In this document: piece by piece, positions 1-64,000 of the stretch | Layout: each line of letters opens with the position of its first letter | How positions within the stretch are numbered: position 1 is the first letter of the stretch | DNA from: Bryobacterales bacterium | GTDB taxonomy: Bacteria; Acidobacteriota; Terriglobia; Bryobacterales; Bryobacteraceae | Assembly (NCBI GenBank): GCA_003167495.1 | Contig: PMSX01000187.1 | Location: 1 to 64,000 of the forward strand | Length of the DNA: 64,000 nt | Reading direction: 5' to 3' | Notes under the pieces: generated by a model | Told to the model about the DNA's origin: nothing | Database searches by the model: none | The model's input: the letters and a program-made list of their open reading frames with translations, nothing else | Position numbers and translations under genes: made by a program

Positions 1-1
1 A

Positions 2-199
2 ATTGCGGTAGAGGCATTCTTAGAAGGACGCATACCGTTCCCCTGCATCGCCAGCACAGTAGAGGAAACATTGCAGAGACAAATCAATCGCAAACCAGCG
101 ACAATAGAGGAAGTGATTGCGATTGACTTGGCGTCGCGCGAAGTGGCCCGCCAAATCATCGCCGAGGGCGCTTGGAAATCTTCGCACGTCAAGTTGTGA
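2..199 (+). CDS. dxr: 1-deoxy-D-xylulose 5-phosphate reductoisomerase, C-terminal end (partial)
   Basis: The window opens inside this gene; 65 codons and the TGA stop are present. Dxr makes 2-C-methyl-D-erythritol 4-phosphate, the committed step of the cytoplasmic MEP isoprenoid pathway. The visible part is the C-terminal helical domain: AVEAFLEGRIPF near the start fits the family's conserved pattern, followed by the usual amphipathic helices. It was missed as an ORF because it lacks a start in the window. The next gene downstream is rseP, and dxr-rseP is a common bacterial pairing, which supports the call. The catalytic and NADPH-binding parts are outside the window, so the call rests on this C-terminal pattern plus synteny. 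Confidence 0.8.
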   Translation: MAVEAFLEGRIPFPCIASTVEETLQRQINRKPATIEEVIAIDLASREVARQIIAEGAWKSSHVKL

Positions 200-303
200 A
201 GCGTCTTGCTCCAGAAGGCGTCAAATAAATAAATAGGTGTGGATCGATTAAACTGAAAGCTGCGAGTGTGTGGAATGGCTAGGGAAGAAAGGTAACGGAA
301 GCG

Positions 304-1596
304 TTGGATCTTCAGAGAATCGTTGCGTTTGTATTTCTGCTGGCGGTCATGATCATTGTCCACGAATTGGGACATTTTTGGGCCGCGCTGGCAGTGGGCA
401 TTCGGGTTGAAACCTTCAGCATCGGTTTCGGCCCGCGTCTGTTCGGCTTCAAGCGTGGCGATACAGACTTCCGGCTATCCCTAATTCCTTTGGGCGGTTA
501 CGTTCGCATGCTGGGTGAGCAACCTGGGGATGAGAATGCTGTCGACCCTGGGTCGTTTCAGGGAAAGGCGCGCTGGCAAAGGGCTATTGTGATCCTGGCC
601 GGACCGTTGATGAATATCATTCTGGCAATTCTCATCGTCACCGGACTGTTCATGTACAAGTTCCCGAAGATAGATGAGAGCGGTCCGGCAGTGATTACCG
701 AGATTGAACCCGGTTCCGCGGCCCAAGAAGCCGGCTTGCAGGTGGGCGACCGCATTGTTCAGTTTGGCGGTCAAACTAATCCTAAGTGGGATTATCTGGT
801 CAAACAAGAAATGCTAAACGGGAATCACGCCGTGGACATTTCCGTCAAGCGCAATGGGCAACGGTTGAATCTTTCGGTGACCCCGCGGATCGATCCGAAG
901 GAAGGCGTGGGTACGATTGGCTGGGCCTATCAAAGCGATATTGAAATTAACGACGTTGAGGCAGGTTCGCCGGCGCAGGCAGCCGGCCTGAAGCGCCGTG
1001 ATGTTTTTGTGAGCATTAATGGGCAAGCGGTAGCGTCGCGGTCAATCGTGCAGGATTCGGTCGCGCATTCCAACGGCAAACCCATTGATATAGAAGTGAA
1101 GCGCGGTGCGCAAACCCTGCATGTTCCCGTTACGCCCATCAAGCTCAATGGTTCCACATACCATATAGGCGTGCTTTACGGCGACCCGGTGGAGATTGTG
1201 AAGTTGAACTTCGCGGACGCACTCGCCGAGTCGCTCCGCAAGAACCGCGACGATACCGTCCTCGTGTTCGAAACCCTGGGTAGCATCGCTCAGCGGCGCG
1301 TGTCTCCGAAGTCGGTTTCAGGGCCTATCGGCATGGCGAAGACTTCGGGAGAGTATTTCAAACGCGGACCCTATGAGTATTTGGGATTCATGTCTTTCGT
1401 CAGCTTGAATCTCGCGATTTTCAATTTGCTGCCGATTCCCATCCTGGATGGCGGCACGCTGCTGCTCTTATTGATTGAAATGCTACTGCAGCGGGAAGTG
1501 AGCTTGGCCATCAAGGAAACGGTTCTGAAGCTTGGTTTCGTTTTGCTGATGATGGTGGTAGTTTTCGTGATCTATAACGACCTCACCAAGAGCTAA
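304..1596 (+). CDS. rseP: RseP-type site-2 zinc metalloprotease
   Basis: Intramembrane protease that cleaves transmembrane anti-sigma factors or signal-peptide remnants in the inner membrane. The metalloprotease motif HELGH is at residues 20-24 inside the first membrane helix. Two PDZ domains follow (around residues 125-200 and 210-285), and the second zinc-binding motif, PIPILDGG with Asp382, lies in the C-terminal membrane part. The length of 430 residues is normal for the family. The start is TTG at 304, with a purine-rich AAAGG about ten bases upstream; no ATG lies before HELGH. It follows dxr by about 100 bp. No rseA-like anti-sigma gene is in the window, so the substrate is unknown. Confidence 0.93.
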   Translation: MDLQRIVAFVFLLAVMIIVHELGHFWAALAVGIRVETFSIGFGPRLFGFKRGDTDFRLSLIPLGGYVRMLGEQPGDENAVDPGSFQGKARWQRAIVILAGPLMNIILAILIVTGLFMYKFPKIDESGPAVITEIEPGSAAQEAGLQVGDRIVQFGGQTNPKWDYLVKQEMLNGNHAVDISVKRNGQRLNLSVTPRIDPKEGVGTIGWAYQSDIEINDVEAGSPAQAAGLKRRDVFVSINGQAVASRSIVQDSVAHSNGKPIDIEVKRGAQTLHVPVTPIKLNGSTYHIGVLYGDPVEIVKLNFADALAESLRKNRDDTVLVFETLGSIAQRRVSPKSVSGPIGMAKTSGEYFKRGPYEYLGFMSFVSLNLAIFNLLPIPILDGGTLLLLLIEMLLQREVSLAIKETVLKLGFVLLMMVVVFVIYNDLTKS

Positions 1597-1606
1597 CAAC
1601 GTTCGC

Positions 1607-2158
1607 GTGAGCGAGCGGTTTACACTTGTACCAATGGACGAATCGACTCGTGCTTTAGCAGTGGCAAATCTGCAAAGCACGCGCGATGCCTTGCAAGTCG
1701 CGGTAGCTGGTCTTTCTGAGGCGCAGGCCCGTTTCAAACCTTCACCGGAGCGCTGGTGCGTGGAAGAAATTGTCGAGCATCTGGCGGTAGCCGAGCACGG
1801 CATGTACCGCTTCATCAGCACACTGCACGAAGTTTCAGACGATCCGCACACCGCGGAAAGCGCGGCATCACTGCTACGCGCCGGCGACCGCCAAAAGATG
1901 CCCCTGTCTGCGCCAGAACGCGTTCATCCGAAAAGCAGATTCGGCAGCCTAAACGCCGCGCTCAGCAAGTTCCTGGAAAACCGCGAACGGACCATTGAGT
2001 TTGTGAAAAGTTGCCACGACGATTTGCGCCTGCGCCTCATTCAGCACCCACTCGGGCTGATAAACGGACACGATTGCTTAACAGTTTTGACACGTCATCC
2101 GGCGCGTCACGTTGAGCAGATCAACGAACTCAAGGCTGATCCGAGTTTTCCGCGGTAG
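1607..2158 (+). CDS. DinB-superfamily protein
   Basis: A 183-residue four-helix-bundle protein of the DinB/YfiT type. Such proteins bind a divalent metal through three histidines and often act as thiol-dependent transferases, including bacillithiol-dependent ones. Candidate ligands are His in EHLAVAEH (near residues 50-60) and the TRHPARHVEQI motif near the C terminus, which is the family's hallmark end. The GTG start at 1607 lies ten bases after rseP; an ATG at 1634 is an equally possible start and leaves the domain intact. A bacillithiol gene (bshC) occurs elsewhere in the window, so a thiol-linked role is possible but is inference only. Confidence 0.72.
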   Translation: MSERFTLVPMDESTRALAVANLQSTRDALQVAVAGLSEAQARFKPSPERWCVEEIVEHLAVAEHGMYRFISTLHEVSDDPHTAESAASLLRAGDRQKMPLSAPERVHPKSRFGSLNAALSKFLENRERTIEFVKSCHDDLRLRLIQHPLGLINGHDCLTVLTRHPARHVEQINELKADPSFPR

Positions 2159-2178
2159 CTGGGCAACGGGCAAGGCCC

Positions 2179-2436
2179 CCGCATTCTCAGTGAGCAATCA
2201 CCAGCAGAATATCAGCCCGCGGAGCGTGCATTCGAGAGCAGTCTTCAAATTCTCGGAATCGAGGGCGGCAAAGCTTTCATCGCATTCGATCGAGAACGCT
2301 GCCCAATCCCAGATCACGGCACAACCCCTCCCGTTGCTGGCCAGCTACGCCCCATTAGGAGATTGAATGCCAGCGTTTCGGCCAAGATGTGATTCTCATG
2401 GAATTGCGGTGCCGCCGTCACCGCGCGCCGCCGTGC
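2179..2436 (-). pseudogene. Decayed duplicate of the 3' end of the adjacent ABC exporter gene
   Basis: This stretch is a shortened copy of 2461-2852, the 3' end of the neighbouring ABC exporter gene. It keeps the same terminal residues (LLVIAH and stop) and the same flanking bases. It has lost about 110 bp around 2281 and some 20 bp near 2325, and carries scattered substitutions. The signature and Walker B coding parts are disrupted, so it cannot make an ATPase. It matches in order and orientation, so it is a tandem-duplication remnant and not an independent gene. Confidence 0.85.
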
Positions 2437-2468
2437 TTGGTTAACCCTCTAGATACGGACCCGCATTC

Positions 2469-4553
2469 TCAATGAGCAATCACCAGCAGAGTATCAGCCC
2501 GGCGGAGCGTGCATTCGAGAGCGGTCTTCAAATTCTCGGGGTCGAGGGCGGCAAAGCTTTCATCGAGAATCACGAGCGGGGCTTGTTGCAACAATGCGCG
2601 CGCAATGTAGACGCGGCTCTTCTCACCGTGCGAGAGCTGCCAGCCACCTTCGCCGACCGTTTGCAAAAGTCCACTGGGCATTCGATCGAGAACGCTACCC
2701 AATCCCAGATCACGGCACAAACACTCCGCCTCCTCCAGGTCCGCTCCCGTTGCAGGCCAGCTACGGCCCATTAGGAGATTGAATGCCAGCGTTTCGGCCA
2801 AGATGTGATTCTCATGGAATTGCGGTGCCGCCGCCACCATGCGCCGCCAGTTGGCTGTGCCGACGGTGTGCCTGTCTAGACCGTTGATGAGCAACAAACC
2901 CGATTCGGGCTCGCGCAAGCCAGCGAGCAGTGAGGCAAAAGTGGTTTTGCCGCCGCCAGAGGGTCCTTCTAACAAGATTCGATCGCCATTACGAATCGTG
3001 ATGTTGCATTCATGCAAAGCCGCTGTTCCAGTACTTCGGTAGCGAAACGTCAGGTGGTCCGCTTCTATCAGTTTTTGGCCGGCTCGAGGAGCGCCGATGC
3101 TCGGAGCATCGCCTCCAACTTCGGCCCGGCCGGCAGCATCGAACAAGGGCTTGATGCGTCGCCACGCCGCCCAGCCTGCGGCGATATCCACGAAAGATCC
3201 TGCTAGCTTACGGAAAGCGCCATAAGCCAGCAGAATGCCTCCTAACAGAACAGCCGACTGTGCACTCAAGGTTCGCCCCGCAACAATGGATGGCGCAAGG
3301 CAAGAGAGGCCGGTGAGCAGCCAGCCGCGCGGAATCGCTCCCACCAGCCAGCATCCTGCCCGGTCCAAACCGTGAGAGACTTCGAGATAGCCGTCGAGTG
3401 CCCTGTCTTCGTCACGGTGCCATTCTTCACAATTTTGCTGGACCAGGCGGGTTCGATGTCCCACCATGCTTTCCACCAGGTCCTGCGTCATGTCCATCCG
3501 CACTCCGGTCGCAGCGGCGTAACGCCGCATGAACTGCCAGCCAGCCAGGACGGCTAATCCGCACCAGCCAGCGAGCACCAGAGCGAAACGGCCCAGCAGG
3601 AAGATTGCCATGAGCAGCTCGATGATTGCCAGCAAGCCGGCAATTCCTCCGCTCACCGAAAGAGCTTCGATCGACTCAGCTTCCAAGGCCTGCCCCAAAA
3701 AGCCTCCTATCCCCTGGTGGCGGATTTCTTCAGACGACAATTTCAGGATTCCCGATAACAGCCGGCGTTTGAGCCACCCGCCCAGCCCAATCGCGAATAG
3801 GCCCTGCCACCAGGTTGTGGCCAACTGGAACGGAATGAGCGTGAGCAGTAATAAGACCCATGCCAGCAGCCATCCGCGGTCCATACGGCCCGAAAATGAG
3901 AGGCTTCCCAGAACCGCCCACGAGGCGAGCCACAGTAGATACTGTCCGATATGGGCGAAGATCAGACCGCCGGCATTCTGAATAGCGCCGGCCTCCCTAA
4001 GCAACCGAAAAGTCCCCTTGCCGATTTGGCTACGGAAGATCCAGCAATGGTCAATGCGTTTGCCGGTTGCTTGTTCGTCCAGCACAAGATCGAGAGTGCG
4101 CCGCTGCTTCGCGAGCGGAAGCCCGGCCTCTGTCAGAGCGCGCGCCAGTTCCGCACGTGAGGCTCGCTCACCAGGCTCTCGAATCGCCGCCGCAAGGTCA
4201 CGCGTGGAAACCTGCCGGACTTGCAGACTAGGCGTCAGCACCGAAAGTTTCTTTCCGTGGCGCGCGCAGATCGCTAGATAGGCATTTTCAGTCAATTGGA
4301 GCAAAGCCGGGTAGGCGCCCGCCAAGGCATGCTCCAAGCCTCGGAATGGCATGTCCAGCACGCTGGCATCGCAGCCGAGGCGCCCTGCCGCCCAGGGAAT
4401 CCAGTTTTTAAGCTCGCCGGCGCTCTGACAAACGGCCGGATTGACAAGCTCGCCGTCTGTTCTTCCCAGCCTCGCCCTCCGCATCAATGCCGTCAGTGCG
4501 TCGCCAATTCGCGAAGCCGGCCAACTCAGCGCGACAAAATCCAGCGTCTCCAC
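2469..4553 (-). CDS. ABC exporter, permease-ATPase fusion without peptidase domain
   Basis: Third and last gene of the export operon. The 694-residue protein has an N-terminal region of about 190 residues without a peptidase motif, a membrane domain of about six helices (roughly residues 195-450), and a nucleotide-binding domain. That domain has Walker A GPSGGGKTT, signature LSHGEKSR and Walker B LVILDES. The architecture and position match the second ABC protein of C39/NHLM-type bacteriocin export systems, where it partners the peptidase-ABC protein. The GTG start overlaps the upstream stop by one base (TAGTG), which implies translational coupling. The C terminus ends right after the H-loop (LLVIAH), slightly early for an ABC domain. 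The N-terminal domain may bind the cargo, but its function is unknown. Confidence 0.85.
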   Translation of the reverse strand: METLDFVALSWPASRIGDALTALMRRARLGRTDGELVNPAVCQSAGELKNWIPWAAGRLGCDASVLDMPFRGLEHALAGAYPALLQLTENAYLAICARHGKKLSVLTPSLQVRQVSTRDLAAAIREPGERASRAELARALTEAGLPLAKQRRTLDLVLDEQATGKRIDHCWIFRSQIGKGTFRLLREAGAIQNAGGLIFAHIGQYLLWLASWAVLGSLSFSGRMDRGWLLAWVLLLLTLIPFQLATTWWQGLFAIGLGGWLKRRLLSGILKLSSEEIRHQGIGGFLGQALEAESIEALSVSGGIAGLLAIIELLMAIFLLGRFALVLAGWCGLAVLAGWQFMRRYAAATGVRMDMTQDLVESMVGHRTRLVQQNCEEWHRDEDRALDGYLEVSHGLDRAGCWLVGAIPRGWLLTGLSCLAPSIVAGRTLSAQSAVLLGGILLAYGAFRKLAGSFVDIAAGWAAWRRIKPLFDAAGRAEVGGDAPSIGAPRAGQKLIEADHLTFRYRSTGTAALHECNITIRNGDRILLEGPSGGGKTTFASLLAGLREPESGLLLINGLDRHTVGTANWRRMVAAAPQFHENHILAETLAFNLLMGRSWPATGADLEEAECLCRDLGLGSVLDRMPSGLLQTVGEGGWQLSHGEKSRVYIARALLQQAPLVILDESFAALDPENLKTALECTLRRADTLLVIAH

Positions 4554-7186
4554 TACGCTACCTCGCTCGCGATCCGGCTCTCACTCACGGCTCTGGGCCG
4601 TTCTTCCACAATCTGGCCGGACTGAATGCGGAGCCTGCGCCAGGCGTTTCCCTGCCAGAGAGCCATGCGGGTTTGCTCCTCGGCGGCCTGCAGTTGCATG
4701 TAGCGAGACGCCGGCTGCTCGGCTAGTTCCCTGGGCTTACCTTGCTCGACGATGCAGCCGTTTTCCACGACAACAACCCAATCGAACGCGTGTGTTTCCG
4801 CCAGATCGTGAGTGATGCACAGCATAGTTGCGCCGCGCCACCATTGGCGGGCACGCGCCAACAATTCGCGCCGCCGCTCGCGATCCAAGCCGCGAAAAGG
4901 CTCGTCGAGAATGACCAGTTGCGCGTCCTGCCGAAGTAAGGCCCGGCCGAATCGCGCGCGCTGGCCTTCGCCACCAGAAATCAAGCCTCCGCCTTCGCCG
5001 AGTTTCGTCTGCAAACCTTGAGGTAATGCTTCGACCACATTACGCAACAGGGCAGCATCCATCGCTTCTCCCACTTGGCGGCCTTCCACTGCCGTACCGT
5101 AGTTGAGATTCGCAAATAGCGAGCGATTCCAAAGCTGCACGGCCGGATCAACCCATGCAGTACACAAGCGCAGCCGCTTACAGTCCAGCGAGGCACCATT
5201 GATGAGGATTTCGCCGTTGGCCGGCTTCAGCCAGCCGAGGAGCATGCCAACCAAGCTCGACTTACCAGCGCCCGACGGGCCGATGATCGCCACCTGGCTT
5301 CCCGCCTCGATCTCCAAGGTGATTTCGTTGAGAATCGCGTGGCCGGACGCTTCGGCTGAGACGTTACGGAAGCTAATGGCAGGCGGCGCGTCCAGTGGGG
5401 CAGTCTGGTCTTCGTTATCCGACCCTGCGTTTTCGTCAGGCGTTCCCAAGGGATCAAGCAGACGCAAGGTAAGATTCCGGTATCCAGGATACTGCCGCGC
5501 CAGTGCACAGATTTCCTGTCCCAGCACCGGCAGGCTTAAGGCCCAGTAAGCGACCAAGAGTATCTGGCCCGCGGCGATTTCATGCCGTGGCCGGATCAGG
5601 AGCATTATCACCAGACCAAAGGTGAGAATGACTTGCAGAGCTTCCACGCTGACAATGGCCCGTTGCAATCGCAAAGCGGCCTCCGCCCATTCGCCCAGCA
5701 GGTTCTCCTGTTCCTGGCGAACGGTCCGTTCCGCGCCATGGGCACGAATCGCTAACAGTCCGAGCATTGCATCAAGATAGAAACGCGTTAAGCCGGCCGA
5801 ATGGGTTCGCGCGCGCAAATCACGCTCCACCAGTAAAGATCGCGCCCCAAAAAGGGGCAGCAGGGCGGCGGCTACGGCCGGCAACATAAACGGCGCGGCG
5901 CTCGGTTCCAGCCACAGGATGCCAACACAGGTTGCAACAAACTGGAGGAGGGCGGAGAGCAACTGCTGGGCCAGGAAAGGCAAGTACCGCAAGCGATGGG
6001 TGGCATGACTGCGCTCAGCCATGTCTGAAGTGAGGCGGCTCCGGAAATAGCGGTCACCCAACCTCGGGATCTTCTCTAGGAAGAGCACGCGCAAACGAAT
6101 CTCCAATTGCCGGCCGAGGCGCACTCCCGTGGCGATGGCCGGCAATTCCAACAGCAACAGCACAAAGCAGCACAGTAAGACAGCGGCTACGGCGGCCATG
6201 CGTTGCCAACCAAGAGTCAACTCGGCGTTGATATCCAGCAGACCGCGAAAAAGCAATGCTTCGAGCAATGTGCCGCCTGCTGCTACCGCTAATGCGATGC
6301 TCAACAGCGCGACACTTCCGGCTCCGCTCCGCCAGAGCGCGCGTGCCAGTTCCCGCCCTGGAGTGGCCGAGCGCTCTTCCACCGCCGCCGCGAGTTCTCG
6401 ACTCAGCCCTTCAGCCGCTGCTTCGGTGCGCTTTTGCTTGAAGCGAACAAGCACAGCTCCCCGCATCAAGACCTGATCGTCCGCTTCAGGTGTAACCGAC
6501 CAGCAATGCCGCGGGATGAGAGCGGGATTGGCGCACAGTCTCTGTACTAGGTTCCCCATCTGCCGGGTCCCTCGCAATCCACTAGCTTCGGCGATGGATG
6601 TCCCTAGTCTCGTGGCGGCGTCGAGAGCGGCTAGCCCGTGCCAGCCTGGCTGATGCATGGCCTCATCTGTCAACTGCTTTCCCTGCCGGTCTTCAATTCC
6701 GAGCTTGCCCAGGCGAGTCTTGAGAGCAAGTTGAAAATCGTCCGAGGCCGCGAACTCGCGCCAATCCGCAGCGCCGACCGGCATCGCATGGCAATACACT
6801 TCGCTGGCGAATTGCGCCCAAGAAACCCAACGCCTTCCCACCGCCGGATCCATGACCTGCAGCAGCTTTCCAAACCTTCGCCACACCACGACAAAATGGG
6901 TCAGCCCACTGGGCAGCACCACAACAACGATCGCGGGTAGAGCCTTCGCCTCCGGCAGCGGCAAATGGTCTACCGGCAACATGATCTGTTCCGCTTCCAA
7001 GCCCAACTGATTCGCCACGGTTTCCATGGTGTCGATGGAGGTACCGTCCAGCCCCGTCTGGCACGCATCGCGCAAGCGCCCGTAGCTGACGCGCGTACCA
7101 AAGCCCTCTAAGACGCATTTGAGTACAGCGGGCCCGCAATCCATGCCGGAAGTTTGAACAACTTCGGGCGCCAGCAACTTCCTCAA
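4553..7186 (-). CDS. C39 peptidase/ABC exporter (bacteriocin-type leader-cleaving transporter)
   Basis: An 877-residue peptidase-containing ABC transporter, which removes a leader peptide and exports the remainder across the inner membrane. The C39 papain-like domain fills residues 1-140: Gln11, catalytic Cys17 (SGMDCGPA), His97 (GLTHFVVVW) and Asp113. A non-conserved linker, then the membrane domain (about residues 290-570), then the ATPase with GPSGAGKSS, ISGGEGQR and LVILDEP follow. The TTG start overlaps the adaptor gene's stop by four bases. The peptidase triad is intact, so a peptide substrate with a small-residue cleavage site is expected. The only peptide genes in reach are the two micro-ORFs upstream of the operon. 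Confidence 0.92.
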   Translation of the reverse strand: MRKLLAPEVVQTSGMDCGPAVLKCVLEGFGTRVSYGRLRDACQTGLDGTSIDTMETVANQLGLEAEQIMLPVDHLPLPEAKALPAIVVVVLPSGLTHFVVVWRRFGKLLQVMDPAVGRRWVSWAQFASEVYCHAMPVGAADWREFAASDDFQLALKTRLGKLGIEDRQGKQLTDEAMHQPGWHGLAALDAATRLGTSIAEASGLRGTRQMGNLVQRLCANPALIPRHCWSVTPEADDQVLMRGAVLVRFKQKRTEAAAEGLSRELAAAVEERSATPGRELARALWRSGAGSVALLSIALAVAAGGTLLEALLFRGLLDINAELTLGWQRMAAVAAVLLCCFVLLLLELPAIATGVRLGRQLEIRLRVLFLEKIPRLGDRYFRSRLTSDMAERSHATHRLRYLPFLAQQLLSALLQFVATCVGILWLEPSAAPFMLPAVAAALLPLFGARSLLVERDLRARTHSAGLTRFYLDAMLGLLAIRAHGAERTVRQEQENLLGEWAEAALRLQRAIVSVEALQVILTFGLVIMLLIRPRHEIAAGQILLVAYWALSLPVLGQEICALARQYPGYRNLTLRLLDPLGTPDENAGSDNEDQTAPLDAPPAISFRNVSAEASGHAILNEITLEIEAGSQVAIIGPSGAGKSSLVGMLLGWLKPANGEILINGASLDCKRLRLCTAWVDPAVQLWNRSLFANLNYGTAVEGRQVGEAMDAALLRNVVEALPQGLQTKLGEGGGLISGGEGQRARFGRALLRQDAQLVILDEPFRGLDRERRRELLARARQWWRGATMLCITHDLAETHAFDWVVVVENGCIVEQGKPRELAEQPASRYMQLQAAEEQTRMALWQGNAWRRLRIQSGQIVEERPRAVSESRIASEVA

Positions 7187-8337
7187 TGCGCACCCATTAC
7201 CTTACCCGCCAACCTGAGCAACAGTAGTAGCGGCGATGTTTGGCTTACTTCAACCTCCACTGAGCCGGGCATTCCGTGCTGAAAGGGAATCCGCGAACGC
7301 GGAGCCGGCTCGATCGCCAACTCCACTCGGACTTTGTTATCGCGAATCTCGCCCGCCACTTCCGTAACTTGGGCTTTGAGCGTGCCGAATTGCGCCCAGG
7401 GAAAACCTTGCAGCCGGATAACGGCGTTTTGTCCAGGATGTATCTTTCCGAAGGCTGCCGACGGTTCGAACTCAGCGACTAACTGCAGCTTGCTATCCGG
7501 TATGATTACCCCAAGTTGCTGGCCTTCCGCGATATGAGCACCAGGACGAAGCGGCGTACACTCGCTCAATCTCCCGAAAACCGCGGCGCGAATACTCCGC
7601 TTCCGTACTTCGAATTCCAAGCGCTTGCAGTTCGCCGATGAGGCCACTGCCTCAGCTTCCACTTTGGTTATTTCTTCCTGCAATTGCTTTAGCCGCACAT
7701 CGCGATCACGGTTGCGAACCTGCAGTTCGGGCTGAAGGCGCGCTACGGCAACTTGCATGCTGTCAGCCGCCGCTCTCCTGCTTGCGGCATCAGCACCGGC
7801 ACGTTCGGCGTCCGCCGTCGAAATAAGTCCCTCGGCGCGTAAGCGATCCGCACGCGCGGCCTCCTGCTCCGCCTGTCTCGCTTGGGTAAGCGCCTGCCGG
7901 TACTGGGCCTGGGCGCCGTCGGTCGACAAGGTGAGCACGGTCCGCTCAGACGCGCGTCCCTCCTCTTCCGAGCGTATCTGCGATCTTAATGCCGCCAGCT
8001 CCGGATCGAGCGATGCTAAATGAGCGCGTTCCTGTGCGACGCTGAGTTGTTCGTCATTGCTATCGAGTTCGACTAAAATATCGCCTGGATGCACTTCTCT
8101 ACCGAGTATGAGTTCGGAACCGGTGAGCCGTCCGCTCGCGTTCGCTTGTACGGGATAAGCCGCCCCAGCCACTTCAAGCCGCGCCACATCGGACACTTCA
8201 TATTGCGTTAGCCGAGCGGTAATCCCCCAAGTAAGCCACGCGCCCATGAGTAATATCGCTGCTCCGATCGCGGTGATAGAGCGAAGCCCTCTGTCGAGGC
8301 GCAGCGATTGATTTACATGCTGAAAGCTACCGGGCAT
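7183..8337 (-). CDS. HlyD-family membrane-fusion/periplasmic adaptor protein
   Basis: First large gene of the export operon. The 384-residue protein has one N-terminal membrane helix (about residues 20-40), a lipoyl-like half domain, a long Ala/Glu/Arg-rich coiled-coil hairpin (roughly residues 95-245), a second half-lipoyl motif and a beta-barrel domain ending in SVEVEVSQTSP. Such adaptors link inner-membrane ABC exporters to the outer membrane or carry cargo across the periplasm. The ATG start is 157 bases downstream of a conserved RNA hairpin and about 230 bases downstream of micro-ORF A. A degraded copy of part of its coiled coil lies at 8870-9027. No outer-membrane TolC partner is in the window. 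Confidence 0.88.
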   Translation of the reverse strand: MPGSFQHVNQSLRLDRGLRSITAIGAAILLMGAWLTWGITARLTQYEVSDVARLEVAGAAYPVQANASGRLTGSELILGREVHPGDILVELDSNDEQLSVAQERAHLASLDPELAALRSQIRSEEEGRASERTVLTLSTDGAQAQYRQALTQARQAEQEAARADRLRAEGLISTADAERAGADAASRRAAADSMQVAVARLQPELQVRNRDRDVRLKQLQEEITKVEAEAVASSANCKRLEFEVRKRSIRAAVFGRLSECTPLRPGAHIAEGQQLGVIIPDSKLQLVAEFEPSAAFGKIHPGQNAVIRLQGFPWAQFGTLKAQVTEVAGEIRDNKVRVELAIEPAPRSRIPFQHGMPGSVEVEVSQTSPLLLLLRLAGKVMGAH

Positions 8338-8493
8338 TTGACGCTAAATACAACTGTCGGCGCAAATGCTTTATAAGGTGAGACAGTCGCGTGGAATAAT
8401 TACCTAATGTTCAGGCGGATACAACCGATAACTACTTTGGCGGGCTAAAGCGAACCTAAAGGTTCAGATCCGCTTGATCTTTGACAATCAGCA

Positions 8494-8533
8494 GTGACCG
8501 AAGTTTATGTGGATATACATAAACTTCGATCAC
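8494..8533 (-). promoter_or_regulatory. Conserved RNA hairpin A between micro-ORF A and the adaptor gene
   Basis: Inverted repeat with 17-bp arms (plus strand GTGACCGAAGTTTATGT and ACATAAACTTCGATCAC) around a 6-nt loop. The only imperfection is A-C in plus-strand RNA but G-U in minus-strand RNA, so the helix is complete only in the transcript that carries the micro-ORF and the export genes. No U-run follows, so it is not a standard intrinsic terminator. A pause, processing, stability or attenuation element is more likely. Confidence 0.75.
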
Positions 8534-8569
8534 CACATAGTTGGTGGCAATATGTGCCACTCCCTGCAA

Positions 8570-8620
8570 CTAAACTCCCCAATTGGTGTTACCGGCGTTT
8601 ACTTTGCTCTTAACTTTCAT
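8570..8620 (-). CDS. Micro-ORF A: 16-residue peptide MKVKSKVNAGNTNWGV
   Basis: A 16-codon ORF with an ATG start and TAG stop. It is preceded by a consensus Shine-Dalgarno (AAAGGAG, 8627-8633) six bases before ATG. The product MKVKSKVNAGNTNWGV is basic at the N terminus. It shares MKVKSKVNAG with micro-ORF B; the three nucleotide differences in these ten codons are all synonymous, which indicates selection on the peptide. The last six residues differ from B except for Trp-Gly. It sits upstream of a C39 peptidase exporter, so it could be an ultra-short exported peptide precursor, with cleavage possibly after Ala-Gly. Canonical C39 sites have Gly at -2, so that site would be unusual. Alternatively it is a regulatory leader peptide for hlyD. 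I do not recognise a named family. Confidence 0.7.
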   Translation of the reverse strand: MKVKSKVNAGNTNWGV

Positions 8621-8744
8621 GGGTTTCTCCTTTCTAGATCGTGATCTTGTTCGGCAGGATCTCGATGTGTTCTGTTGTTTGCGTGATCTCAGAGTAACAA
8701 CGTAGACGGCCAAGCCGCAATACACTTAGGGGGCAGTAAGCGAC
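8604..8744 (-). repeat. Leader block A of the tandem duplication (141 bp)
   Basis: Aligns without gaps to 9321-9461 with one mismatch in 141 bp. It spans the first five codons of the micro-ORF, the Shine-Dalgarno and about 124 bp further upstream, which presumably holds the promoter and 5' UTR. I see no convincing -35/-10 pair. Sequence after the start codon region diverges much more (roughly 75-80% identity by eye), so the block is unusually well preserved. Confidence 0.9.
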
Positions 8745-8869
8745 CAAGAAGTGCCTGAGGACGACGTCGCCATGATTAGCCAGCAGTAGGGGCCAACTGT
8801 TATAGCCGCCGCAGCTCTATTCGGGTCTAGGCGTTGCCGTAAGTAGGAGAGCATTCGATACCGGGAGTG

Positions 8870-9027
8870 GGCTGGTAACTAGGCGATTTTGCTCGGGATT
8901 AGCCAGACAATTGCGATCACGCTCGCGAACGTGCGGTGGGAGCTGAAGGAGCGCTAAGGCAACTTGCAAGCTGTCAGCCGTTATCTGTTGCTTGCGGCAG
9001 TGATGCCGGCACGTCCGGCGCCAGCTG
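8870..9027 (-). pseudogene. Remnant of a second hlyD copy
   Basis: The core, 8901-9027, aligns without gaps to 7690-7815 of the intact adaptor gene at roughly 78% identity by eye; the match fades towards 8870. In the minus frame it still reads ADSLQVALALLQ where the intact gene reads ADSMQVAVARLQ, followed by VRERDRN against VRNRDRD. It has no start, no membrane anchor and no barrel. It lies between micro-ORF B and micro-ORF A, exactly where a second adaptor gene should be if the whole locus was once duplicated in tandem. Confidence 0.85.
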
Positions 9028-9204
9028 ATTTGATTTGATCCAAAACACAACTGTCGACAGGAGCGCTTTATAAGGTGAGGGAGTTAGCTGGAAAAAGGCG
9101 GGAATAATTAGCTAATGTTCAGACCGAAGCGGCCGATAACTACTCTGGCGGGCAAAAAAGCTGAATCTAAAGGTTCGGATCCGCTTGATCTTTGACAATT
9201 CGCA

Positions 9205-9244
9205 GTGATCAAAGTTTACGTGGATATACATAAACTTCGATCAC
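9205..9244 (-). promoter_or_regulatory. Conserved RNA hairpin B downstream of micro-ORF B
   Basis: Counterpart of hairpin A with the same GGATAT loop and 17-nt arms. Two substitutions in one arm relative to a perfect helix give A-C mismatches in plus-strand RNA but U-G and G-U wobble pairs in minus-strand RNA. With hairpin A, three substitutions at three different positions all preserve pairing only on the minus strand. It has the same position relative to its micro-ORF as hairpin A. Confidence 0.75.
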
Positions 9245-9289
9245 TACAGAGTTGGTGGCAATATATGTCACGGCCTACAACTCCTAAAA

Positions 9290-9337
9290 CTAGGATCCCC
9301 AAACCACGCCAGCGTTTACCTTGCTCTTAACTTTCAT
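9290..9337 (-). CDS. Micro-ORF B: 15-residue peptide MKVKSKVNAGVVWGS
   Basis: A 15-codon ORF with ATG start, TAG stop and the same AAAGGAG Shine-Dalgarno (9344-9350) at six-base spacing as micro-ORF A. The product is MKVKSKVNAGVVWGS. Residues 1-10 are identical to micro-ORF A despite synonymous changes at Lys6, Ala9 and Gly10. The tail VVWGS differs in length and sequence but keeps Trp-Gly. The adaptor gene that should follow is a remnant, so this copy relies on the intact export operon about 1 kb downstream, if it is used at all. Conserved head plus variable tail is the pattern of leader/core peptide precursors, here at extreme shortness. Confidence 0.68.
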   Translation of the reverse strand: MKVKSKVNAGVVWGS

Positions 9338-9461
9338 GGGTTTCTCCTTTCTAGATCGTGATCTTGTTCGGCAGGATCTCGATGTGTTCTGTTGTTTGTG
9401 TGATCTCAGAGTAACAACGTAGACGGCCAAGCCGCAATACACTTAGGGGGCAGTAAGCGAC
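9321..9461 (-). repeat. Leader block B of the tandem duplication (141 bp)
   Basis: Partner of 8604-8744, differing at a single base. It carries the start of micro-ORF B, its ribosome-binding site and the shared upstream region. Beyond 9461 the similarity continues at lower level to about 9505, through a shared GACGTCGTC-containing stretch, and is then lost. Confidence 0.9.
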
Positions 9462-9707
9462 AAAGAAGTACCTCGGGACGACGTCGCCATCATTAGCCAG
9501 TACTGGACCAGCTGTAATAGCCGCGGCGGGTCTGGCTGATCGACAACGAACGCAGGCGACGCTTGCTGTCTGAAAAAAAATTGATGTCCGTACGTCTCTT
9601 CCATTAGGCTCTGAAAAGCCTCCTGGCGCCCCACTCCGATTCGAACATTTATGTCCCGCACTCGCGCACTGCCGCCGATTTCATTCAGAAGAGACTAAAC
9701 TAGAAAT

Positions 9708-10316
9708 GTGCCATTGCGTTGTAGCTGCGGAGCGACTCTTCCCGAGGACGCCCGCTTTTGCCATAAGTGCGGCAAGCCTCAGTTCGAAGAAGATATTGCG
9801 CGCATGAACGCCTTTGTGGAGGCGCAGCCAGCGCCGCCCGCGCCAACGCCCACGGCGCAATTTAAGGCGCCCTCCCGCATTGGGTTCAGCAACGCCAGAG
9901 CCGTGCGGATTACTTTGGCGGTGGCGGCATTGTCTCTTTTGGCCATCGCGATCATTGCCAGCGTCGCACCACCGCTGCTCTTCCCCATACTAGTCGCAGC
10001 CGGCTTTACCTCTGTGCGTGTCTACTTAAGCCGGACAGCGGAAAAGCTGACGCCCTCGGGCGGCGCGGCTTTAGGCGCCATGACCTGGCTGTGGCTTTAC
10101 CTGTTGGAGGCTTTGAGCACGGCGTTTATCATCTTCACCGCCCAAGGCCGCGAGGTTGTAAAGGCCCTCAAGAACCCCGAATTGGCGCAACTCGTTGACG
10201 ATCCCGCAAAACTGGTTCCGACACTCATTCTGTTCTTGTTGATCGGCACCGTTTCCGGGGCGCTGGGCGGCATTCTGGCGGTACGATGGCAGCCGCGCAA
10301 CGGACCTTCGCACTGA
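9708..10316 (+). CDS. Zinc-ribbon membrane protein
   Basis: A 202-residue protein of unknown role. The N terminus carries a zinc ribbon (CSCG at residues 5-8 and CHKCG around 19-23). A Pro/Ala-rich linker follows, then about four membrane helices between residues 65 and 195. The start is GTG at 9708, immediately before the zinc ribbon; no alternative start keeps the first cysteines. Similar zinc-ribbon-plus-membrane proteins are frequent in Acidobacteriota, and another is at 40988-41440. It stands between the peptide export locus and the PfkB kinase and shows no functional link to either. Confidence 0.75.
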   Translation: MPLRCSCGATLPEDARFCHKCGKPQFEEDIARMNAFVEAQPAPPAPTPTAQFKAPSRIGFSNARAVRITLAVAALSLLAIAIIASVAPPLLFPILVAAGFTSVRVYLSRTAEKLTPSGGAALGAMTWLWLYLLEALSTAFIIFTAQGREVVKALKNPELAQLVDDPAKLVPTLILFLLIGTVSGALGGILAVRWQPRNGPSH

Positions 10317-10369
10317 CGCCTTGGTCAAGCCCAATCCCCCTTCGCTGCTACGCTGGAATTCCGAGCTGA

Positions 10370-11314
10370 ATGAGTAAATCCATCCTGACATTGACGGTAA
10401 ATCCGGCGGTCGACCGGATTGTCACTGTTGACCGGTTAGCTTTCGAAGACCGTGGCTATATTGAATCCACGACCGAAGCCGCCGGCGGCAGAGGGATCAA
10501 TGCCGCTCGTGTGCTGACAGGCTTCGGCGCCAGTGCCGTGGCCATAACGACATCAGGCGGCGAAACAGGCCGCCGCTTCGAGGAAAAACTGCAAGACGAC
10601 CATTTCGAAAAGGAAGTGGTGAAGATTCGCAATGGCATTCGCGTCAATCTGACCATTTCCGACAGGCGAGGTTTATCGCTTAAGCTCAACGAGCGTGGGC
10701 CCATTCTCTTCCCGGCGGAGTTGAACCGGATAGTAAAAGCGGTAGAAAAGTGGCTACCGAAGGCCTCGTGGCTCATGCTGTGCGGGAGTCTGCCGCCCGC
10801 GGTGGATTCGCATTTCTACACTAGACTCATAAAGCTTTCGACCAAACACAAAGTGGAAACGCTGCTCGACACCGATGGCGATCCCTTGCTGCACGGGCTT
10901 GAAGGCCAACCGACCATTGTGAAGCCAAACCAATCCGAGGCGGAGCGCCTGCTGAATACCGTGCTGATCACCCGCACTCAGTTGATTGACGCGGTTCAGC
11001 GCATCAAAACGCTAGGACCGCAATCCGTGGTCCTCTCATTGGGATCGCGCGGCCTGATCGCCGCTACGTCGTCGGAAGGAGTGCTGCAGGTGATGCCGCC
11101 GCCTATTGACGCAGTGTGCCCGATCGGCGCCGGCGACGCTATGTCGGCGGCTATAGTTTGGTCTCTACACCGCGGCGACGCCTTTAGCGATGCGCTGCGT
11201 TGGGGCGTTTCGGCTGGAACCGCCTCGGCGAAATTGCCCGGTATTACGCTCGCGAATCTCGATCAGACCAAAGAGTTCTTTCCGCAGACGCAAGTCACAC
11301 GTATCGCGGTTTAA
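10370..11314 (+). CDS. PfkB-family hexose-phosphate kinase (1-phosphofructokinase/tagatose-6-phosphate kinase type)
   Basis: ATP-dependent cytoplasmic sugar kinase of the ribokinase fold, 314 residues, the usual length. Visible motifs: TLTVNPAVDRIV at the N terminus, the substrate-binding GGRGINAARVL motif (FruK/LacC/PfkB subgroup), NxxE-like KPNQSEAE around residues 185-190, and the catalytic anion hole IGAGDAMSA with Asp256. The NPAVD and GG(R/K)GIN motifs place it with 1-phosphofructokinase, 6-phosphofructokinase II and tagatose-6-phosphate kinase. Which substrate it uses cannot be decided from sequence, and no PTS or transport gene is adjacent. Its stop overlaps the stop of a decayed porin-like gene on the other strand. 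Confidence 0.85.
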   Translation: MSKSILTLTVNPAVDRIVTVDRLAFEDRGYIESTTEAAGGRGINAARVLTGFGASAVAITTSGGETGRRFEEKLQDDHFEKEVVKIRNGIRVNLTISDRRGLSLKLNERGPILFPAELNRIVKAVEKWLPKASWLMLCGSLPPAVDSHFYTRLIKLSTKHKVETLLDTDGDPLLHGLEGQPTIVKPNQSEAERLLNTVLITRTQLIDAVQRIKTLGPQSVVLSLGSRGLIAATSSEGVLQVMPPPIDAVCPIGAGDAMSAAIVWSLHRGDAFSDALRWGVSAGTASAKLPGITLANLDQTKEFFPQTQVTRIAV

Positions 11315-11771
11315 AACGTAAACCCCACCAACAGATCCTCTTGATTGTGCATTGGAGATCGCCTGCTGCTGGCTTTCGAATGGGAACGTGTTCGTCCCCA
11401 GCGTGTATGACGCAACGCAAGCCGCTATGCTTGCTTCACTTTTGTGTCGCACACCCTTCTCTCCAGTAACTCACCCTCTATGCACACGAAAACCGCTAGC
11501 CGAGCCGCGACTGCGAAGAAGCGGCAACGTATTTTCGGAGCCTCGCGAGTTTCTGTCTCCCGCAACCATCCCGCGCGGGATGGTCAACCTATATGTCGCA
11601 AATATTGCGAGTTGTTCTTAGTCGCGGAACCGGACCGGCGTCGATGAACGGGCGCAGCCGGCCGCCAGTAAAAGCGTCTCCTAACGGAACTCCAGCCTTT
11701 ACGCCCACCGACAAAATCTGAGCGAGGGCCGGGGTGGCTATCATCCCTGCAAATAACGGATATTTGTTCAT
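11311..11771 (-). pseudogene. Decayed outer-membrane beta-barrel protein gene
   Basis: The 5' part (11589-11771) still encodes a signal-peptide-like start and the motif ILSVGVKAGVPLGDAF, then RLRPFIDAGP, before a stop. The 3' part (about 11311-11435), in another frame, reads RHTRWGRT and ends NQEDLLVGFTF plus stop, with the terminal aromatic residue typical of barrels. Start and end thus fit one small eight-strand-type barrel of a family frequent in Acidobacteriota. The whole is only 461 bp, so most of the barrel is deleted and the frame is broken. A 20-bp perfect palindrome sits in the broken middle. Confidence 0.65.
11565..11584. repeat. 20-bp perfect palindrome
   Basis: ACCATCCCGCGCGGGATGGT reads the same on both strands with no loop. 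It lies at the disruption of the decayed barrel gene, just after the in-frame stop. It could be a scar of the rearrangement, a dimeric protein site or chance; no second copy was noticed in the window. Confidence 0.8.
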
Positions 11772-11844
11772 TCGATGAGTAGCCAGATAAAGTGGCTCGG
11801 CGTTTCAGGAAGAACGAAAATTAATTGGGACGCCGGCGCGGGCC

Positions 11845-12531
11845 CTAATCGTACTTCTCATAGACGATCTGCTTGCGGTCAAACCCTTTATGCTTCAGAA
11901 GCGCTCGCACATCGTCTACCATTTCTTTCAATCCGCAAATATACACATCGGGCGTAGTCGCATGGTTCGCCAATGCTTCGTCTAAATGTGACTGCACACG
12001 GCCGACAGCGCCACGCCACGAATCGTCCGGGCGCGTGATTGTTGGAATGAAGCGAAAGTGCGCGTGTTGCTGCGCCAGAGTTTCCAGCTCTTCGCGGTAA
12101 AGAACACCATGCGCATAGCGCGCTCCAAACAGCAACGTAATTGGCGCACTTTGGGGCAGCGCCGCTAGCAGAATAGACCGAAACGGTGCAATGCCCGTGC
12201 CAGTGGCGACAAAGACGGCCGGGCGCTCCGGGTGACGCAGTGTGAAATATCCCAAAGGCTCCTGCACCTCAACGTGCTCACCTGGTGAAAGTGCGAACAA
12301 ACGCGGCGAGACAATGCCTTCCGGCACGCGATTCAAACATAACGCGAACCGGTTGCCGTCCGGCGGTGACGCAATGGAATAGGCGCGCGTGATTTCCTTG
12401 TCCGCCACTTGCTCCTTAATAGAAACGAATTGCCCCGGTGTGAACGGAAACTCGCTCCGGTCGGCGATTTCGAATTCAAAATGACGCACGTCGGGCGCAA
12501 GATCGAGTGAACGCACAAGGCGGGCCTGCAA
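11845..12531 (-). CDS. Ferredoxin-NADP reductase-like flavoprotein oxidoreductase
   Basis: A 228-residue FAD/NAD(P)H oxidoreductase of the FNR superfamily. The FAD-binding barrel has the RAYSIAS motif (flavin contact) and the pyrophosphate-side region PLGYFTL. The nucleotide domain begins with VFVATGTGIAPFRS (GxGxxP motif) and has YICGLKEM near the end, the usual CG motif. There is no 2Fe-2S domain, so it likely passes electrons between NAD(P)H and a ferredoxin or flavodoxin. The start is TTG at 12531, fixed by the start of the barrel; a stop lies close upstream. It is about 17 bases downstream of the Cys-rich protein gene on the same strand, so they may be cotranscribed. Confidence 0.85.
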   Translation of the reverse strand: MQARLVRSLDLAPDVRHFEFEIADRSEFPFTPGQFVSIKEQVADKEITRAYSIASPPDGNRFALCLNRVPEGIVSPRLFALSPGEHVEVQEPLGYFTLRHPERPAVFVATGTGIAPFRSILLAALPQSAPITLLFGARYAHGVLYREELETLAQQHAHFRFIPTITRPDDSWRGAVGRVQSHLDEALANHATTPDVYICGLKEMVDDVRALLKHKGFDRKQIVYEKYD

Positions 12532-12548
12532 ACAAGAATTCTCCTCTA

Positions 12549-13193
12549 CTACAGAATGATGCTGGGGGCGCGTTCGTCGATTCTTTGCTGTGGCGTCATA
12601 CGGCTCAAAACATCTAGAAATAGGCGTCCCTTCGGCCGGCCATTAAGGTTTTGCTGGCCAAACCGGCTCAGGAAGATCAGAACGCCGAGAATGTCTTTAT
12701 CGCGCATCGGCGCCAGCAACCCTTCGCGTTCGATACGAATTTTGTCGTAGTCGGCCAAGGAATCCGAAAAAGCGCGCTGTACCGCCGCCGCAATCGCGTT
12801 TTCCGGGCGTGATTCGTAGATCAATCCCGCCTCCGCTGTCCGGCGTGTCTTAATCAATGCGTCCAGTGCTTCCAGCGCATCGCTGTCCACCGCGCCCGGC
12901 GTCCGTAGCGCCGCCTGCAGCAGCGAATAGATCGAGAACAGCAGCAACTCTTCGTGCTCGTTGAGAAACTCCTCGCTAACCTCTATATCCTGGTGCGCGA
13001 CGTTCTTAGGATCCACCGGCAACGATTTTTCGCGCAGGTGCGCTTCTCGCAGGTATTCGCACTCTAGCGGGCACGATATCGAGACTTCCCGTTCAGTGCC
13101 GCAGCAAATGGCGCAGATATCCGCCTGGAGCGCCGGACACGCCCGGCGAGCGCGGCGCTGGCCGCATCGTTTACACAAAATTGTTTCGGGCAT
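12549..13193 (-). CDS. Cys-rich N-terminal zinc-binding protein of unknown function
   Basis: A 214-residue protein. The first 50 residues hold a dense cysteine set (CKRCGQ, then CP, CAICCG, CPLEC) that looks like a treble-clef or B-box-like zinc site. The remainder is predicted mainly helical and acidic, with no recognisable catalytic motif. I know similar proteins only as uncharacterised acidobacterial ORFs. The ATG at 13193 is 30 bp from the divergent 49-codon gene, so the two share one very short promoter region. The flavin reductase gene follows on the same strand. Confidence 0.7.
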   Translation of the reverse strand: MPETILCKRCGQRRARRACPALQADICAICCGTEREVSISCPLECEYLREAHLREKSLPVDPKNVAHQDIEVSEEFLNEHEELLLFSIYSLLQAALRTPGAVDSDALEALDALIKTRRTAEAGLIYESRPENAIAAAVQRAFSDSLADYDKIRIEREGLLAPMRDKDILGVLIFLSRFGQQNLNGRPKGRLFLDVLSRMTPQQRIDERAPSIIL

Positions 13194-13223
13194 GGCACTA
13201 CCAAGTATTATCGGATCAACGGT

Positions 13224-13373
13224 ATGAAACGAGTTGATTTGTACATTAAAGTGGAAGTGGAACTGGACGAGGAAGACACTCCGGAACGCGTCGCGCGCGA
13301 AATTTGCCGCCAGGTTGAAAAGATCTATGTGGTTCGGCGCGCCGAGCTATCAAACGCCGTGGCAAGGGAATAG
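13224..13373 (+). CDS. Small conserved-looking protein, 49 residues
   Basis: ATG to TAG, 49 codons. The product begins MKRVDLYIKVEVELDEEDTP and continues with an amphipathic helix ending in VVRRAELSN. The pattern of a beta strand, an acidic turn, a helix and a second strand suggests a compact folded protein and not a random frame. It is divergent from the Cys-rich gene with 30 bp between starts. No strong Shine-Dalgarno is visible. Function unknown. Confidence 0.6.
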   Translation: MKRVDLYIKVEVELDEEDTPERVAREICRQVEKIYVVRRAELSNAVARE

Positions 13374-13415
13374 TGGCAGATATTTGATAGACTCTTCTTC
13401 GATTGAGCACGAGTC

Positions 13416-14312
13416 ATGGGAGCACGGTCCTTTGTCATTAGCTTGACGCTGTCGGCTGGGCTTGCCACCGCGGCGAATTCCAGCGCTCCGCCGCCTTCGC
13501 CCGCCGAGCAAGCCGCCGTCATTGAAGCAACGCGCAACGCCGCTCTCACCTTCAGCGATGCGCTTCCCGATTTCATTTGCACCCAAGTCACACGCCGCTG
13601 GGTCAATCAAGGCCACACTCCTTCTAATTTGACGATCGCCGGTCCGCGCATGAGGCAGTCTGAAAGTACCGTGCGCTTGGGTGACTCCGAACAGTGGAAG
13701 CTTCGCGATACCTTGACCATCCAACTGACTTATTTCGGCCAGAAAGAGCAATACAAGCTGCTCCTGGTAAATGGCCTGCAGACGAAACAAAGCTATGAAT
13801 CTGTCGGTGGTACTACCGATTATGGCGATTTCGGAAGTGTTCTTGGAATTCTATTCCAAGCCAGCAGTGAGGCAAAATTCACTTGGGATCATTGGGGGGT
13901 ACTCAATGGTCAACCGGTGATGGTGTTCAGCTTCTACGTCGTCCCAGCTCACTCACAATGGCATATCGCGTACGGATCTCAGGATCTAATCGCTGCGTTC
14001 AAAGGCTTGGTTTTCATCGAGCCGGCCCAGCACCAAGTACTCAAACTAAAGGTGAATGCCGACGGCATTCCGAAGAAATTCCCAATCCAAAAGTCTGGAG
14101 TGGAATTAGATTATCGGCGGCAGGCAGTGGGCGACCGCCAGTTCCTCTTGCCGCTTAAGGCCACCGATTGGACCGATACAAAAAACGTTTCCACCAAGAA
14201 CGAGGCCGAATTCCGTCTATATCGCAAGTTTTCGACCGATTCCAAGATTGACTTTGACACACCGGCTCCATTGCCTGAAAATCAAATTAAGGACACAATC
14301 CCCAATAACTAG
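13416..14312 (+). CDS. Secreted acidobacterial protein with DALPDFICTQV motif, unknown function
   Basis: A 298-residue protein with an N-terminal signal peptide (hydrophobic residues about 5-20, cleavage likely after ATA). A conserved segment SDALPDFICTQVTRR follows at about residues 47-61. I recall this motif from a family of secreted proteins that are numerous in Acidobacteriota and have no known function. The rest is predicted beta-rich, possibly a LolA- or lipocalin-like fold; YKLLLVNG and VELDYR are strand-like. No catalytic motif is seen. The TIR gene starts a few bases downstream on the same strand, so the two may form a pair, though a secreted protein and a cytoplasmic TIR protein have no obvious joint role. 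Confidence 0.72.
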   Translation: MGARSFVISLTLSAGLATAANSSAPPPSPAEQAAVIEATRNAALTFSDALPDFICTQVTRRWVNQGHTPSNLTIAGPRMRQSESTVRLGDSEQWKLRDTLTIQLTYFGQKEQYKLLLVNGLQTKQSYESVGGTTDYGDFGSVLGILFQASSEAKFTWDHWGVLNGQPVMVFSFYVVPAHSQWHIAYGSQDLIAAFKGLVFIEPAQHQVLKLKVNADGIPKKFPIQKSGVELDYRRQAVGDRQFLLPLKATDWTDTKNVSTKNEAEFRLYRKFSTDSKIDFDTPAPLPENQIKDTIPNN

Positions 14313-14327
14313 CTTTTGGTTTCAGCT

Positions 14328-14960
14328 ATGAGCCGTTGTTTCATCAGTTACCGGCACGTTGCACCCGATCGCGATCTGGCGCATGCCTTGGGCGCCTCGC
14401 TCACCAGAGGCGGCCACACCGTGTTCCTCGATACCCAACTCGAAGTAGGAACCAGATGGGTGGATGAAATCGAACGCGAAATCAAGGCGGCTGACTTCTT
14501 CGCCGTTTTGTTGTCCGAACACTCCATACGAAGCGATATGGTGCGGGCGGAAGTTGCCATCGCGCACCGGCGTTCGGCTGAAGCAAAGCTTTGTATCTTT
14601 CCAGTTCGCGTCGGTTATTCGGCGGATCTGCCTTATGACTTAGCAGCCTACCTTGACCCGTTCCAGCACAGTTGCTGGGATGCGGACGAACCCTTTGACC
14701 GCATCTGTTCTGAAATCGAAACAGCTATCAACCATCGTGCCGGCCGCCAGACCGCCTTGCCCTGCGTTCATTTTGAGCGCGAAAGTTTAGATCGCGTGAC
14801 GCAGGAATTGGCTGTCTTCGTCGGCCCGGCAGCCCGCATACTGGTAAGTCGCGCCGCCAAAAAAGCACAAACCTGGAAGCAACTCTACGATACCCTGGCC
14901 ACCGAGGTGCCGGCAGGAGAAGAGCGCAAAAATTTCCTGGCGAAACGCCCGCTACGCTGA
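14328..14960 (+). CDS. TIR-domain protein with a C-terminal helical domain
   Basis: The TIR domain spans about residues 1-130: MSRCFISYRH opens the first strand, TVFLDTQLEVG is the BB-loop region, and SEHSIRSDMVRAEVAIA holds the position of the catalytic glutamate (Glu75) of NAD-cleaving TIR domains. The C-terminal 60 residues (VGPAARILVSRAAKKAQTW, then LYDTLA and RKNFL) resemble a small helical module I recall at the C-terminal ends of some bacterial Ser/Thr kinases and cyclases; that link is from memory. I chose ATG 14328 over TTG 14316 because it sits right at the domain start. The gene end overlaps the opposing sensor gene by 9 bp. NAD hydrolase, defence or scaffold roles are all possible. 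Confidence 0.8.
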   Translation: MSRCFISYRHVAPDRDLAHALGASLTRGGHTVFLDTQLEVGTRWVDEIEREIKAADFFAVLLSEHSIRSDMVRAEVAIAHRRSAEAKLCIFPVRVGYSADLPYDLAAYLDPFQHSCWDADEPFDRICSEIETAINHRAGRQTALPCVHFERESLDRVTQELAVFVGPAARILVSRAAKKAQTWKQLYDTLATEVPAGEERKNFLAKRPLR

Positions 14961-15842
14961 ATCGTCCCTCTCGAGTAACTTTAGTGTCTTCGCCAGACTC
15001 CGTTGCATCCGATTGAAGGAAGCCGCCAGGGCGGAAATTTCGTCGCGCCCTTTAACGGGAATATCCTCCGCGCTGATCTTCCCCTGGCTCATGTCCTCGG
15101 CAACTTGAGACAATCGAGCCACCGGCCGGATGACCGTAACCACCAGCACCAGATCTAAGACAATCAGAGCTGCTAGCGCGATGATCACTAAGTAAAGAAC
15201 AAGTGAGTTGAGCTGCCGCTTAGCGATTTCGACCGGAAGCGATTCGGGAACCGACACAATCTGCGCTCCCACAACTTCGTTCAGGCTCCAGCCAAAACCG
15301 TTCGATCGGCGGTATTGACGAATCATGGAAGCCGGCGCGCGATTTGGGCTACTATGGCACTCCAGGCAGCCAGCCTCAGTCACGCGGATGGGGCGCGCGT
15401 AATACATAGAACGTCCCATGGGTGTATCTCGCTCACCTGACGTTTCCTGCCTGGAAGTATCGTTGCGAAAGTAGTCCACAATATCGGTCTCCCAGTCAGT
15501 CGCGCGGTCCGCGGGATTTGTCGGGTTCAGCGTGGCTTCCTTGTACGCATACGCAGGCTCGCTCGTGTGTAGGTAGTTGAAGACTTGCGTCGCCGCGTAG
15601 TTTGGAACGGTTTGCGGCAAGAAAGCAACGTCACGCTTTTGCAGCTTATCCAGCAACGGTTGTATCTGCTGCGAAGTGTAGGAGCGAGTGGCCGAGGTAG
15701 TCAACATCATGAGCTTGGCTTGTGCCAACACTTGGGCCTTCGTATCCTTTTCCAAGTAAATCGACGCTAGCCAAATCGCCAGCGCAATTCCGCCCGCGAA
15801 GAGCGCTACGAAAATCAGGTTGAAGCGCGCAAGGAGTTTCAT
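14952..15842 (-). CDS. Membrane-anchored Tll0287-like heme-type sensor with HAMP domain
   Basis: A 296-residue protein: N-terminal membrane helix (about residues 8-30), a periplasmic domain of about 180 residues with a CLECHSSP heme-c attachment motif (CxxCH) and the preceding MGRSMYYARPI segment typical of DUF3365/Tll0287-like domains, a second membrane helix (about 214-237), and a HAMP domain (about 238-290). It ends after HAMP with no kinase, cyclase or methyl-accepting module, so signalling would need a separate partner. The ATG start overlaps the stop of a 48-codon ORF in an ATGA arrangement. It converges with the TIR gene, overlapping by 9 bp. Confidence 0.85.
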   Translation of the reverse strand: MKLLARFNLIFVALFAGGIALAIWLASIYLEKDTKAQVLAQAKLMMLTTSATRSYTSQQIQPLLDKLQKRDVAFLPQTVPNYAATQVFNYLHTSEPAYAYKEATLNPTNPADRATDWETDIVDYFRNDTSRQETSGERDTPMGRSMYYARPIRVTEAGCLECHSSPNRAPASMIRQYRRSNGFGWSLNEVVGAQIVSVPESLPVEIAKRQLNSLVLYLVIIALAALIVLDLVLVVTVIRPVARLSQVAEDMSQGKISAEDIPVKGRDEISALAASFNRMQRSLAKTLKLLERDDSA

Positions 15843-15985
15843 ACGTGCTGTAAGTAAACACTATAGTAAGCCCACTTCTGGCGCTTTGCGATAAATGATA
15901 TTGCGGTCGCTTCCATTTCCGGATCGTTGGTGTCGAGGTGGAGAGCGATGATGAAGTTACCCTCCTCATCGTTCTCTAGTCCCAT
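15839..15985 (-). CDS. 48-residue protein translationally coupled to the heme-type sensor
   Basis: ATG to TGA, 48 codons, with the stop overlapping the sensor start as ATGA. The product begins MGLENDEEGNFIIALHLDTN and ends KWAYYSVYLQHV. It has a coherent composition (acidic head, a strand, a helix, an aromatic strand). The coupling is the main evidence. A GGGG stretch a few bases upstream of ATG is a weak ribosome-binding site. Function unknown; it may be a small partner of the sensor. Confidence 0.55.
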   Translation of the reverse strand: MGLENDEEGNFIIALHLDTNDPEMEATAISFIAKRQKWAYYSVYLQHV

Positions 15986-16177
15986 CCCCGAAACCCCCGG
16001 CTGCTGTAGAAGCTAAGCCGAGTAGCGGCTCCTGATTTCGCCTGCGTTTTCTTCAGTCACTTGCTGAAGCGCAGCGGGACAAGGTCTCCCAAAAAAGGGA
16101 AGCGCCCTGCCCGCGCTCATGTTCGAACAAATAGGTCGCCGACTGCGGGCACTCACCCAATCCGACGACCAGCCCGG

Positions 16178-18295
16178 CTAATTTGCCATTACCACTCGCA
16201 CCACTACGCCTCGTCGGAACAAAACAAAGAGGTTCCGGGACTTGTAAAGGTAGTTCGTGCCCTTCTGCTTGAACTTCGCGTCCGGAAGACCCAAGATTGC
16301 TTCGACCTGCGTGCTTGTCATTCCCGGTCTGATCTGATTGGCATCGCTTCGCAATGAGCGCGTTCCTGCGCAGCCCGGGCTGGTGCTCAGTATTGCGCGA
16401 ACCGTGGGCGGGTCGTGGAGTGCTGCATCGAAGTTTTTCTCGCGAACATTGCCCCGATAATTGTAGGCGAAACCGGAGCAAGTCAGGTCTCCAATCGACT
16501 TGTAGAGGCCAAAAGTCGCCACCGAACCACCGCTGAAGAAGATATGTGTTCCGTAAAAGAGGTTGGTTTTTACCAATTGGCTTCCGCCCGACTCCAAGGC
16601 GTGGAGTGTCAGAAAAACGACTGAGTTCATATCATCTTCGGTCACCTCGGGATGCCGTTCCCAGATTCTTTCGGCAAGCAAGTCAGAGGCGATGATCTGC
16701 TGGAGGACGCCGCTTGATTGGCCGGGGGAACTGGAGGTGGCAGTCGAGCCCTGCGACGATGCTTGGGCGGACTGGACGGATTGGCTTGCCGAGCCGGCAG
16801 CGGCCGCCGTATTGGTCGCTCCTGTTGACGGGGTTGACGGGGTAGTATTGGCCGACCCCGTTGTTGACCCTGCCGCGCTACCGGTAGAACCACTCGGCGT
16901 AGTGGAGGCTTGAGGCGTAGATGCGGTCTGTGTCACAACCTGACCGCCGAACAAACTGGCGTCGAAAGAATCAATGCTCGCCTCGATAGCCTGCGCGGAG
17001 GTGATGATCGACTGAGCCTTGCCGGAGAACAAAAGCGCCCGATTCAGTTCGGCTGCACTATATTTCGTGGGGTTCTGGGTGACGAAATTCGCCTGCATGA
17101 GCAATCCCGTGTCCCTGCCTACATCTTTGATCAGAAGCAAACGCGCTGTTTCAAGCTCGCGCAGGTATTTCCAGAGATACAACTGGTCAAGAGTTTTCCC
17201 GTTGAGCAGATTGGGGGGATAAACCGATGGGACGAAGAGAGTCGCACCGTCGTTGCGAAGCTGTTGAGCGACCGCGTTGATCAGCGGAGCGTCCGTCATC
17301 GAGCCTTGCGAAGGAGAAAGAGTCTCGGTTACGGCAAATGCGGTGGAGAGAAACTGCGCGAGCTGTACGAATGCGGGAATAGCAGTCAGTGCAGTACTAA
17401 AAGGGCCAGCCGGTGGCGTGGCCGCAGCGCCGGTGCTTGGCGCCGTCACGGGCGCGGTGGCTGACTGTTCTTCCAGGCGCACAGAAGCACCACTACGGGG
17501 CCGACTCGGGCGAGAGGCGACGACGTTAGTGCTGTCGGTGGCGCTCGCTGAAGCGGAACCACCTCCGGCGACTGTGACCGAGTTTATGACGGTCGCGGCA
17601 GCGTCGGCAGACACATTTACGGTTATGGTGAGGACCGGATAGCTGGCACCCGGGGACAGAGAGTTATTCCGCGAGCAGCTATTCCCGGGGGGCGGAGTGC
17701 CATTCGGTGGGCTGCAGTCCCACCCGGGCCCAGCCATGGAGACTAGCGTAAGGCCAATAGGAACGGTTTCGGTGACTGTGACCGTACCGGCCGTTGGACT
17801 CGCCGCAGGACTGTTACTTACAGTAACGGCGTAAGTCCCGCCTTGCCCCTGAACGAAGTTGCCGGAATGACTCATCCCGATGCTCAAGGCGGCGAGCGGT
17901 ACCGGGGCGGGGTATTCGAGCTGATCCAGGTCTTCGTGAATTTGCTCAGCGCGTTTTGTGAGAAGCCGCGTCTGGCTGACAACGGTTCGCCACTGCACAA
18001 AAGAGGCGACATCCGAAGCTGAGCCCATGACGATCTTTTGGTGACCCGCGATTGTTTCAACCTCACCGGCAATCGCTTCGGCATCAGAGGCAAGCGCGCG
18101 ATAGGCGAACAGCGTGGTTTCGATAGGCGCCGTGCCACTGGTAATTCCGGCTGCCGCAGAAGACGCTGGGGTTGATGCAGCGGGGGTCGTCTGAGACGGC
18201 GTGGTGCTTGTCTGAGCCACGAGCGCTGCCGGCTCAACGAGTGAAGACAAGATACGCGCCAGCGCGACGGCCGATCTAAGTTTTGAGTTCTTCAT
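16178..18295 (-). CDS. Large secreted mosaic protein with DUF11-like and BamE/SmpA-like domains
   Basis: Start chosen at ATG 18295, which has GAGGAG seven bases upstream and begins a signal peptide; an upstream ATG at 18355 would add 20 residues. The mature protein of about 680 residues has a helical region, then a bacterial Ig-like DUF11 domain (about residues 135-260: YAVTVSN, GTVTVTETVPIGL), low-complexity Ser/Thr/Ala/Gly linkers, helical segments, and a C-terminal domain (about residues 640-705) with IRPGMTSTQVEAILGLP and a terminal basic strand. That last motif is the BamE/OmlA fold signature. It is likely exported to the periplasm or surface. Its role is unknown; the linkers suggest an extended surface protein. 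Confidence 0.7.
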   Translation of the reverse strand: MKNSKLRSAVALARILSSLVEPAALVAQTSTTPSQTTPAASTPASSAAAGITSGTAPIETTLFAYRALASDAEAIAGEVETIAGHQKIVMGSASDVASFVQWRTVVSQTRLLTKRAEQIHEDLDQLEYPAPVPLAALSIGMSHSGNFVQGQGGTYAVTVSNSPAASPTAGTVTVTETVPIGLTLVSMAGPGWDCSPPNGTPPPGNSCSRNNSLSPGASYPVLTITVNVSADAAATVINSVTVAGGGSASASATDSTNVVASRPSRPRSGASVRLEEQSATAPVTAPSTGAAATPPAGPFSTALTAIPAFVQLAQFLSTAFAVTETLSPSQGSMTDAPLINAVAQQLRNDGATLFVPSVYPPNLLNGKTLDQLYLWKYLRELETARLLLIKDVGRDTGLLMQANFVTQNPTKYSAAELNRALLFSGKAQSIITSAQAIEASIDSFDASLFGGQVVTQTASTPQASTTPSGSTGSAAGSTTGSANTTPSTPSTGATNTAAAAGSASQSVQSAQASSQGSTATSSSPGQSSGVLQQIIASDLLAERIWERHPEVTEDDMNSVVFLTLHALESGGSQLVKTNLFYGTHIFFSGGSVATFGLYKSIGDLTCSGFAYNYRGNVREKNFDAALHDPPTVRAILSTSPGCAGTRSLRSDANQIRPGMTSTQVEAILGLPDAKFKQKGTNYLYKSRNLFVLFRRGVVVRVVMAN

Positions 18296-18497
18296 AAAAA
18301 CTCTCCTCACTTTGACAAAGCGCAAAACGGCGGCGATTGGGGACATGAAAAACACGGAATTCAGGAGCTATCCCAAGCTCCACTTGCTTACCGAGGGGAA
18401 CCCATGCTAACCTACCCTATGGTTACCGATATAAGCAAATCCTCCTAGCTGGCCCAAGGCGCCATCAACGGAGTCGTTCGCCTAACCGGGATCTAGT

Positions 18498-21113
18498 ATG
18501 CTTCAAACGCTTCGCCTTTTCCTCCGCAGCCTCTTTCGCTCCCGCGCATTAGACCAAGACCTTGACGATGAAGTGCGCTATCACGTCGAAAAGCAGACCG
18601 AGGAGTTCGTCCGCCGCGGCATGCAGGAACAGCAAGCCGCTCTGCTGGCGCGACGCCAATTCGGCAACGCCACTCTGCACAAAGAGCAGTGCCGCGAAGC
18701 GCGCAACGTCGCCTGGCTTGAAAACATTGCGCAAGATTTCCGTCACAGTCTGCGCACGCTGAGCCGCAATCCCGGCTTCACCGCTGTCTCCGTTCTCACA
18801 CTCGCTCTCGGCATCGGTGCAACCACCGCGTTGTTTAGCGTGGTTGATGCGGCCCTGCTTCATCCCATCACAGCTCCCGAACCTGGCCGCCTGGTTTGGC
18901 TGCAGGATTTTTCCAAGGGCCACAACGAATCCGGCGGTAACCCCGCGCGCCTCGCTGATTATCAGACCGCCCGTTCCTTCAGCGCGGTGGCCGGATGCTA
19001 TTCAGAAAGCGTTGTCTGGGTGAGTCCTCAAGGCCCGCTTCAATTGCAAATACTGCGCACTGTGGGCGACCTGAGTCGCGTGCTTCAGGCCCAAGTTCAA
19101 ATAGGGCGTACCTTCACGGCCGCTGAAATTCGGGCCGTAGGCCAGCCAGTCGCCCTCTTGACGGCGCGCGCATTTCGCCAGCGCTTCCATTCCAGTCCCG
19201 CCATCTTGAACCAAAGCATCCGCTTGGGCACAACGACCTATCAGGTCATTGGAATTCTGTCCCCTGATCTCGACTATCCCGAGGATACCGACGCCTGGTC
19301 GCCCGCTCCCCACGAGATTCAGAACGCTTCTCGCGTTGCGCGCTTTCTCGGCGTGGTCGCGCGCCTCGCACCCGGCGTTTCCATCACGGACGCGCAATCT
19401 GAGATCGACGTGCTCTCGGCCCGGCTCGCCACCCAATACCCGGACACCGACCGCGAAATCACCTCGCGCCTTACCCCTCTGGCCGAACACGTTTCACATG
19501 CCGTTGCCAAGCCTCTCCTCGTGTTGTTCGCTGCCGTGGCCAGCGTTCTGTTGATTGGTTGTCTCAACATTGCCGGGTTGCTCTTAGCGCGTGGCATCGC
19601 GCGCCGCCGTGAAGCCGCTATCCGCGTGTCGGTGGGCGCCGGTTACGTGCGCCTGGTCAGGCTATTCTTCGCCGAAAGTCTGCTGCTCGCCGCCGCGGGC
19701 TGCCTCGCCGCCTTGCTGCTGGCTTTCGCCGGCGTCAATCTCCTCAAGGCTAGCCTCCCGGACGAAGTGCCGCATCTCGCAGCCGTTGCGGTCAATCTGC
19801 GCGTGGTGCTCTGCGGCGTTGGCCTATCCCTGCTCGCCGCCGTAGTCTTCGGCGCTCTGCCCGCTTGGCAATTCGCTTCCTCCGCGCAGGCCGCCGCGCT
19901 TAAAGAGGGCGCTGCCGGAAGCATGGGGGCCGGGAAGCACGCCATGCGCAGCGCTTTAGTGGTGTGCGAGGTCGCCTTCTCCGTAGTGCTCCTGGTCACC
20001 GCCGCACTGCTAGCCAATAGCTTTCTCAAAATGCGCGCGCACGCCTTCGGTTTCAACCCTGCCAATGCCTCCGCTTTTACCTTGGAGCTTCCCTGGGATA
20101 CCGATATCGCTGTTTTGAACTCAGTCGCCGCCGGCACGCTCTCTCGTCTGAATTCGCTTCCCGGCACCATCTCCGCCGGAGTGGTGGATCGCCTTCCCCT
20201 CCACGGCGGAAGTCAGTCGAACCCCTTGCAAGTGCGGGGTAGAACGCTCGCTCCTCCCATGGCCGGAAGAGAGTTCAGCTATCGCACTGCCAGCCCTGGC
20301 TTCTTCGCCGCTGCCGGCATCCCGCTTCTCTCCGGCGCTCTTTATCACGATTGGCACGGAGTCAAGGGCCCTCGCGAAGCCCTCATCTCGCAGCGCATCG
20401 CCGCTCTTCTGTTCCCGGGTGAAGATCCTATTGGCCACGAGATTTCTCGCCCTATGGTGAAAGGAGAGCCTCGCTGGTTTCGCATCGTGGGAGTCGTCGG
20501 TTCAGTGCCATCGAATCCCACAGACTCCGAACCTGCCGCTGAAGTTTACGTACCGTGGGGCGCAACCTACTGGCCGCTGATGAATTTCGTAGTCCGTACC
20601 GAGCGCCCTCTGGCCGACGTTTCCCGTTACGTTCACGACCAAATCCAGGTGGCCAACAGCAGCCAGATTTTCTCCACGGTCGCCACGCTTGACAAGCGCA
20701 CTGCCGAAACCCGTTCCGCGCCTCGCACCGCGGCGCTCCTAGTCGGTGGTTTCGCCGTTATCGCACTCGCACTCTCCGCCCTTGGCATCTTCGGCCTCAT
20801 GGCACACGAAACCAATCGCCGCACCCAGGAAATCGGCGTGCGTCTGGCACTCGGCGCCGAACCGCAAAGCATCGCGTTCCATGCCGTTCTTCGCGCCGTC
20901 AAACTCGTCGCCGCCGGCCTCGCCCTCGGCTTGTGCGGAGCCTGGTACGCCACCGCTCTGCTTAATAGCCTGCTGTTCCAAGTTGCCCCGCACGATGTCT
21001 TTTCTTATGCAACAGCTGCCGCCGCTTTGCTCACCGCGGCCGTCCTTGCTTCCTTACTACCCGCCCTGCGCGCCGCACGCGTCAATCCCACTCAGGCGCT
21101 ACGCCATGAATAA
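18498..21113 (+). CDS. ADOP-type ABC transporter permease (MacB/FtsX fold, duplicated)
   Basis: An 871-residue permease with no ATPase partner nearby, the pattern of acidobacterial duplicated orphan permeases. The N-terminal 75 residues are a soluble helical domain (LDQDLDDEVRYHVEKQTEE, then RRQFGN) characteristic of this group. A first MacB periplasmic core plus FtsX module follows (first helix around 95-120, FtsX helices about 335-465), then a second copy (helix about 490-510, periplasmic core, FtsX helices about 745-870) ending in LRAARVNPTQALRHE. MacB-type proteins use mechanical coupling to move substrates across the periplasm. The partner ATPase must be encoded elsewhere. The ATG lies about 200 bp from the divergent mosaic protein gene. 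Confidence 0.9.
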   Translation: MLQTLRLFLRSLFRSRALDQDLDDEVRYHVEKQTEEFVRRGMQEQQAALLARRQFGNATLHKEQCREARNVAWLENIAQDFRHSLRTLSRNPGFTAVSVLTLALGIGATTALFSVVDAALLHPITAPEPGRLVWLQDFSKGHNESGGNPARLADYQTARSFSAVAGCYSESVVWVSPQGPLQLQILRTVGDLSRVLQAQVQIGRTFTAAEIRAVGQPVALLTARAFRQRFHSSPAILNQSIRLGTTTYQVIGILSPDLDYPEDTDAWSPAPHEIQNASRVARFLGVVARLAPGVSITDAQSEIDVLSARLATQYPDTDREITSRLTPLAEHVSHAVAKPLLVLFAAVASVLLIGCLNIAGLLLARGIARRREAAIRVSVGAGYVRLVRLFFAESLLLAAAGCLAALLLAFAGVNLLKASLPDEVPHLAAVAVNLRVVLCGVGLSLLAAVVFGALPAWQFASSAQAAALKEGAAGSMGAGKHAMRSALVVCEVAFSVVLLVTAALLANSFLKMRAHAFGFNPANASAFTLELPWDTDIAVLNSVAAGTLSRLNSLPGTISAGVVDRLPLHGGSQSNPLQVRGRTLAPPMAGREFSYRTASPGFFAAAGIPLLSGALYHDWHGVKGPREALISQRIAALLFPGEDPIGHEISRPMVKGEPRWFRIVGVVGSVPSNPTDSEPAAEVYVPWGATYWPLMNFVVRTERPLADVSRYVHDQIQVANSSQIFSTVATLDKRTAETRSAPRTAALLVGGFAVIALALSALGIFGLMAHETNRRTQEIGVRLALGAEPQSIAFHAVLRAVKLVAAGLALGLCGAWYATALLNSLLFQVAPHDVFSYATAAAALLTAAVLASLLPALRAARVNPTQALRHE

Positions 21114-21385
21114 GCTGGTATTTCTCTCCATCCGCGGCTGAATAAGTCCGTTCTTTCTTTCTGCGGACTGCTCAATTTGAAAATTCGAACCCAGCCGTGC
21201 GCTGGCTCGGCTTACTTGTACCCAGCAAGTTCGTTTCGTAAAACCGCCCCGCACCCACCCCTTTCGAACCGCCGTCTACCCCATCACAACTTTTCGAAAA
21301 GAATTATCTCCTGTCCCTCCCATCACTTACCCGATTTTTTTCCAATGTCGCGAACACCGCCAAGCCAAGATCAACTCAGATTCAC

Positions 21386-22003
21386 ATGTTTTCGACCAAT
21401 GAAAATCTCGACCAAACGGCCGCCGCGGCTCCCATCAATCCCGAGGAACCCAAAAAACGCAATTCCGGCCGTACAGGGCCTACCTCAGCTGAGGGTCGCG
21501 CCGCCTCCGCCCAAAACGCCCGCAAACACGGCGCTTGCGCCAGAACCCTCATCCTCCCCATGGAATCCGAACAAGGCTGGCTCATCCTCCTCTCTCGCTG
21601 GCAAGACACCTACCAGCCCCTCGAAGCATCTCTCGAAGCCGATTTCGTTCTCCGCACTGCCCAAGCCGAGTGGTACCGCCTCCGCGCCCAACGCCAGTAC
21701 GACGAGTTCATCACCACCACCGCCGGCCACCCTCCCTACATGTGGACCCCCGAACAATGCAAAATGCACGACCTCATGCTCCGCTACAAAAACTCCGCCG
21801 AACGTTCCTTCCACCGGGAATACCGCCTTCTCGAAGCCCACTACAAATCCCACAAACTCGCCCCACCTCCGCCCGCCGAGGATCCTAAACCCATTCCCGA
21901 CTTGATCATCGAGCTTGGTACCAGCGAGGAAATCCTGGAGCAGATGCGAGCCCAACGCCCTCCCTGGCAGGAACTGCCGCCACTCTTCCCACCTCCCACC
22001 TGA
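21386..22003 (+). CDS. GPxTxEGK-family protein, copy 1
   Basis: A 205-residue cytoplasmic protein. The motif GPTSAEGRAASAQNARKHGA at about residues 33-52 is shared with the minus-strand gene at 46017 (GPVTPEGKAKSRLNAVKCGL). Downstream are helical, charged segments and a Pro-rich tail (PPPPAEDPKP, PPLFPPPT). I recall this EGK-NA-KHG motif from numerous uncharacterised, often multi-copy proteins in Acidobacteriota and Planctomycetota, and no function is established. Codons are strongly C-biased at third positions. A 272-bp gene-free stretch precedes it; the downstream gap holds two copies of a TTCATCCGC motif like those of dispersed intergenic repeats. Confidence 0.72.
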   Translation: MFSTNENLDQTAAAAPINPEEPKKRNSGRTGPTSAEGRAASAQNARKHGACARTLILPMESEQGWLILLSRWQDTYQPLEASLEADFVLRTAQAEWYRLRAQRQYDEFITTTAGHPPYMWTPEQCKMHDLMLRYKNSAERSFHREYRLLEAHYKSHKLAPPPPAEDPKPIPDLIIELGTSEEILEQMRAQRPPWQELPPLFPPPT

Positions 22004-22149
22004 TCGTTTTGTTTTTTTTGGGTGTTTATCAGCGTTCATCCGCTTCCATCTGTGGCTAAAACATGTTTTTGTCTTATCCGGGTTCATCCGCAGCCATTCG
22101 TCCTGTATCCTGGATTCTGTATTCCCGTCAGTCAGCCGTGACCAATAAT

Positions 22150-22893
22150 ATGCCGCTTCCAACGTATTGTCGTCGAATTCTATTCACCCTCTTCACCGTC
22201 CCGCTCTTGACGCAAGCCCAGACCGTTGACGAAATCATCGCCAAGAACATTCAGGCCCGCGGCGGACTCGACAAAATCAAAAGTCTCCAGTCGCTGCGTG
22301 TCTCCGGCAGACTGTCCATCGGAGGATTTCGGGCCGCCTTCGTTCAGGAAAGTAAACGCCCGTTCAAGGTTCGCGAGGAGCAAATCTTACAGGGCATGGT
22401 GGGCATCGATGCTTACGACGGGAAGGTTGCCTGGCACATTGTTCCTTGGGAGGGCCGCAAAGATCCCGACCTCCTCTCTGCCGACGACAGCAAGTCTTTG
22501 ATTCAAGATGCCGATATCGAAGGCCAGCTCGTCGACTACAAGAACAAGGATCACCGCGCTGAATACATGGGCCACGATTCAGTCGAGGGAACCGACTGCT
22601 ATAAAATCAAGCTGACACTGGCCAGCGGCGACGTCCGTTACTACTTCATCGACACCGACACATTCCTGGAACTGAAAATCGAAAACGAACTCAACGTTCG
22701 CGGCACCGTCCGCTATACGGAGACCTATTTCGGGGACTACGAGAAAGTGGACGGAATCTACTTCCCATTCGCCATGGAAAGCGGATCAAAGGGCGATACC
22801 GAACGCGTCAAACTGACTGTCGACAAAATCGCCGTCAATACCCCGCTGCCCGACTCTCGCTTCACCATGCCAGCCACTGGAGGTAACAAATAA
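22150..22893 (+). CDS. LolA-like outer-membrane lipoprotein-sorting-fold protein
   Basis: A 247-residue protein with signal peptide (FTLFTVPLLTQAQ, cleavage near residue 24). The mature start TVDEIIAKNIQARGGLDKIKSLQSLRVSGR is typical of LolA/LolB-fold periplasmic proteins, followed by alternating strands to FTMPATG. It probably binds a hydrophobic ligand or lipoprotein in the periplasm, but unlike true LolA it has no LolB or lolCDE nearby. ATG 22150 was chosen because it directly precedes the signal peptide; an upstream in-frame ATG at 22063 lies in repeat-like sequence. The stop overlaps the next start as TAATG, so it is coupled with the BNR propeller gene. Confidence 0.78.
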   Translation: MPLPTYCRRILFTLFTVPLLTQAQTVDEIIAKNIQARGGLDKIKSLQSLRVSGRLSIGGFRAAFVQESKRPFKVREEQILQGMVGIDAYDGKVAWHIVPWEGRKDPDLLSADDSKSLIQDADIEGQLVDYKNKDHRAEYMGHDSVEGTDCYKIKLTLASGDVRYYFIDTDTFLELKIENELNVRGTVRYTETYFGDYEKVDGIYFPFAMESGSKGDTERVKLTVDKIAVNTPLPDSRFTMPATGGNK

Positions 22894-25800
22894 TGCGGTC
22901 GCTGTCCCTTCTTTGCCTCCTCCCAGTCCTTCTTTCCGCTCAAACTCCCACGTTTGATTCAGACGCCATCTCCGGCCTGGGTGCCCGCAATATTGGCGCT
23001 GGCGTTATTAGCGGGCGCGTGGCCACTATAACAGCCGTCCGTGAAAATGGCCGTCTCACTGTCTTTGTCGGAGCTGCCGCCGGAGGTGTGTGGAAATCTG
23101 TCAACAATGGCGTCACGTTTAAAGCAGTCTTCGACAAGCAGCCCGTTCAATCCATCGGTGCTCTGGCCATTGACCCTTCCAATCCCAAAACTATCTGGGC
23201 CGGCACGGGCGAAGCCTGGACTCGCAACAGCGTCTCGATCGGCGATGGCATCTACCGATCCACCGACGGCGGCGAGAATTGGACGAACATGGGTCTCAAA
23301 AACTCCGAGCGCATCGCCAGGATTCTCATTCATCCCAAAGAACCCAATACCGTGTATGCTTGCGTTCCCGGCAAGCTTTGGAGCGATAGTGACGACCGCG
23401 GCCTCTATAAAACGGCGGATGGCGGTAAGACCTGGAATAAAATTCTCGCCGGAGGCAATGCCTCCACTGGCTGCGCCTCGATATCAATGAGTTCGCGCGA
23501 CCCCAATACTATCTATGCCTCCAACTGGGATTTCCGGCGTAAAGGCTGGACCTTCCGTTCCGGCGGCGAAGACAGCACCTCCCCCAGCGCCAGCGCCTTC
23601 TATAAGACCACCGACGGCGGCGTCACCTGGAAGGAGCTGGATCAGAAGTCTGCCCACGGCCTTCCTCCCAAACCTTGGGGCCGCATCGCGATTGCCACGG
23701 CGCCGTCGAATCCCGACGTTGTCTACGCCATGATCGAATCCACTCACAGTGCGCTATACCGCTCCTCCGACGGCGGCAAAACATGGCAAGAGGGCGATCG
23801 GAGCCAAATGATGGTTTGGCGTCCGTTCTACTTTGCCAATCTCACTGTCGACCCCAAAGACGAGAACAAGCTATACAAGGCGGGAGGTTCTCTCATTCTC
23901 AGCAATGACGGCGGCAAAAGCTTCAGCTTTATTCAAGGTGGCGCGCATGGCGACTTTCACGATGTCTGGATTGACCCGCAAAACACCGATGAAATCATAA
24001 CCTGCGACGATGGCGGTACTTGGTTGTCGCGCGATTCCGGTGAGACCTGGCTCAAAGCGTTCGATCTGCCTATTGGGCAGTTTTATCACGTCAGTGTCGA
24101 CATGAGCGATCCCTATCATGTCTTCGGCGGTCTGCAAGATAACAGCGTTTGGGCAGGCGACTCCTCCTATCCAGGCGGCATCACGAACTATCGCTGGGAG
24201 AACCTCTACGGCGGCGACGGATTTTTCGCGCTCATCGATCCTACTGATGCGGATTACGTCTATGTTGAGGCACAAGGCGGCACCATTTCGCGTGTCAACC
24301 GGCGCACGCTTGAGTCACGCAGCATTCAGCCTCAGCAGAACTATGGCGAAGGTAAGCTTCGCTTTAACTGGAACACTCCCATGCATGTGAGCCCCTCTGG
24401 CGACGGTACAGTCTATATCGGAGCACAGTTCCTATTCCGTTCTCGCGACCAGGGCCAAACATGGGATCGCATCTCTCCCGATCTGACCACCAACGACCCC
24501 GAAAAACAGAAACAAGAAGAGTCGGGCGGTGTGACTGTCGATAACTCAGTTGCTGAAATGCACACAACTATCTATTCGATTAGCGAATCGCCCCGCAACT
24601 CGCAAGTCATTTGGGTCGGCACAGACGACGGCAACGTTCAGGTCACTCGCGACGCAGGCAAAACATGGACTAACGTTGTTTCTAACGTTCCAGGTCTGCC
24701 GAAGGCCTCTTGGGTCTCATGGGTGGAGGCCTCACGCTTTGCCGAGGGCACCGCTTTTGCCGTATTCGACCGTCACACCTTCGGCGACATGGAGCCTTAT
24801 CTCTTCAAGACGTCCGATTTCGGCCAAACCTGGACGGCTCTCACTGCTCCTGGCAGCGTGGTTCGCGGCTTTGCCCACGTCGTTAAGGAAGACACTGTTT
24901 CCTCAAATCTTCTCTTCTTGGGCACCGAATTTGGATTATGGGTTTCTTTGGACGGCGGCACACACTGGGCTCAGTATAAGGGTCACGAGTTCCCCTCTGT
25001 ACCTGTGCGCGATATGGTCATTCATCCTCGCACCTCCGACCTCGTGCTGGCCACCCACGGTCGAGGTATTTGGATTGTGGATGACATCTCACCCCTACGT
25101 CAGCTCACTCCCGAAATCCTCAGCAAAGATGCGGTATTCCTCGAAAGCAAACCCGTTCAGCAGCGTTTGATGGCCAACGGCGGCTGGTCGGACGGTGACG
25201 GCAATTTCGTTGGCGCCAATCCCCCGGATGGCGCGCTCATCACTTATTACCAAAAGCGCCGGCACGTCTATGGCCGCATGAAGCTCGAGGTCCTCGACGA
25301 GAAAGGTCAACTCGTTGACACGCTTCCCGCCAGCAGCCGCCGGGGAATTACGCGTGTCGTGTGGTCCATGCGACTTAGACCTCCCAAAGTTCCGCCCGCC
25401 GCTGTCATCGCTGGCGAAGCCACTGTTGGGCCGCGCATTGTGCCGGGCACCTACACCATTAAGCTGACGCGCGGGTCGGAAGTTTACACGACCCAGGTAG
25501 TCGCCACGCTCGATGCCCGCGCGAAGTTCACAGTTGACGACCGCAAACAGGAATTCACCGCGACCATGCGAGTTTTCAAACTTTTAGGCGATTTAACATT
25601 TGATGTCGACCGCATCAATGGTGTCCGCCAGCAACTCGCCGTTCGCGCAGCCGCTCTCGGAGCCGATCCACTGGCCAAGCAACTGACAGCTCTCTCCGAT
25701 AAAGCCGACACGATTCGCAAGAAAATCGTGGCTACCAAAGAAGGCGGCGCCATCACCGGCGAAGAGCGCATCCGTGAAAAGACATCGCAACTCTATGGCG

Positions 25801-26066
25801 CGCTGGTTTTCTATGAAGGGCGGCCGGCGGATTACTACATCGCCCGCATCGATTCACTCTCCCATGAGCGGCAGGACGTGGTGGATGAGTTCGATTCCTT
25901 CATCGCTAAGGATCTGGCGCCTGCCAACACTGCTCTTACCGCCAAAAAACAAGCACCGATTACTCCGCTCACGCGCGAAGCGTGGGAAAAGGCGGGCGCC
26001 GACGCCGAAGGTGGCACACCCGCGTCCGGTAACCTCTTGGGGAGACATCTACTTACCTGGCGTTGA
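22893..26066 (+). CDS. Secreted sortilin/VPS10-like BNR-repeat propeller protein
   Basis: A 1057-residue exported protein with signal peptide (SLLCLLPVLLSAQ). It contains many BNR/Asp-box motifs of the form S-x-D-x-G-x-T-W (for example STDGGENWTNM, TADGGKTWNK, SSDGGKTWQE, SKDSG-like repeats), spread over about residues 30-740, which fold as one or two many-bladed propellers. The C-terminal 250 residues form a beta domain followed by helices. Such proteins are usually annotated as glycosyl hydrolase or sortilin-like, but the Asp box itself is structural, and no sialidase active site is evident. It is likely a surface or periplasmic binding protein. It is coupled to the LolA-like gene upstream. 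Confidence 0.85.
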   Translation: MRSLSLLCLLPVLLSAQTPTFDSDAISGLGARNIGAGVISGRVATITAVRENGRLTVFVGAAAGGVWKSVNNGVTFKAVFDKQPVQSIGALAIDPSNPKTIWAGTGEAWTRNSVSIGDGIYRSTDGGENWTNMGLKNSERIARILIHPKEPNTVYACVPGKLWSDSDDRGLYKTADGGKTWNKILAGGNASTGCASISMSSRDPNTIYASNWDFRRKGWTFRSGGEDSTSPSASAFYKTTDGGVTWKELDQKSAHGLPPKPWGRIAIATAPSNPDVVYAMIESTHSALYRSSDGGKTWQEGDRSQMMVWRPFYFANLTVDPKDENKLYKAGGSLILSNDGGKSFSFIQGGAHGDFHDVWIDPQNTDEIITCDDGGTWLSRDSGETWLKAFDLPIGQFYHVSVDMSDPYHVFGGLQDNSVWAGDSSYPGGITNYRWENLYGGDGFFALIDPTDADYVYVEAQGGTISRVNRRTLESRSIQPQQNYGEGKLRFNWNTPMHVSPSGDGTVYIGAQFLFRSRDQGQTWDRISPDLTTNDPEKQKQEESGGVTVDNSVAEMHTTIYSISESPRNSQVIWVGTDDGNVQVTRDAGKTWTNVVSNVPGLPKASWVSWVEASRFAEGTAFAVFDRHTFGDMEPYLFKTSDFGQTWTALTAPGSVVRGFAHVVKEDTVSSNLLFLGTEFGLWVSLDGGTHWAQYKGHEFPSVPVRDMVIHPRTSDLVLATHGRGIWIVDDISPLRQLTPEILSKDAVFLESKPVQQRLMANGGWSDGDGNFVGANPPDGALITYYQKRRHVYGRMKLEVLDEKGQLVDTLPASSRRGITRVVWSMRLRPPKVPPAAVIAGEATVGPRIVPGTYTIKLTRGSEVYTTQVVATLDARAKFTVDDRKQEFTATMRVFKLLGDLTFDVDRINGVRQQLAVRAAALGADPLAKQLTALSDKADTIRKKIVATKEGGAITGEERIREKTSQLYGALVFYEGRPADYYIARIDSLSHERQDVVDEFDSFIAKDLAPANTALTAKKQAPITPLTREAWEKAGADAEGGTPASGNLLGRHLLTWR

Positions 26067-26104
26067 AGCGTTCGCCCAGATTTCGCATTTGACAAGATAA
26101 CGTT

Positions 26105-27241
26105 ATGGCCAGCCAAGAAACCACCGCTCATGTTGCTGACATGATGCATCAGCCGGACCCTGCAACTCCGGCGCGCCTTCTTTCGCTCGACGCCTTTCGC
26201 GGCATCACCATGCTGCTCATGGTTTTGGTAAACAACGGCGGCGGCCCGCTATCGTATGCTCAGCTGAATCACTCGCAATGGAACGGCTGGACCCTGACCG
26301 ATACCGTTTTCCCATCGTTTGTTTGGATCGCCGGCGTTGCCATCACCCTTGCCTTGGGCCGCCGTCTGGCGGCGGGCGAAGAGCGCGGCGCGCTGCTCAA
26401 AATCATCTTTCGCCGCGCCGTTATCATTTACGTCCTCGGCTTGCTCGTTTACGCTTTCCCTCACTTCAGCCTCTCCCACCAGCGCCTGCTGGGTGTGCTC
26501 CAGCGGATCGCCATCTGCTACCTGGCTGCGTCTATTATTTATCTCTACACGGGCCTGCGCGGGCAAATCATCTGGATTGTTTCGCTCTTCGGCGTCTATT
26601 GGCTAATGATGGCCTTCATCGATGTACCCGGCTGGGGACCGGGCAATCTAAGCGTGGAAGGCAATTTCGCACACTACATTGACCGTATCGTACTCGGCAC
26701 GCACAACTACGCCAGCACGAAGACATGGGATCCGGAAGGCATCGTCAGCACATTGCCCGCCATTGGCTCAGCTCTGCTGGGTGTGATGGCTGGCCACGTT
26801 CTTCGCCTGCCCGTCCCCCTCTCTGTGCGGCGTCGCCATTTGTTGATCGCGGGATGTTTTCTGCTCGCTTTGGGTCTGGTTTGGAACCTCAAACTGCCTA
26901 TCAACAAGAAGCTCTGGACCGATTCCTTCGCCACCTTTATGGCGGGACTCGATTTCGCTGTCCTCGCAGCCTTCGTTTGGCTCGTCGATGAGAAAGGCGC
27001 AAGCAAATGGGTCAAGCCCTTCCTGATCGTTGGCATGAACGCCATTACTGTCTATCTCGCGTCGGAGTTCCTGGCGGAATTCCTCGATTCGACTGGGCTC
27101 CATGAAACGCTGTACAACCGCTTCTTCGCGCCGTTCGCGTCGCCCATGAACGCTTCCTTGCTGTGGGCGCTCAGCTTTACTTTTTTGATGTACCTATTGG
27201 CTTGGTTCCTGTATCGCCGCCGCTGGTTCCTGCGGATCTGA
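26105..27241 (+). CDS. HGSNAT-like membrane acyltransferase (DUF5009/DUF1624 type)
   Basis: A 378-residue polytopic protein with about ten membrane helices. The N-terminal RLLSLDAFRGITMLLMVLVNN motif and following TVFPSFVWIAGVAI are the hallmark of bacterial relatives of heparan-alpha-glucosaminide N-acetyltransferase. These are thought to transfer acyl groups across the membrane onto sugars. The final TM segments (LSFTFLMYLLAWFLYRRRW) end the protein. It follows the BNR protein by 38 bp and precedes msrB by 3 bp, so transcription as one unit is likely, perhaps for modification of a cell-envelope glycan. The substrate cannot be told from sequence. Confidence 0.85.
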   Translation: MASQETTAHVADMMHQPDPATPARLLSLDAFRGITMLLMVLVNNGGGPLSYAQLNHSQWNGWTLTDTVFPSFVWIAGVAITLALGRRLAAGEERGALLKIIFRRAVIIYVLGLLVYAFPHFSLSHQRLLGVLQRIAICYLAASIIYLYTGLRGQIIWIVSLFGVYWLMMAFIDVPGWGPGNLSVEGNFAHYIDRIVLGTHNYASTKTWDPEGIVSTLPAIGSALLGVMAGHVLRLPVPLSVRRRHLLIAGCFLLALGLVWNLKLPINKKLWTDSFATFMAGLDFAVLAAFVWLVDEKGASKWVKPFLIVGMNAITVYLASEFLAEFLDSTGLHETLYNRFFAPFASPMNASLLWALSFTFLMYLLAWFLYRRRWFLRI

Positions 27242-27244
27242 TTC

Positions 27245-27805
27245 ATGCGCTGGGCGCTTTTCATTGCCGCGATTACCCTCGTCGGCGCGGGGGCCCTTTT
27301 GTGGCTCGCGCATTCACCCGATCTACCACTGGCCTCCGAGTCAGGGACAGGCGCGGAAGTCAACCTGGTTCTCTTCTCCGATCAAGGCCAGCGCCTCCGG
27401 GCGAGTTCTGTACGAAAGATTGTGCGCACAGACGCGGATTGGCGTCGTCAACTGACCAGCGAGCAGTTCGCCGTGGCTCGCGCGAAATCGACAGAGTTTC
27501 CATTCCATAATCTCTATTGGGACCAGCATGCCGCCGGCATCTACCGCTGTGTCTGTTGCGGTAACGCCGTCTTTCGTTCGCAAGAAAAATTCGATTCAGA
27601 CACGGGCTGGCCGAGTTTCTGGGCTCCCATCGAGCCCGAGAACATTGCCGTCGCCAAAGATCTCAGTCTTGGCATGGAACGAATCGAAGTCCTTTGCCGC
27701 AAATGCGACGCGCACCTCGGCCATGTTTTCGATGACGGCCCGCCCCCAACCGGCAAGCGCTACTGCCTCAACTCAGCCGCACTACGCTTCATTCAAAGCA
27801 AATGA
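27245..27805 (+). CDS. msrB: Membrane-anchored peptide-methionine (R)-S-oxide reductase
   Basis: Reduces methionine-R-sulfoxide in proteins. An N-terminal membrane helix or signal anchor (about residues 3-22) indicates a periplasmic location, less usual for MsrB. The catalytic domain has zinc cysteines Cys102/Cys105 (CVCCG) and Cys151/Cys154 (CRKCDAHLGH), the signature DTGWPSFWAPI, and catalytic Cys174 in GKRYCLNSAALRF. Total length of 186 residues fits one domain plus anchor. No MsrA is adjacent. It is three bases behind the acyltransferase gene. Its 3' end overlaps by 13 bp a short ORF on the opposite strand. Confidence 0.92.
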   Translation: MRWALFIAAITLVGAGALLWLAHSPDLPLASESGTGAEVNLVLFSDQGQRLRASSVRKIVRTDADWRRQLTSEQFAVARAKSTEFPFHNLYWDQHAAGIYRCVCCGNAVFRSQEKFDSDTGWPSFWAPIEPENIAVAKDLSLGMERIEVLCRKCDAHLGHVFDDGPPPTGKRYCLNSAALRFIQSK

Positions 27806-28050
27806 GACGGCGTCGTCCGCAGGTTCCGCGTTTCGGTGGAATGCAGGAACTCATTCACTGTCTCAAGCGACCCAAAGAACCCTGCAAAACAGGCGCGCAG
27901 ATGCGCCGGCGACTCGCGTGACGGCGCAAAGTCGCGAGGCCGAAATTGGTCGGACATCGCGATCACCGCCGTGCCCATCGGCCGGTATTCATGCGTACCT
28001 TGCGCCCAGGCGACGCGTTCTTCCGAGTCGATCCAAACCGCAAACCCCAC
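27793..28050 (-). CDS. Short hypothetical protein downstream of the M28 peptidase
   Basis: An 85-codon ORF with GTG start and a good Shine-Dalgarno (AGGAG about six bases upstream). It is nine bases after the peptidase stop on the same strand. The product begins MGFAVWIDSEERVAWAQGTH and has no cysteine pair, signal peptide or recognised domain. The ribosome-binding site and operon position favour a real gene, but the frame could also be fortuitous: it overlaps the end of msrB. Function unknown. Confidence 0.5.
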   Translation of the reverse strand: MGFAVWIDSEERVAWAQGTHEYRPMGTAVIAMSDQFRPRDFAPSRESPAHLRACFAGFFGSLETVNEFLHSTETRNLRTTPSHLL

Positions 28051-28059
28051 ACACGTCTC

Positions 28060-29862
28060 CTACGGCCTTTTGGTCAACAGAACTTGCGCTTCCAGCGGCT
28101 TGTCATTACGCAATACTTTAACCGTTACCGTGTCTCCGGGCTTATGTGCCCGCAGTGCGTAGGTGAAATCGTACAGGTTGCCGATTGCCTTTCCGTCAAA
28201 CTCAACCAGCACATCGCCGGCTTTGAATCCAGCTTTGGCGGCGGGTGAGCCGTCGCGAACATCGGAGAAGCGCACACCTTTGACCTCCCCGCCAAAATCC
28301 GGAATGCTGCCAAAATACGGCCCGTAGCCGGAAGAAGAGGAACCGCCCGGCAGGTCTCCGTTGTGCGCGGTTGGCTGCAAGCGTACGAAAACCGGCCGCT
28401 CCGCCGCATCGGCCAACGTAACGGCAATCTCATCAACCTCGCCCAACAACTTCACCGCGTCGTCCGCGTTGATCTTGTCCCACGTATCGCTGGGCTTGTG
28501 ATAATCGCTGTGTAATCCCGAAAAGAAAAAAAGGGTGGGTACGCCCTTCACTAGAAAAGAGGTGTGGTCGCTCGATCCGTCCACGCCACTGCCTGTGAGA
28601 TCGTCATCCAGCCCGTAATCCTTCGCGGCTTTCTCTACAATCGGCTTAAAGGTCGATCCAGAATCGATTCCTCCGACATAAACCTTGTTGTTACGCAGGC
28701 GGCCAATCATGTCCATGTTGATCATCGCGCTGGCTTCTCCTAAAGGCTCAAGCGGGTGATTGGCGAAATAGGCCGAACCGAGAAGCCCCTCTTCTTCTCC
28801 CGCAAAGCACAGAAACAGGAAGCCGCGCTTATGTTTTCCGGAATGCCTGATCGCGCGCGCCAGTTCAATCACCCCAGCCGTGCCGGAAGCGTTGTCGTCC
28901 GCTCCGGGATGAACAGTACCCGCCAAAGAGGGCGCTAGCGAATGTTCAAACCCCAGTCCTAAATGATCATAATGAGCACCCAGAATTATGTATTGCTCAG
29001 TCTCGCCGGGCCAAAATCCGACCACGTTATGCACATGCCGTTTTTGTATGGTAACGTTGACGGTCATTCGCGCTGCATCATCGGCGGGTAAATCGAAGCT
29101 CCGTGGCTTCAAATCGGAATCGATGGCCTTGATCAAGCTCGCCATATCCCGTTGCGCCGTGGCCAGCAATTCGTCGGCCCACTTAACCGAAATCTGTATC
29201 ACCGGCATGCCGAAGTCTTCCGTCCCTATCGCGGGAGTAAAGGGATCCAATCGGTCGTCGTCGCCAGAGTGATTCGGCAAGTCGTTCACCAGCAGAATCG
29301 CCGCCGCGCCATGCAGTTTCGCGTTCGCCACCTTACTCGCCAGCTCTGAATGCAGCGTATAATTCTTGCCTGCGAACATACTTTTCTCATCCGCTTCCTG
29401 TGGCTCATGGCGCAACAACAGCACAACCTTCCCGCGCGCGTCAATCGTTTCGTAGTCGTCGTAATGGTATTCCGGCGCAGTGATGCCGTAACCGGCAAAC
29501 ACCACTGGACCCGTCGTCTCGCCGTTAGTGCTCAGGTTCAGCGGCGCAAAATCGCGTTTCTCCAGGAGATTCTGAATCCGTTGGTTAACCACGAGCGTGA
29601 GTTTGTTCCCAGTACCTAGAGCCGTATGCGCCGTGATATCGAACTCTTGCAGATAACTCCCATCCACCGGCTGCAGACCGGCTGAGCGGAACTGGCGCGC
29701 AATGTACGCAGCCGCTTTCTCCAACTCGGGCGAACCCGTGAGCCGCCCCTTGAGCTGCGGCGACGACAGATACTTAATGTGAGCCAGATACCTTTGCGGC
29801 TTGATATCGGTCGCTTCCATAGTGGAAGCGAGCAGCGAGAGACTCAATAGGAGTCGCCGCAT
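28060..29862 (-). CDS. Secreted M28 zinc aminopeptidase with PA and PDZ domains
   Basis: Exported exopeptidase of 600 residues. Signal peptide at residues 1-17; a protease-associated (PA) domain is inserted at about 110-230. The M28 core supplies the dinuclear zinc ligands: GAHYDHLG, GADDNASG, the catalytic-glutamate motif AGEEEG, NMDMIGR and HSDYHKPSDT. A C-terminal PDZ domain (about 510-600) has the GSPAAKAGFKAGDVLVEFDG loop. ATG 29862 is preferred over TTG 29874 because it overlaps the upstream stop as TGATG, which implies coupling with the PD40 propeller gene. Together they probably serve periplasmic or extracellular peptide breakdown. Confidence 0.92.
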   Translation of the reverse strand: MRRLLLSLSLLASTMEATDIKPQRYLAHIKYLSSPQLKGRLTGSPELEKAAAYIARQFRSAGLQPVDGSYLQEFDITAHTALGTGNKLTLVVNQRIQNLLEKRDFAPLNLSTNGETTGPVVFAGYGITAPEYHYDDYETIDARGKVVLLLRHEPQEADEKSMFAGKNYTLHSELASKVANAKLHGAAAILLVNDLPNHSGDDDRLDPFTPAIGTEDFGMPVIQISVKWADELLATAQRDMASLIKAIDSDLKPRSFDLPADDAARMTVNVTIQKRHVHNVVGFWPGETEQYIILGAHYDHLGLGFEHSLAPSLAGTVHPGADDNASGTAGVIELARAIRHSGKHKRGFLFLCFAGEEEGLLGSAYFANHPLEPLGEASAMINMDMIGRLRNNKVYVGGIDSGSTFKPIVEKAAKDYGLDDDLTGSGVDGSSDHTSFLVKGVPTLFFFSGLHSDYHKPSDTWDKINADDAVKLLGEVDEIAVTLADAAERPVFVRLQPTAHNGDLPGGSSSSGYGPYFGSIPDFGGEVKGVRFSDVRDGSPAAKAGFKAGDVLVEFDGKAIGNLYDFTYALRAHKPGDTVTVKVLRNDKPLEAQVLLTKRP

Positions 29863-30863
29863 CAGTGGCTCCAATCCGCGGTGAAGACGTTGAACTCATA
29901 ACGCGCAGGTGCCTTCCAATCCGATACAAACACCAGTTTGCCGCCATCGGGCGAAAACTCCGGAAACGACGTGAACCCGCCGTAATCAGTGACCTGCCGT
30001 AAGCCCGTCCCGTCCACATTTATCAGATACAGCTCAAACTTCCGGCCATCGCAATCGTGTTTGTTTGAAGAAAACAGAATCTGCTTGCCGTCGGGCGTAA
30101 AGGTGGGAGCAAATGACGCGCAGTTAAAGTTTGTCAGTTGCTTGACGTGCTTGCCGTGAGCGTCTGAGATAAACAGCTCCATTTTCATCGGGCTTGTCAG
30201 GTTGTCTTTGAGCAGTGCGGCATACTTCTGCTTCGCGGCTTCCATGTCCGGATGATTACCTCGCCAGACAATGTATTTGCCGTCGCGCGAAAAAACCGCG
30301 CCGCCGTCGTAGCCATAGGTTTCCGTGAGGCGCTTCTTGTTCGAACCGTCCAGCTTCATGGTCCACAAATCCAAATCGCCCGAGGCCATCGATGTGTACA
30401 AGATTGTCTTCGTCTTCCAATTCACCGTGGCTTCGGCATCGTAGCCATCAGCGTTTGTGAGCCGCTTCAAGTCTGAGCCGTCGTCCTTGGCGCTGAAGAT
30501 GTCGTAGCCGGCATAGACCGCCCAAACATAGCCTTTGCTGCGATCGGCAGCCGGCGGACATGCGTCTCCAGCTAAATGTGTCGAGGCATAGAGGATGTGT
30601 TGATTGTCGGGCAGAAAATAGCCGCACGTCGTTCGGCCCTTGCCGGTGGAAACCATGTGCTGATCAGACCCATCGGCGTTCATGACGAAAATCTGATCGC
30701 ACTTCAAATCGCCGCGGGTCGATTGAAAAATCAGCCGCTTGCTGTCCGGCGACCAGTACGCCTCCGCATTTTCACCGCCACTGGTCAACTGGCGGATATT
30801 GGATAAATCAGCTGCGCTCGCCAGCGCGGTCGCGGCAAGAATCAAGATAAGATTTTTGCCCAT
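29862..30863 (-). CDS. Periplasmic PD40/TolB-like beta-propeller protein
   Basis: A 333-residue protein with signal peptide (NLILILAATALASA). Repeated WD40-like PD40 motifs follow, such as AYWSPDSKRLIFQS, PTFTPDGKQILFSS and PEFSPDGGKLVFVS, giving about six blades. TolB-like propellers bind proteins or peptides; in pairs with peptidases they can serve as a substrate-binding or gating part. The start was moved to ATG 30863, since a longer reading frame from 30986 adds 41 residues lacking any signal sequence. It is directly upstream of, and coupled with, the M28 peptidase. It has more cysteines (CDQIF, TTCGY, NCASF, HDCDG) than usual for the family. Confidence 0.82.
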   Translation of the reverse strand: MGKNLILILAATALASAADLSNIRQLTSGGENAEAYWSPDSKRLIFQSTRGDLKCDQIFVMNADGSDQHMVSTGKGRTTCGYFLPDNQHILYASTHLAGDACPPAADRSKGYVWAVYAGYDIFSAKDDGSDLKRLTNADGYDAEATVNWKTKTILYTSMASGDLDLWTMKLDGSNKKRLTETYGYDGGAVFSRDGKYIVWRGNHPDMEAAKQKYAALLKDNLTSPMKMELFISDAHGKHVKQLTNFNCASFAPTFTPDGKQILFSSNKHDCDGRKFELYLINVDGTGLRQVTDYGGFTSFPEFSPDGGKLVFVSDWKAPARYEFNVFTADWSH

Positions 30864-31061
30864 AAGTGACCAGAATACAGGACGTGTGTTAGTGCCCGCG
30901 ACTGAGAGGTCGCGCGGGAGGAGTTGGGCTTCGCGAAAACAAACGTAAAAGAGATTCATTGTTGACGGCAAGGGCGGCCAGATCACCGAGTTGGCTCGAT
31001 GATTCAGGCCGCCTGTTCAAGGATCACAGCTTCTTGGAAGGTTGCATTAGGCCCTGGGGTC

Positions 31062-32888
31062 CTAATTCTCTCCGGCAAGGGTCGGATCGACAATGGGTTT
31101 GCTGGTGCCCGTAGTTGCGCTGCTGCTGCTCGCACTTGAGCTGCCGGTGACCGCGGACACAACCGCATTCACGATGGCCGAAACCGCATTTGCCGCCGCA
31201 CCTCCGGAAGTTGTGGAAGTGCCCCAGGCGGCAGATGTGCCCCAGGCTGCCGAAGTACCCCAGGCGGCGGAGGTGCCCCAGGCCGCGGAAGAGGCCCAGT
31301 TAACCGACAGCGCCGAAGAAGTGGAGAGAACTACGTTGCTGGCGCCAAGAGCGGAGGTCCCCCAAACACTGGCCGGCGCGAAAGTTCCTGTTGTCCCGGC
31401 CTCGGCCCAAGTGGAAGCACTGTTGAACTGCAGGTACGGCTTGTTCGTGGAAGTGTTAAAAGCGGTGATGGGCGAAAGAGCCGATCCGGTGGCCGTGGCG
31501 CTGGACTGCAGGGCCGCAAGCAAATCGAGGTATCCTGCTCCTCGGCTCAGCGCGTCGTAGTAATCCACGTAGGAGATACCGGTGGTGGGATCAGTCGCAA
31601 CGGTTGAAGTTGGGAAAGTCTTGTAAGCGGTCTTCATCAACCGGGCTTTCACCTGATCGGGCGTGAGTTTAGGCTGAGCCTGTAACAGATCGGCGACCGC
31701 GCCGGTGACTGCGCCGGCCGCCATGCTGGTGCCGCTGAGCATCCAGTAGACGGTTGAGTCGGCGGTGGAACTGCCACGTGAGTTGTAATAGTTAGTCGTA
31801 ATCAAGTTCTCCGGTAGAGCGGCGGCTAGCGTCGATGTAGGACTGGCAAGTACTGAAACAACCAAATTGCCGGGAGCCACTAGGTCTGGTTTCGCCACCC
31901 AATCGATATAGCTCGGACCTTTGGAGCTGTAGCTGGCCAGCGAATCGTCCGTGCGGGTGTATGTGTCTAAGGTCTTCATGACGCCTACCGTAAGCACGTA
32001 AGGGTCATTGGCGGGCGCGTTGATGGTGCCATAGCCATAGTTGCCGTCGACATTAATGCGGCCATCGTTGCCAGCCGCCACAACCACGACGATACCTGCC
32101 TTCCAGGCTGCTTCGGCAGCTTGGCAGAGCGGATCGACGGTATAGCTCTCCGCGATCGGACGCCCGAGCGAAAGGTTGATCACGCGAATGTTGTAGATGC
32201 TCTTCAGCGAAATAGCAGCGTCGATCGCAGAGATCACAATGCTGTCGGACGACGCACCGTTCACATCGAGTACGCGCAAACTGACAATGTTTGCGTTCGG
32301 CGCCATACCTTGCAGCGAACGCGTACAAGAGTTGCAGTGCGAAGCCGTACCACCCCCCGCGATGATACCGGCGATGTGCGTTCCGTGGCCGTACAGATCT
32401 TGCCCGTTTCCGCCCGTGAAATCCTGGGCATAAACAATGCGACTGCCGAATTCACTACTTGGCTGCACGCCGCTGTCGATCACGGCAACGCCGATACCCG
32501 AGCCATTTACACCGAACAGTTGCGACGCCGTCTGGCCGCTAGTCGGGTTGGCGGTGTTCGTCGCTGCCGTTACGTAGTCGAGCTTCGGCGCGATCGGGTG
32601 ATCGACCGAGATGTGAACCACGCTGGCATCATTCGCCAGGTCGGCTACCGCCGACGCCGGCATGGAGTAAGAGCCACCAGGAACCGACTGGAAAGTTCCA
32701 AAATGAGTGCCTCCCCTGCCGATCACCTTTTGGTGATCGGCATCGGTTGGTGGATGATCATAGGTCACAATGACCGAGACATTGCCGGTAGCCCCAGCAC
32801 CCTGAAGCTCCGGTGCGATTTTGGACGATTGGCCGAGCATAACGGCCCCAGCAAAGAGAGACGAGATCAGAAATTTAGTGTTCCGCAT
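31062..32888 (-). CDS. Secreted subtilisin-like S8 serine protease with C-terminal WGTS repeats
   Basis: A 608-residue exported protease. Signal peptide (residues 1-20), an I9-like inhibitor propeptide (about 35-105), and a catalytic domain with Asp138 (VAVIDSGV), His168 (GHGTHIAGI) and Ser388 (LSGTSMAAG). The C-terminal tail holds four near-tandem WGTSAA units followed by a Ser/Thr/Ala-rich segment. I recall similar WGTS tails in subtilases of soil bacteria; their role is not known. ATG 32888, with AAGGG upstream, was taken as start because it begins the signal peptide; the longer reading frame starts 20 codons earlier. A perfect 10-bp-stem hairpin lies inside the propeptide coding sequence. 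Confidence 0.92.
   Translation of the reverse strand: MRNTKFLISSLFAGAVMLGQSSKIAPELQGAGATGNVSVIVTYDHPPTDADHQKVIGRGGTHFGTFQSVPGGSYSMPASAVADLANDASVVHISVDHPIAPKLDYVTAATNTANPTSGQTASQLFGVNGSGIGVAVIDSGVQPSSEFGSRIVYAQDFTGGNGQDLYGHGTHIAGIIAGGGTASHCNSCTRSLQGMAPNANIVSLRVLDVNGASSDSIVISAIDAAISLKSIYNIRVINLSLGRPIAESYTVDPLCQAAEAAWKAGIVVVVAAGNDGRINVDGNYGYGTINAPANDPYVLTVGVMKTLDTYTRTDDSLASYSSKGPSYIDWVAKPDLVAPGNLVVSVLASPTSTLAAALPENLITTNYYNSRGSSTADSTVYWMLSGTSMAAGAVTGAVADLLQAQPKLTPDQVKARLMKTAYKTFPTSTVATDPTTGISYVDYYDALSRGAGYLDLLAALQSSATATGSALSPITAFNTSTNKPYLQFNSASTWAEAGTTGTFAPASVWGTSALGASNVVLSTSSALSVNWASSAAWGTSAAWGTSAAWGTSAAWGTSTTSGGAAANAVSAIVNAVVSAVTGSSSASSSSATTGTSKPIVDPTLAGEN
32718..32741. repeat. Perfect hairpin inside the subtilase propeptide coding region
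   Basis: GCCGATCACC and GGTGATCGGC, separated by TTTT, form a perfect 10-bp stem. It is within codons about 50-57 of the protease. It may be chance, a conserved coding constraint or a transcript structure that slows translation of the propeptide. Confidence 0.7.
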
Positions 32889-33622
32889 AGTTAAACCCTT
32901 GTTGATTTGAAGATTGCCGCTTGTAGGCTGTGAACCGTTTAGCATCAAGTGTCTTATCGAGAGGTGGACCCAAGCTAATAGGTCGCATCAATGACTTAAC
33001 CGGTATTTGTGGTACGGCGATATGCTGGCGAACCTTATTGCAGTGACACACGCGACATAAGCTGCGAGGCCAGTGCCTTATTTAATACGGGACCAAACGA
33101 TACCCATGTGACTGCAATCACTGACAAATTGCGGCAGCCCTGGAAAAATGGAGGCAAAGTTTTTAGCCGCTCGTCGAAAGGCCCCGTTTGCGTGCTCGAC
33201 AACCCCCCGGACATGTTGCGCGCCTGGATCGTGAATCCGCAGCAATCGAAGCCTGGCTGCAAGACGCGCCGGTCGGTCGCTTGCCAGCTTGGCTTTGGTC
33301 TGGTTGGGGTTCATCGTCGTGGGCAGCACCAGTATCCGCACTATGCAAGGTTGGACGCTTGCCGAACGCGCCTTTTGTCCGACGCGCTCGGCATTCTTGA
33401 AGGAGACAAAAGAAATAGCCCGAGCTCGCTCAACGCTGGAGCGGCAGAACCTTTTTCCGCTAGACCTTTCCTGCTAACCTATTAGCTTAGGCAAATGCTC
33501 CCGGGTCGGATTCGTTCCCGAGTGGCTTTGGTGAAGGATCAGACCCACACCGTTAGCGTGCAGGTTTGTTACGCTGAAGCTCTGAGAAGCGGCTCCTACA
33601 CTTTTTCTATCGGTTAGTTTAA
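32889..33622. other. Gene-poor gap between subtilase and grpE
   Basis: About 730 bp with no gene I can support. Several short frames cross it on both strands (one plus-strand frame at 33289-33477 has a short hydrophobic stretch). None has a good ribosome-binding site, domain or neighbour logic. No CIRCE element, tRNA or IS end was seen. It presumably contains the promoters of the subtilase gene and of grpE-dnaJ. Confidence 0.5.
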
Positions 33623-34177
33623 ATGCAAGCAGACAATGATAACAATGCCGTCGCGGCCGAAGACGCTCAACATGAGCGCATCATCGATTCCGCTGAACAG
33701 GCTGGAACCCTAAGCAACTCCGGTTCGGATGCGGCTGAGCGCGAACGTTTGGCAAAGGAAAAAGCGGAATACCAAGATTTGCTGCAGCGGCGGCAGGCCG
33801 AATTCGAAAACTACCGGCGGCGCAGCGAGCGCGAACGCGGCGAGTTGCTCGAATTCGCAGCCATGGATACAGTGAAAGCCTTGTTGCCGGTGCTGGACGA
33901 CTTCGAGCGGGCGCTCAAGGCCGACTGCGAAGATAAAGAGTATTCTCGCGGCATGGAACTCATCTACCAGCGCCTTTACGAAGCGCTGAAGAAGCTGGGC
34001 CTGGAGCCGATTGCTTCCGATGTACCTGTTTTCAATCCCCATATACACCACGCTGTAGAGATGGTTGATACAAAAGACCATCCCGATGAGACAATTCTTG
34101 AGGAATACCAACGCGGTTATTATTTTAAGGGTCGGCTGCTTCGTCCCGCCATGGTGAAAGTGGCGGTGAATCGTTAG
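33623..34177 (+). CDS. grpE: Nucleotide exchange factor GrpE
   Basis: Cochaperone that releases ADP from DnaK in the cytoplasm. The 184-residue protein has an acidic variable N terminus, a long coiled coil with YQDLLQRRQAEFENYRRRSERE (about residues 55-78), the VKALLPVLDDFERAL segment, and the C-terminal beta domain with the signature region FNPHIHHAVEMV to GYYFKGRLLRPAMVKVA. Length and order are typical. dnaJ follows after 42 bp, so they form a heat-shock cochaperone pair; dnaK is not in the window. No CIRCE or recognisable heat-shock operator was found upstream. Confidence 0.97.
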   Translation: MQADNDNNAVAAEDAQHERIIDSAEQAGTLSNSGSDAAERERLAKEKAEYQDLLQRRQAEFENYRRRSERERGELLEFAAMDTVKALLPVLDDFERALKADCEDKEYSRGMELIYQRLYEALKKLGLEPIASDVPVFNPHIHHAVEMVDTKDHPDETILEEYQRGYYFKGRLLRPAMVKVAVNR

Positions 34178-34219
34178 CGGTCGTGGCTGCGTTTTTGACG
34201 AAGGGATCTATACAGTTAG

Positions 34220-35347
34220 ATGGGTGTCGCCAAACGCGATTATTATGAAGTGCTCAGCGTCTCGCGCGACTGCGATGAGCAGACGCTCAAGGTATCGTAT
34301 CGAAAATTAGCTCTGCAGTTTCATCCCGACCGAAACCCCGGCGACCGCGATGCGGAAGAACGATTTAAAGAAGCTGCCGAAGCTTACGCGATCCTCAGCG
34401 ATCCACAAAAACGCGCGAGCTACGATCGCTTTGGCCACCAGGGCGTAAACGGGCCCGCAGCGGGGGGCTTTGACGAAGCCACGTTTGCCGATTTTAACGA
34501 CATTCTGGGCGACCTGTTCGGGTTGGGCGATCTGTTCGGCCAGCGCGGTAGCAGCGGCCGCCGTTCCCGCGTAACGCGCGGCGAGGATATCCGCTACGAT
34601 CTGGAAGTCAGCTTTGAAGATTCGATGAAGGGTCTTTCCGCCGATTTGCTGATTCCGCGCATGGAGGCTTGCACCAAATGCCAGGGTTCGGGCGCCGATC
34701 CGAATGGCGGCCTGATTTCATGCACTACGTGCCATGGCCGCGGTGAAGTTCTTTACCAGCAAGGGTTCCTATCTATTCGAAAAACCTGCCCCAGTTGCAG
34801 CGGGCGAGGCAAGCTGATACGGCAAGTGTGTCCGCAGTGCAAAGCCGAGGGCTTCAACAAGATTGAGAAGCGACTCAAGGTGAACATTCCGGCAGGGGTG
34901 GACAACGGCACGCGGCTGCGGTTGGCGGGTGAAGGTAACCCCGGACCTCCCGGCGCACAGCCTGGCGACCTTTATGTCGTCCTCAAGGTGAACGAACACC
35001 ACATTTTTGAGCGGCGTGAAAACGACTTGCATTGTACCCTGCCGATCAATCTGGCGCAAGCTGTGTTGGGCGCGGAGATTGAAATCGAGACGTTTGATGG
35101 TACGCAGCAGATTCTGGTGCCCGAAGGCACGCAACCTGGCGCGCAATTCCGCATCCGCAACCTCGGCGTGCCCATTCTAAACAGCCGCACACGGGGCGAT
35201 TTGTTCGTTCACCTGGACGTGCAGATTCCTAAGAAGCTCACGCGGGAGCAGCGCAAATTGTTCGAACAACTCGCTACGCTGCTGCCCGTGGAAAACTCAC
35301 CCAGGGAAAAGAGCGTTTTCGAAAAAGTACGCGATTTTTTTGGTTGA
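34220..35347 (+). CDS. dnaJ: Chaperone protein DnaJ
   Basis: Hsp40 that delivers substrates to DnaK and stimulates its ATPase. Residues 1-70 are the J domain with HPD at 35-37. A Gly/Phe-rich segment follows (about 75-120). The cysteine-rich zinc domain (about 151-210) has CTKCQGSG, CTTCHGRG, CPSCSGRG and a deviating last repeat CPQCKAEG, where the final Gly-x-Gly is changed. The C-terminal substrate-binding domains end with a short dimerisation helix. The length of 375 residues is normal. It lies 42 bp after grpE. Confidence 0.97.
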   Translation: MGVAKRDYYEVLSVSRDCDEQTLKVSYRKLALQFHPDRNPGDRDAEERFKEAAEAYAILSDPQKRASYDRFGHQGVNGPAAGGFDEATFADFNDILGDLFGLGDLFGQRGSSGRRSRVTRGEDIRYDLEVSFEDSMKGLSADLLIPRMEACTKCQGSGADPNGGLISCTTCHGRGEVLYQQGFLSIRKTCPSCSGRGKLIRQVCPQCKAEGFNKIEKRLKVNIPAGVDNGTRLRLAGEGNPGPPGAQPGDLYVVLKVNEHHIFERRENDLHCTLPINLAQAVLGAEIEIETFDGTQQILVPEGTQPGAQFRIRNLGVPILNSRTRGDLFVHLDVQIPKKLTREQRKLFEQLATLLPVENSPREKSVFEKVRDFFG

Positions 35348-35460
35348 TGACTTAGCCCCTGCTGCGCGGCCTTCCCTCCACTCAGTTTTATCCTTAGAAC
35401 TAACTTCCGCAAACCCTGTCTGTAGTGGACTTAGCACCCAGCCGATATGCAGAGGTGAGT

Positions 35461-37830
35461 ATGATCTACGCCCGGCTTCTGACGATTGCGGCGAGGACAT
35501 TCCTGCCCATTAGTGGGTTCCTGCTGCTGGTGTCCCTCTTTGGAACAAACAAGGTCATAGACCCTCTCGTGCACGGAGCAACGGGACTCAAGACCATGTA
35601 TGCCGTCTTGTTATGCTCGGTCGTATTTGGTCTGCTTCCTCACCGTCGATTGGTTTACTGGCTCACTTCGCGCCTAGACGGAGCAACAGCGAAGTGCGAT
35701 GCATGGCTTGAGACTGCGCCGGTACGCTCACTGCCGCTAGTGATCATCGCGCTGGCAGCTTGCAGTCTCTTCTTTGAGCTCGTCCTAATACGCTGGCAAT
35801 CCGGCTTGTTCTCGGTTTTCGCCTTTTACAAGAACTTCACCCTGCTCGCATGCTTTTGCGGTCTCGGCATCGGTTATGCTCTGGCAGATCGTAAACCACT
35901 GTTGCTGCCGCTCTGTTTGCCGGCGTTAGTGCTGAATGTGCTGGTCATGCTCGTCCTTCACTATGCAGGCAACGATTTCACCCACCTCCTATTCGGCCTC
36001 GTTCCCGTCTATGAGGAGGGAAGCGTGGCGGCAGTGGCCGGTGCCACCAGAGGAAGCGGTTGGCTGGCCGCCGTCTTTGCGAATCTTCCCGTCTATTTTC
36101 TGCTGGTAGGCGCGTTCCTTCTCAACACGCTAGTGATGATACCCGTAACTCAGCTCTGCGGCCGCGTGATGCGCCGGCTTCAGCCGTTGCCAAGCTATGG
36201 TTTCAATCTGATTGGCAGCATTTGCGGTGTGCTCGCGCTATTCGCTCTCAGTTGGCTCTGGATCGGGCCGCTCGTATGGTTCGGCCTAGTGGCCGTAGTC
36301 TTGACGTGGTTTCTGCTCGCCGCGGGGCACGGTTGGAAAACGGGCCTAGCCTGCCTTGCGCTCTTGCTTCTGATTCTGTCGTGGCCGACCGAACCGCTGA
36401 TACAGAATATTTATTCGCCTTATCAACTGATTCAGAAGGCGGCTGGCCCAAACGGCCTTATGCGAATATTGGCCGCTGGAACCTATTATCAAAAGGTCTT
36501 TGACTTATCTTTCGAAAGCGCGAATCGGGATCACGAGGCCAAACTGCAGCAGATCGTCGGATATTACGAGCTGCCATTTCTGACTTCTGAAGCGCGCGAG
36601 AACGTCGCCATCGTAGGGGCAGGCAGCGGCAACGACATCGCTGCCGCGCTTAGATATCACGCCGGAGCCGTCGACGCCGCGGAGATCGATCCTGTCATTC
36701 GGAATCTTGGCCAGATGTTTCACCCGGAACATCCCTATCAGAACCCGCGTGTCACTTCCTACATCGGAGATGCACGGGCGTTCTTCCGTAATACCAACAA
36801 AAGCTACGATCTGATCGTTTATGGCGTCCTCGATTCGCACATACTCGTTTCTCAGGGATCTAACGTCAGAGTTGACTCGTTCGTTTACACTCAGGAAGGT
36901 TTAAACGACGCATTTCAGCGCCTCAAACCGGGCGGACTGATGAGCATTTCGTTTGCCCTTACGAACGAGCTAATGGGGCATAAAGTCTATGCCATGCTGC
37001 GACAGCTTCCCGGCGCGGGTAAGCCGGTTGCGGTCCTCACTTCTTACGATACGAAGTCAACGACAACCTTTATGGTGAGGAAATGTGCTGAGATTATTCT
37101 CCCCACAGCGTTTATGACATCGCATCTGCTGACCGACCAGACACAGTCTTATGCGCGGGCCGCGGAAATGAAACTAGACCTGCCTACGGACAACTGGCCA
37201 TTTTTCTATATGGACTACAAGATGTATCCGGCTTCTTATGTAGTCTCTCTCGTCCTGGTCATGATTCTCGCAATTGCTCTGATGCGATCCTTCCTTCCCG
37301 GTCGGAAATGGAATGCGGGGATGATGCCGTTCTTCTTTTTGGGCTCGGGATTCATGCTCGTCGAAACTAAGGCGATTACCGAACTGGGACTTTTGTTCGG
37401 CAATACATGGTGGGTTGTCGGCATCACAATCATAAGCGTCCTGGTGATGGGCTTTCTGGCAAACGTCGCGGTGATGAGATTCCGGCCGCGCTCCGTTATC
37501 CTTCCCTATTGCTTGTTGCTCGGAACGATCAGTTTAGGCTTTTGTATTGCTCAGTACGGCGGCTTGAATATGAGCGGGGCTGGCGGCAGACTTTTACCGG
37601 CCCTTTTGTTAGTATCCCCGTTGGCTTTTTCCGGGATTGTGTTCTCAGTCTTATTGAAGAACGAGGACGATGTACCCAGCGCCCTCGCTTGTAACTTGTC
37701 GGGAGCCATGTTGGGCGGCCTGCTCGAATACAATTCCATGGAATTTGGCTTTTCCGCCCTCTATCTAATTGCGCTGGCCCTTTATGCCTGCGCCTGGGTG
37801 ACGACGCGCCGAGTTCCCCAAACGGCTTAA
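35461..37830 (+). CDS. Polytopic membrane protein with spermidine-synthase-like domain
   Basis: A 789-residue protein with about seven N-terminal membrane helices (residues 10-340). A soluble Rossmann domain follows (about 370-560) with NVAIVGAGSGNDIAAAL (nucleotide/dcSAM-type loop), VDAAEIDPVI and the GDARAFF motif, and then about seven more membrane helices. The soluble part resembles polyamine aminopropyltransferases, and fusions of this kind are annotated as spermidine synthase-like membrane proteins without known substrate. ATG 35461, with GAGG just upstream, is preferred to GTG 35425, as the next 25 residues form the first helix. It stands alone between dnaJ and a convergent MBL-fold gene. 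Confidence 0.8.
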   Translation: MIYARLLTIAARTFLPISGFLLLVSLFGTNKVIDPLVHGATGLKTMYAVLLCSVVFGLLPHRRLVYWLTSRLDGATAKCDAWLETAPVRSLPLVIIALAACSLFFELVLIRWQSGLFSVFAFYKNFTLLACFCGLGIGYALADRKPLLLPLCLPALVLNVLVMLVLHYAGNDFTHLLFGLVPVYEEGSVAAVAGATRGSGWLAAVFANLPVYFLLVGAFLLNTLVMIPVTQLCGRVMRRLQPLPSYGFNLIGSICGVLALFALSWLWIGPLVWFGLVAVVLTWFLLAAGHGWKTGLACLALLLLILSWPTEPLIQNIYSPYQLIQKAAGPNGLMRILAAGTYYQKVFDLSFESANRDHEAKLQQIVGYYELPFLTSEARENVAIVGAGSGNDIAAALRYHAGAVDAAEIDPVIRNLGQMFHPEHPYQNPRVTSYIGDARAFFRNTNKSYDLIVYGVLDSHILVSQGSNVRVDSFVYTQEGLNDAFQRLKPGGLMSISFALTNELMGHKVYAMLRQLPGAGKPVAVLTSYDTKSTTTFMVRKCAEIILPTAFMTSHLLTDQTQSYARAAEMKLDLPTDNWPFFYMDYKMYPASYVVSLVLVMILAIALMRSFLPGRKWNAGMMPFFFLGSGFMLVETKAITELGLLFGNTWWVVGITIISVLVMGFLANVAVMRFRPRSVILPYCLLLGTISLGFCIAQYGGLNMSGAGGRLLPALLLVSPLAFSGIVFSVLLKNEDDVPSALACNLSGAMLGGLLEYNSMEFGFSALYLIALALYACAWVTTRRVPQTA

Positions 37831-37862
37831 AGAGAATCGCACGTTCTCGCGCGGGTAGTCGA

Positions 37863-38882
37863 TTATTTGGTCGACTGATAGGTCTTTTCGTACTTGTTGC
37901 GCGGATTAAAGACTTCAAAGCTGCCATCTTCGTGCGCAGTCAGTTTCAGATAGAACCCGGTATCCGCTTCAGTCACGTTCGCAATGAACGGGTCGGTAGT
38001 GTTATGTTCGCTGCCGCCGGCATCGGCAAAATGCAACTGCCAAATATCCTCTAAGGCGGGCGAAGACCGGATGATGTCGTAAGCACTCGGGGCAAGGCCT
38101 TTTTTGTTGCCGTTGTCGACGATGGCGATGCGCGGCTGCAGGGCGTGCACCAAAGCCGGACTATTGCTTTGATCGATGCCGTGATGAGAGGCGATGTAGA
38201 TATCGGCCTTGCCCAGCTTGTTATTGGGGCACATCAACGCGAGTTCCTTGTTCCAAGTCAAATCGCCCAGATCGACGATCCGCAGCTTGCCGAATTCAAT
38301 CACGACTCCCAGAGAGCGCGCATTTTCACTGGGATCGCTGGCCTTTTCCTGTACGCCGGAACAGGCATCGTTTGTTCCGCCGGCGCCCGGTAAGGCTTGG
38401 GCCAGCACGTTCCCGTCGGCCGAAACAGCAGTCACATCCATGCCCTTAATGGGCAGCTTGTCGCCCGGTTTCAGGACGATGTGATTGTAACCAGCGATGG
38501 CGGTCTGATATTCGTTGTAAAGCGTTTGCGAGGCCTTTGATTCTTCGCGATTGACGCCATGGTCGACAAAGTTTTCGACTTTCACCTTCTTCACGAGCTG
38601 AGGTACGCCCCCAACGTGGTCGGAATGATAGTGCGTGATGAGTACATAATCTATCTTCTTGATGTTCGCGAGTTTGACAGCCTTCTCAATGCGGAGGGCG
38701 TCGCGAAACGCGTTGTAACCCCAACCCGTGTCGATTAAGAGCGATTGGCCCTCGGGCGTTACGAAGAGAGTGGATTGGCCGCCTTCGACGTCGATGAAAA
38801 AGATTTGCAGCGCCTTCTCGCGGGCAAAGGACGGCGAAACGAGCAGAACCGCGCAAAACAGAACCGAAAAAAGTGACCGCAT
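37863..38882 (-). CDS. Secreted metallo-beta-lactamase-fold hydrolase (ComEC-like domain)
   Basis: A 339-residue protein with signal peptide (SLFSVLFCAVLLVSPSFA) and an MBL fold. QIFFIDVEGGQSTLFVTPEGQ resembles the start of ComEC-type hydrolase domains; THYHSDHVGG is the metal-binding HxHxDH motif, with further ligands in DLGDLTW and ASHHGIDQS. Unlike ComEC there are no membrane helices, so it is a free periplasmic hydrolase, perhaps a phosphodiesterase or nuclease. The start at ATG 38882 begins the signal peptide; the frame is open 237 bases further upstream but that part looks non-coding. It is divergent from the Fic toxin-antitoxin genes. Confidence 0.85.
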   Translation of the reverse strand: MRSLFSVLFCAVLLVSPSFAREKALQIFFIDVEGGQSTLFVTPEGQSLLIDTGWGYNAFRDALRIEKAVKLANIKKIDYVLITHYHSDHVGGVPQLVKKVKVENFVDHGVNREESKASQTLYNEYQTAIAGYNHIVLKPGDKLPIKGMDVTAVSADGNVLAQALPGAGGTNDACSGVQEKASDPSENARSLGVVIEFGKLRIVDLGDLTWNKELALMCPNNKLGKADIYIASHHGIDQSNSPALVHALQPRIAIVDNGNKKGLAPSAYDIIRSSPALEDIWQLHFADAGGSEHNTTDPFIANVTEADTGFYLKLTAHEDGSFEVFNPRNKYEKTYQSTK

Positions 38883-38933
38883 GTGGAAGATGCTATCAAA
38901 GGTCAAATTGCTAAAGTGTAAGTTTAAAGCCTT

Positions 38934-39167
38934 ATGCCGTCGACTCTTAAAATTACCGAACAAGAACGGGCCAAACGTTTGTTCAATGTGGAGCAGGCGT
39001 TGGCTTCCGTTCGCCTGGAAGGGCTTGAGCCGGGGCAGGAGGCACTGGCTATCTATCAGCGCTATGTGGATGGCGAGATCACGCTGAAGCAGGTTGGAGT
39101 GGAGATCGAGGCGCTGCATGATCGAAAGTACGGACCCGTACGTTTACCCCGGAACGGACGTTCTTAG
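38934..39167 (+). CDS. VbhA-like antitoxin of the Fic pair
   Basis: A 77-residue antitoxin. The inhibitory motif (S/T)xxxE(G/N) is present as SVRLEG at residues 25-30; its glutamate reaches into the Fic active site and blocks productive ATP binding. The rest is helical (about residues 35-65), as in VbhA-family antitoxins. The gene overlaps the Fic gene by 50 bp in another frame, so expression is tightly coupled with antitoxin first. The ATG at 38934 is the only good start. Confidence 0.88.
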   Translation: MPSTLKITEQERAKRLFNVEQALASVRLEGLEPGQEALAIYQRYVDGEITLKQVGVEIEALHDRKYGPVRLPRNGRS

Positions 39168-39699
39168 GAATCTTCGCGACATTCGCGACCCGGAAATTCT
39201 AGCTGAGTTTGAGGCTGAGGCGACGTCGGCCCGGATACTGGAGCTGATCGGTTTGCCGCCAAAGGGCAAATTCGACACGACGCACCTCCAAGCCCTCCAT
39301 CGTCACATCTTCCAAGATGTTTACCCGTGGGCCGGCGAATTCCGTACGGTCAACATTTCCAAAGGCGGCAATTCATTTGCACGGGCCGATTTTATCGAGC
39401 CGTCCCTGAACGACCTGTTCCGCAAGCTTGCTTCCGAAGAGCGCCTACAAGGACTCGACCGGCAGAAGTTCACCACGAGATCCGCGTTCTTCCTGGGAGA
39501 GATCAACGCCGTGCATCCGTTTCGCGAAGGCAATGGCCGGACACAGCGGGAATTTATCCGGCAGTTGGCGGCCGCCGCAGGGTTCATAGTGGATTGGAGG
39601 AGTGTCACTCGCGATCAGATGACAGCAGCCTCGCGTGAGAGCTTTCTTACGGGGAACATCTCGGGTCTGATAGCGATCATGGAAGAGTGCTTGCGGTAG
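39118..39699 (+). CDS. fic: Fic-domain toxin (protein adenylyltransferase)
   Basis: A 193-residue class I Fic protein that transfers AMP from ATP to a hydroxyl side chain of target proteins. The catalytic motif is intact: HPFREGNGRTQR from His133 to Arg144. The beta-hairpin flap region is at about residues 75-90 (FRTVNISKGGNSF), and the family start YPGTDVLRNL is near the N terminus. I chose ATG 39118 (MIESTDPYVY) over an upstream in-frame codon at 39094. No inhibitory helix exists in the toxin itself; it is supplied by the antitoxin encoded just upstream. It is probably a stress or persistence module; the target is unknown. Confidence 0.92.
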   Translation: MIESTDPYVYPGTDVLRNLRDIRDPEILAEFEAEATSARILELIGLPPKGKFDTTHLQALHRHIFQDVYPWAGEFRTVNISKGGNSFARADFIEPSLNDLFRKLASEERLQGLDRQKFTTRSAFFLGEINAVHPFREGNGRTQREFIRQLAAAAGFIVDWRSVTRDQMTAASRESFLTGNISGLIAIMEECLR

Positions 39700-39733
39700 G
39701 CTAGCCCAGCCTCCGGGGGTGCCGAATTGAAGA

Positions 39734-39891
39734 GGCTGTGACTCTCGGCGATGGCGCGATGAGGCAGTGAGCAACGCAAGGATGGGGACAGCCAGCACGC
39801 GATGGTTGGGCATGCGGCTTCGTATCGGACTGATTCCGGGCGCTGTGGCAGTCCCCACCTTTGCTTGGTCGAGGCTCGAGGTATGGGAAGT
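39734..39891. repeat. Dispersed palindromic repeat, copy 1
   Basis: About 158 bp that recurs at 53386-53530 (roughly 85% identity by eye) and, in part, at 59172-59222. It has imperfect inverted arms: GCAAGGATGGGGACAGCC against the complement of GGCAGTCCCCACCTTTGC, about 55 bases apart. No ORF is inside. It looks like a non-autonomous mobile or REP-like element; no transposase is in the window. Confidence 0.85.
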
Positions 39892-39902
39892 CACAGGTTA
39901 GG

Positions 39903-40952
39903 CTATTTCGCCCTCTTCTTACCCTTTTTCTCAGTCAATTCACTCAAGATCGATTCGCGATCCTCACGCAGCCACGCGTCTTTGATCGCCTTCTCATCGA
40001 CGCCCGCCACGCGCCCGGCGAGAACAAACGCCGGCAGGGCGTGAGCGAGGGTCTGCCAGCGCGCCATCTCAATAATTGACGGCAACGCTCGTTCCCGCAT
40101 CTGATCGATCGTCTCGGGATTGCGGTCTTCGGTCAGGTCAACCAGCACCTGCGCGGCGTTCCGCCGGTCGGACCACACGACTGAATTCAACATCTCCACA
40201 AACCAGGCCGGCTCAATGGCAACATCTTGCTCAGGATGCAGCTTCGCGCCGATGTAGACAGCCCGTAGCGCGCGCGTAGCGTTCTTGCGCACAATGTCTT
40301 CCTGGTCGCGTAAGGCAAATTGCAGTGCGTCGGTAATGATTTTCGACTTGCGCCCGCGCGGCCCGTATGGCAGAAGATACGCAGCGGCGGCCCGTTGCTC
40401 GGGATCGGAAGATCCGCGCACTACTTGGTCGAGGAGCGGAAGATTCTGTTCCACCAAAGGCGGGAAGTCCTCCTGGATCAGCCGTGCATAAGGGTCGGCC
40501 ATCAGAGAGTATCCGTTCGTCAAATCCTCGTCAGCGTTCTTGCCGCGAATGCTACCTTCCGCCGCCTCCAGAAGACTCAAATAATCACTGTAGAGAACAG
40601 TAGGCAGCGTTGCGTCGCCAGCGGGTGCTGGATGAAACTCCAAATGAATAGCTTCGCGTTCTTCCACGCCGACATAGAGAATCATTTTTCCATCGCTAGC
40701 GCAACAGCTCGCCTCGAGTCTGGACGCCAAAATGCCCGGAACTTTGTTGATCCGGTCTTCCGTGGCCTCAGAGGGCGGGAGCGGGTCACCCACCTTGGCT
40801 CCAATCGCGGCGCGAATTTTCTGTAGCGAGGATTTGCGCACGCCGAAAACTTCAATCAGGCCGATGCGCGGCGATACGTCAATTGCTCCGGGACTGGCGG
40901 TTTGCGCTCGGCAAAGGCACGTACAGAAAAGAACAAACGCGATTTTTCTCAC
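39903..40952 (-). CDS. Secreted protein with POTRA-like start and HEAT-type repeats
   Basis: A 349-residue protein with signal peptide (KIAFVLFCTCLCRAQ). Residues about 30-100 resemble a POTRA-like domain: GLIEVFGVRKSSLQKIRAAIG and KVPGILASRLE match the pattern of such modules in outer-membrane assembly factors. The following region is helical with HEAT-like repeats (EQRAAAAYLLPY, VRKNATRALRAVY, RRNAAQVLVDLT). No barrel follows, so it is not a BamA homologue; it may act as a periplasmic adaptor. The C terminus is Lys-rich (EKKGKKRAK). It is the last of five consecutive minus-strand genes. Confidence 0.72.
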   Translation of the reverse strand: MRKIAFVLFCTCLCRAQTASPGAIDVSPRIGLIEVFGVRKSSLQKIRAAIGAKVGDPLPPSEATEDRINKVPGILASRLEASCCASDGKMILYVGVEEREAIHLEFHPAPAGDATLPTVLYSDYLSLLEAAEGSIRGKNADEDLTNGYSLMADPYARLIQEDFPPLVEQNLPLLDQVVRGSSDPEQRAAAAYLLPYGPRGRKSKIITDALQFALRDQEDIVRKNATRALRAVYIGAKLHPEQDVAIEPAWFVEMLNSVVWSDRRNAAQVLVDLTEDRNPETIDQMRERALPSIIEMARWQTLAHALPAFVLAGRVAGVDEKAIKDAWLREDRESILSELTEKKGKKRAK

Positions 40953-40987
40953 AATCTCAGTATGAGACGTGAGCGTAAGGCTTTTGG

Positions 40988-41440
40988 TTAAGCCTGCTTT
41001 TCAGCAAGATCGCCGATCAGCGGAAGCTTCACTTTCTTGTAATTGAAAGCGGTGTACATCATGTATAGCCAAAGAACCAAGCCTGCTAGGCCGATGAGTG
41101 GAGCTAGGAAGAAAATCAAACCGTGCGAAACTATTCCCAGCACCATCCATAAAATGAGCCATGCAACAAAGAGAAAAATCGATTGGAATGCGTGGAAGCG
41201 CACAAATTTGCTTTGGTTGTATGGAGCAAGAATCAAGAAAATGATCCCGGTGACGATGGCCCCGAAGTAACACAGCGCGCCCGCTACATTGTCGCTGATG
41301 CCAGGCGCGCTCAAGGGCTGCGCCTGTGAATATTGGGGCGGCGGTGGAGGAGGTGCTGCTCCTGCCGACGCTACGGCTGCTCCACAATTCGGGCAAAAAG
41401 CACCGGGCGACTGGGTTCCACAGTTTGGGCAAACCGGCAT
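40988..41440 (-). CDS. Zinc-ribbon DUF4870-like membrane protein
   Basis: A 150-residue protein. It starts with a zinc ribbon (CPNCG at 4-8, CPNCG about 16-20), then a Pro-rich linker (APPPPPPQYS), then three membrane helices (about residues 55-75, 85-110, 112-135) with the NQSKFVRFHAFQSIFLF segment typical of DUF4870. The function of the family is unknown. It sits between the POTRA/HEAT gene and ltaE on the same strand, with no obvious functional link to either. Confidence 0.83.
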   Translation of the reverse strand: MPVCPNCGTQSPGAFCPNCGAAVASAGAAPPPPPPQYSQAQPLSAPGISDNVAGALCYFGAIVTGIIFLILAPYNQSKFVRFHAFQSIFLFVAWLILWMVLGIVSHGLIFFLAPLIGLAGLVLWLYMMYTAFNYKKVKLPLIGDLAEKQA

Positions 41441-41511
41441 ATTTATTGTCTCCTGCTCTATAACACGAGCTTACTTATCCTTTAGAGTCTAATCGAATGT
41501 TATCTAAATTG

Positions 41512-42597
41512 CTAGACGGTTACAGGACTATGCCGATTCAGGTTAGACCGAAGTACCAGCGCCCAATCGCGAACCACTTCTGCGGCCACTTCGCAATCTT
41601 GGCGCGATACATCTCTGTGTGTCACCATCCGCATGTGGGTGGCATTGATGCCGTTCGCCAGGATTCCCTTTTCCTTCAAGCCGCGGCTGAACTCAAAAGT
41701 ACTCACGCCAAGGCCGGAAATATCGAAAATCACGATATTGGTCTTGACGCTAGGCGCATCAATTTCGATAGGCGGCAGCTCGGATAGGCGCTCCGCGAGA
41801 TAGCGGGCATTCGCGTGATCGGTAACCAGCCCGGCGGGCGATTCTTCGAGCGCGATGAGGCCCGCCGCGGCCAGTATGCCCGCTTGGCGCATGCCACCGC
41901 CTAAACGCTTTCGATACAAGCGCGCCTGGGCAATGGCGGCGCGGGTTCCTACTACCAAACTGCCCACCGGAGCGCCGAGGGCCTTGGAAAGGCAGAACAT
42001 TACCGAATCGACGTCGCGCGCGATCCGCGCAACGGTTGTTTGCGATGCCACTGCGGCATTGAAGATGCGAGCGCCATCGATATGCACTTTTAGTCCGCGC
42101 GCGTGGGCCTCCGCGCAAATTTCGTCGATCGTTTCCTGCGGATACACGGTACCGCCCCACATGTTGTGGGTATTCTCGAGAGTAATCAGCGTAGTGGGTG
42201 CGTTGTCCGGACCTTTAGGACGCAGAGCGGCGGCAACTTGCTTCCAGGTCAGAATGCCGTCCGAAGTGGGAATCGGCCTCGCTAAGCAGCCGCAAAACCA
42301 GGCCATCATGGAAAGCTCCCAATCCAACAGGTGCGAGCGGGCATCGCAAATGACCTCTTCGCCGTGGTTGGTGTGCATTTTGACAGCGACGGTGTTGCCC
42401 ATGGTGCCGGTGGGGACAAACAGCGCGGCCTCTTTGCCGAAGATTTCCGCAGCGCGCGCCTCCAGCCGGTTGATTGTAGGATCTTCGCCGTACACATCGT
42501 CGCCAACCTCGGCTTGTGCCATCGCCGCGCGCATTTTCTCGCTTGGCTTCGTTACAGTATCGCTTCGCAAATCGATGAAATGGCACTGGTCAGACAT
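41512..42597 (-). CDS. ltaE: Low-specificity L-threonine aldolase
   Basis: PLP enzyme splitting L-threonine or L-allo-threonine into glycine and acetaldehyde. The 361-residue protein opens with [19 protein letters not shown], the family's conserved start. The PLP-binding lysine is Lys205 in [13 protein letters not shown], and [13 protein letters not shown] contains the Asp that contacts the cofactor ring. The start overlaps the hemW stop by 8 bp, so translation is coupled. It produces glycine. The bacterial C5 pathway does not use glycine for heme, so the link to hemW is probably organisational only. Confidence 0.93.
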
Positions 42598-43669
42598 TCA
42601 AAAACTCCTGAAAGATTTCGTTTGAGACTAACACTGCCGGGGGGGTCAGGCGCAAGCGCGACCCGGTGCGCTCCAGCATTCCGGCCTGTTCCCATCTCTC
42701 AATCGGTCCGGCAAAACGCTGCCATTCGGAGGGTGTGGGTTCAATACCGTCGAGCAAGCGCAAGCCCACGAAGAAGTGTTCTTCCGACAGATCGCTTACG
42801 GTCTGCGCTGGTCTTATTGCGTTGAAATAGCCTTCGAACGTATCGGCATTGCTGAAGCGATTGCGCCCATCGAACGAATGCGCATCCAGCCCGAAACCGA
42901 TATATGGCTCAAGCAGCCAGTACTTCAAATTGTGACGCGATTCGAAGCCAGGGAGCGCATAGTTCGAGATTTCGTAATGGTGATAGCCCATTCGCCGCAG
43001 CGCTTGCGAGGCTTTTTCGTATAACTGCGCCGTCAGTTCGTCATTTGGCACGCGGGGCGCGCCGTAACGCTGGCCGCCCAACAGAATCTCGTTACCAAGG
43101 CGGCTGTCTTCGTCAATTTCGAAAATGTACAGCGAAACATGCGGCGCCGCCAGCTTCTCCACCCAGGCAAGAGATTCGTCCATGGATGCAAGTGTCTGCT
43201 CGGGCAACCCGGCAATCAGATCGATGTTGATATTCGGGAGACCGCCGCCGCGCAGGATCTCGACTTCGCGCTGTACGATTTCAGCATCATGCCGGCGGCC
43301 CGTTAGCCGCAGTTCTTTCGTGACAAATGATTGCACGCCTAAACTGACGCGATCGATGCGGCAGGCTCGCCAGATGGCGACGGCCTCTTGCGTGATTGTT
43401 CCCGGCGCGCACTCGAGCGTCGCTTCTGTTAGCTTTTCGCTCGGTATCGCCGCCAGAACGTCTCGCAGAAAATCAGCCGCCATCAGACTCGGCGTGCCGC
43501 CACCAAAATACAGTGTCTCTGGTTGCCATGTCCACGAATGAGCGCGAATTTCAGCCAAGAGCGCATGCTGATATTTGGCAATAGTATCGGGCGCGCTTAC
43601 GCCCGAAGCGAAGTTGCAGAAACTGCACTTCTGGCTGCAGAAAGGGTATGAAATATAGACGCCTGGCAC
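42590..43669 (-). CDS. hemW: HemW-like radical SAM protein (heme chaperone)
   Basis: Radical SAM enzyme of the HemN/HemW group. The 4Fe-4S motif [10 protein letters not shown] has cysteines at 11, 15 and 18. The fourth cysteine of true coproporphyrinogen oxidase (CxC) is replaced by Phe20, which fits HemW, the heme-binding chaperone, and not HemN. Other marks are [11 protein letters not shown] and the SLGVQSF segment. The C-terminal wing domain begins near residue 290. The start was moved to GTG 43669: it keeps the usual ten residues ahead of the cluster and leaves five bases after cyaY, whereas the longer frame runs through cyaY. Confidence 0.85.
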
Positions 43670-43674
43670 GGGTT

Positions 43675-44001
43675 TTACAAGTGGATTTCTTCGCCGAGAT
43701 GCTTGGAAATAGCCCCGGCGATCATCTGCTCCAACGTCTGCGCGGTCTCGGGCAGCACAAAGGCGTTTTGCGCCGGAACCCAATCCAGTTTGAAGCTTCT
43801 CGAGTGGGCCGATACCCAAATTTGACGAACTGGCGAATTCGGGCTCACCACGAACCGGGCTTTCGGCTCTTCGAATTCGATTGTCAGGGCGCCGGCGTTG
43901 AAATCCGGCTCGAAATCGTAGTTATCGGTGGCGGCAGACAGCTTGCGGTATAAGGATTCCAACGCGGCGTCCGATTGCTTCTTGAATTCCTGCTCATCCA
44001 T
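43675..44001 (-). CDS. cyaY: CyaY/frataxin-like iron donor protein
   Basis: A 108-residue frataxin-fold protein that binds iron and tunes iron-sulfur cluster assembly at the IscS-IscU complex. Visible features: the acidic N-terminal helix (MDEQEFKKQSDAALESLYRKL), FEPDFNAGALTIEFE, and the invariant strand region RQIWVSAHSRSFKLDW. It is the first gene of a cyaY-hemW-ltaE run, which places an iron donor directly with a 4Fe-4S heme chaperone. The isc genes are not in the window. Divergent from bshC with 90 bp between starts. Confidence 0.88.
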   Translation of the reverse strand: MDEQEFKKQSDAALESLYRKLSAATDNYDFEPDFNAGALTIEFEEPKARFVVSPNSPVRQIWVSAHSRSFKLDWVPAQNAFVLPETAQTLEQMIAGAISKHLGEEIHL

Positions 44002-44091
44002 ACTCTTTTCCTATTGTCTCTAACTGGGATTGCACATTTGTCGTAACTTTCACAGCTTGGGCATCATCTCGTAAACGCAGCCTTCAGAGCT

Positions 44092-45669
44092 ATGGAGCCT
44101 TCGTGTGTTCGCCAAGACGAAATTCCCGGGACCAGCGCGCTTTTCGCCGATTATTTATACCGGTTCGACAAGCTAACCTCCTTTTTCCCTTATAGTTCGT
44201 GGCAGACAGACGGCGTGGCGGCCGCAGCGGCGTCATTAGCATTTCCGGCGGCGCGGCGTGCGCAAATTGTAACGGCACTGGCCGCGCAGAACGACAATCA
44301 AGAAGCCCTGAACAGGCTGGCACAGCCGAATACGGTCGCCATTGTGGCGGGCCAGCAAGTGGGTTTCCTGCTTGGGCCGGCCTATACGATTTTCAAAGCT
44401 CTTACCGCGGTTCGGCTGGCCGCCCAGTTGAATGAGCAAGGCATTCCGGCTGTGCCGATTTTCTGGCTAGCCACGGAAGATCACGATCTGGCCGAAGTGG
44501 ATCACGCCTGGGTTTTCAACCAAGATGCAACTGCTGCGAAGATCAGTCTGGCGGGCAGTGTAGTGAACGGCGGCCCGGTGGGCGACGTTGTACTCAACCA
44601 AGTTCCTCTGGCCGAACTGCGCGAGGCTCTCGGCGATCTTCCTTTTGCGGACGACGTGTTGAAGGAAGTGGCGGCCGCCTATCAGCCCGGCGCCACCATG
44701 GGCTTTGCGTTCCGCAAGCTGCTGGAACAAACACTCAAAGGCTTGGGATTACTTTTCTTGGATCCGATGGCCGAGCCCATTCGTGAAGTGGCCGCGCCTT
44801 TCTTGAGTGAGGCGGCGAAGCGGGTTCCGGAGTTGCTGGCTGCGTTGCGCGTTAGGAACGCCGCGATTTCTGAGGCCGGCTATCACACGCAGGTACATAT
44901 TGACGACGATTCATCGCTGTTCTTCCTGCTAAAGAATGGCCGCCGCTGGCCGGTTCGCTGGAAAGACGGGCGATTCAGCACTAAGGATGGATTATGCAAG
45001 CCGTGGGAAATGAGCTCCATGGCATGCCAGCTTTCGCCGAACGCCTTGCTGCGGCCCGTGATGCAGGATTACTTACTGCCCACAGCGAGCTATGTAGCCG
45101 GCCCGGCGGAGATCGCGTACTTGGCGCAGAGCGCGCCGCTTTATGAAGCGCTATTGGGTCGTATGCCAGTGATCTATCCGCGGAACGGCTTTACGCTACT
45201 GGATGCGCGCGCGAGTAAGCTGCTGACGCGGTATGGATTGCGCGTGCAGGATGTGCTCGATCATTACGAGAACGTGAAAGGCGTGCTGGCATCGCGCCTC
45301 GTACCGCCGGCACTCAGTGGACAAATGAAAGCGGCACAAACCTCGGCATCTCAGGCGTTGGCGCAGCTTCAAGGAACCTTGCTTCATTTCGACCCGACGC
45401 TCGAAGCAGCATCGCGAAAGAGCACGGCCAAGATTACTTACCAGTTCGCCAAACTGGAACGCAAGATCGCGCGTGAAACGATGCGCCGCGATGAGCACGC
45501 CACGAAAGACGCGCAGTATCTGGCCAACCTGATTTACCCGCAGCGTCACTTGCAGGAACGCTTCTACTCCATTCTGCCGTTTCTTGCCAAGCATGGGCTC
45601 GATCTGCCGCAGCAACTGCTCAGTCAAATGCAGTTGAGTTGCCCGGATCACATGGTGCGGACGTTTTAG
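44092..45669 (+). CDS. bshC: Bacillithiol biosynthesis cysteine-adding enzyme BshC
   Basis: Catalyses the last step of bacillithiol synthesis, addition of cysteine to glucosaminyl-malate. The 525-residue length is normal. The N-terminal core holds NTVAIVAGQQVGFLLGPAYTIFKALTAVRLA and FWLATEDHDLAEVDH, both strongly conserved in BshC. The later part has the LRPVMQDYLLPTASYVAGPAEIAYLAQ region and a coiled-coil near residues 400-470. Presence implies bacillithiol as the low-molecular-weight thiol here, as known for some Acidobacteriota. BshA and BshB are not in the window. Divergently placed from cyaY. Confidence 0.93.
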   Translation: MEPSCVRQDEIPGTSALFADYLYRFDKLTSFFPYSSWQTDGVAAAAASLAFPAARRAQIVTALAAQNDNQEALNRLAQPNTVAIVAGQQVGFLLGPAYTIFKALTAVRLAAQLNEQGIPAVPIFWLATEDHDLAEVDHAWVFNQDATAAKISLAGSVVNGGPVGDVVLNQVPLAELREALGDLPFADDVLKEVAAAYQPGATMGFAFRKLLEQTLKGLGLLFLDPMAEPIREVAAPFLSEAAKRVPELLAALRVRNAAISEAGYHTQVHIDDDSSLFFLLKNGRRWPVRWKDGRFSTKDGLCKPWEMSSMACQLSPNALLRPVMQDYLLPTASYVAGPAEIAYLAQSAPLYEALLGRMPVIYPRNGFTLLDARASKLLTRYGLRVQDVLDHYENVKGVLASRLVPPALSGQMKAAQTSASQALAQLQGTLLHFDPTLEAASRKSTAKITYQFAKLERKIARETMRRDEHATKDAQYLANLIYPQRHLQERFYSILPFLAKHGLDLPQQLLSQMQLSCPDHMVRTF

Positions 45670-46016
45670 ATTGACGCTCTCTGAAAGAGACCAAAGTGGC
45701 GTGACGAACGAGGCTAGGTCGCTGACGCTCCCCGCTCGGTTTCGCGATTGGGTGGGTTTCGGATTTGTCGCGAATTCCCTGCAATATTAAGTTTTCAACC
45801 TCTTTGGCCCGCTGGGCCATCCCTACGGATGAAAATGGGTGGCCCAAGAGACACGACTGCCGTTCCCGAAAAAGACCTGCAATATTAGGTTTTCAAAGAA
45901 CTGTGGGCCGACGCTTCGAACACCTGGCGGCGAGAAAGAATTGGCGCGTACCTCGAGAAGTATTTTCGAGCAAACAACCGTGGGCGGCGAGAAAGAATCG
46001 GCGCCCTATTGCGTCT
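45670..46016. repeat. Repeat-rich gap between bshC and the GPxTxEGK gene
   Basis: No gene is supported here. It holds a direct repeat of 21 bp with one mismatch (45778-45798 and 45876-45896, CCTGCAATATTAAGTTTTCA type) and a second direct repeat (45926-45947 and 45983-46004, core GGCGGCGAGAAAGAA). A 31-bp stretch (45714-45744) recurs with three mismatches at 59234-59264. This looks like an accumulation site of small dispersed repeats. Confidence 0.75.
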
Positions 46017-46757
46017 CTAGGCGGCGGCCTCCTTGGTTTGCCGCATTTCTACCGCCTCAGTGAGGGCTTCTTTGAGGAATTTTTCCTGCTGAGCGGGGGT
46101 GAGGCGGCGCAGGTAGGCAGCGAAGCGGTCTTTTGAAAAATCAAACCCAACGCCGGGGATTTTTGAGAGTGGCTGTTTGCGATGCTGCGCGAGGAGAGCG
46201 GCTTTGGCAGCTTCGGCGAGAGTTTCTTCTTCTCGCGCTTTGCGCGCGCATTGTAGGCGTTGTAGTTCGGCGGTTTCGCGCTCGCGGCGGCGGACGAGGC
46301 GGTTTTCCTGGAGCTGAAGATTGCGAAGTTCCTTTTCGTGGAGGCGGCGCACGTGCATTTCGAGCGCCGTCTGGGCTTCGGGTTCGGCGTAGGAGGGATT
46401 GTCTGCCACGAACTCTAAGCTCCCGGTGGCGAGGATAGCGAGTTCGAGGCCAGGGATGTGGTTGAGACGCCAACGGGTATCGGCAATGGATTGGACGAGG
46501 GCGGATTCTTCCGGGCCGACGGGTTGGAACTGCGTTTCATACGACTCGATGTGGGCGTAGTAGCGGACGTGGTCGTCATTAGCGAAGAGGACGGTGTTGC
46601 CGGTGAGGCCACACTTGACAGCGTTGAGGCGGGATTTTGCCTTGCCCTCCGGGGTCACAGGTCCGCAGGATTTTTTGGCATTCTCGCGGTTGGCTGCGAG
46701 GCGGGCGGCGGAGATGGTATCTGGTGTTTCGGGCGCGGTGTTTTTGATTTCGGACAT
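46017..46757 (-). CDS. GPxTxEGK-family protein, copy 2
   Basis: A 246-residue protein. The motif CGPVTPEGKAKSRLNAVKCG near residues 31-50 matches the plus-strand gene at 21386. The rest is largely helical and charged, with a strong coiled-coil tendency (LRNLQLQENRLVRRRERETAELQR) and a conserved-looking tail LRRLTPAQQEKFLKEAL. The ATG 46757 was chosen because AGGAG stands five to nine bases upstream; the open frame continues another 129 codons into sequence that overlaps the histidine kinase start on the other strand. Unknown function; the EGK motif may be a nucleic-acid-binding element, but that is a guess. Confidence 0.72.
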   Translation of the reverse strand: MSEIKNTAPETPDTISAARLAANRENAKKSCGPVTPEGKAKSRLNAVKCGLTGNTVLFANDDHVRYYAHIESYETQFQPVGPEESALVQSIADTRWRLNHIPGLELAILATGSLEFVADNPSYAEPEAQTALEMHVRRLHEKELRNLQLQENRLVRRRERETAELQRLQCARKAREEETLAEAAKAALLAQHRKQPLSKIPGVGFDFSKDRFAAYLRRLTPAQQEKFLKEALTEAVEMRQTKEAAA

Positions 46758-47076
46758 GATGACTCCTGTTTTTTGAAAGTGACAAAGAGGCCTGTGGGAC
46801 AAGGGGGAAGGCTCCAGCACCTTGATCGCGCGCAAGTTCTGCTCTCGATCCTTATTTTGTCTGGGCGGGAAGTGAGGTGGAGATGGCTGAAGCTGGGGTG
46901 GTTTGTAGGTGATTGATAAAAAGGGGGTTGGGGGACCAAATAAATTTGGTTTGGCTGTGATCGAGTTTTCCACGGTTCCATGCTCAGGATTTTTTGCCTT
47001 AGGAGTTAGCGTAAACTGAGGGGCGACGCAACCGCTAAATTTACTCACGTCTCGACTTGCGCTGCTCCGGGCGGTT
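46758..47076. promoter_or_regulatory. Divergent promoter gap with a perfect inverted repeat
   Basis: Gap of 319 bp between two divergent genes. It is G-rich on the plus strand between 46860 and 46935. It holds the perfect palindrome ACCAAATAAATTTGGT at 46935-46950 (7-bp arms, 2-bp centre), well placed upstream of the kinase gene to be an operator. No -35/-10 pair is convincing and no small gene is seen. Confidence 0.45.
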
Positions 47077-50000
47077 TTGCCGCTAGCGGTAGGGGCGTTC
47101 TTCCCCTTGTCCGCTGCTCTTTCACCAGAATCCGGCTCGTTCATTTTCCAAACCTACACACCGAAGGTCTACGGCGCAAATCCCCAAAACTGGGCCATTG
47201 TGCAAGATTCGCGCGGTGTCATGTACTTTGGCAATACACATGGAGTCCTGGAATTCGATGGCGTCTTCTGGCGTTTGATCCCGCTCAGTTCCCAATCGGC
47301 TGTGCGTTCTTTGGCTATGGATGCGCACGGCCGAATCTATGTGGGTGGCCGAGGTGAATTCGGCTATCTCGAACCGGATGCGCATGGTAGTACGCATTTC
47401 GTTTCCATCGAAGTTCCGAAAGCCGACGATAATTTTCTCGATGTCTGGAATGTTGTCCCCACTTCGGCGGGTGTTTACTTCGGCACAGACTACAAAATTT
47501 TCTTCCGATCAAACAGCGGGCAAATCAAAGTTTGGCGAGCCATGAAGCGTTTTGGGCGCATTTTTGCCGCTCACGGAGAGCTCTTTGCCGCCGTGGTTGA
47601 CGACGGCTTGCGCCGTCTCGAAGGCGAAGACTTCGTTGCGGGTCCGCGGGGAGATTTCGCAGCCATCGGCGCACGGCTGGCCTTCGCTTCGGGTGAGCAT
47701 CCGCTGCTGGCAGGGCGGCACGCGCTGTTCAACTTTACGTCAAGTGAGATTGTGCCCTTTGTCAATGGTGCGCGTGATTACAGTCACGAGAATGAGGCCT
47801 ACTCCATACGGCAGTTGTCAAATGGGGACATCGCGGTAGGCACCAGGACTGGGGGACTCGTTCTGCTCAACCGGCAGGGCGACCTCGAGCGGATAATCCG
47901 CAAAGACTCTGGGCTTGTCAGCGATTGGGTCACAGCTATTTATGAAGACCCCCAGCACGCCATCTGGCTTGCAACCGACAACGGATTGGTGAGGTTTGCA
48001 ACTGGGCTTTCGACCTTTGGCGAACCTCAGGGTATTCAGGGCCCTGTGATTTGCGAGGCGCGTTTTGCCGGCACTCTGTATGCCGGTACAACGAAGGGGC
48101 TCTTTCGCATGCGTGCGTCGTCCGGCGCAGAACCCACTTTTGAAGAAATCAAAGACCTCCACGATCAGGTTTTCGTGCTGGCTGCTCACGGCGGCGAGCT
48201 TTTTGCAGGAGGCGAACACGGACTCTATGTCGTTGCCGGCGGCAAAGCAAAAGCCATGCCTGACACAAACGGGGTGGTGTACGACCTTAGCTCCTCCCGC
48301 CGCGACCCCGGGATTTTGTATAGCGCTGGAGAGGGCGGCGTGCGCAGATGGCAACGCGTCGGACACGCGTGGAAATCCGCCGAGCCTGTCGGCGTAAAGG
48401 GGCAGGAATTCCGCTCTGTTGTGGAAGATTCCGATGGCACGGTTTGGTCCACTAACAGTCTTTCCATCTGGCATATCAATTTCTCCTCAGATCGGGTTCA
48501 AGAGTTCAAGTCTTCCGACAGCACACTCTCCCGCTTCAAGTCTGCTTATCTCTTTCGCGGCCATGTCGTCTTCGCTACGGATAAGGGCCTGCTGCAATTT
48601 TCTGAAAAAACAGGCCGATTTGAAAGCGATAACGAACTCGGTCCGCAATACGCCGACGGTAGCAGAGATGTTTTCCTCGTCGGTGAAGCCGCCGGAAATG
48701 TCTGGGTTACCGGAAATGGCTATCATCATCTTCTCGAGAATACGGTTCAGGGATTTCGCCCTTTTGCCGCGCCGCTCGTGCAAGCCAATGTGGATGAACT
48801 GTACACGATCTTTCTAGATCTCGACGGAACGTGCTGGGCGTCCGCAGAAAGCGGCATTCTTTATCGTCTCGAAAAGCTGGATCTCAAGGAACTGCGCCGT
48901 CCGGTACCGACTCTGTTGCGACGCGTTTCCGCCATTGGCCGAAAGGAGGCGTTCTACGAAGGCGATCTGCCCCTTCCCTCCGCACCCCTCCTGCAATCTC
49001 GCGACGACGCATTGCGCTTCGAATTTGCCGCGCCTTTTTACGATGCCCCCGCCGCGCTCGAGTACCAATTTCAATTGGATGGTAACGACAAGAAGTGGTC
49101 GGATTGGACAAAGGAAACCCATAAGGAATACACGAACCTGTCTGAAGGTGAGTATCGTTTTCACGTGCGCGTGCGTGATCCCCATGGAACGCTGGGTGGA
49201 GAAACCGTCTTCAGCTTTACCATCCCTCCGCCCTGGTATCGATCATGGATGGCGTATGCGCTTTACGCGGCGCTGCTGTACTGGGCATTCCGGTTCTGGC
49301 GGCTTCTGCGGGAGCGCGAGAGATCCCGGCTCCGCGAAATGGAATTACGTGCCGAAACAGCAGCGGCCCAAGCGCAGGTCCTGCAAGCGGAGAACGACCG
49401 CAAGAGGAACGTTGAGATACTCAGCGAGATCGGAAAGGAGATCACCGCCTCGCTGGATTTCGACACCATCATTCTTAGGCTGCACGAGCGGGTCAACCGG
49501 ATAGTGGACGCCGGCATCTTCGGGGTAGGCCTCTATCACCCGGAGAAAAACCTCATCGAATACCGCCTTGTCACTGAGAACGGCAAACGCTGCGCGCCTT
49601 ACACTCGCGACACCAGGGACAAGAATCAGTTCGCCGTCTGGTGTATCGACAACCGCAAACCGCTCCTGATCAATGATGCCGCCGTCGAGTACGGGAAGTA
49701 TATTTCCGCCTATGAGCCCGAAAGGCTCTCTCTGGAAGACGGCACGCCCGCCCAGCCGCCCGCCTCGATGATCTATCTGCCACTGGTCGCGCAGGACCGG
49801 GTTCTGGGCGTGCTCAGGATTCAAAGCTTCAAGAAGAACACCTACCCAGAACAGCATTTTAGTCTGCTCGAAAGCCTGGCCGCCTACACCACAATCGCGC
49901 TCGTCAATGCGCGCCTTTTCGAAGAGGTCCGCCAAGCCCGCGCCGCGGCCGAGCAAGCGGACGAAGCCAAGAGCTCCTTCCTCTCGACAGTCAGCCATGA

Positions 50001-51381
50001 GCTGCGCACACCGTTGACTTCTGTGCTTGGGTTTGCCAAGATCATCCGACGCCGCCTAGACGAACGCCTTTTCCCCCTCATTCCCGAGAACGACAAGAAG
50101 ATTCTGCAGACCAAGCGGCAGGTCATGGAGAATCTCGATGTGGTTGTGAGCGAAGGGGAGCGGCTGACCAAGCTCATTAACGATGTGCTCGATCTGGCCA
50201 AGATCCAAGCGGGCAAGATCAGTTGGAACATGGCAACGGTCTCCGTTTCCGCCGTTATCGACCGCGCAATCGCGGCCACCTCTTTGCTGTTCGAGGCCAA
50301 GAAACTGACCCTGTCACGAAACTTCGAGCCGGACCTACCCACCATCACCGGCGACAGCGACCGCCTCATTCAGGTGGTAATTAACCTGATCTCGAATGCC
50401 GTGAAGTTTACTGACACCGGTACGGTTACCTGCGCGGCCAGTCTGGGCGATGGCGAGTTGGTGCTGAGCGTAACCGACTGTGGCATCGGCATCAGGCCCG
50501 AGGATCAGCCGAAAGTCTTCGAGAAATTCAAGCAGGTGGGCGACACGCTGACCGACAAGCCCGAAGGCACGGGGCTAGGCCTCCCGATTTCCAAGGAGAT
50601 TGTTGAGCACCATGGAGGCCGCATGTGGGTGGAGAGCGAAATCGGCAAGGGCAGCACATTCTTTTTCACTCTTCCGGTAGCGACGGCCTCAATGGCTACC
50701 GGAGCGCCTGTCCCGCGCGGCCTCGACGTTGAATCGCTGGCCCACCAGTTACGCGACAACGTGGACAGCCACCAGCCCCGGCCGCGGTCTGTCCTGGTGG
50801 TTGACGACGACCCCAATATCCGCTCCGCGCTGCAGCAGGAATTCACCGAATCCGGCTACGCCGTACGGCTTGCCGAGGATGGCCGCAAGGCGCTGGCTCT
50901 CATTGGCGAGGAGACTCCCGGCATTGTTATCCTCGACGTGATGATGCCCGAGATGAACGGCTTCGATGTGGCGGCTGTGCTGAAGAACAATCCCGCTACG
51001 ACGGACATCCCAATCATTATTTTGTCGATTTTGGAGGATAAAGAGCGCGGCTTCCATGTCGGGGTAGACCGCTATCTGAATAAGCCCATCGATACGGTTT
51101 CGCTATTTCGCGAAGTGGGTATCCTGCTCGACCAGGGCAAATCTAAGAAAAAAGTCATGGTGGTGGACGAGGACGCATCCACCCTCCGCACCCTAGTCGA
51201 GGTTTTGCAGGCATGTGGCTATCATGTCGTCCAATCCAATGGCACCGAACTGGTGGCCGACGCGGTCTCCGGCAAACCGGACGTAATTATTTTGAGTTCT
51301 CTGATTTCCAATAAGCCCGGCGTCCAATCTCTCCGACTCGAGAAAGGTCTCGAGAACGTGCAATTTCTCATTTACCAGTAG
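47077..51381 (+). CDS. Giant hybrid histidine kinase: propeller sensor, Y_Y_Y, GAF, kinase, receiver and pseudo-receiver
   Basis: A 1434-residue one-protein two-component system. Order: signal sequence; two seven-bladed Reg_prop-type propellers (about 30-640); a Y_Y_Y domain (about 645-720, FEFAAPFYDAPAALEYQ); one membrane helix (about 722-742); coiled coil; GAF (about 795-950); HisKA with His974 in STVSHELRTPL; ATPase with NLISNAVKF, DCGIGI and GTGLGLPIS; a receiver with Asp1287 in LDVMMPEMNG; and a last receiver-like domain in which the phosphorylated Asp is lost (IILSSLISN). A TTG start at 47077 is the first usable one; the frame is open upstream to 47020. Related systems sense polysaccharide fragments in the periplasm. 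The response regulator gene follows. Confidence 0.88.
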   Translation: MPLAVGAFFPLSAALSPESGSFIFQTYTPKVYGANPQNWAIVQDSRGVMYFGNTHGVLEFDGVFWRLIPLSSQSAVRSLAMDAHGRIYVGGRGEFGYLEPDAHGSTHFVSIEVPKADDNFLDVWNVVPTSAGVYFGTDYKIFFRSNSGQIKVWRAMKRFGRIFAAHGELFAAVVDDGLRRLEGEDFVAGPRGDFAAIGARLAFASGEHPLLAGRHALFNFTSSEIVPFVNGARDYSHENEAYSIRQLSNGDIAVGTRTGGLVLLNRQGDLERIIRKDSGLVSDWVTAIYEDPQHAIWLATDNGLVRFATGLSTFGEPQGIQGPVICEARFAGTLYAGTTKGLFRMRASSGAEPTFEEIKDLHDQVFVLAAHGGELFAGGEHGLYVVAGGKAKAMPDTNGVVYDLSSSRRDPGILYSAGEGGVRRWQRVGHAWKSAEPVGVKGQEFRSVVEDSDGTVWSTNSLSIWHINFSSDRVQEFKSSDSTLSRFKSAYLFRGHVVFATDKGLLQFSEKTGRFESDNELGPQYADGSRDVFLVGEAAGNVWVTGNGYHHLLENTVQGFRPFAAPLVQANVDELYTIFLDLDGTCWASAESGILYRLEKLDLKELRRPVPTLLRRVSAIGRKEAFYEGDLPLPSAPLLQSRDDALRFEFAAPFYDAPAALEYQFQLDGNDKKWSDWTKETHKEYTNLSEGEYRFHVRVRDPHGTLGGETVFSFTIPPPWYRSWMAYALYAALLYWAFRFWRLLRERERSRLREMELRAETAAAQAQVLQAENDRKRNVEILSEIGKEITASLDFDTIILRLHERVNRIVDAGIFGVGLYHPEKNLIEYRLVTENGKRCAPYTRDTRDKNQFAVWCIDNRKPLLINDAAVEYGKYISAYEPERLSLEDGTPAQPPASMIYLPLVAQDRVLGVLRIQSFKKNTYPEQHFSLLESLAAYTTIALVNARLFEEVRQARAAAEQADEAKSSFLSTVSHELRTPLTSVLGFAKIIRRRLDERLFPLIPENDKKILQTKRQVMENLDVVVSEGERLTKLINDVLDLAKIQAGKISWNMATVSVSAVIDRAIAATSLLFEAKKLTLSRNFEPDLPTITGDSDRLIQVVINLISNAVKFTDTGTVTCAASLGDGELVLSVTDCGIGIRPEDQPKVFEKFKQVGDTLTDKPEGTGLGLPISKEIVEHHGGRMWVESEIGKGSTFFFTLPVATASMATGAPVPRGLDVESLAHQLRDNVDSHQPRPRSVLVVDDDPNIRSALQQEFTESGYAVRLAEDGRKALALIGEETPGIVILDVMMPEMNGFDVAAVLKNNPATTDIPIIILSILEDKERGFHVGVDRYLNKPIDTVSLFREVGILLDQGKSKKKVMVVDEDASTLRTLVEVLQACGYHVVQSNGTELVADAVSGKPDVIILSSLISNKPGVQSLRLEKGLENVQFLIYQ

Positions 51382-51390
51382 AGAATAACC

Positions 51391-51762
51391 ATGAAGATTC
51401 TGATTGTCGACGACGAGCCGCATTTGCGCACGCTGATCCAGCAGACACTGGAGGAACTTGAGGACGAGGGCGTCGAACTGCTCACCGCCGGCAACGGAGA
51501 AGAGGCGCTCGAAACTATCCGCGAGGAAACCCCCAACCTGGTCTTCCTGGACGTGATGATGCCCAAGAAGAATGGGTTCGACGTTTGCGAGGCAGCGAAG
51601 CACGAACTCGGTCTTACCAATGTCTATATCATCCTGCTCACCGCCAAAGGCCAGGAATTCGACCACCGGCGCGGCGAGGAAGTAGGCGCCGATCTCTACA
51701 TAACCAAACCGTTTGATCCGGACGCGCTGCTAGCAAAGGCTCGCTCCGTTCTGGGAATTTGA
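51391..51762 (+). CDS. Stand-alone CheY-like response regulator
   Basis: A 123-residue single-domain receiver with the full set: Asp7/Asp8 acidic pocket, phosphorylated Asp54 in FLDVMMPKKNG, Thr84 switch residue and Lys106 in YITKPFDPD. It has no DNA-binding or output domain, so it must relay phosphate or bind another protein. It starts nine bases after the hybrid kinase and overlaps, or nearly touches, the GAF-SpoIIE phosphatase gene, so the three form one signalling operon. The phosphatase lacks a receiver of its own, so this protein is a good candidate for its regulator. Confidence 0.93.
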   Translation: MKILIVDDEPHLRTLIQQTLEELEDEGVELLTAGNGEEALETIREETPNLVFLDVMMPKKNGFDVCEAAKHELGLTNVYIILLTAKGQEFDHRRGEEVGADLYITKPFDPDALLAKARSVLGI

Positions 51763-51767
51763 ACGCT

Positions 51768-53318
51768 ATGGCGGCCCTCACCCTGGACGCGCTCATTAAT
51801 CCGAAGGCGGGCGCTTCATCCATGATCGCGGCCTTAGCCGGCGCCATGGGCGGTACGCTGGGCATCGAAGACGCCTCCGGCAAACCGTTGCTTCTTATCG
51901 GTCCGCCGGCGGGGCCAGCCCGCGTGCGGATCGCCCTCGGAGACTGTACTTTGGGTTGGGCCATTGGGCCGCCCGCCAGTGCCGCCGCCATCGCGGCCCT
52001 TCTCACGCATCTGGCGGCCAAGGAATCCGAACGCCGGTCTCTGGCCGCCGAAGTCCTCCACCTCTATCGGGAAGTCCACCTGATTGAGCAGCTCTCGGTA
52101 CAACTCGCCGCTGTTCTTGACGTATCCGCAGTCGGCAAGTCGGCGCTCGACCAGGCGCGGAAGCTCATTGCCGCCTCCCGCGGGGGCGTCCTGGTCATGG
52201 ACGAGCAGTGCGGTCGCCTTCGCCCAGTCGCCTGCTTTGGCGGCGACCAGCCCCCGCTCACGGCGACCTGCCGGCTCACCGCGTCGATCATCGAACGCGG
52301 CATCGCCGAAATCGTAAACGACTGGGAGGCCGACCCTCGCGCTGAGGAATCTGAGGGAGTTATCGGATCGCTGATTTGTGCTCCCCTCCGCGCCAAGCAG
52401 CGCGCTGTCGGCATCATTGCCCTGGCGAACGACGCCGGGACTCCTTATTCGGCCGCCGATCTCAAGTTGCTCAACACGATTGCCATGCAAACCGCGGCCG
52501 CTATCGAAAATACTCTTCTTTGCGTGGAAATGGTGGACGCCGCTCGCAACCGCGAGCAACTCGCTGCGATTCAGCAGGATCTCGAAACGGCAAGCGCCAT
52601 CCAGCACGCGCTCATCCCGCGAATCTTTCCTCCCTTCCCGGAACGGACCGACTTCGACATTCACGCCCAGATGACTGCGGCGCGTTCGGTGGGCGGCGAC
52701 TTCTTCGACTTCTTTCTAATCGATGACGACCGGATCGGTGTAGTAATTGGCGACGTTTCCGGCAAGGGTGTTCCGGCGGCGCTTTACATGGCGGTGACGC
52801 TAACGCATGTCAGGACTATCGCCCAGCAAGGAACGATGCCGGAGGAGTGTCTCCTCGAAGTGAATCGCTTGCTGGTGCGGGAAGAAGTCTCTAGCATGTA
52901 CGCCACTTGTTTCTACGCCATTCTCAACACCCGCAGCGGCGAGTTGTGTTATTGCAGCGCCGGCCACAATCCGCCCTATCTGCTGCGCACGTCCGGCACC
53001 GTCGAGGCGGTTGCCAAGGCCGGCGGTCTTCCTCTCGGAATGTTCGACGGGTTTGGCTACACAAGCGCGTCCGTCTACCTGGCGCCGGGCGATGCGCTCT
53101 TCCTTTACACCGATGGCGTGCCGGAAGGTGCCAACCCGGCGCTCGAAGACTTCACTGACGAGCGACTCGTCGCCAGCCTGAGAGACGGCATGTCACTCCC
53201 GTGCCGGGAGATCATCGATCTCGTAATGCGGGACTTGTTAGCCTTCACTGCCGCTGCCCCGCAATATGACGACATCACCATGCTCGCCGTCCGGATAGCA
53301 CGGCAAACTGGACTTTGA
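51768..53318 (+). CDS. GAF-SpoIIE (RsbU-like) PP2C protein phosphatase
   Basis: A 516-residue protein. About 90 poorly conserved residues come first, then a GAF domain (about 110-255), a linking coiled coil, then the SpoIIE phosphatase (about 290-515) with the metal-binding Asp311 in RSVGGDFFDFF, GDVSGKGVPAALYMA, and DDITMLAVR near the end. Such enzymes dephosphorylate anti-sigma-factor antagonists in partner-switching pathways. No anti-sigma or antagonist gene is in this operon. ATG 51768 was preferred to TTG 51759, which overlaps the regulator gene by four bases. Likely acts downstream of the kinase and regulator upstream. Confidence 0.9.
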   Translation: MAALTLDALINPKAGASSMIAALAGAMGGTLGIEDASGKPLLLIGPPAGPARVRIALGDCTLGWAIGPPASAAAIAALLTHLAAKESERRSLAAEVLHLYREVHLIEQLSVQLAAVLDVSAVGKSALDQARKLIAASRGGVLVMDEQCGRLRPVACFGGDQPPLTATCRLTASIIERGIAEIVNDWEADPRAEESEGVIGSLICAPLRAKQRAVGIIALANDAGTPYSAADLKLLNTIAMQTAAAIENTLLCVEMVDAARNREQLAAIQQDLETASAIQHALIPRIFPPFPERTDFDIHAQMTAARSVGGDFFDFFLIDDDRIGVVIGDVSGKGVPAALYMAVTLTHVRTIAQQGTMPEECLLEVNRLLVREEVSSMYATCFYAILNTRSGELCYCSAGHNPPYLLRTSGTVEAVAKAGGLPLGMFDGFGYTSASVYLAPGDALFLYTDGVPEGANPALEDFTDERLVASLRDGMSLPCREIIDLVMRDLLAFTAAAPQYDDITMLAVRIARQTGL

Positions 53319-53385
53319 GCTGGCCGACACAGGAACCGTCCCGTCACTTAACTCCTCTAGGCTTGAACCGGCGACGTCGCGTCCG

Positions 53386-53530
53386 GCGACTCTCGGCCGT
53401 AGCGCGATGAGGCGGCGAGCAACGCAAAAATGGGGACAGCCAGCACGCGAAGCTTGGGCATACAGCTTCGTATCGGACTGATTTCGGGCGCTGTGGCAGT
53501 CCCCATCTTTGCTTGGTCGAGGGTCGAGAT
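53386..53530. repeat. Dispersed palindromic repeat, copy 2
   Basis: Counterpart of 39734-39891, in the same orientation. The inverted arms match better here (16 of 18 pairs by eye: GCAAAAATGGGGACAGCC against the complement of GGCAGTCCCCATCTTTGC). It stands in the gap between the phosphatase and sigma factor genes. No ORF inside. Confidence 0.85.
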
Positions 53531-53601
53531 CGGCTTGAGGTAACAGCACTAAAGTTTACCCCGACTAAACTAGCCTCTTTATTTCCTTAAACAGCGTCCT
53601 A

Positions 53602-53617
53602 CTATCCGATCGGATAG
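53602..53617. promoter_or_regulatory. 16-bp perfect palindrome upstream of the sigma factor gene
   Basis: CTATCCGATCGGATAG is perfectly self-complementary and lies about 155 bp upstream of the sigma factor start. It has the size of a dimeric regulator site. The remainder of 53531-53770 shows no gene and no clear promoter. Confidence 0.4.
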
Positions 53618-53770
53618 CAAAGCAGCAAAGTACACCACTGAGCTCTTGCCAGACAGCTTGGCCCGGTAGTTGCTGTGCATTTCGCAGAACTGAGCGGGTT
53701 TGCCACGGCCTAACTTAATTTGGCGTACTTTTTCGGTTCGTTGCGCAAATGGGTGTAGAAGGTTCCTCGC

Positions 53771-54454
53771 ATGGCTGAAACGGTAAAAATCGTGTTTGTT
53801 GGCCTGACGACGCACTCCACTATGAACGAACTTATACACTCCTTATTGTCAGGAGACGACTCGGATATGTCACTTTCGCCATCTGTTTGCGGACATGTTA
53901 CCCAGCTTCTAACTCGCTGGAACGCCAAAGATCCCGAGGATCAGGCAAAGCTATTAGAGTTGCTGTACCCCGAACTCAAACGGATCGCCCAACATCGTAT
54001 GAAAAACGAACGGGCCGATCATACGCTGCAAGCTACGGCCTTGGTCAACGAATTTGTCGTGCGGCTCTGTACGGATACCCAACAACCCTGGCAGAGCCGC
54101 TTGCATTTTCTCGCAGTCGCTTCGCGCGCCATGCGCCGCATACTGGTGGATCACGCCCGTGCCCACAACTCCGAAAAAAGAGGGGGCCTCGATCAAAAAG
54201 TGGCGCTGGAGGACAACCTCGCCGAGCCGCGCAAGTTTCACGAAGTGCTCGAAATTCATGAATTGCTGGAAAAACTTTCTATCGAAGATCCGCGCATGGC
54301 GAACGTGGTCGAATTGCGCTATTTCGGCGGCCTCTCGAATAATGAGGTCGCGGAAATTTTAGGAATTGGCGAACGAACGGTTAACCGCGAGTGGCAGGTG
54401 GCGAGGGCCTGGCTCTATGCTCGAATGCATAAAAGTGACGTCGATGCAAGCTGA
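53771..54454 (+). CDS. ECF-like sigma-70 factor (TIGR02999 type)
   Basis: A 227-residue sigma factor of the ECF-like group expanded in Acidobacteriota and Planctomycetota. Region 2 runs through LLELLYPELKRIAQHRMKN and VNEFVVRL; region 4 is RMANVVELRYFGGLSNNEVAEILGIGERTVNREW, a helix-turn-helix for the -35 element. The start is uncertain: ATG 53771 has GAAGG upstream, but the family usually begins near MSLSPSV (ATG 53867, with AGGAG twelve bases upstream). Its stop overlaps the kinase start by 11 bp. In this arrangement sigma activity may be controlled by the neighbouring kinase, since no anti-sigma gene is present. Confidence 0.88.
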   Translation: MAETVKIVFVGLTTHSTMNELIHSLLSGDDSDMSLSPSVCGHVTQLLTRWNAKDPEDQAKLLELLYPELKRIAQHRMKNERADHTLQATALVNEFVVRLCTDTQQPWQSRLHFLAVASRAMRRILVDHARAHNSEKRGGLDQKVALEDNLAEPRKFHEVLEIHELLEKLSIEDPRMANVVELRYFGGLSNNEVAEILGIGERTVNREWQVARAWLYARMHKSDVDAS

Positions 54455-57149
54455 CGAATGGGAACGGATTAAGCGGATCTTTGATTCTGCCGTCAAGCTC
54501 AGTCCTTCTGATCGCGGCAGTTATCTCGCTGGTGCCTGCTCCAACAACCGGCCTCTTCTCGAAACGGTCCGCGAACTGCTCCAAGCGCACGATGAAGCCT
54601 CAAGCTTTCTGGCCGAAGAACCCGAACAACAAGAACTGCCACCTGTCTTCGAAGCCGGTCAACTGGTGGCCGAGCGCTTTCGCATTGTGCGGCTCATTTC
54701 TCGCGGCGGTATGGGAGAGGTTTACGAATCATACGACGAGGTCCTCGCGGTTCGTCTCGCTCTGAAAACCATGCGGCCCGAATACGCCGGCAATATCGAC
54801 GCGCTCGAACGCTTTCGACGGGAAATCCGCGTCACCCGCGAAATCGGCCATCCCAACTTGTGCCGCGTACACGATCTGGTGGAGCACCACTTGCCGGCGG
54901 AAAGCCCGGATTCCCCCGCAAGAATAATAACTTGCCTGACTATGCAGCTGATGTCAGGCGAAAATCTGCAACAATACCTTGCTAAGTCCGGCCGCCTATC
55001 GCCCGAAACCGCTTTCCCCTTGATCAAACAGATTGCAGGCGCCATCGGAGTCCTACACGAAAACAGCGTCGTTCATCGTGACCTGAAGCCATCGAACGTC
55101 ATGATCACGCCAAGCGCTAGCGGCGAACTCCGCGCCATTGTGATGGATTTCGGTCTGGCCAAACCGTTCAATAGCGAGGGCGAGATATTCAAGTCCCGTA
55201 GTACCTTTAACGCCGGCGCGCCTTTCTTTTTGGCCCCTGAGTTAGTCCGAGGTGAACGTCCCAGCATCGCTTCCGATATCTACGCCTTCGGCTTGATCAT
55301 CGACGAGATGGTGACCGGCGGCGGCGCCTTCTCGGGCGATACCGTCGAGTCTATTCTCTATCAGAAACTATGGGGCGATCCGCAAGATCCGCTCACCCGC
55401 GCGCCCAGTCTGCCGTCCGCGTGGTGCCGCGCTATTCGCCTCTGCTTGCAGCGCAATCCGGCCAAGCGCCCGTCTTCTGCCGCCGAAGTGATACGTGAGT
55501 TGACCGAAGCTCCGTCGGAGACGCAGACCGAGACGCAGCGCGTTCCGCCGTTCTATCTGGCTCTTAGAAAGCTAGGCGGCTTCGTTCCTACGGTTCACAG
55601 ACTCCGTCCTTCTCGTCTCCGCATTCTCCTTGTGGCCTGTGCAGTTCTCATCCTTGGCGTCTGCACGTACCTTGGCGTTCTGGGCCGTCTTCCATTGAAT
55701 ACTTCGGTGGTAGTTTTCCCGTTCGAAAACCTCACTGGCAACCCGGAAAACGACTATCTGTCAAAGTTTCTCACGAACGAAGTTGAGCGCCGACTGCTGC
55801 AGATTGAAGGCGTCACGGTATATCCGTTTCGCGACGTCCGCCCCAAGGATGCCCAGATAAAGCTCAACGCCAGGTTCAGCATGGATGGGAAATTGTGGAC
55901 CAACAAAGGCGGTATGGGCCTCGAAGTGCAACTGATTGACATTCCCACTCATCGACTCATCTGCTGCGGCAACGTTTTTGAGAGCAATACGGGCGATCCG
56001 CTTGAAATGCAAAGCACCATTGCATCCTCTGCCGCTGACGCCATGCGCGACGCCATTCTTCTGCCCCCAAAAGAGGCTGACGGCGGTTTGCCTGAAGCGT
56101 TTTCTAACCTCCTACATCTGGTTCCCCTGCCAGGAAAGCAGACAGAGCCCACGACCAGTTCCGCCGCTATGCACTTCTTTGTGCGCGGTGACGAATTTTG
56201 GCAACAAAGGACCCCCGAATCCGAGCTCCAAGCAAGGGATCTTTTTGAGAAAGCGATTGCCGAAGACAAGAACTATGCTCTCGCTTATGCAGAGCTCGCC
56301 GGCGTGGAGTCTTCGCTCGCCCAATACAACCTCCTTACCAGAGAGCAGTTGTTCCGGTCGGCCCACGAGCATGCATTGCAAGCTGTCGCCAAAGGACCCA
56401 ACTATCCGGAGTCTTATCTGGCGCTGGCAACGACAGATCAGAATTCCTGGAATTGGCAAGCGGCCGAGCAAGATTACAAACACGCCTTATTGCTCAATTC
56501 AAAACTAGCTCTTGCGCATCGCTGGTATGGCGGGTTTCTCATCCAATTTGGGAAATTCGACCAGGGCCTCGCTGAGACATATAAGTCTATTGACCTCGAG
56601 CCGTACGATACGGAAGGGCGGCTCAATTTGGGAACTTACCTATGCTTTGCGGGCAAGCCAGCCGATGCGATTACTTTCGTTAAGGGATATTTGGCAGAGA
56701 AGGATTACCCGGTGGGCCACACGATCCTGGCCTATGCCTACGCACAACTCGCAATGAATGAACCGGCAATTGAGAAAACGGCAATGCTCGATGATGCGAA
56801 GAACGAAGCGGACATCCTGGCGCAAAGAGATCAAAACTCCTCAGGCCCCGACTATACACACGAATCGGTTCCTCTTTATGCACTCGTGTACGCCCTGGGC
56901 GGCGAGAAACAAAAGGCCAGAAAATACATAGAAATCTTGCGCCGCGGCGAAAGAGCCGGCGTGGTAGACCCCGTGGATTTGGCGCATCCTTACATCGCCT
57001 TGGGCGAATGGAAATCCGGATTCGAAATCCTAAACCGCGCAGCGGCGGCGAAGGATGGTGGATTGCTTTACCTAAAAGTGGATCCATTTCTTCAACCGCT
57101 GAGACGTACCGCTGAATATCAAAAGCTGATCCGCAAAATCGGACTTTGA
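54444..57149 (+). CDS. Ser/Thr protein kinase with membrane helix and TPR-like C terminus
   Basis: A 901-residue protein. The cytoplasmic Hanks-type kinase (about residues 75-365) has RGGMGEV, Lys108 (LALKTM), HRDLKPSN with Asp213, DFG at 235-237 and APELVRGERPS. One membrane helix (about 395-415) follows, then a TolB-N-like/FlgO-like segment (VVVFPFENLTGNPENDYLSKFL), and a C-terminal series of TPR-like helices (about 580-900) outside the membrane. ATG 54444 was chosen over an upstream codon at 54366, as it gives the typical MxADEWERIKRIFDSAV start and an 11-bp overlap with the sigma gene. It probably signals to the coupled sigma factor. Confidence 0.9.
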   Translation: MQADEWERIKRIFDSAVKLSPSDRGSYLAGACSNNRPLLETVRELLQAHDEASSFLAEEPEQQELPPVFEAGQLVAERFRIVRLISRGGMGEVYESYDEVLAVRLALKTMRPEYAGNIDALERFRREIRVTREIGHPNLCRVHDLVEHHLPAESPDSPARIITCLTMQLMSGENLQQYLAKSGRLSPETAFPLIKQIAGAIGVLHENSVVHRDLKPSNVMITPSASGELRAIVMDFGLAKPFNSEGEIFKSRSTFNAGAPFFLAPELVRGERPSIASDIYAFGLIIDEMVTGGGAFSGDTVESILYQKLWGDPQDPLTRAPSLPSAWCRAIRLCLQRNPAKRPSSAAEVIRELTEAPSETQTETQRVPPFYLALRKLGGFVPTVHRLRPSRLRILLVACAVLILGVCTYLGVLGRLPLNTSVVVFPFENLTGNPENDYLSKFLTNEVERRLLQIEGVTVYPFRDVRPKDAQIKLNARFSMDGKLWTNKGGMGLEVQLIDIPTHRLICCGNVFESNTGDPLEMQSTIASSAADAMRDAILLPPKEADGGLPEAFSNLLHLVPLPGKQTEPTTSSAAMHFFVRGDEFWQQRTPESELQARDLFEKAIAEDKNYALAYAELAGVESSLAQYNLLTREQLFRSAHEHALQAVAKGPNYPESYLALATTDQNSWNWQAAEQDYKHALLLNSKLALAHRWYGGFLIQFGKFDQGLAETYKSIDLEPYDTEGRLNLGTYLCFAGKPADAITFVKGYLAEKDYPVGHTILAYAYAQLAMNEPAIEKTAMLDDAKNEADILAQRDQNSSGPDYTHESVPLYALVYALGGEKQKARKYIEILRRGERAGVVDPVDLAHPYIALGEWKSGFEILNRAAAAKDGGLLYLKVDPFLQPLRRTAEYQKLIRKIGL

Positions 57150-57193
57150 CAAATGCATTCCCACTCTAACCTCGTTTGAAAAGGAGAAACAAA

Positions 57194-57424
57194 ATGGCAC
57201 AACCCGAACTAGCGAAAGACAGGCCGCTGAAGTTAAGCGAAGACCAAGTGGACGATCTAGCTGACAGAGTAAATGGCTGGCTCGCCGCTATTGACCACGC
57301 CGATGCAAAAGGCAACGTGAACTTGCATCCCGAAAGTGTGGAGGCGCTGAAAACAAGACTGCAACCCATTCTTAAAAAGATTCAATATTTTCGTCGTGAG
57401 GATTTCAGCTGGCCTCATTATTAA
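57194..57424 (+). CDS. 76-residue acidic/basic small protein between kinase and glycosyltransferase
   Basis: ATG with a perfect AAGGAG eight bases upstream; starts 44 bp after the kinase. The product opens MAQPELAKDRPLKLSEDQVD, is helical through the middle and ends FSWPHY. No signal peptide, cysteines or known motif. The glycosyltransferase gene begins nine bases after its stop, so the two are made together. It could be a regulatory subunit, a substrate for glycosylation, or an unrelated helper; I do not recognise a family. Confidence 0.75.
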   Translation: MAQPELAKDRPLKLSEDQVDDLADRVNGWLAAIDHADAKGNVNLHPESVEALKTRLQPILKKIQYFRREDFSWPHY

Positions 57425-57432
57425 AGGTAGGT

Positions 57433-59157
57433 ATGAGGCTCGCTGTCTCGGAGACACAACAACAGAAGACAATTAAAGCCCTGGCTTCAGCAGGAGCAGA
57501 TTTCGCTCTCCATGAGGTCAGCCGGATAAGAGGCAGGGGGATTCCCTCGCCTGAATTGGAATTCGAAATCGGTCAACTATTCGAACGGCTCGAACTAACG
57601 TACGAAGCGATTGAGGCATATTGGCGAAGCGTCGACCTAGGACGACGAACAGCCGATAGCTATTTACGCCTCGCACGGCTGTACGAGCCGCTTGGGTATT
57701 GTGGCCGCGCACTTTGGTACAGTGCCAAGGCGGCGCGCCTCACTAAATCCGACTCGTCAACGCTAGAGTTATTGGCGCGAACCCAATGCCGAATCGGCAA
57801 GGTAGCGTCCGGTCTCCGCACCTATCGCAGAGCCATGAAGCTTTGTCCCGCCGATGCGGCTCTCCACTCCAAATACCTGTTCGCCCTATTGCATGATGCT
57901 GGGCAGTCTTCTGCACGGTTGAAACAAGCAAACGAACGATGGTGCCGTCTGCATTGCCCAGCTCCGCCCCGCAAGCTAGCGTTTTCTAACGAGCCGAATC
58001 CGCGCCGCAAGCTTCGGCTTGGCTATCTCTGCGCCGAGTTTCGCCGCTCACCCGCCTATCACGTTGTCCTTCCTTTGATCGAAGGGCACGACCGCAATAG
58101 TTTCGAAATCTACTGCTATCACTTGTCGGAAATCAACGACGAGATCACATCTGAGTACAAGAAGGCTGCCGATCACTGGCGCGATGTTGCCGCATATGCC
58201 CCCGACAAGATCAAAGAACAGATTCTGCGTGACCGCATTGATGTGTTGGTTGAACGGTCGGGCCACATTTCTTGCCCATTGGGTATCCAAGTCTGTCAAC
58301 GTCGCGCTGCGCCCGTTCAGGTGGCGCACCTCAATTACCCATGCACAACGGGATGCAGCGAAATCGATTACCTGGTTTCCGACCGTTGGACCACGCCAGA
58401 TCAGGAAGCGTTCTCCCGCCAGTATTCGGAGCGCGCTCTTTATCAAGTTCCCTCCGGCTGCCTCGTTTACCGGCCCCAGAATGACGCGCCCGAAACCACA
58501 TCTCTCCCCGCCCGCCGCCATGGTCACGTTACGTTCGGATTGTTCCAGCGTCCTGCCAAGTGGAACGATGGCGTGTGGGACGCGATTGCGGTGGTACTCG
58601 AAAAGATCCCCACGGCCCGGCTGTTCGTGCAACACGCAGACCGCGAACTGGGGGAGCCGGGAAGCGCCTCGTCCAGAGAAGTCCTGCGCGCTTTGGGCGG
58701 GCGCGGAGTTGCGGCAAGCCGGATCGAATTTGAGGGCGTAAAAAACAAGGCCGATTATCCCGGCATCGTTGCAAAGGTCGACATCGCTCTCGACACGTTT
58801 CCCTACAGCGGCGAGATCACCACCTGCACCTGCCTATGGATGGGCGTTCCCGTCGTGACCCTCGCGGGCGATCGATACTCGAGCCGTGTCAGCGGCTCCA
58901 TTCTGTCTCGCATCGGGCTCGAAGATTGGGTCACGACCTCTACCGAAGACTACATAGCGGTCGCTGTCGCCAAAGCAGGCAATCTTCCATCGCTCGCGAA
59001 GCTGCGCTCCGGCCTCCGCAGCCGCATGGCTGACTCGTCAGTCTGCCGCCCGGAAATCGTCGTCAGGGAACTGGAAGAAGGGTACCGCTGGATGTGGGGG
59101 CAATACGGTTTCGGGAGACAGCCCTGCCTAACGGCACGGCTGGGAGACAGGAGCTGA
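57433..59157 (+). CDS. OGT/SPINDLY-like glycosyltransferase (GT41) with N-terminal TPRs
   Basis: A 574-residue cytoplasmic protein. TPR helices fill about residues 25-165. The catalytic part (about 185-560) follows eukaryotic O-GlcNAc transferase in order: LRLGYLCAEF, a Rossmann half with DVLVERSGH, RRAAPVQVAHLNYPCTTGCSEIDYLVSDR, then GLFQRPAKWNDGVW with the lysine at the position of OGT's UDP-contacting Lys, and CTCLWMGVPVVTLAGDRYSSRVSGSIL. The first histidine of OGT's HPxxH is Ser here (RRSPAYHVV); the second is kept. It presumably adds a sugar to Ser/Thr of a protein partner; the adjacent small protein and the kinase are candidates. Confidence 0.87.
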   Translation: MRLAVSETQQQKTIKALASAGADFALHEVSRIRGRGIPSPELEFEIGQLFERLELTYEAIEAYWRSVDLGRRTADSYLRLARLYEPLGYCGRALWYSAKAARLTKSDSSTLELLARTQCRIGKVASGLRTYRRAMKLCPADAALHSKYLFALLHDAGQSSARLKQANERWCRLHCPAPPRKLAFSNEPNPRRKLRLGYLCAEFRRSPAYHVVLPLIEGHDRNSFEIYCYHLSEINDEITSEYKKAADHWRDVAAYAPDKIKEQILRDRIDVLVERSGHISCPLGIQVCQRRAAPVQVAHLNYPCTTGCSEIDYLVSDRWTTPDQEAFSRQYSERALYQVPSGCLVYRPQNDAPETTSLPARRHGHVTFGLFQRPAKWNDGVWDAIAVVLEKIPTARLFVQHADRELGEPGSASSREVLRALGGRGVAASRIEFEGVKNKADYPGIVAKVDIALDTFPYSGEITTCTCLWMGVPVVTLAGDRYSSRVSGSILSRIGLEDWVTTSTEDYIAVAVAKAGNLPSLAKLRSGLRSRMADSSVCRPEIVVRELEEGYRWMWGQYGFGRQPCLTARLGDRS

Positions 59158-59171
59158 GAAGAACGGTGCAC

Positions 59172-59264
59172 GGGCTGTGACTTTCGTTGATGGCGGCGAT
59201 GAGGCGGTGAGCAACGCAAAAAAGAACGCCATACTAGGTCGCTGACGCTCCCTGCGCGGTTTCG
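59172..59264. repeat. Partial copies of two dispersed repeats
   Basis: 59172-59222 matches the first 50 bases of the palindromic repeat at 39734 and 53386, without its inverted arms. 59234-59264 matches 45714-45744 (CTAGGTCGCTGACGCTCCC core). The rest of the 213-bp gap has a GGTTTCGGTAGTT near-tandem and no gene. Confidence 0.75.
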
Positions 59265-59370
59265 GTAGTTTGGTTTCGGTAGTTGGGTTCGTTGGTGGGA
59301 ATGCGGGACGGGGAGCGGTCAAAAGCACGCGAAAGAGGGGTTAGCGCTGCAGCACGTTTTAAACTGGTGA

Positions 59371-61083
59371 TTGCCGTCCCGCCGCTCCTTTATCCGCTCG
59401 TTGTGCGCCACCCTGCCTGTTTTTTCGTTGGAACAGCTGCTTGCGGCCACGCCCCTAGGCGTGCAGTTCGTCAACGTCGCTCAGAAAGCCAGACTCAACG
59501 CTAAGACCATTTTCGGGGCGGAACAAAGCAATAAATATCTGCTCGAGACCACGGGCTGCGGCGTGGCATTTGTGGATTACGACGACGATGGCTGGCTCGA
59601 TATCTTTTTCGTCAACGGCACGCGGTTCGAGACAACCTTCCCGCAAGGTTCAGAGCCCATCAGCCGCTTGTACAAGAATAATCGCGACGGCACGTTCACC
59701 GATGTGACCTTGAAGGCCGGGCTGGCCCGTACGGGTTGGGGCCAAGCTGTATGCGCGGGCGACTACGATGACGACGGCCATGTGGATTTATTTGTCAGTT
59801 ACTGGGGCGATTGCGCGCTCTATCATAACAACGGCGACGGCACGTTTACCGATGTCGCCGAAAAGGCTGGCGTGACGACACGCACGACGACGGGTCTGAA
59901 ACGTTGGAACACCGGGTGCGCTTTTCTCGACTACGACCGCGACGGTTATCTTGATCTCTACGTGGCAAATTACATCGATTTCGATCCGAAAACCGCACCG
60001 AAGCCCGAGAGCGGTCCGTGCCTCTATGAAGGAACACTCGTCGCGTGCGGCCCTCCTGGACTGCAAGGCGGGAAGGATATCCTCTTTCATAATAATGGCG
60101 ATGGCAGCTTCACGGACGTTTCCGAAAAAGCCGGTATTTTGAAGAAGCAGGGAACATACGGCTTAGGCGTATTGATTGGCGATTTCGACAACGACGGCTG
60201 GCCGGATATTTACGTGGCTGACGATTCTGCGCCATCGGCACTGTTCAGGAACAATCACGACGGGACGTTCACTGATATTGCGCTTGAGGCCGGCGTGGCT
60301 TTCGGCGCAGATGGAAAGACGCAAGCAGGCATGGGTGTCACCGCGGCGGATGTTTTTGGCAATGGCAGGCAGGAAATTTTCAAAACGAATTTTGCGGGGG
60401 ACACGTCGACGCTCTATCGCAACTTAGGCAACAACAATTTCGAGGACATGACTTTTCAATCGGGTATGGGCCGCAACACGCGATTCCTCGGTTGGGGCGC
60501 GAGTTTCTTGGATTTCGATAACGACGGCTGGCCCGATGTGCTGACCTGCAATGGGCATGTTTACCCGGAAATGCGCGAGAAGGCGAGCGAATCGGGCTAC
60601 CGCGAGCGCAAGGTGCTGTATCACAATCTGGGCAATGGCAAGTTCCAGGACGTTTCACTCGAAGCGGGCCCAGGCATTCTGGAAACGGTTGCGGGGCGCG
60701 GCTGTGCGGTTGGCGATTTTGATAACGACGGCAATTTGGATGTTGTGGTGAACTGCGTCAACGATGTTCCGCAATTGTTGCACTGCGAATCGACGCTTAA
60801 GAACAACTGGCTGAAGGTGAAGACGGTGGGTACAAAATCGAACCGCTCCGGCATTGGCGCGCGAGTGTTTTGTAAGCCGGCAGGAGAGCACCAGCAGATG
60901 GATGAGGTACGCAGCGGAGGGAGTTATTTTTCTCAGAGCGATCTGCGGGTGCACTTCGGGTTGAATAAGGCGACAAAGGCGGATGTTGAGGTTCACTGGC
61001 CGAGCGGGGTGGTGGATAAGATTGCAGGCGTGAGGGCGAATCAAGTGTTGACGGTGGTGGAGGGTAAGCCTACGGGCCAATAG
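59371..61083 (+). CDS. Exported CRTAC1-type FG-GAP/UnbV (ASPIC) propeller protein
   Basis: A 570-residue protein with a twin-arginine-like signal (SRRSFIRSLCATLPVFS, cleavage near 26). It carries about six FG-GAP/VCBS repeats with calcium loops of the form D-x-D-x-D-G (DYDDDGWLD, DYDDDGHVD, DYDRDGYLD, DFDNDGWPD, DFDNDGNLD), forming a propeller to about residue 470. The C-terminal ASPIC/UnbV domain has NRSGIGARV and VHWPSGVVD. This is the architecture of the large CRTAC1-like families of Acidobacteriota. It may bind carbohydrate or act at the surface. The TTG start at 59371 sits right at the Tat motif; no ATG precedes it in frame. Confidence 0.85.
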   Translation: MPSRRSFIRSLCATLPVFSLEQLLAATPLGVQFVNVAQKARLNAKTIFGAEQSNKYLLETTGCGVAFVDYDDDGWLDIFFVNGTRFETTFPQGSEPISRLYKNNRDGTFTDVTLKAGLARTGWGQAVCAGDYDDDGHVDLFVSYWGDCALYHNNGDGTFTDVAEKAGVTTRTTTGLKRWNTGCAFLDYDRDGYLDLYVANYIDFDPKTAPKPESGPCLYEGTLVACGPPGLQGGKDILFHNNGDGSFTDVSEKAGILKKQGTYGLGVLIGDFDNDGWPDIYVADDSAPSALFRNNHDGTFTDIALEAGVAFGADGKTQAGMGVTAADVFGNGRQEIFKTNFAGDTSTLYRNLGNNNFEDMTFQSGMGRNTRFLGWGASFLDFDNDGWPDVLTCNGHVYPEMREKASESGYRERKVLYHNLGNGKFQDVSLEAGPGILETVAGRGCAVGDFDNDGNLDVVVNCVNDVPQLLHCESTLKNNWLKVKTVGTKSNRSGIGARVFCKPAGEHQQMDEVRSGGSYFSQSDLRVHFGLNKATKADVEVHWPSGVVDKIAGVRANQVLTVVEGKPTGQ

Positions 61084-61116
61084 CGGCTAGATTTTCCGCT
61101 GTGTCAACATATAGGC

Positions 61117-61365
61117 ATGGCGGCCAAAACGCATGGCGAGCGTATCGACCGTTTGGAGCAGGTGATCCATATTCTGGCTGAGGATCAGGTCTCTCTGCAA
61201 AAGATAGTTGCTGATCTGGCTACGGAGACGAGGCGCGGGTTTGATGAGGTCAAAAAGCAATTTAGAGAGACCGACAGGCGCATGGATGCGCGCATGAAGC
61301 GCGCCGACGAGCGAATCGACAAACTTGTGTCTGCTATTGGCGAGTTTATCCGCAAGTCCTCTTGA
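61117..61365 (+). CDS. Small coiled-coil protein
   Basis: An 82-residue, highly charged protein that is helical and coiled-coil throughout (ERIDRLEQVIHILAEDQ, then KKQFRETDRRMDARMKRADERIDKLV). No membrane helix or signal. Such small heptad-repeat proteins occur in many genomes without assigned role. The ATG start lies 33 bp after the FG-GAP gene. Confidence in coding is moderate and rests on heptad regularity and good codon structure. Confidence 0.65.
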   Translation: MAAKTHGERIDRLEQVIHILAEDQVSLQKIVADLATETRRGFDEVKKQFRETDRRMDARMKRADERIDKLVSAIGEFIRKSS

Positions 61366-61384
61366 TCTCTATAATGACAATTGA

Positions 61385-62644
61385 TTGAGGGCTTTTTTCC
61401 TAACATCCGCATTCTGTCTCGCTGATTGCCTCTTCGCCCAAACTCCAGCTGAGCTAGCCAATCAAGCCGAAGCGCTCTTGCGATCAGGCGATGCGCAAAA
61501 AGCTGTTGCCGTGCTGAACCAGGCCCTCAAAGCGCCAGGGGCTTCTGCTGAATCGGAAGACCACTTGGGGTTCTTGTTGGCGGTCTTTGGGCAAAATCCA
61601 GAAGCTCTGAAACATTTTCAAAAGGCTATTTCCCTCAATTCCGACTTTGCGCCAGCGCATTATCATCTCGGCGCTGCGTTGTGGCTCGCGAAAGACCGTG
61701 AGCATGGCCTACCTGAGTTGCAAGCAGCGGTAAAACTGTCACCTGGCACCTTCGACTACCGTTACCATTTGGGCTCGGCTTACCTGGATGTAAATGATAT
61801 CGAGCACGCGGTTTCCGAGTTCAAGCAAGCAGTCGCGATTGACCCTGCAAAACCGGCAGCGTGGACGCAACTCGGCGCAGCTCTGCGCAAACAGGGCGAT
61901 GTAGGTGCTCTCGAGGCATACGCCCATGCCGTGCAACTTGCTCCGCAAGACGACGCCATCCGCAACGCTTACGCCGCATTACTTGTCGAAACGCGCCAGC
62001 CCGACCGGGCCATCGAGGAATCGCAAAAAGTTCTTGCGCGCGTTGGTTCAACGAACACCGATCGCGGCGCTGCTCAATTGAACATTGGTTACGCCTACTT
62101 GGCAACAGGCGAATTCGATAAATCGGAGAAGGCGTATCGCGCTGCGGTCGAGCTCGAGCCCAAATCCGCCGCGGCCCACTATGATTTGGCTCTCGCTCTC
62201 AAAATGAAGGACCAGATCGAAGCCTCGCAAATAGAGTTCCAACGGGCCATCGACCTAGACCCGAATCTGGCGGAAGCGCACTATTCACTTGGAATCGCGA
62301 ACTGGCAATTAGGCGATTTTCCCGCCGCCGTGGCGCAGATGAAAGCAGCTATCGCCGTCCGCCCAGGCTACGCTGAAGCTCATTACATGCTGGGCATCAC
62401 GCTGAAGCAAAGCGGCGAACTTGACGCCGCGATCCCCGAGCTTAAGGAAGCGATCCGCCTGGACCCGACCACGCCCGGGCCGTTTAACACATTGGGGCAG
62501 ATTCTACGTATCAAGGGCGACAAGGCAGGCAGCGAAGAGGCGTTCGCTACCGGCGCACGGTTGAAGCGCGAAAAGGACGCCGAACTGACCAACAATCTGG
62601 AACAGGGCATGCGCGGCGGCGTGTTTCCGAAGCCGCTGCAATAG
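61385..62644 (+). CDS. Exported TPR-repeat protein
   Basis: A 419-residue protein with signal peptide (FFLTSAFCLADCLFAQ). About ten TPR units follow from residue 25 to 400, with consensus pieces such as AHYHLGAALWLAKD, AAHYDLALALKMKDQ, AHYSLGIANWQLGDF, AHYMLGITLKQSGEL and FNTLGQILRIKGD. It is a periplasmic scaffold, likely working with the neighbouring FG-GAP protein and cytochrome, which are often clustered with TPR proteins in Acidobacteriota. The TTG at 61385 is the only start giving the signal peptide. Confidence 0.82.
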   Translation: MRAFFLTSAFCLADCLFAQTPAELANQAEALLRSGDAQKAVAVLNQALKAPGASAESEDHLGFLLAVFGQNPEALKHFQKAISLNSDFAPAHYHLGAALWLAKDREHGLPELQAAVKLSPGTFDYRYHLGSAYLDVNDIEHAVSEFKQAVAIDPAKPAAWTQLGAALRKQGDVGALEAYAHAVQLAPQDDAIRNAYAALLVETRQPDRAIEESQKVLARVGSTNTDRGAAQLNIGYAYLATGEFDKSEKAYRAAVELEPKSAAAHYDLALALKMKDQIEASQIEFQRAIDLDPNLAEAHYSLGIANWQLGDFPAAVAQMKAAIAVRPGYAEAHYMLGITLKQSGELDAAIPELKEAIRLDPTTPGPFNTLGQILRIKGDKAGSEEAFATGARLKREKDAELTNNLEQGMRGGVFPKPLQ

Positions 62645-62661
62645 CTGCTCTAGGTAGAATC

Positions 62662-64000
62662 GTGAGGGTGAAGGCAAGACCGATCTACCTGCTACTCGCA
62701 TTCGCTGTGCTCGGCAATGCCGGCGAAAGCGGCTATCTGGGCAGCGATGTATGCGCCGGGTGCCACAAGGAAATCGCCAAGACGCAATTCCAAACAAACA
62801 TGGCGCGGACTTGGCAGGATGTTGCTACCCAACAGCTGCCGGCGAAGTATTTTGAGACGCATGCAGAAGGACCGGAGCCTGTAATCAAATACGCGGTCGA
62901 GAAAGCCGGCGAGAGGCCGCAATATCGAGTGCAAATGCCTGGGCAGCCAGCGCTGGAATTTCCGGTGGAGAGCATGATTGGCGGCAAACGCCACGCGCTC
63001 ACTTTTCTGTTCCGCATTTCCGAGTTGGAAGGCTCGCCGCTGCCGCGTGCGCCGCTGGTGGAAGGGCGCTATATCCATTCGGTGTTGGAGAACGGGCTTG
63101 CGCTCGAGCTTGGTTTTCCGGAAGATAAACCTGCGAGTTATGAGACCGCTTTGGGCCGGGTCTTAACTCCGAGTTTGGAAAGGCGGTGCTTCAGTTGCCA
63201 CGTCGCGCCGCGAACGTGGGGAACGCGCGTCGAAAACGGTGTCGCTTGCGAGAACTGCCACGGCCCGGGTCAAGCGCATTTAGCCGCGCTCGCCACCCAC
63301 TCGCCAGACCTGGGCATAGTGAACCCGGGCAAGCTGCCCGTGGCCGAGCGCCTGCGGCCGTGCTCGCAATGTCATGCGGGCTCAGGTTTCGTGGAAGACC
63401 CCATGGGCGACAATTTGCTGATTTCGGATCAAGTAACGGCATTGAAAAACAGCGAATGTTGGCGTCAAAGCACGGGTGAGATCACGTGCACAAACTGCCA
63501 CAACCCGCATCAGGATGCGCCCCATTCCGTGCTGGTGGTGAGGAGCGAAAAAACGTGTCTGGGATGCCATGGGGTGACCGTAACGAAGCATGCGGGTTTG
63601 TGCCCCGTGAACCGGATCAGCGGCTGCGTGGGATGTCATATGCCCAACTCGATCCACGGCGCGTTTCATTTGGCCGATCACTGGATTCGCGTCCACCCGG
63701 AACAAAAGACCAAAGTTACGGCACATAACGCGGCATGGCGCAGCACGATCACTCCCAAGCATCTGTATCTCCGCATGATTGTTTTGGACGACGGGGCAAA
63801 AGCGTCGGCCATGCGGCAACAGCTTCTAGCGGGAGGATCATTCTTCGAGTTAGCACGGGCGAATTCGCTCGAGCGCAGCACGGGAATGAATGGCGGCTAT
63901 ATGGGAGATCTCCCGGCAAGCCAGTTTGATCCAGCGTGGTCGGCGGCAGTGCTCAAGCTGCAGCCTGGAGAGATGGCTGATGTTGTCCAAGCAAACGGAA
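62662..64000 (+). CDS. Multiheme cytochrome c fused to a parvulin-type PPIase domain (partial)
   Basis: An open frame from GTG 62662 (or GTG 62668) to the window edge, 446 codons visible. Signal peptide (YLLLAFAVLGNAGE), then seven heme-c motifs: CAGCH, CFSCH, CENCH, CSQCH, CTNCH, CLGCH and CVGCH (about residues 31-325). From about residue 365 the sequence changes to a PpiC/SurA-like rotamase domain: HLYLRMIVLDD, LLAGGSFFELARANS, NGGYMGDLP and LKLQPGEMADVV. It would be a periplasmic electron carrier with a foldase or protein-binding module. The cytochrome part resembles cytochrome c554-like multiheme proteins. It follows the TPR gene by 17 bp. The end is outside the window. Confidence 0.85.
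   Translation, partial: MRVKARPIYLLLAFAVLGNAGESGYLGSDVCAGCHKEIAKTQFQTNMARTWQDVATQQLPAKYFETHAEGPEPVIKYAVEKAGERPQYRVQMPGQPALEFPVESMIGGKRHALTFLFRISELEGSPLPRAPLVEGRYIHSVLENGLALELGFPEDKPASYETALGRVLTPSLERRCFSCHVAPRTWGTRVENGVACENCHGPGQAHLAALATHSPDLGIVNPGKLPVAERLRPCSQCHAGSGFVEDPMGDNLLISDQVTALKNSECWRQSTGEITCTNCHNPHQDAPHSVLVVRSEKTCLGCHGVTVTKHAGLCPVNRISGCVGCHMPNSIHGAFHLADHWIRVHPEQKTKVTAHNAAWRSTITPKHLYLRMIVLDDGAKASAMRQQLLAGGSFFELARANSLERSTGMNGGYMGDLPASQFDPAWSAAVLKLQPGEMADVVQANG

Follow-up and report, generated by a model that had tools for sequence, protein, structure and literature searches.

Ultra-short peptide genes beside a C39 peptidase exporter in Bryobacteraceae: candidate leader/core precursors outside the canonical double-glycine family

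The locus described here lies on the minus strand of a 64,000-nucleotide stretch of DNA from a Bryobacterales bacterium, referred to as the window throughout; its source is a draft genome of 9.39 Mb in 396 contigs, which is 93.9% complete with 7.6% contamination. Read along the minus strand, the order is ORF a, ORF b, hlyD, a gene for a C39 peptidase-ABC exporter and a gene for a second ABC protein, for which no Pfam peptidase match was obtained. The features of the locus are the following:

9290..9337 (stop included), minus strand: putative ultra-short precursor ORF a, MKVKSKVNAGVVWGS, from the sequence and the genus comparison
9344..9350, minus strand: Shine-Dalgarno sequence AAAGGAG of ORF a, six bases before ATG
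9205..9244, minus strand: stem-loop downstream of ORF a (z -7.4 for the surrounding 100 nt)
9033..9533, minus strand: duplicated block, copy a (upstream region, ORF, stem-loop)
8899..9025, minus strand: decayed hlyD remnant between the two copies, 77% identical to 7689-7815
8570..8620 (stop included), minus strand: putative ultra-short precursor ORF b, MKVKSKVNAGNTNWGV, from the sequence and the genus comparison
8627..8633, minus strand: Shine-Dalgarno sequence AAAGGAG of ORF b, six bases before ATG
8494..8533, minus strand: stem-loop between ORF b and hlyD (z -6.4 for the surrounding 100 nt)
8336..8818, minus strand: duplicated block, copy b
7183..8337, minus strand: hlyD-type periplasmic adaptor, 384 aa (Pfam PF13437; TIGR01843 and TIGR03794 below cut-off)
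4553..7186, minus strand: C39 peptidase-ABC exporter, 877 aa (Pfam PF03412 and PF00005; Q11, C17, H97 and D113 present)
2469..4553, minus strand: second ABC exporter subunit, 694 aa (Pfam PF00005), part of the same trio in other loci

The first-pass annotation of the window had reported both ORFs with their Shine-Dalgarno sequences and three synonymous differences over the ten shared codons, and this description holds: the three base differences are AAG/AAA, GCT/GCC and GGC/GGT, and the chance that three random substitutions in 30 nt are all synonymous is 0.005-0.016. The pair arose via tandem duplication of a block that held an ORF together with hlyD. The two blocks, 9033-9533 and 8336-8818, are 83% identical, and the remnant at 8899-9025, 127 nt long, matches a segment inside the intact hlyD gene; thus, one hlyD copy decayed while the 15-codon ORF remained open. 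In the duplicated copy, the tail of the ORF was changed, and its style was kept. However, the 130 nt upstream of the two ORFs differ at only two positions and are therefore more alike than the head, which makes the pair weak evidence for the selection on a peptide that had been read from it; what proved decisive for such selection are 13 ORFs of the genus and box-bearing ORFs at 29 of 80 exporter loci, both described below. A 23-nt piece of the window stem is found at only these two places in the genome when up to three mismatches are allowed. A scan of positions 8337-9700 for sigma-70 promoters gave none, with 1.3 expected, and is uninformative.

In the genus to which the window belongs, 13 intact ORFs of 15-20 aa share the same ten-residue head, which takes the form M-K-V/I/T-K-S/T-x-V/I/L-x-A-G and has the consensus MKVKSNVKAG. 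A head pattern without any demand for Trp yielded nine matches in seven of the 17 genus genomes and none when reversed; the total of 13 stems from a looser pattern combined with the inspection of loci. This looser pattern listed 67 places (27 in the reversed control), and inspection of seven new ones added three members and one decayed copy, while three (G004, G005 and G013) were not counted. In G005, the head-like start MKVQTNLKAG belongs to a longer ORF of 60 aa. AGGAG is present upstream of all 13 ORFs, one of which starts with GTG and one with TTG. The tails read VVWGS, NTNWGV, KGLWGA, RTVWGA, RAVWGA, QSIWDS, QSIWAS, RTFWGP, RALWGA, RSHWAT, QCIWAS, ASNWGD and SSIWPTTALA. They had been described as variable in the first reading of the window, and they do vary in sequence and length, but not freely: every one of them carries Trp at core position 4 (position 3 in VVWGS). 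A fourteenth copy, located directly before hlyD (G002:C129), is decayed and has neither a usable start codon nor the Trp; an intact copy is present elsewhere in the same genome. Across the phylum, its ultra-short form has a patchy distribution: the strict head pattern matched only four of 396 genomes drawn evenly from it, including the window's own genome. In one of the matching genomes (G328), a regular expression found no box ORF; the box ORF of G122 is 38 aa long and that of G297 35 aa.

Between species of the genus, DNA identity amounts to 78% in the head and 54% in the tail, compared with 27-36% in the upstream flanks and 29% in the downstream flank. The pN/pS ratio of the head is 0.24, rising to 1.59 and 1.32 when the head is read in its other frames, and that of the tail is 0.60. 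Pairwise head differences fall mainly on the third codon position (0.118, 0.111 and 0.473 for positions 1, 2 and 3). Constraint acts at the protein level, keeping the head constant and restricting the core in part, and the leader/core division proposed for the window pair agrees with the stronger constraint on the head. That the ORFs occur by chance within a duplicated non-coding RNA or regulatory region is hardly credible: the upstream similarity of the two window copies and a partly covarying stem before the Shine-Dalgarno sequence in the genus speak for it, but between species the flanks are near random while the ORF is kept in frame, no Rfam family was matched (the top match reached 15.2 bits, the gathering score being 124), and box searches on shuffled and reversed sequence give only 0-1 hits. 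Frame-specific constraint and the shuffle controls likewise exclude chance or duplication alone. In the alignment of the upstream stem, which comprises 11 sequences, one being the decayed copy, 70.5% of cells are paired and six pairs are changed on both sides; RNAalifold predicted no consensus structure.

The ORFs are closely associated with the exporter. A C39 gene was found in eight of the 17 genus genomes (E up to 1e-60) and an intact ORF in nine, including all eight. In the ninth genome with an ORF (G002), hlyD lies at a contig end and no C39 gene was found; when this hlyD is counted as an exporter, the association in the genus has a p value of 4e-5. Taken together, the genus comparison shows that the ORFs are genuine coding genes whose head is constant and whose core bears Trp, and that they are tightly associated with a C39 exporter. 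For four of the 13 ORFs (G002:C69, G003:C1029, G014:C84 and G014:C374), no exporter gene adjoins within the stretches examined, two of which are short contigs, and the examined stretch upstream of the C39 gene in G003 is without the head. Such orphan ORFs would need an exporter that acts in trans. Two of the four adjoin Reg_prop sensors, one of which is a full histidine kinase, and the other two do not; this is a post hoc hint that such a sensor may be the receptor of a peptide signal.

A second genus of the family carries the same kind of gene in a different setting. A pattern that requires Trp gave 12 matches in eight of 150 family genomes, distributed over two of 76 genera, and none when reversed; this pattern is biased towards Trp, and one second-genus ORF (L047) had been found without that condition. 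Six ORFs of 16 aa are present in the four second-genus genomes sampled, with the cores IAVWGT (twice), NSSWGS, VVIWEP and AATWGT (twice). All four genomes also encode the exporter, which in three of them is located on a contig other than that of the ORF. In each of the four, the peptide gene or gene pair is divergent from a regulator gene whose product has FHA, GAF, Sigma54_activat and Fis-type HTH domains. A box resembling the -24/-12 sequence TGGC-N7-TTGC starts 59-70 nt before the start codon of five second-genus ORFs; it is perfect in three (G569a, G524 and G551b) and has one mismatch in G467 and two in G551a, while G569b lies downstream of G569a and has this box in common with it. With at most one mismatch allowed, such boxes are found for five of the 19 ORFs of both genera, all of them in the second genus and two sharing one site, compared with a mean of 0.6 and a maximum of 3 in a control in which the upstream letters were plainly shuffled. 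No box was found at this threshold upstream of the ORFs of the window's genus. Common to both genera is a stem-loop in the 100 nt after the ORF, present in 19 of 19 cases; for 17 of them, at most two of 200 shuffles were as stable, and for the other two 10 and 14 of 200. The stem sequences differ from species to species. Some of these stems resemble intrinsic terminators, for instance that of G002:C69, in which a GC stem is followed by a run of T.

The first-pass annotation had named a regulatory role for hlyD as its main alternative to an exported peptide. In such a cis-acting leader peptide, translation of the 15-16 codons, perhaps with stalling at Trp, would control read-through into hlyD. 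The arrangement in the window and at most genus exporter loci, where a stem-loop separates hlyD from the ORF upstream of it, would suit this role, as would the single conserved Trp codon. However, a cis attenuator is contradicted, because peptide genes also occur away from hlyD: four of the 13 genus ORFs do not adjoin exporter genes, and none of the six second-genus ORFs is upstream of hlyD. Furthermore, the head is constrained at the amino-acid level and at the N-terminus, and its box is repeated inside longer precursors elsewhere. A regulatory leader peptide is therefore very improbable, and attenuation of hlyD was rejected on account of the orphan loci of the genus together with the second genus. 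Homologous loci without an adjacent ORF, which had been put forward as evidence against a peptide, do exist, namely in three of the four second-genus genomes and at 50 of the 80 wider exporter loci; since the second-genus ORF is located elsewhere in the same genome, its absence beside the exporter is read as action in trans rather than as a refutation.

Relatives of the exporter extend well beyond the family. An alignment of eight exporters was used to scan 84,980 species genomes and gave 164 relatives, the best 80 of which come from Acidobacteriota, Chloroflexi, Pseudomonadota, Myxococcales, Planctomycetota, Nitrospira and others. HlyD is present at 62 of these 80 loci, the second ABC protein at 64 and both at 52, some contigs ending early. 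Short ORFs with a Shine-Dalgarno-like stretch and the box [KR][VIL][KR][STA]x[VIL]x[AG]G number 42 at 29 of the 80 loci, compared with 0-1 in each of ten shuffles and none in reversed sequence. With the box at the start of the ORF, 56 ORFs were obtained at 30 of the 80 loci (0-1 in each of five shuffles), 31 of which, at 11 loci, are at most 20 aa long; the two locus counts differ because one regular expression accepts only ORFs that begin with the box, and the other also accepts a box further inside. The shuffles control for chance and not for choice, because the searches targeted the box. At the other 50 loci, no ORF with an N-terminal box was found within the examined stretch. The cores of the box-at-start ORFs range from 6 to 51 residues, multi-box precursors left aside. 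Two species of Microbulbifer carry whole arrays: 23 box ORFs of 17-22 aa in M. rhizosphaerae (19 in the stricter set) and 17 of 18 aa, with a Lys-poor leader, in M. elongatus (two in the stricter set). A plasmid search with the M. rhizosphaerae array gave no match. In some longer precursors, the box is internal or repeated as head-core-head-core, with six units in one Myxococcales contig. The longer box precursors with NHNQ, NHNE or NHNA linkers (L042, L078, L095 and L111) stand beside the same exporter trio as that of the window and share with the ultra-short ORFs the box [K/R]-V-[K/R]-[S/T]-x-V-[K/R]-[A/G]-G, but are 27-133 aa long, several of them with more than one box. Eight longer box precursors matched no Pfam or NCBIfam family, apart from one weak unrelated match (E 0.56). 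No occurrence of the box strings was found in the literature searched, and nothing among the matches listed for such peptides and exporters was recognised as the same class. A conserved Microbulbifer RiPP cluster is described as making a copper-binding product in the part of PMC12538549 considered here, and judged from that part it appears to be a different cluster. The forecast that many loci would combine the same head with varied tails and a Shine-Dalgarno sequence is thus borne out in the genus, in the second genus and at the wider exporter loci, whereas the statement that Lys-rich precursors are not this short elsewhere was mistaken, as they occur in Microbulbifer, Chloroflexi and Terriglobales.

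The neighbouring gene had been identified as a C39 peptidase exporter from the outset, and its product does keep the C39 active-site residues. In an alignment of 81 exporters anchored on the D-C/S/A-G motif, Q11, C17, H97 and D113 align with the C39 active site in all 81. The ORFs of the genus thereby share one feature of double-glycine peptides, a cognate C39-ABC exporter with a Gln/Cys/His/Asp active site, and a second one in the hydrophobic residue at -4 (Val, Ile or Leu in 13 of 13). The remaining features are not those of the canonical leader, whose published consensus has L-12, E-8 and L-7, as given in passages of PMC6959990, and the site GG, GA or GS: the leader ends in Ala-Gly in 13 of 13, Lys occupies -7 in 13 of 13, -8 is Val, Ile or Thr, and there is no position -12. 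The peptides thus appear to be C39-exported leader/core peptides outside the canonical double-glycine family, because the defining leader features were tested and differ. As in PCAT1/CtA, LahT and ComA, a short N-terminal leader ending in a small residue and Gly is encoded beside a C39-ABC exporter with the same active-site residues, and the hydrophobic -4, mostly Val, recalls the Val, Leu and Ile at -4 of the LahT substrates as far as these are described in PMC6363468. According to the same passages, 13 leader residues suffice for LahT to cut a synthetic peptide, and Lys is tolerated at -8 and -5 and not at -7. The leader described here has ten residues, compared with these 13, with Lys at -7 and mostly Val at -8 in place of Leu and Glu; since LahT rejects Lys at -7, the exporter must differ from it. 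In the PCAT1-substrate structure, as described in passages of PMC6959990, Ala55 and Ile59 of the peptidase contact Leu -7 and Leu -12 of the leader. Ile51 of the window C39 domain aligns with Ala55 and is still hydrophobic, whereas the position aligned with Ile59 is Glu55 in 80 of 81 exporters. We infer from these alignments that the hydrophobic knot is replaced, at least partly, by a charged contact and that Val -4 is kept as a specificity residue. A co-variation of C39 residue 52 with leader charge was considered and dropped, as Asn52 also occurs with Lys/Arg-rich leaders.

Three other systems offer partial parallels. The NHLP/NHLM systems (TIGR03794, TIGR03796 and TIGR03797) likewise combine an adaptor, a C39-ABC protein and a second ABC protein, and the window proteins match these models, although far below the curated cut-offs (49.6 against 156.2, 196 against 853.3 and 106.7 against 709.4 bits). 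NHLP/NHLM precursors have large leaders, which are Nif11-like or nitrile-hydratase-like; the window precursors, in contrast, are 15-16 aa long with a head of 10 aa and leave no room for such leaders. For the two longer frames that hold the window ORFs, no NCBIfam match was found. The Bacillus pheromone ComX is also a short extracellular peptide with an essential Trp and is sometimes a hexapeptide, but its precursor is longer and its Trp is prenylated by ComQ; to our knowledge, it is not a C39 substrate. PatS of heterocystous cyanobacteria is a short peptide with an active pentapeptide, according to PMC7761841. In passages of PMC10986499, the C39 exporter HetC is suggested to export PatS, although its substrate is unproven, and no membrane-fusion protein gene lies beside hetC. 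As far as these descriptions go, a short peptide and a C39 exporter are common to both systems, and the adjoining membrane-fusion protein gene, hlyD, sets the present one apart from hetC. We know of no KVKSxVKAG-like leader in PatS.

The reading that best accommodates these data, and that seems probable, is that each ORF encodes a free-standing leader/core precursor, that the C39 domain cuts after Ala-Gly, and that the exported core more probably acts as a signal between cells than as a toxin. Residues 1-10 (M-K-V-K-S-x-V-x-A-G) would serve as the leader that docks in the C39 domain of the neighbouring exporter, which would cut after Ala-Gly (Gly10 in MKVKSNVKAGRTVWGA); we infer this site because the constant part ends there in every genus member. 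The core thus released would comprise 5 and 6 residues in the window, 6 in most relatives and 10 in one, and would have the form x-x-x-Trp followed mostly by Gly or Ala. It would then cross both ABC subunits and the HlyD adaptor, leaving the cell via an assumed TolC-type channel. The stem-loop that follows the ORF probably serves to hold the peptide message at a higher level than that of the exporter. Like the cleavage site, export and the roles of stem-loop and product are predicted from the DNA.

It is quite unlikely that the peptide is exported uncut or cut elsewhere, so that the product would be the entire cationic 15-16-mer or a piece trimmed in another way. Ala-Gly is not among the published GG, GA and GS sites, and the leader is without the contacts at -7 and -12 described in PMC6959990, both of which would suit this alternative. 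Nevertheless, the constant part closes with Ala-Gly in 13 of 13 genus ORFs, and sequence and length diverge immediately afterwards; [AG]-G closes it across phyla too, although there it was a search condition; moreover, active-site residues conserved in 81 of 81 exporters would be odd for an exporter that does not cut.

The same export mechanism could also deliver an antimicrobial or another weapon instead of a signal, which is rather unlikely but a serious alternative. C39 exporters classically export bacteriocins, and the Microbulbifer arrays hold 23 and 17 diversified cores; these arrays of different cores would suit a cocktail better than a single signal. On the other hand, viewing the loci by eye and searching selected genes with Pfam revealed no gene for immunity or modification next to the ORFs, and for a bacteriocin, a core of 5-6 residues with a fixed Trp is small. 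A fixed Trp in a core of mostly 5-6 residues is in line with a signal, as are the stand-alone genes that the second genus keeps paired with a regulator. For the Bryobacteraceae members, a signal is therefore ranked above a weapon, without strong confidence.

On a wider scale, it is tempting to assume that precursors of 15-20 residues with a minimal, mostly Lys-rich leader of ten residues (KVKSxVKAG), a divergent C39 domain that bears a conserved Glu in place of one of the two known hydrophobic leader contacts, and a dedicated trio of HlyD, C39-ABC and ABC proteins might form a widespread, unannotated class in multiple phyla, in which the Trp peptides of Bryobacteraceae, mostly hexapeptides, might be cell-to-cell signals under sigma-54 control in one genus; this proposal is tentative and falls somewhat short of being probable. 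Precursor genes of 15-20 codons normally fall below gene-calling limits, and a layer of exported peptides may therefore escape genome annotation. If confirmed, the findings would provide a search rule, namely the head box and a Shine-Dalgarno sequence, with the stop no more than about 20 codons away, applied to genomes that carry one exporter family. The proposal can be tested, because the arrays of 17-23 such ORFs belong to two Microbulbifer genomes from named strains. Confirmation would also establish a C39 leader code that departs from the published one and would add a candidate system based on very short extracellular peptides to those of Gram-negative bacteria.

A stem lies directly 5' of the Shine-Dalgarno sequence of an ultra-short ORF in the window (8630-8670) and at counterpart positions in several loci of the genus, and the changes within it are partly compensatory. 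It is possible that this stem acts as an operator or a 5' UTR element; RNAalifold gave no support for the stem in the window or its genus counterparts. In G002, a genome of the same genus, a decayed copy of the ultra-short ORF precedes hlyD on contig C129 (L140:1393-1443), which lacks a usable start codon and has glycine at the expected tryptophan position, and an intact ultra-short ORF is found on a different contig. Elsewhere in the window, an ORF at 14316-14960 resembles a TIR-domain protein, as judged by eye from the sequence.

In the second Bryobacteraceae genus, the peptide gene is divergent from an FHA-GAF-sigma54 activator, a pair kept in all four genomes (L157, L158, L159 and L160) and followed by a MacB-like permease in three of them. 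Beside some exporters, at the four loci listed below, the protein in the HlyD position is unusually short, with 139-178 aa versus 384 aa in the window, and possibly lacks the long middle part.

Short HlyD-position proteins adjoining the exporter
L015:10346-10840, short HlyD-position protein
L158:3018-3437, short HlyD-position protein
L046:5453-5989, short HlyD-position protein
L049:3421-3879, short HlyD-position protein

Precursors with the head motif can also be longer or serial. Myxococcales 68-20 encodes a 133-aa precursor (L111:4380, minus strand) of six VRVRSGVKAGG-core-NHNQ-like units, apparently one chain with several leaders and cores. In G056, a run of at least nine precursor ORFs of the KLKVKTQVKGGG...NHNE type lies upstream of an exporter related to the one in the window (L017:11840-13310; L017 and L078 are the same locus). 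An array of 23 ultra-short ORFs carrying the motif, which starts at the edge of the examined stretch, is located upstream of the exporter trio in Microbulbifer rhizosphaerae (L073:66-4560, NZ_JACHWZ010000002.1); these encode 17-22 aa, most of their cores follow the pattern PELxIxx or PELxVxx, and many of the ORFs are spaced by about 90 nt. The array of Microbulbifer elongatus (L091:11096-13887, NZ_JAIVKJ010000002.1), downstream of the trio, comprises 17 ORFs of 18 aa each of the MQNQTDIHAGPDAQLEPL type and is of the same design, with a lysine-poor leader.
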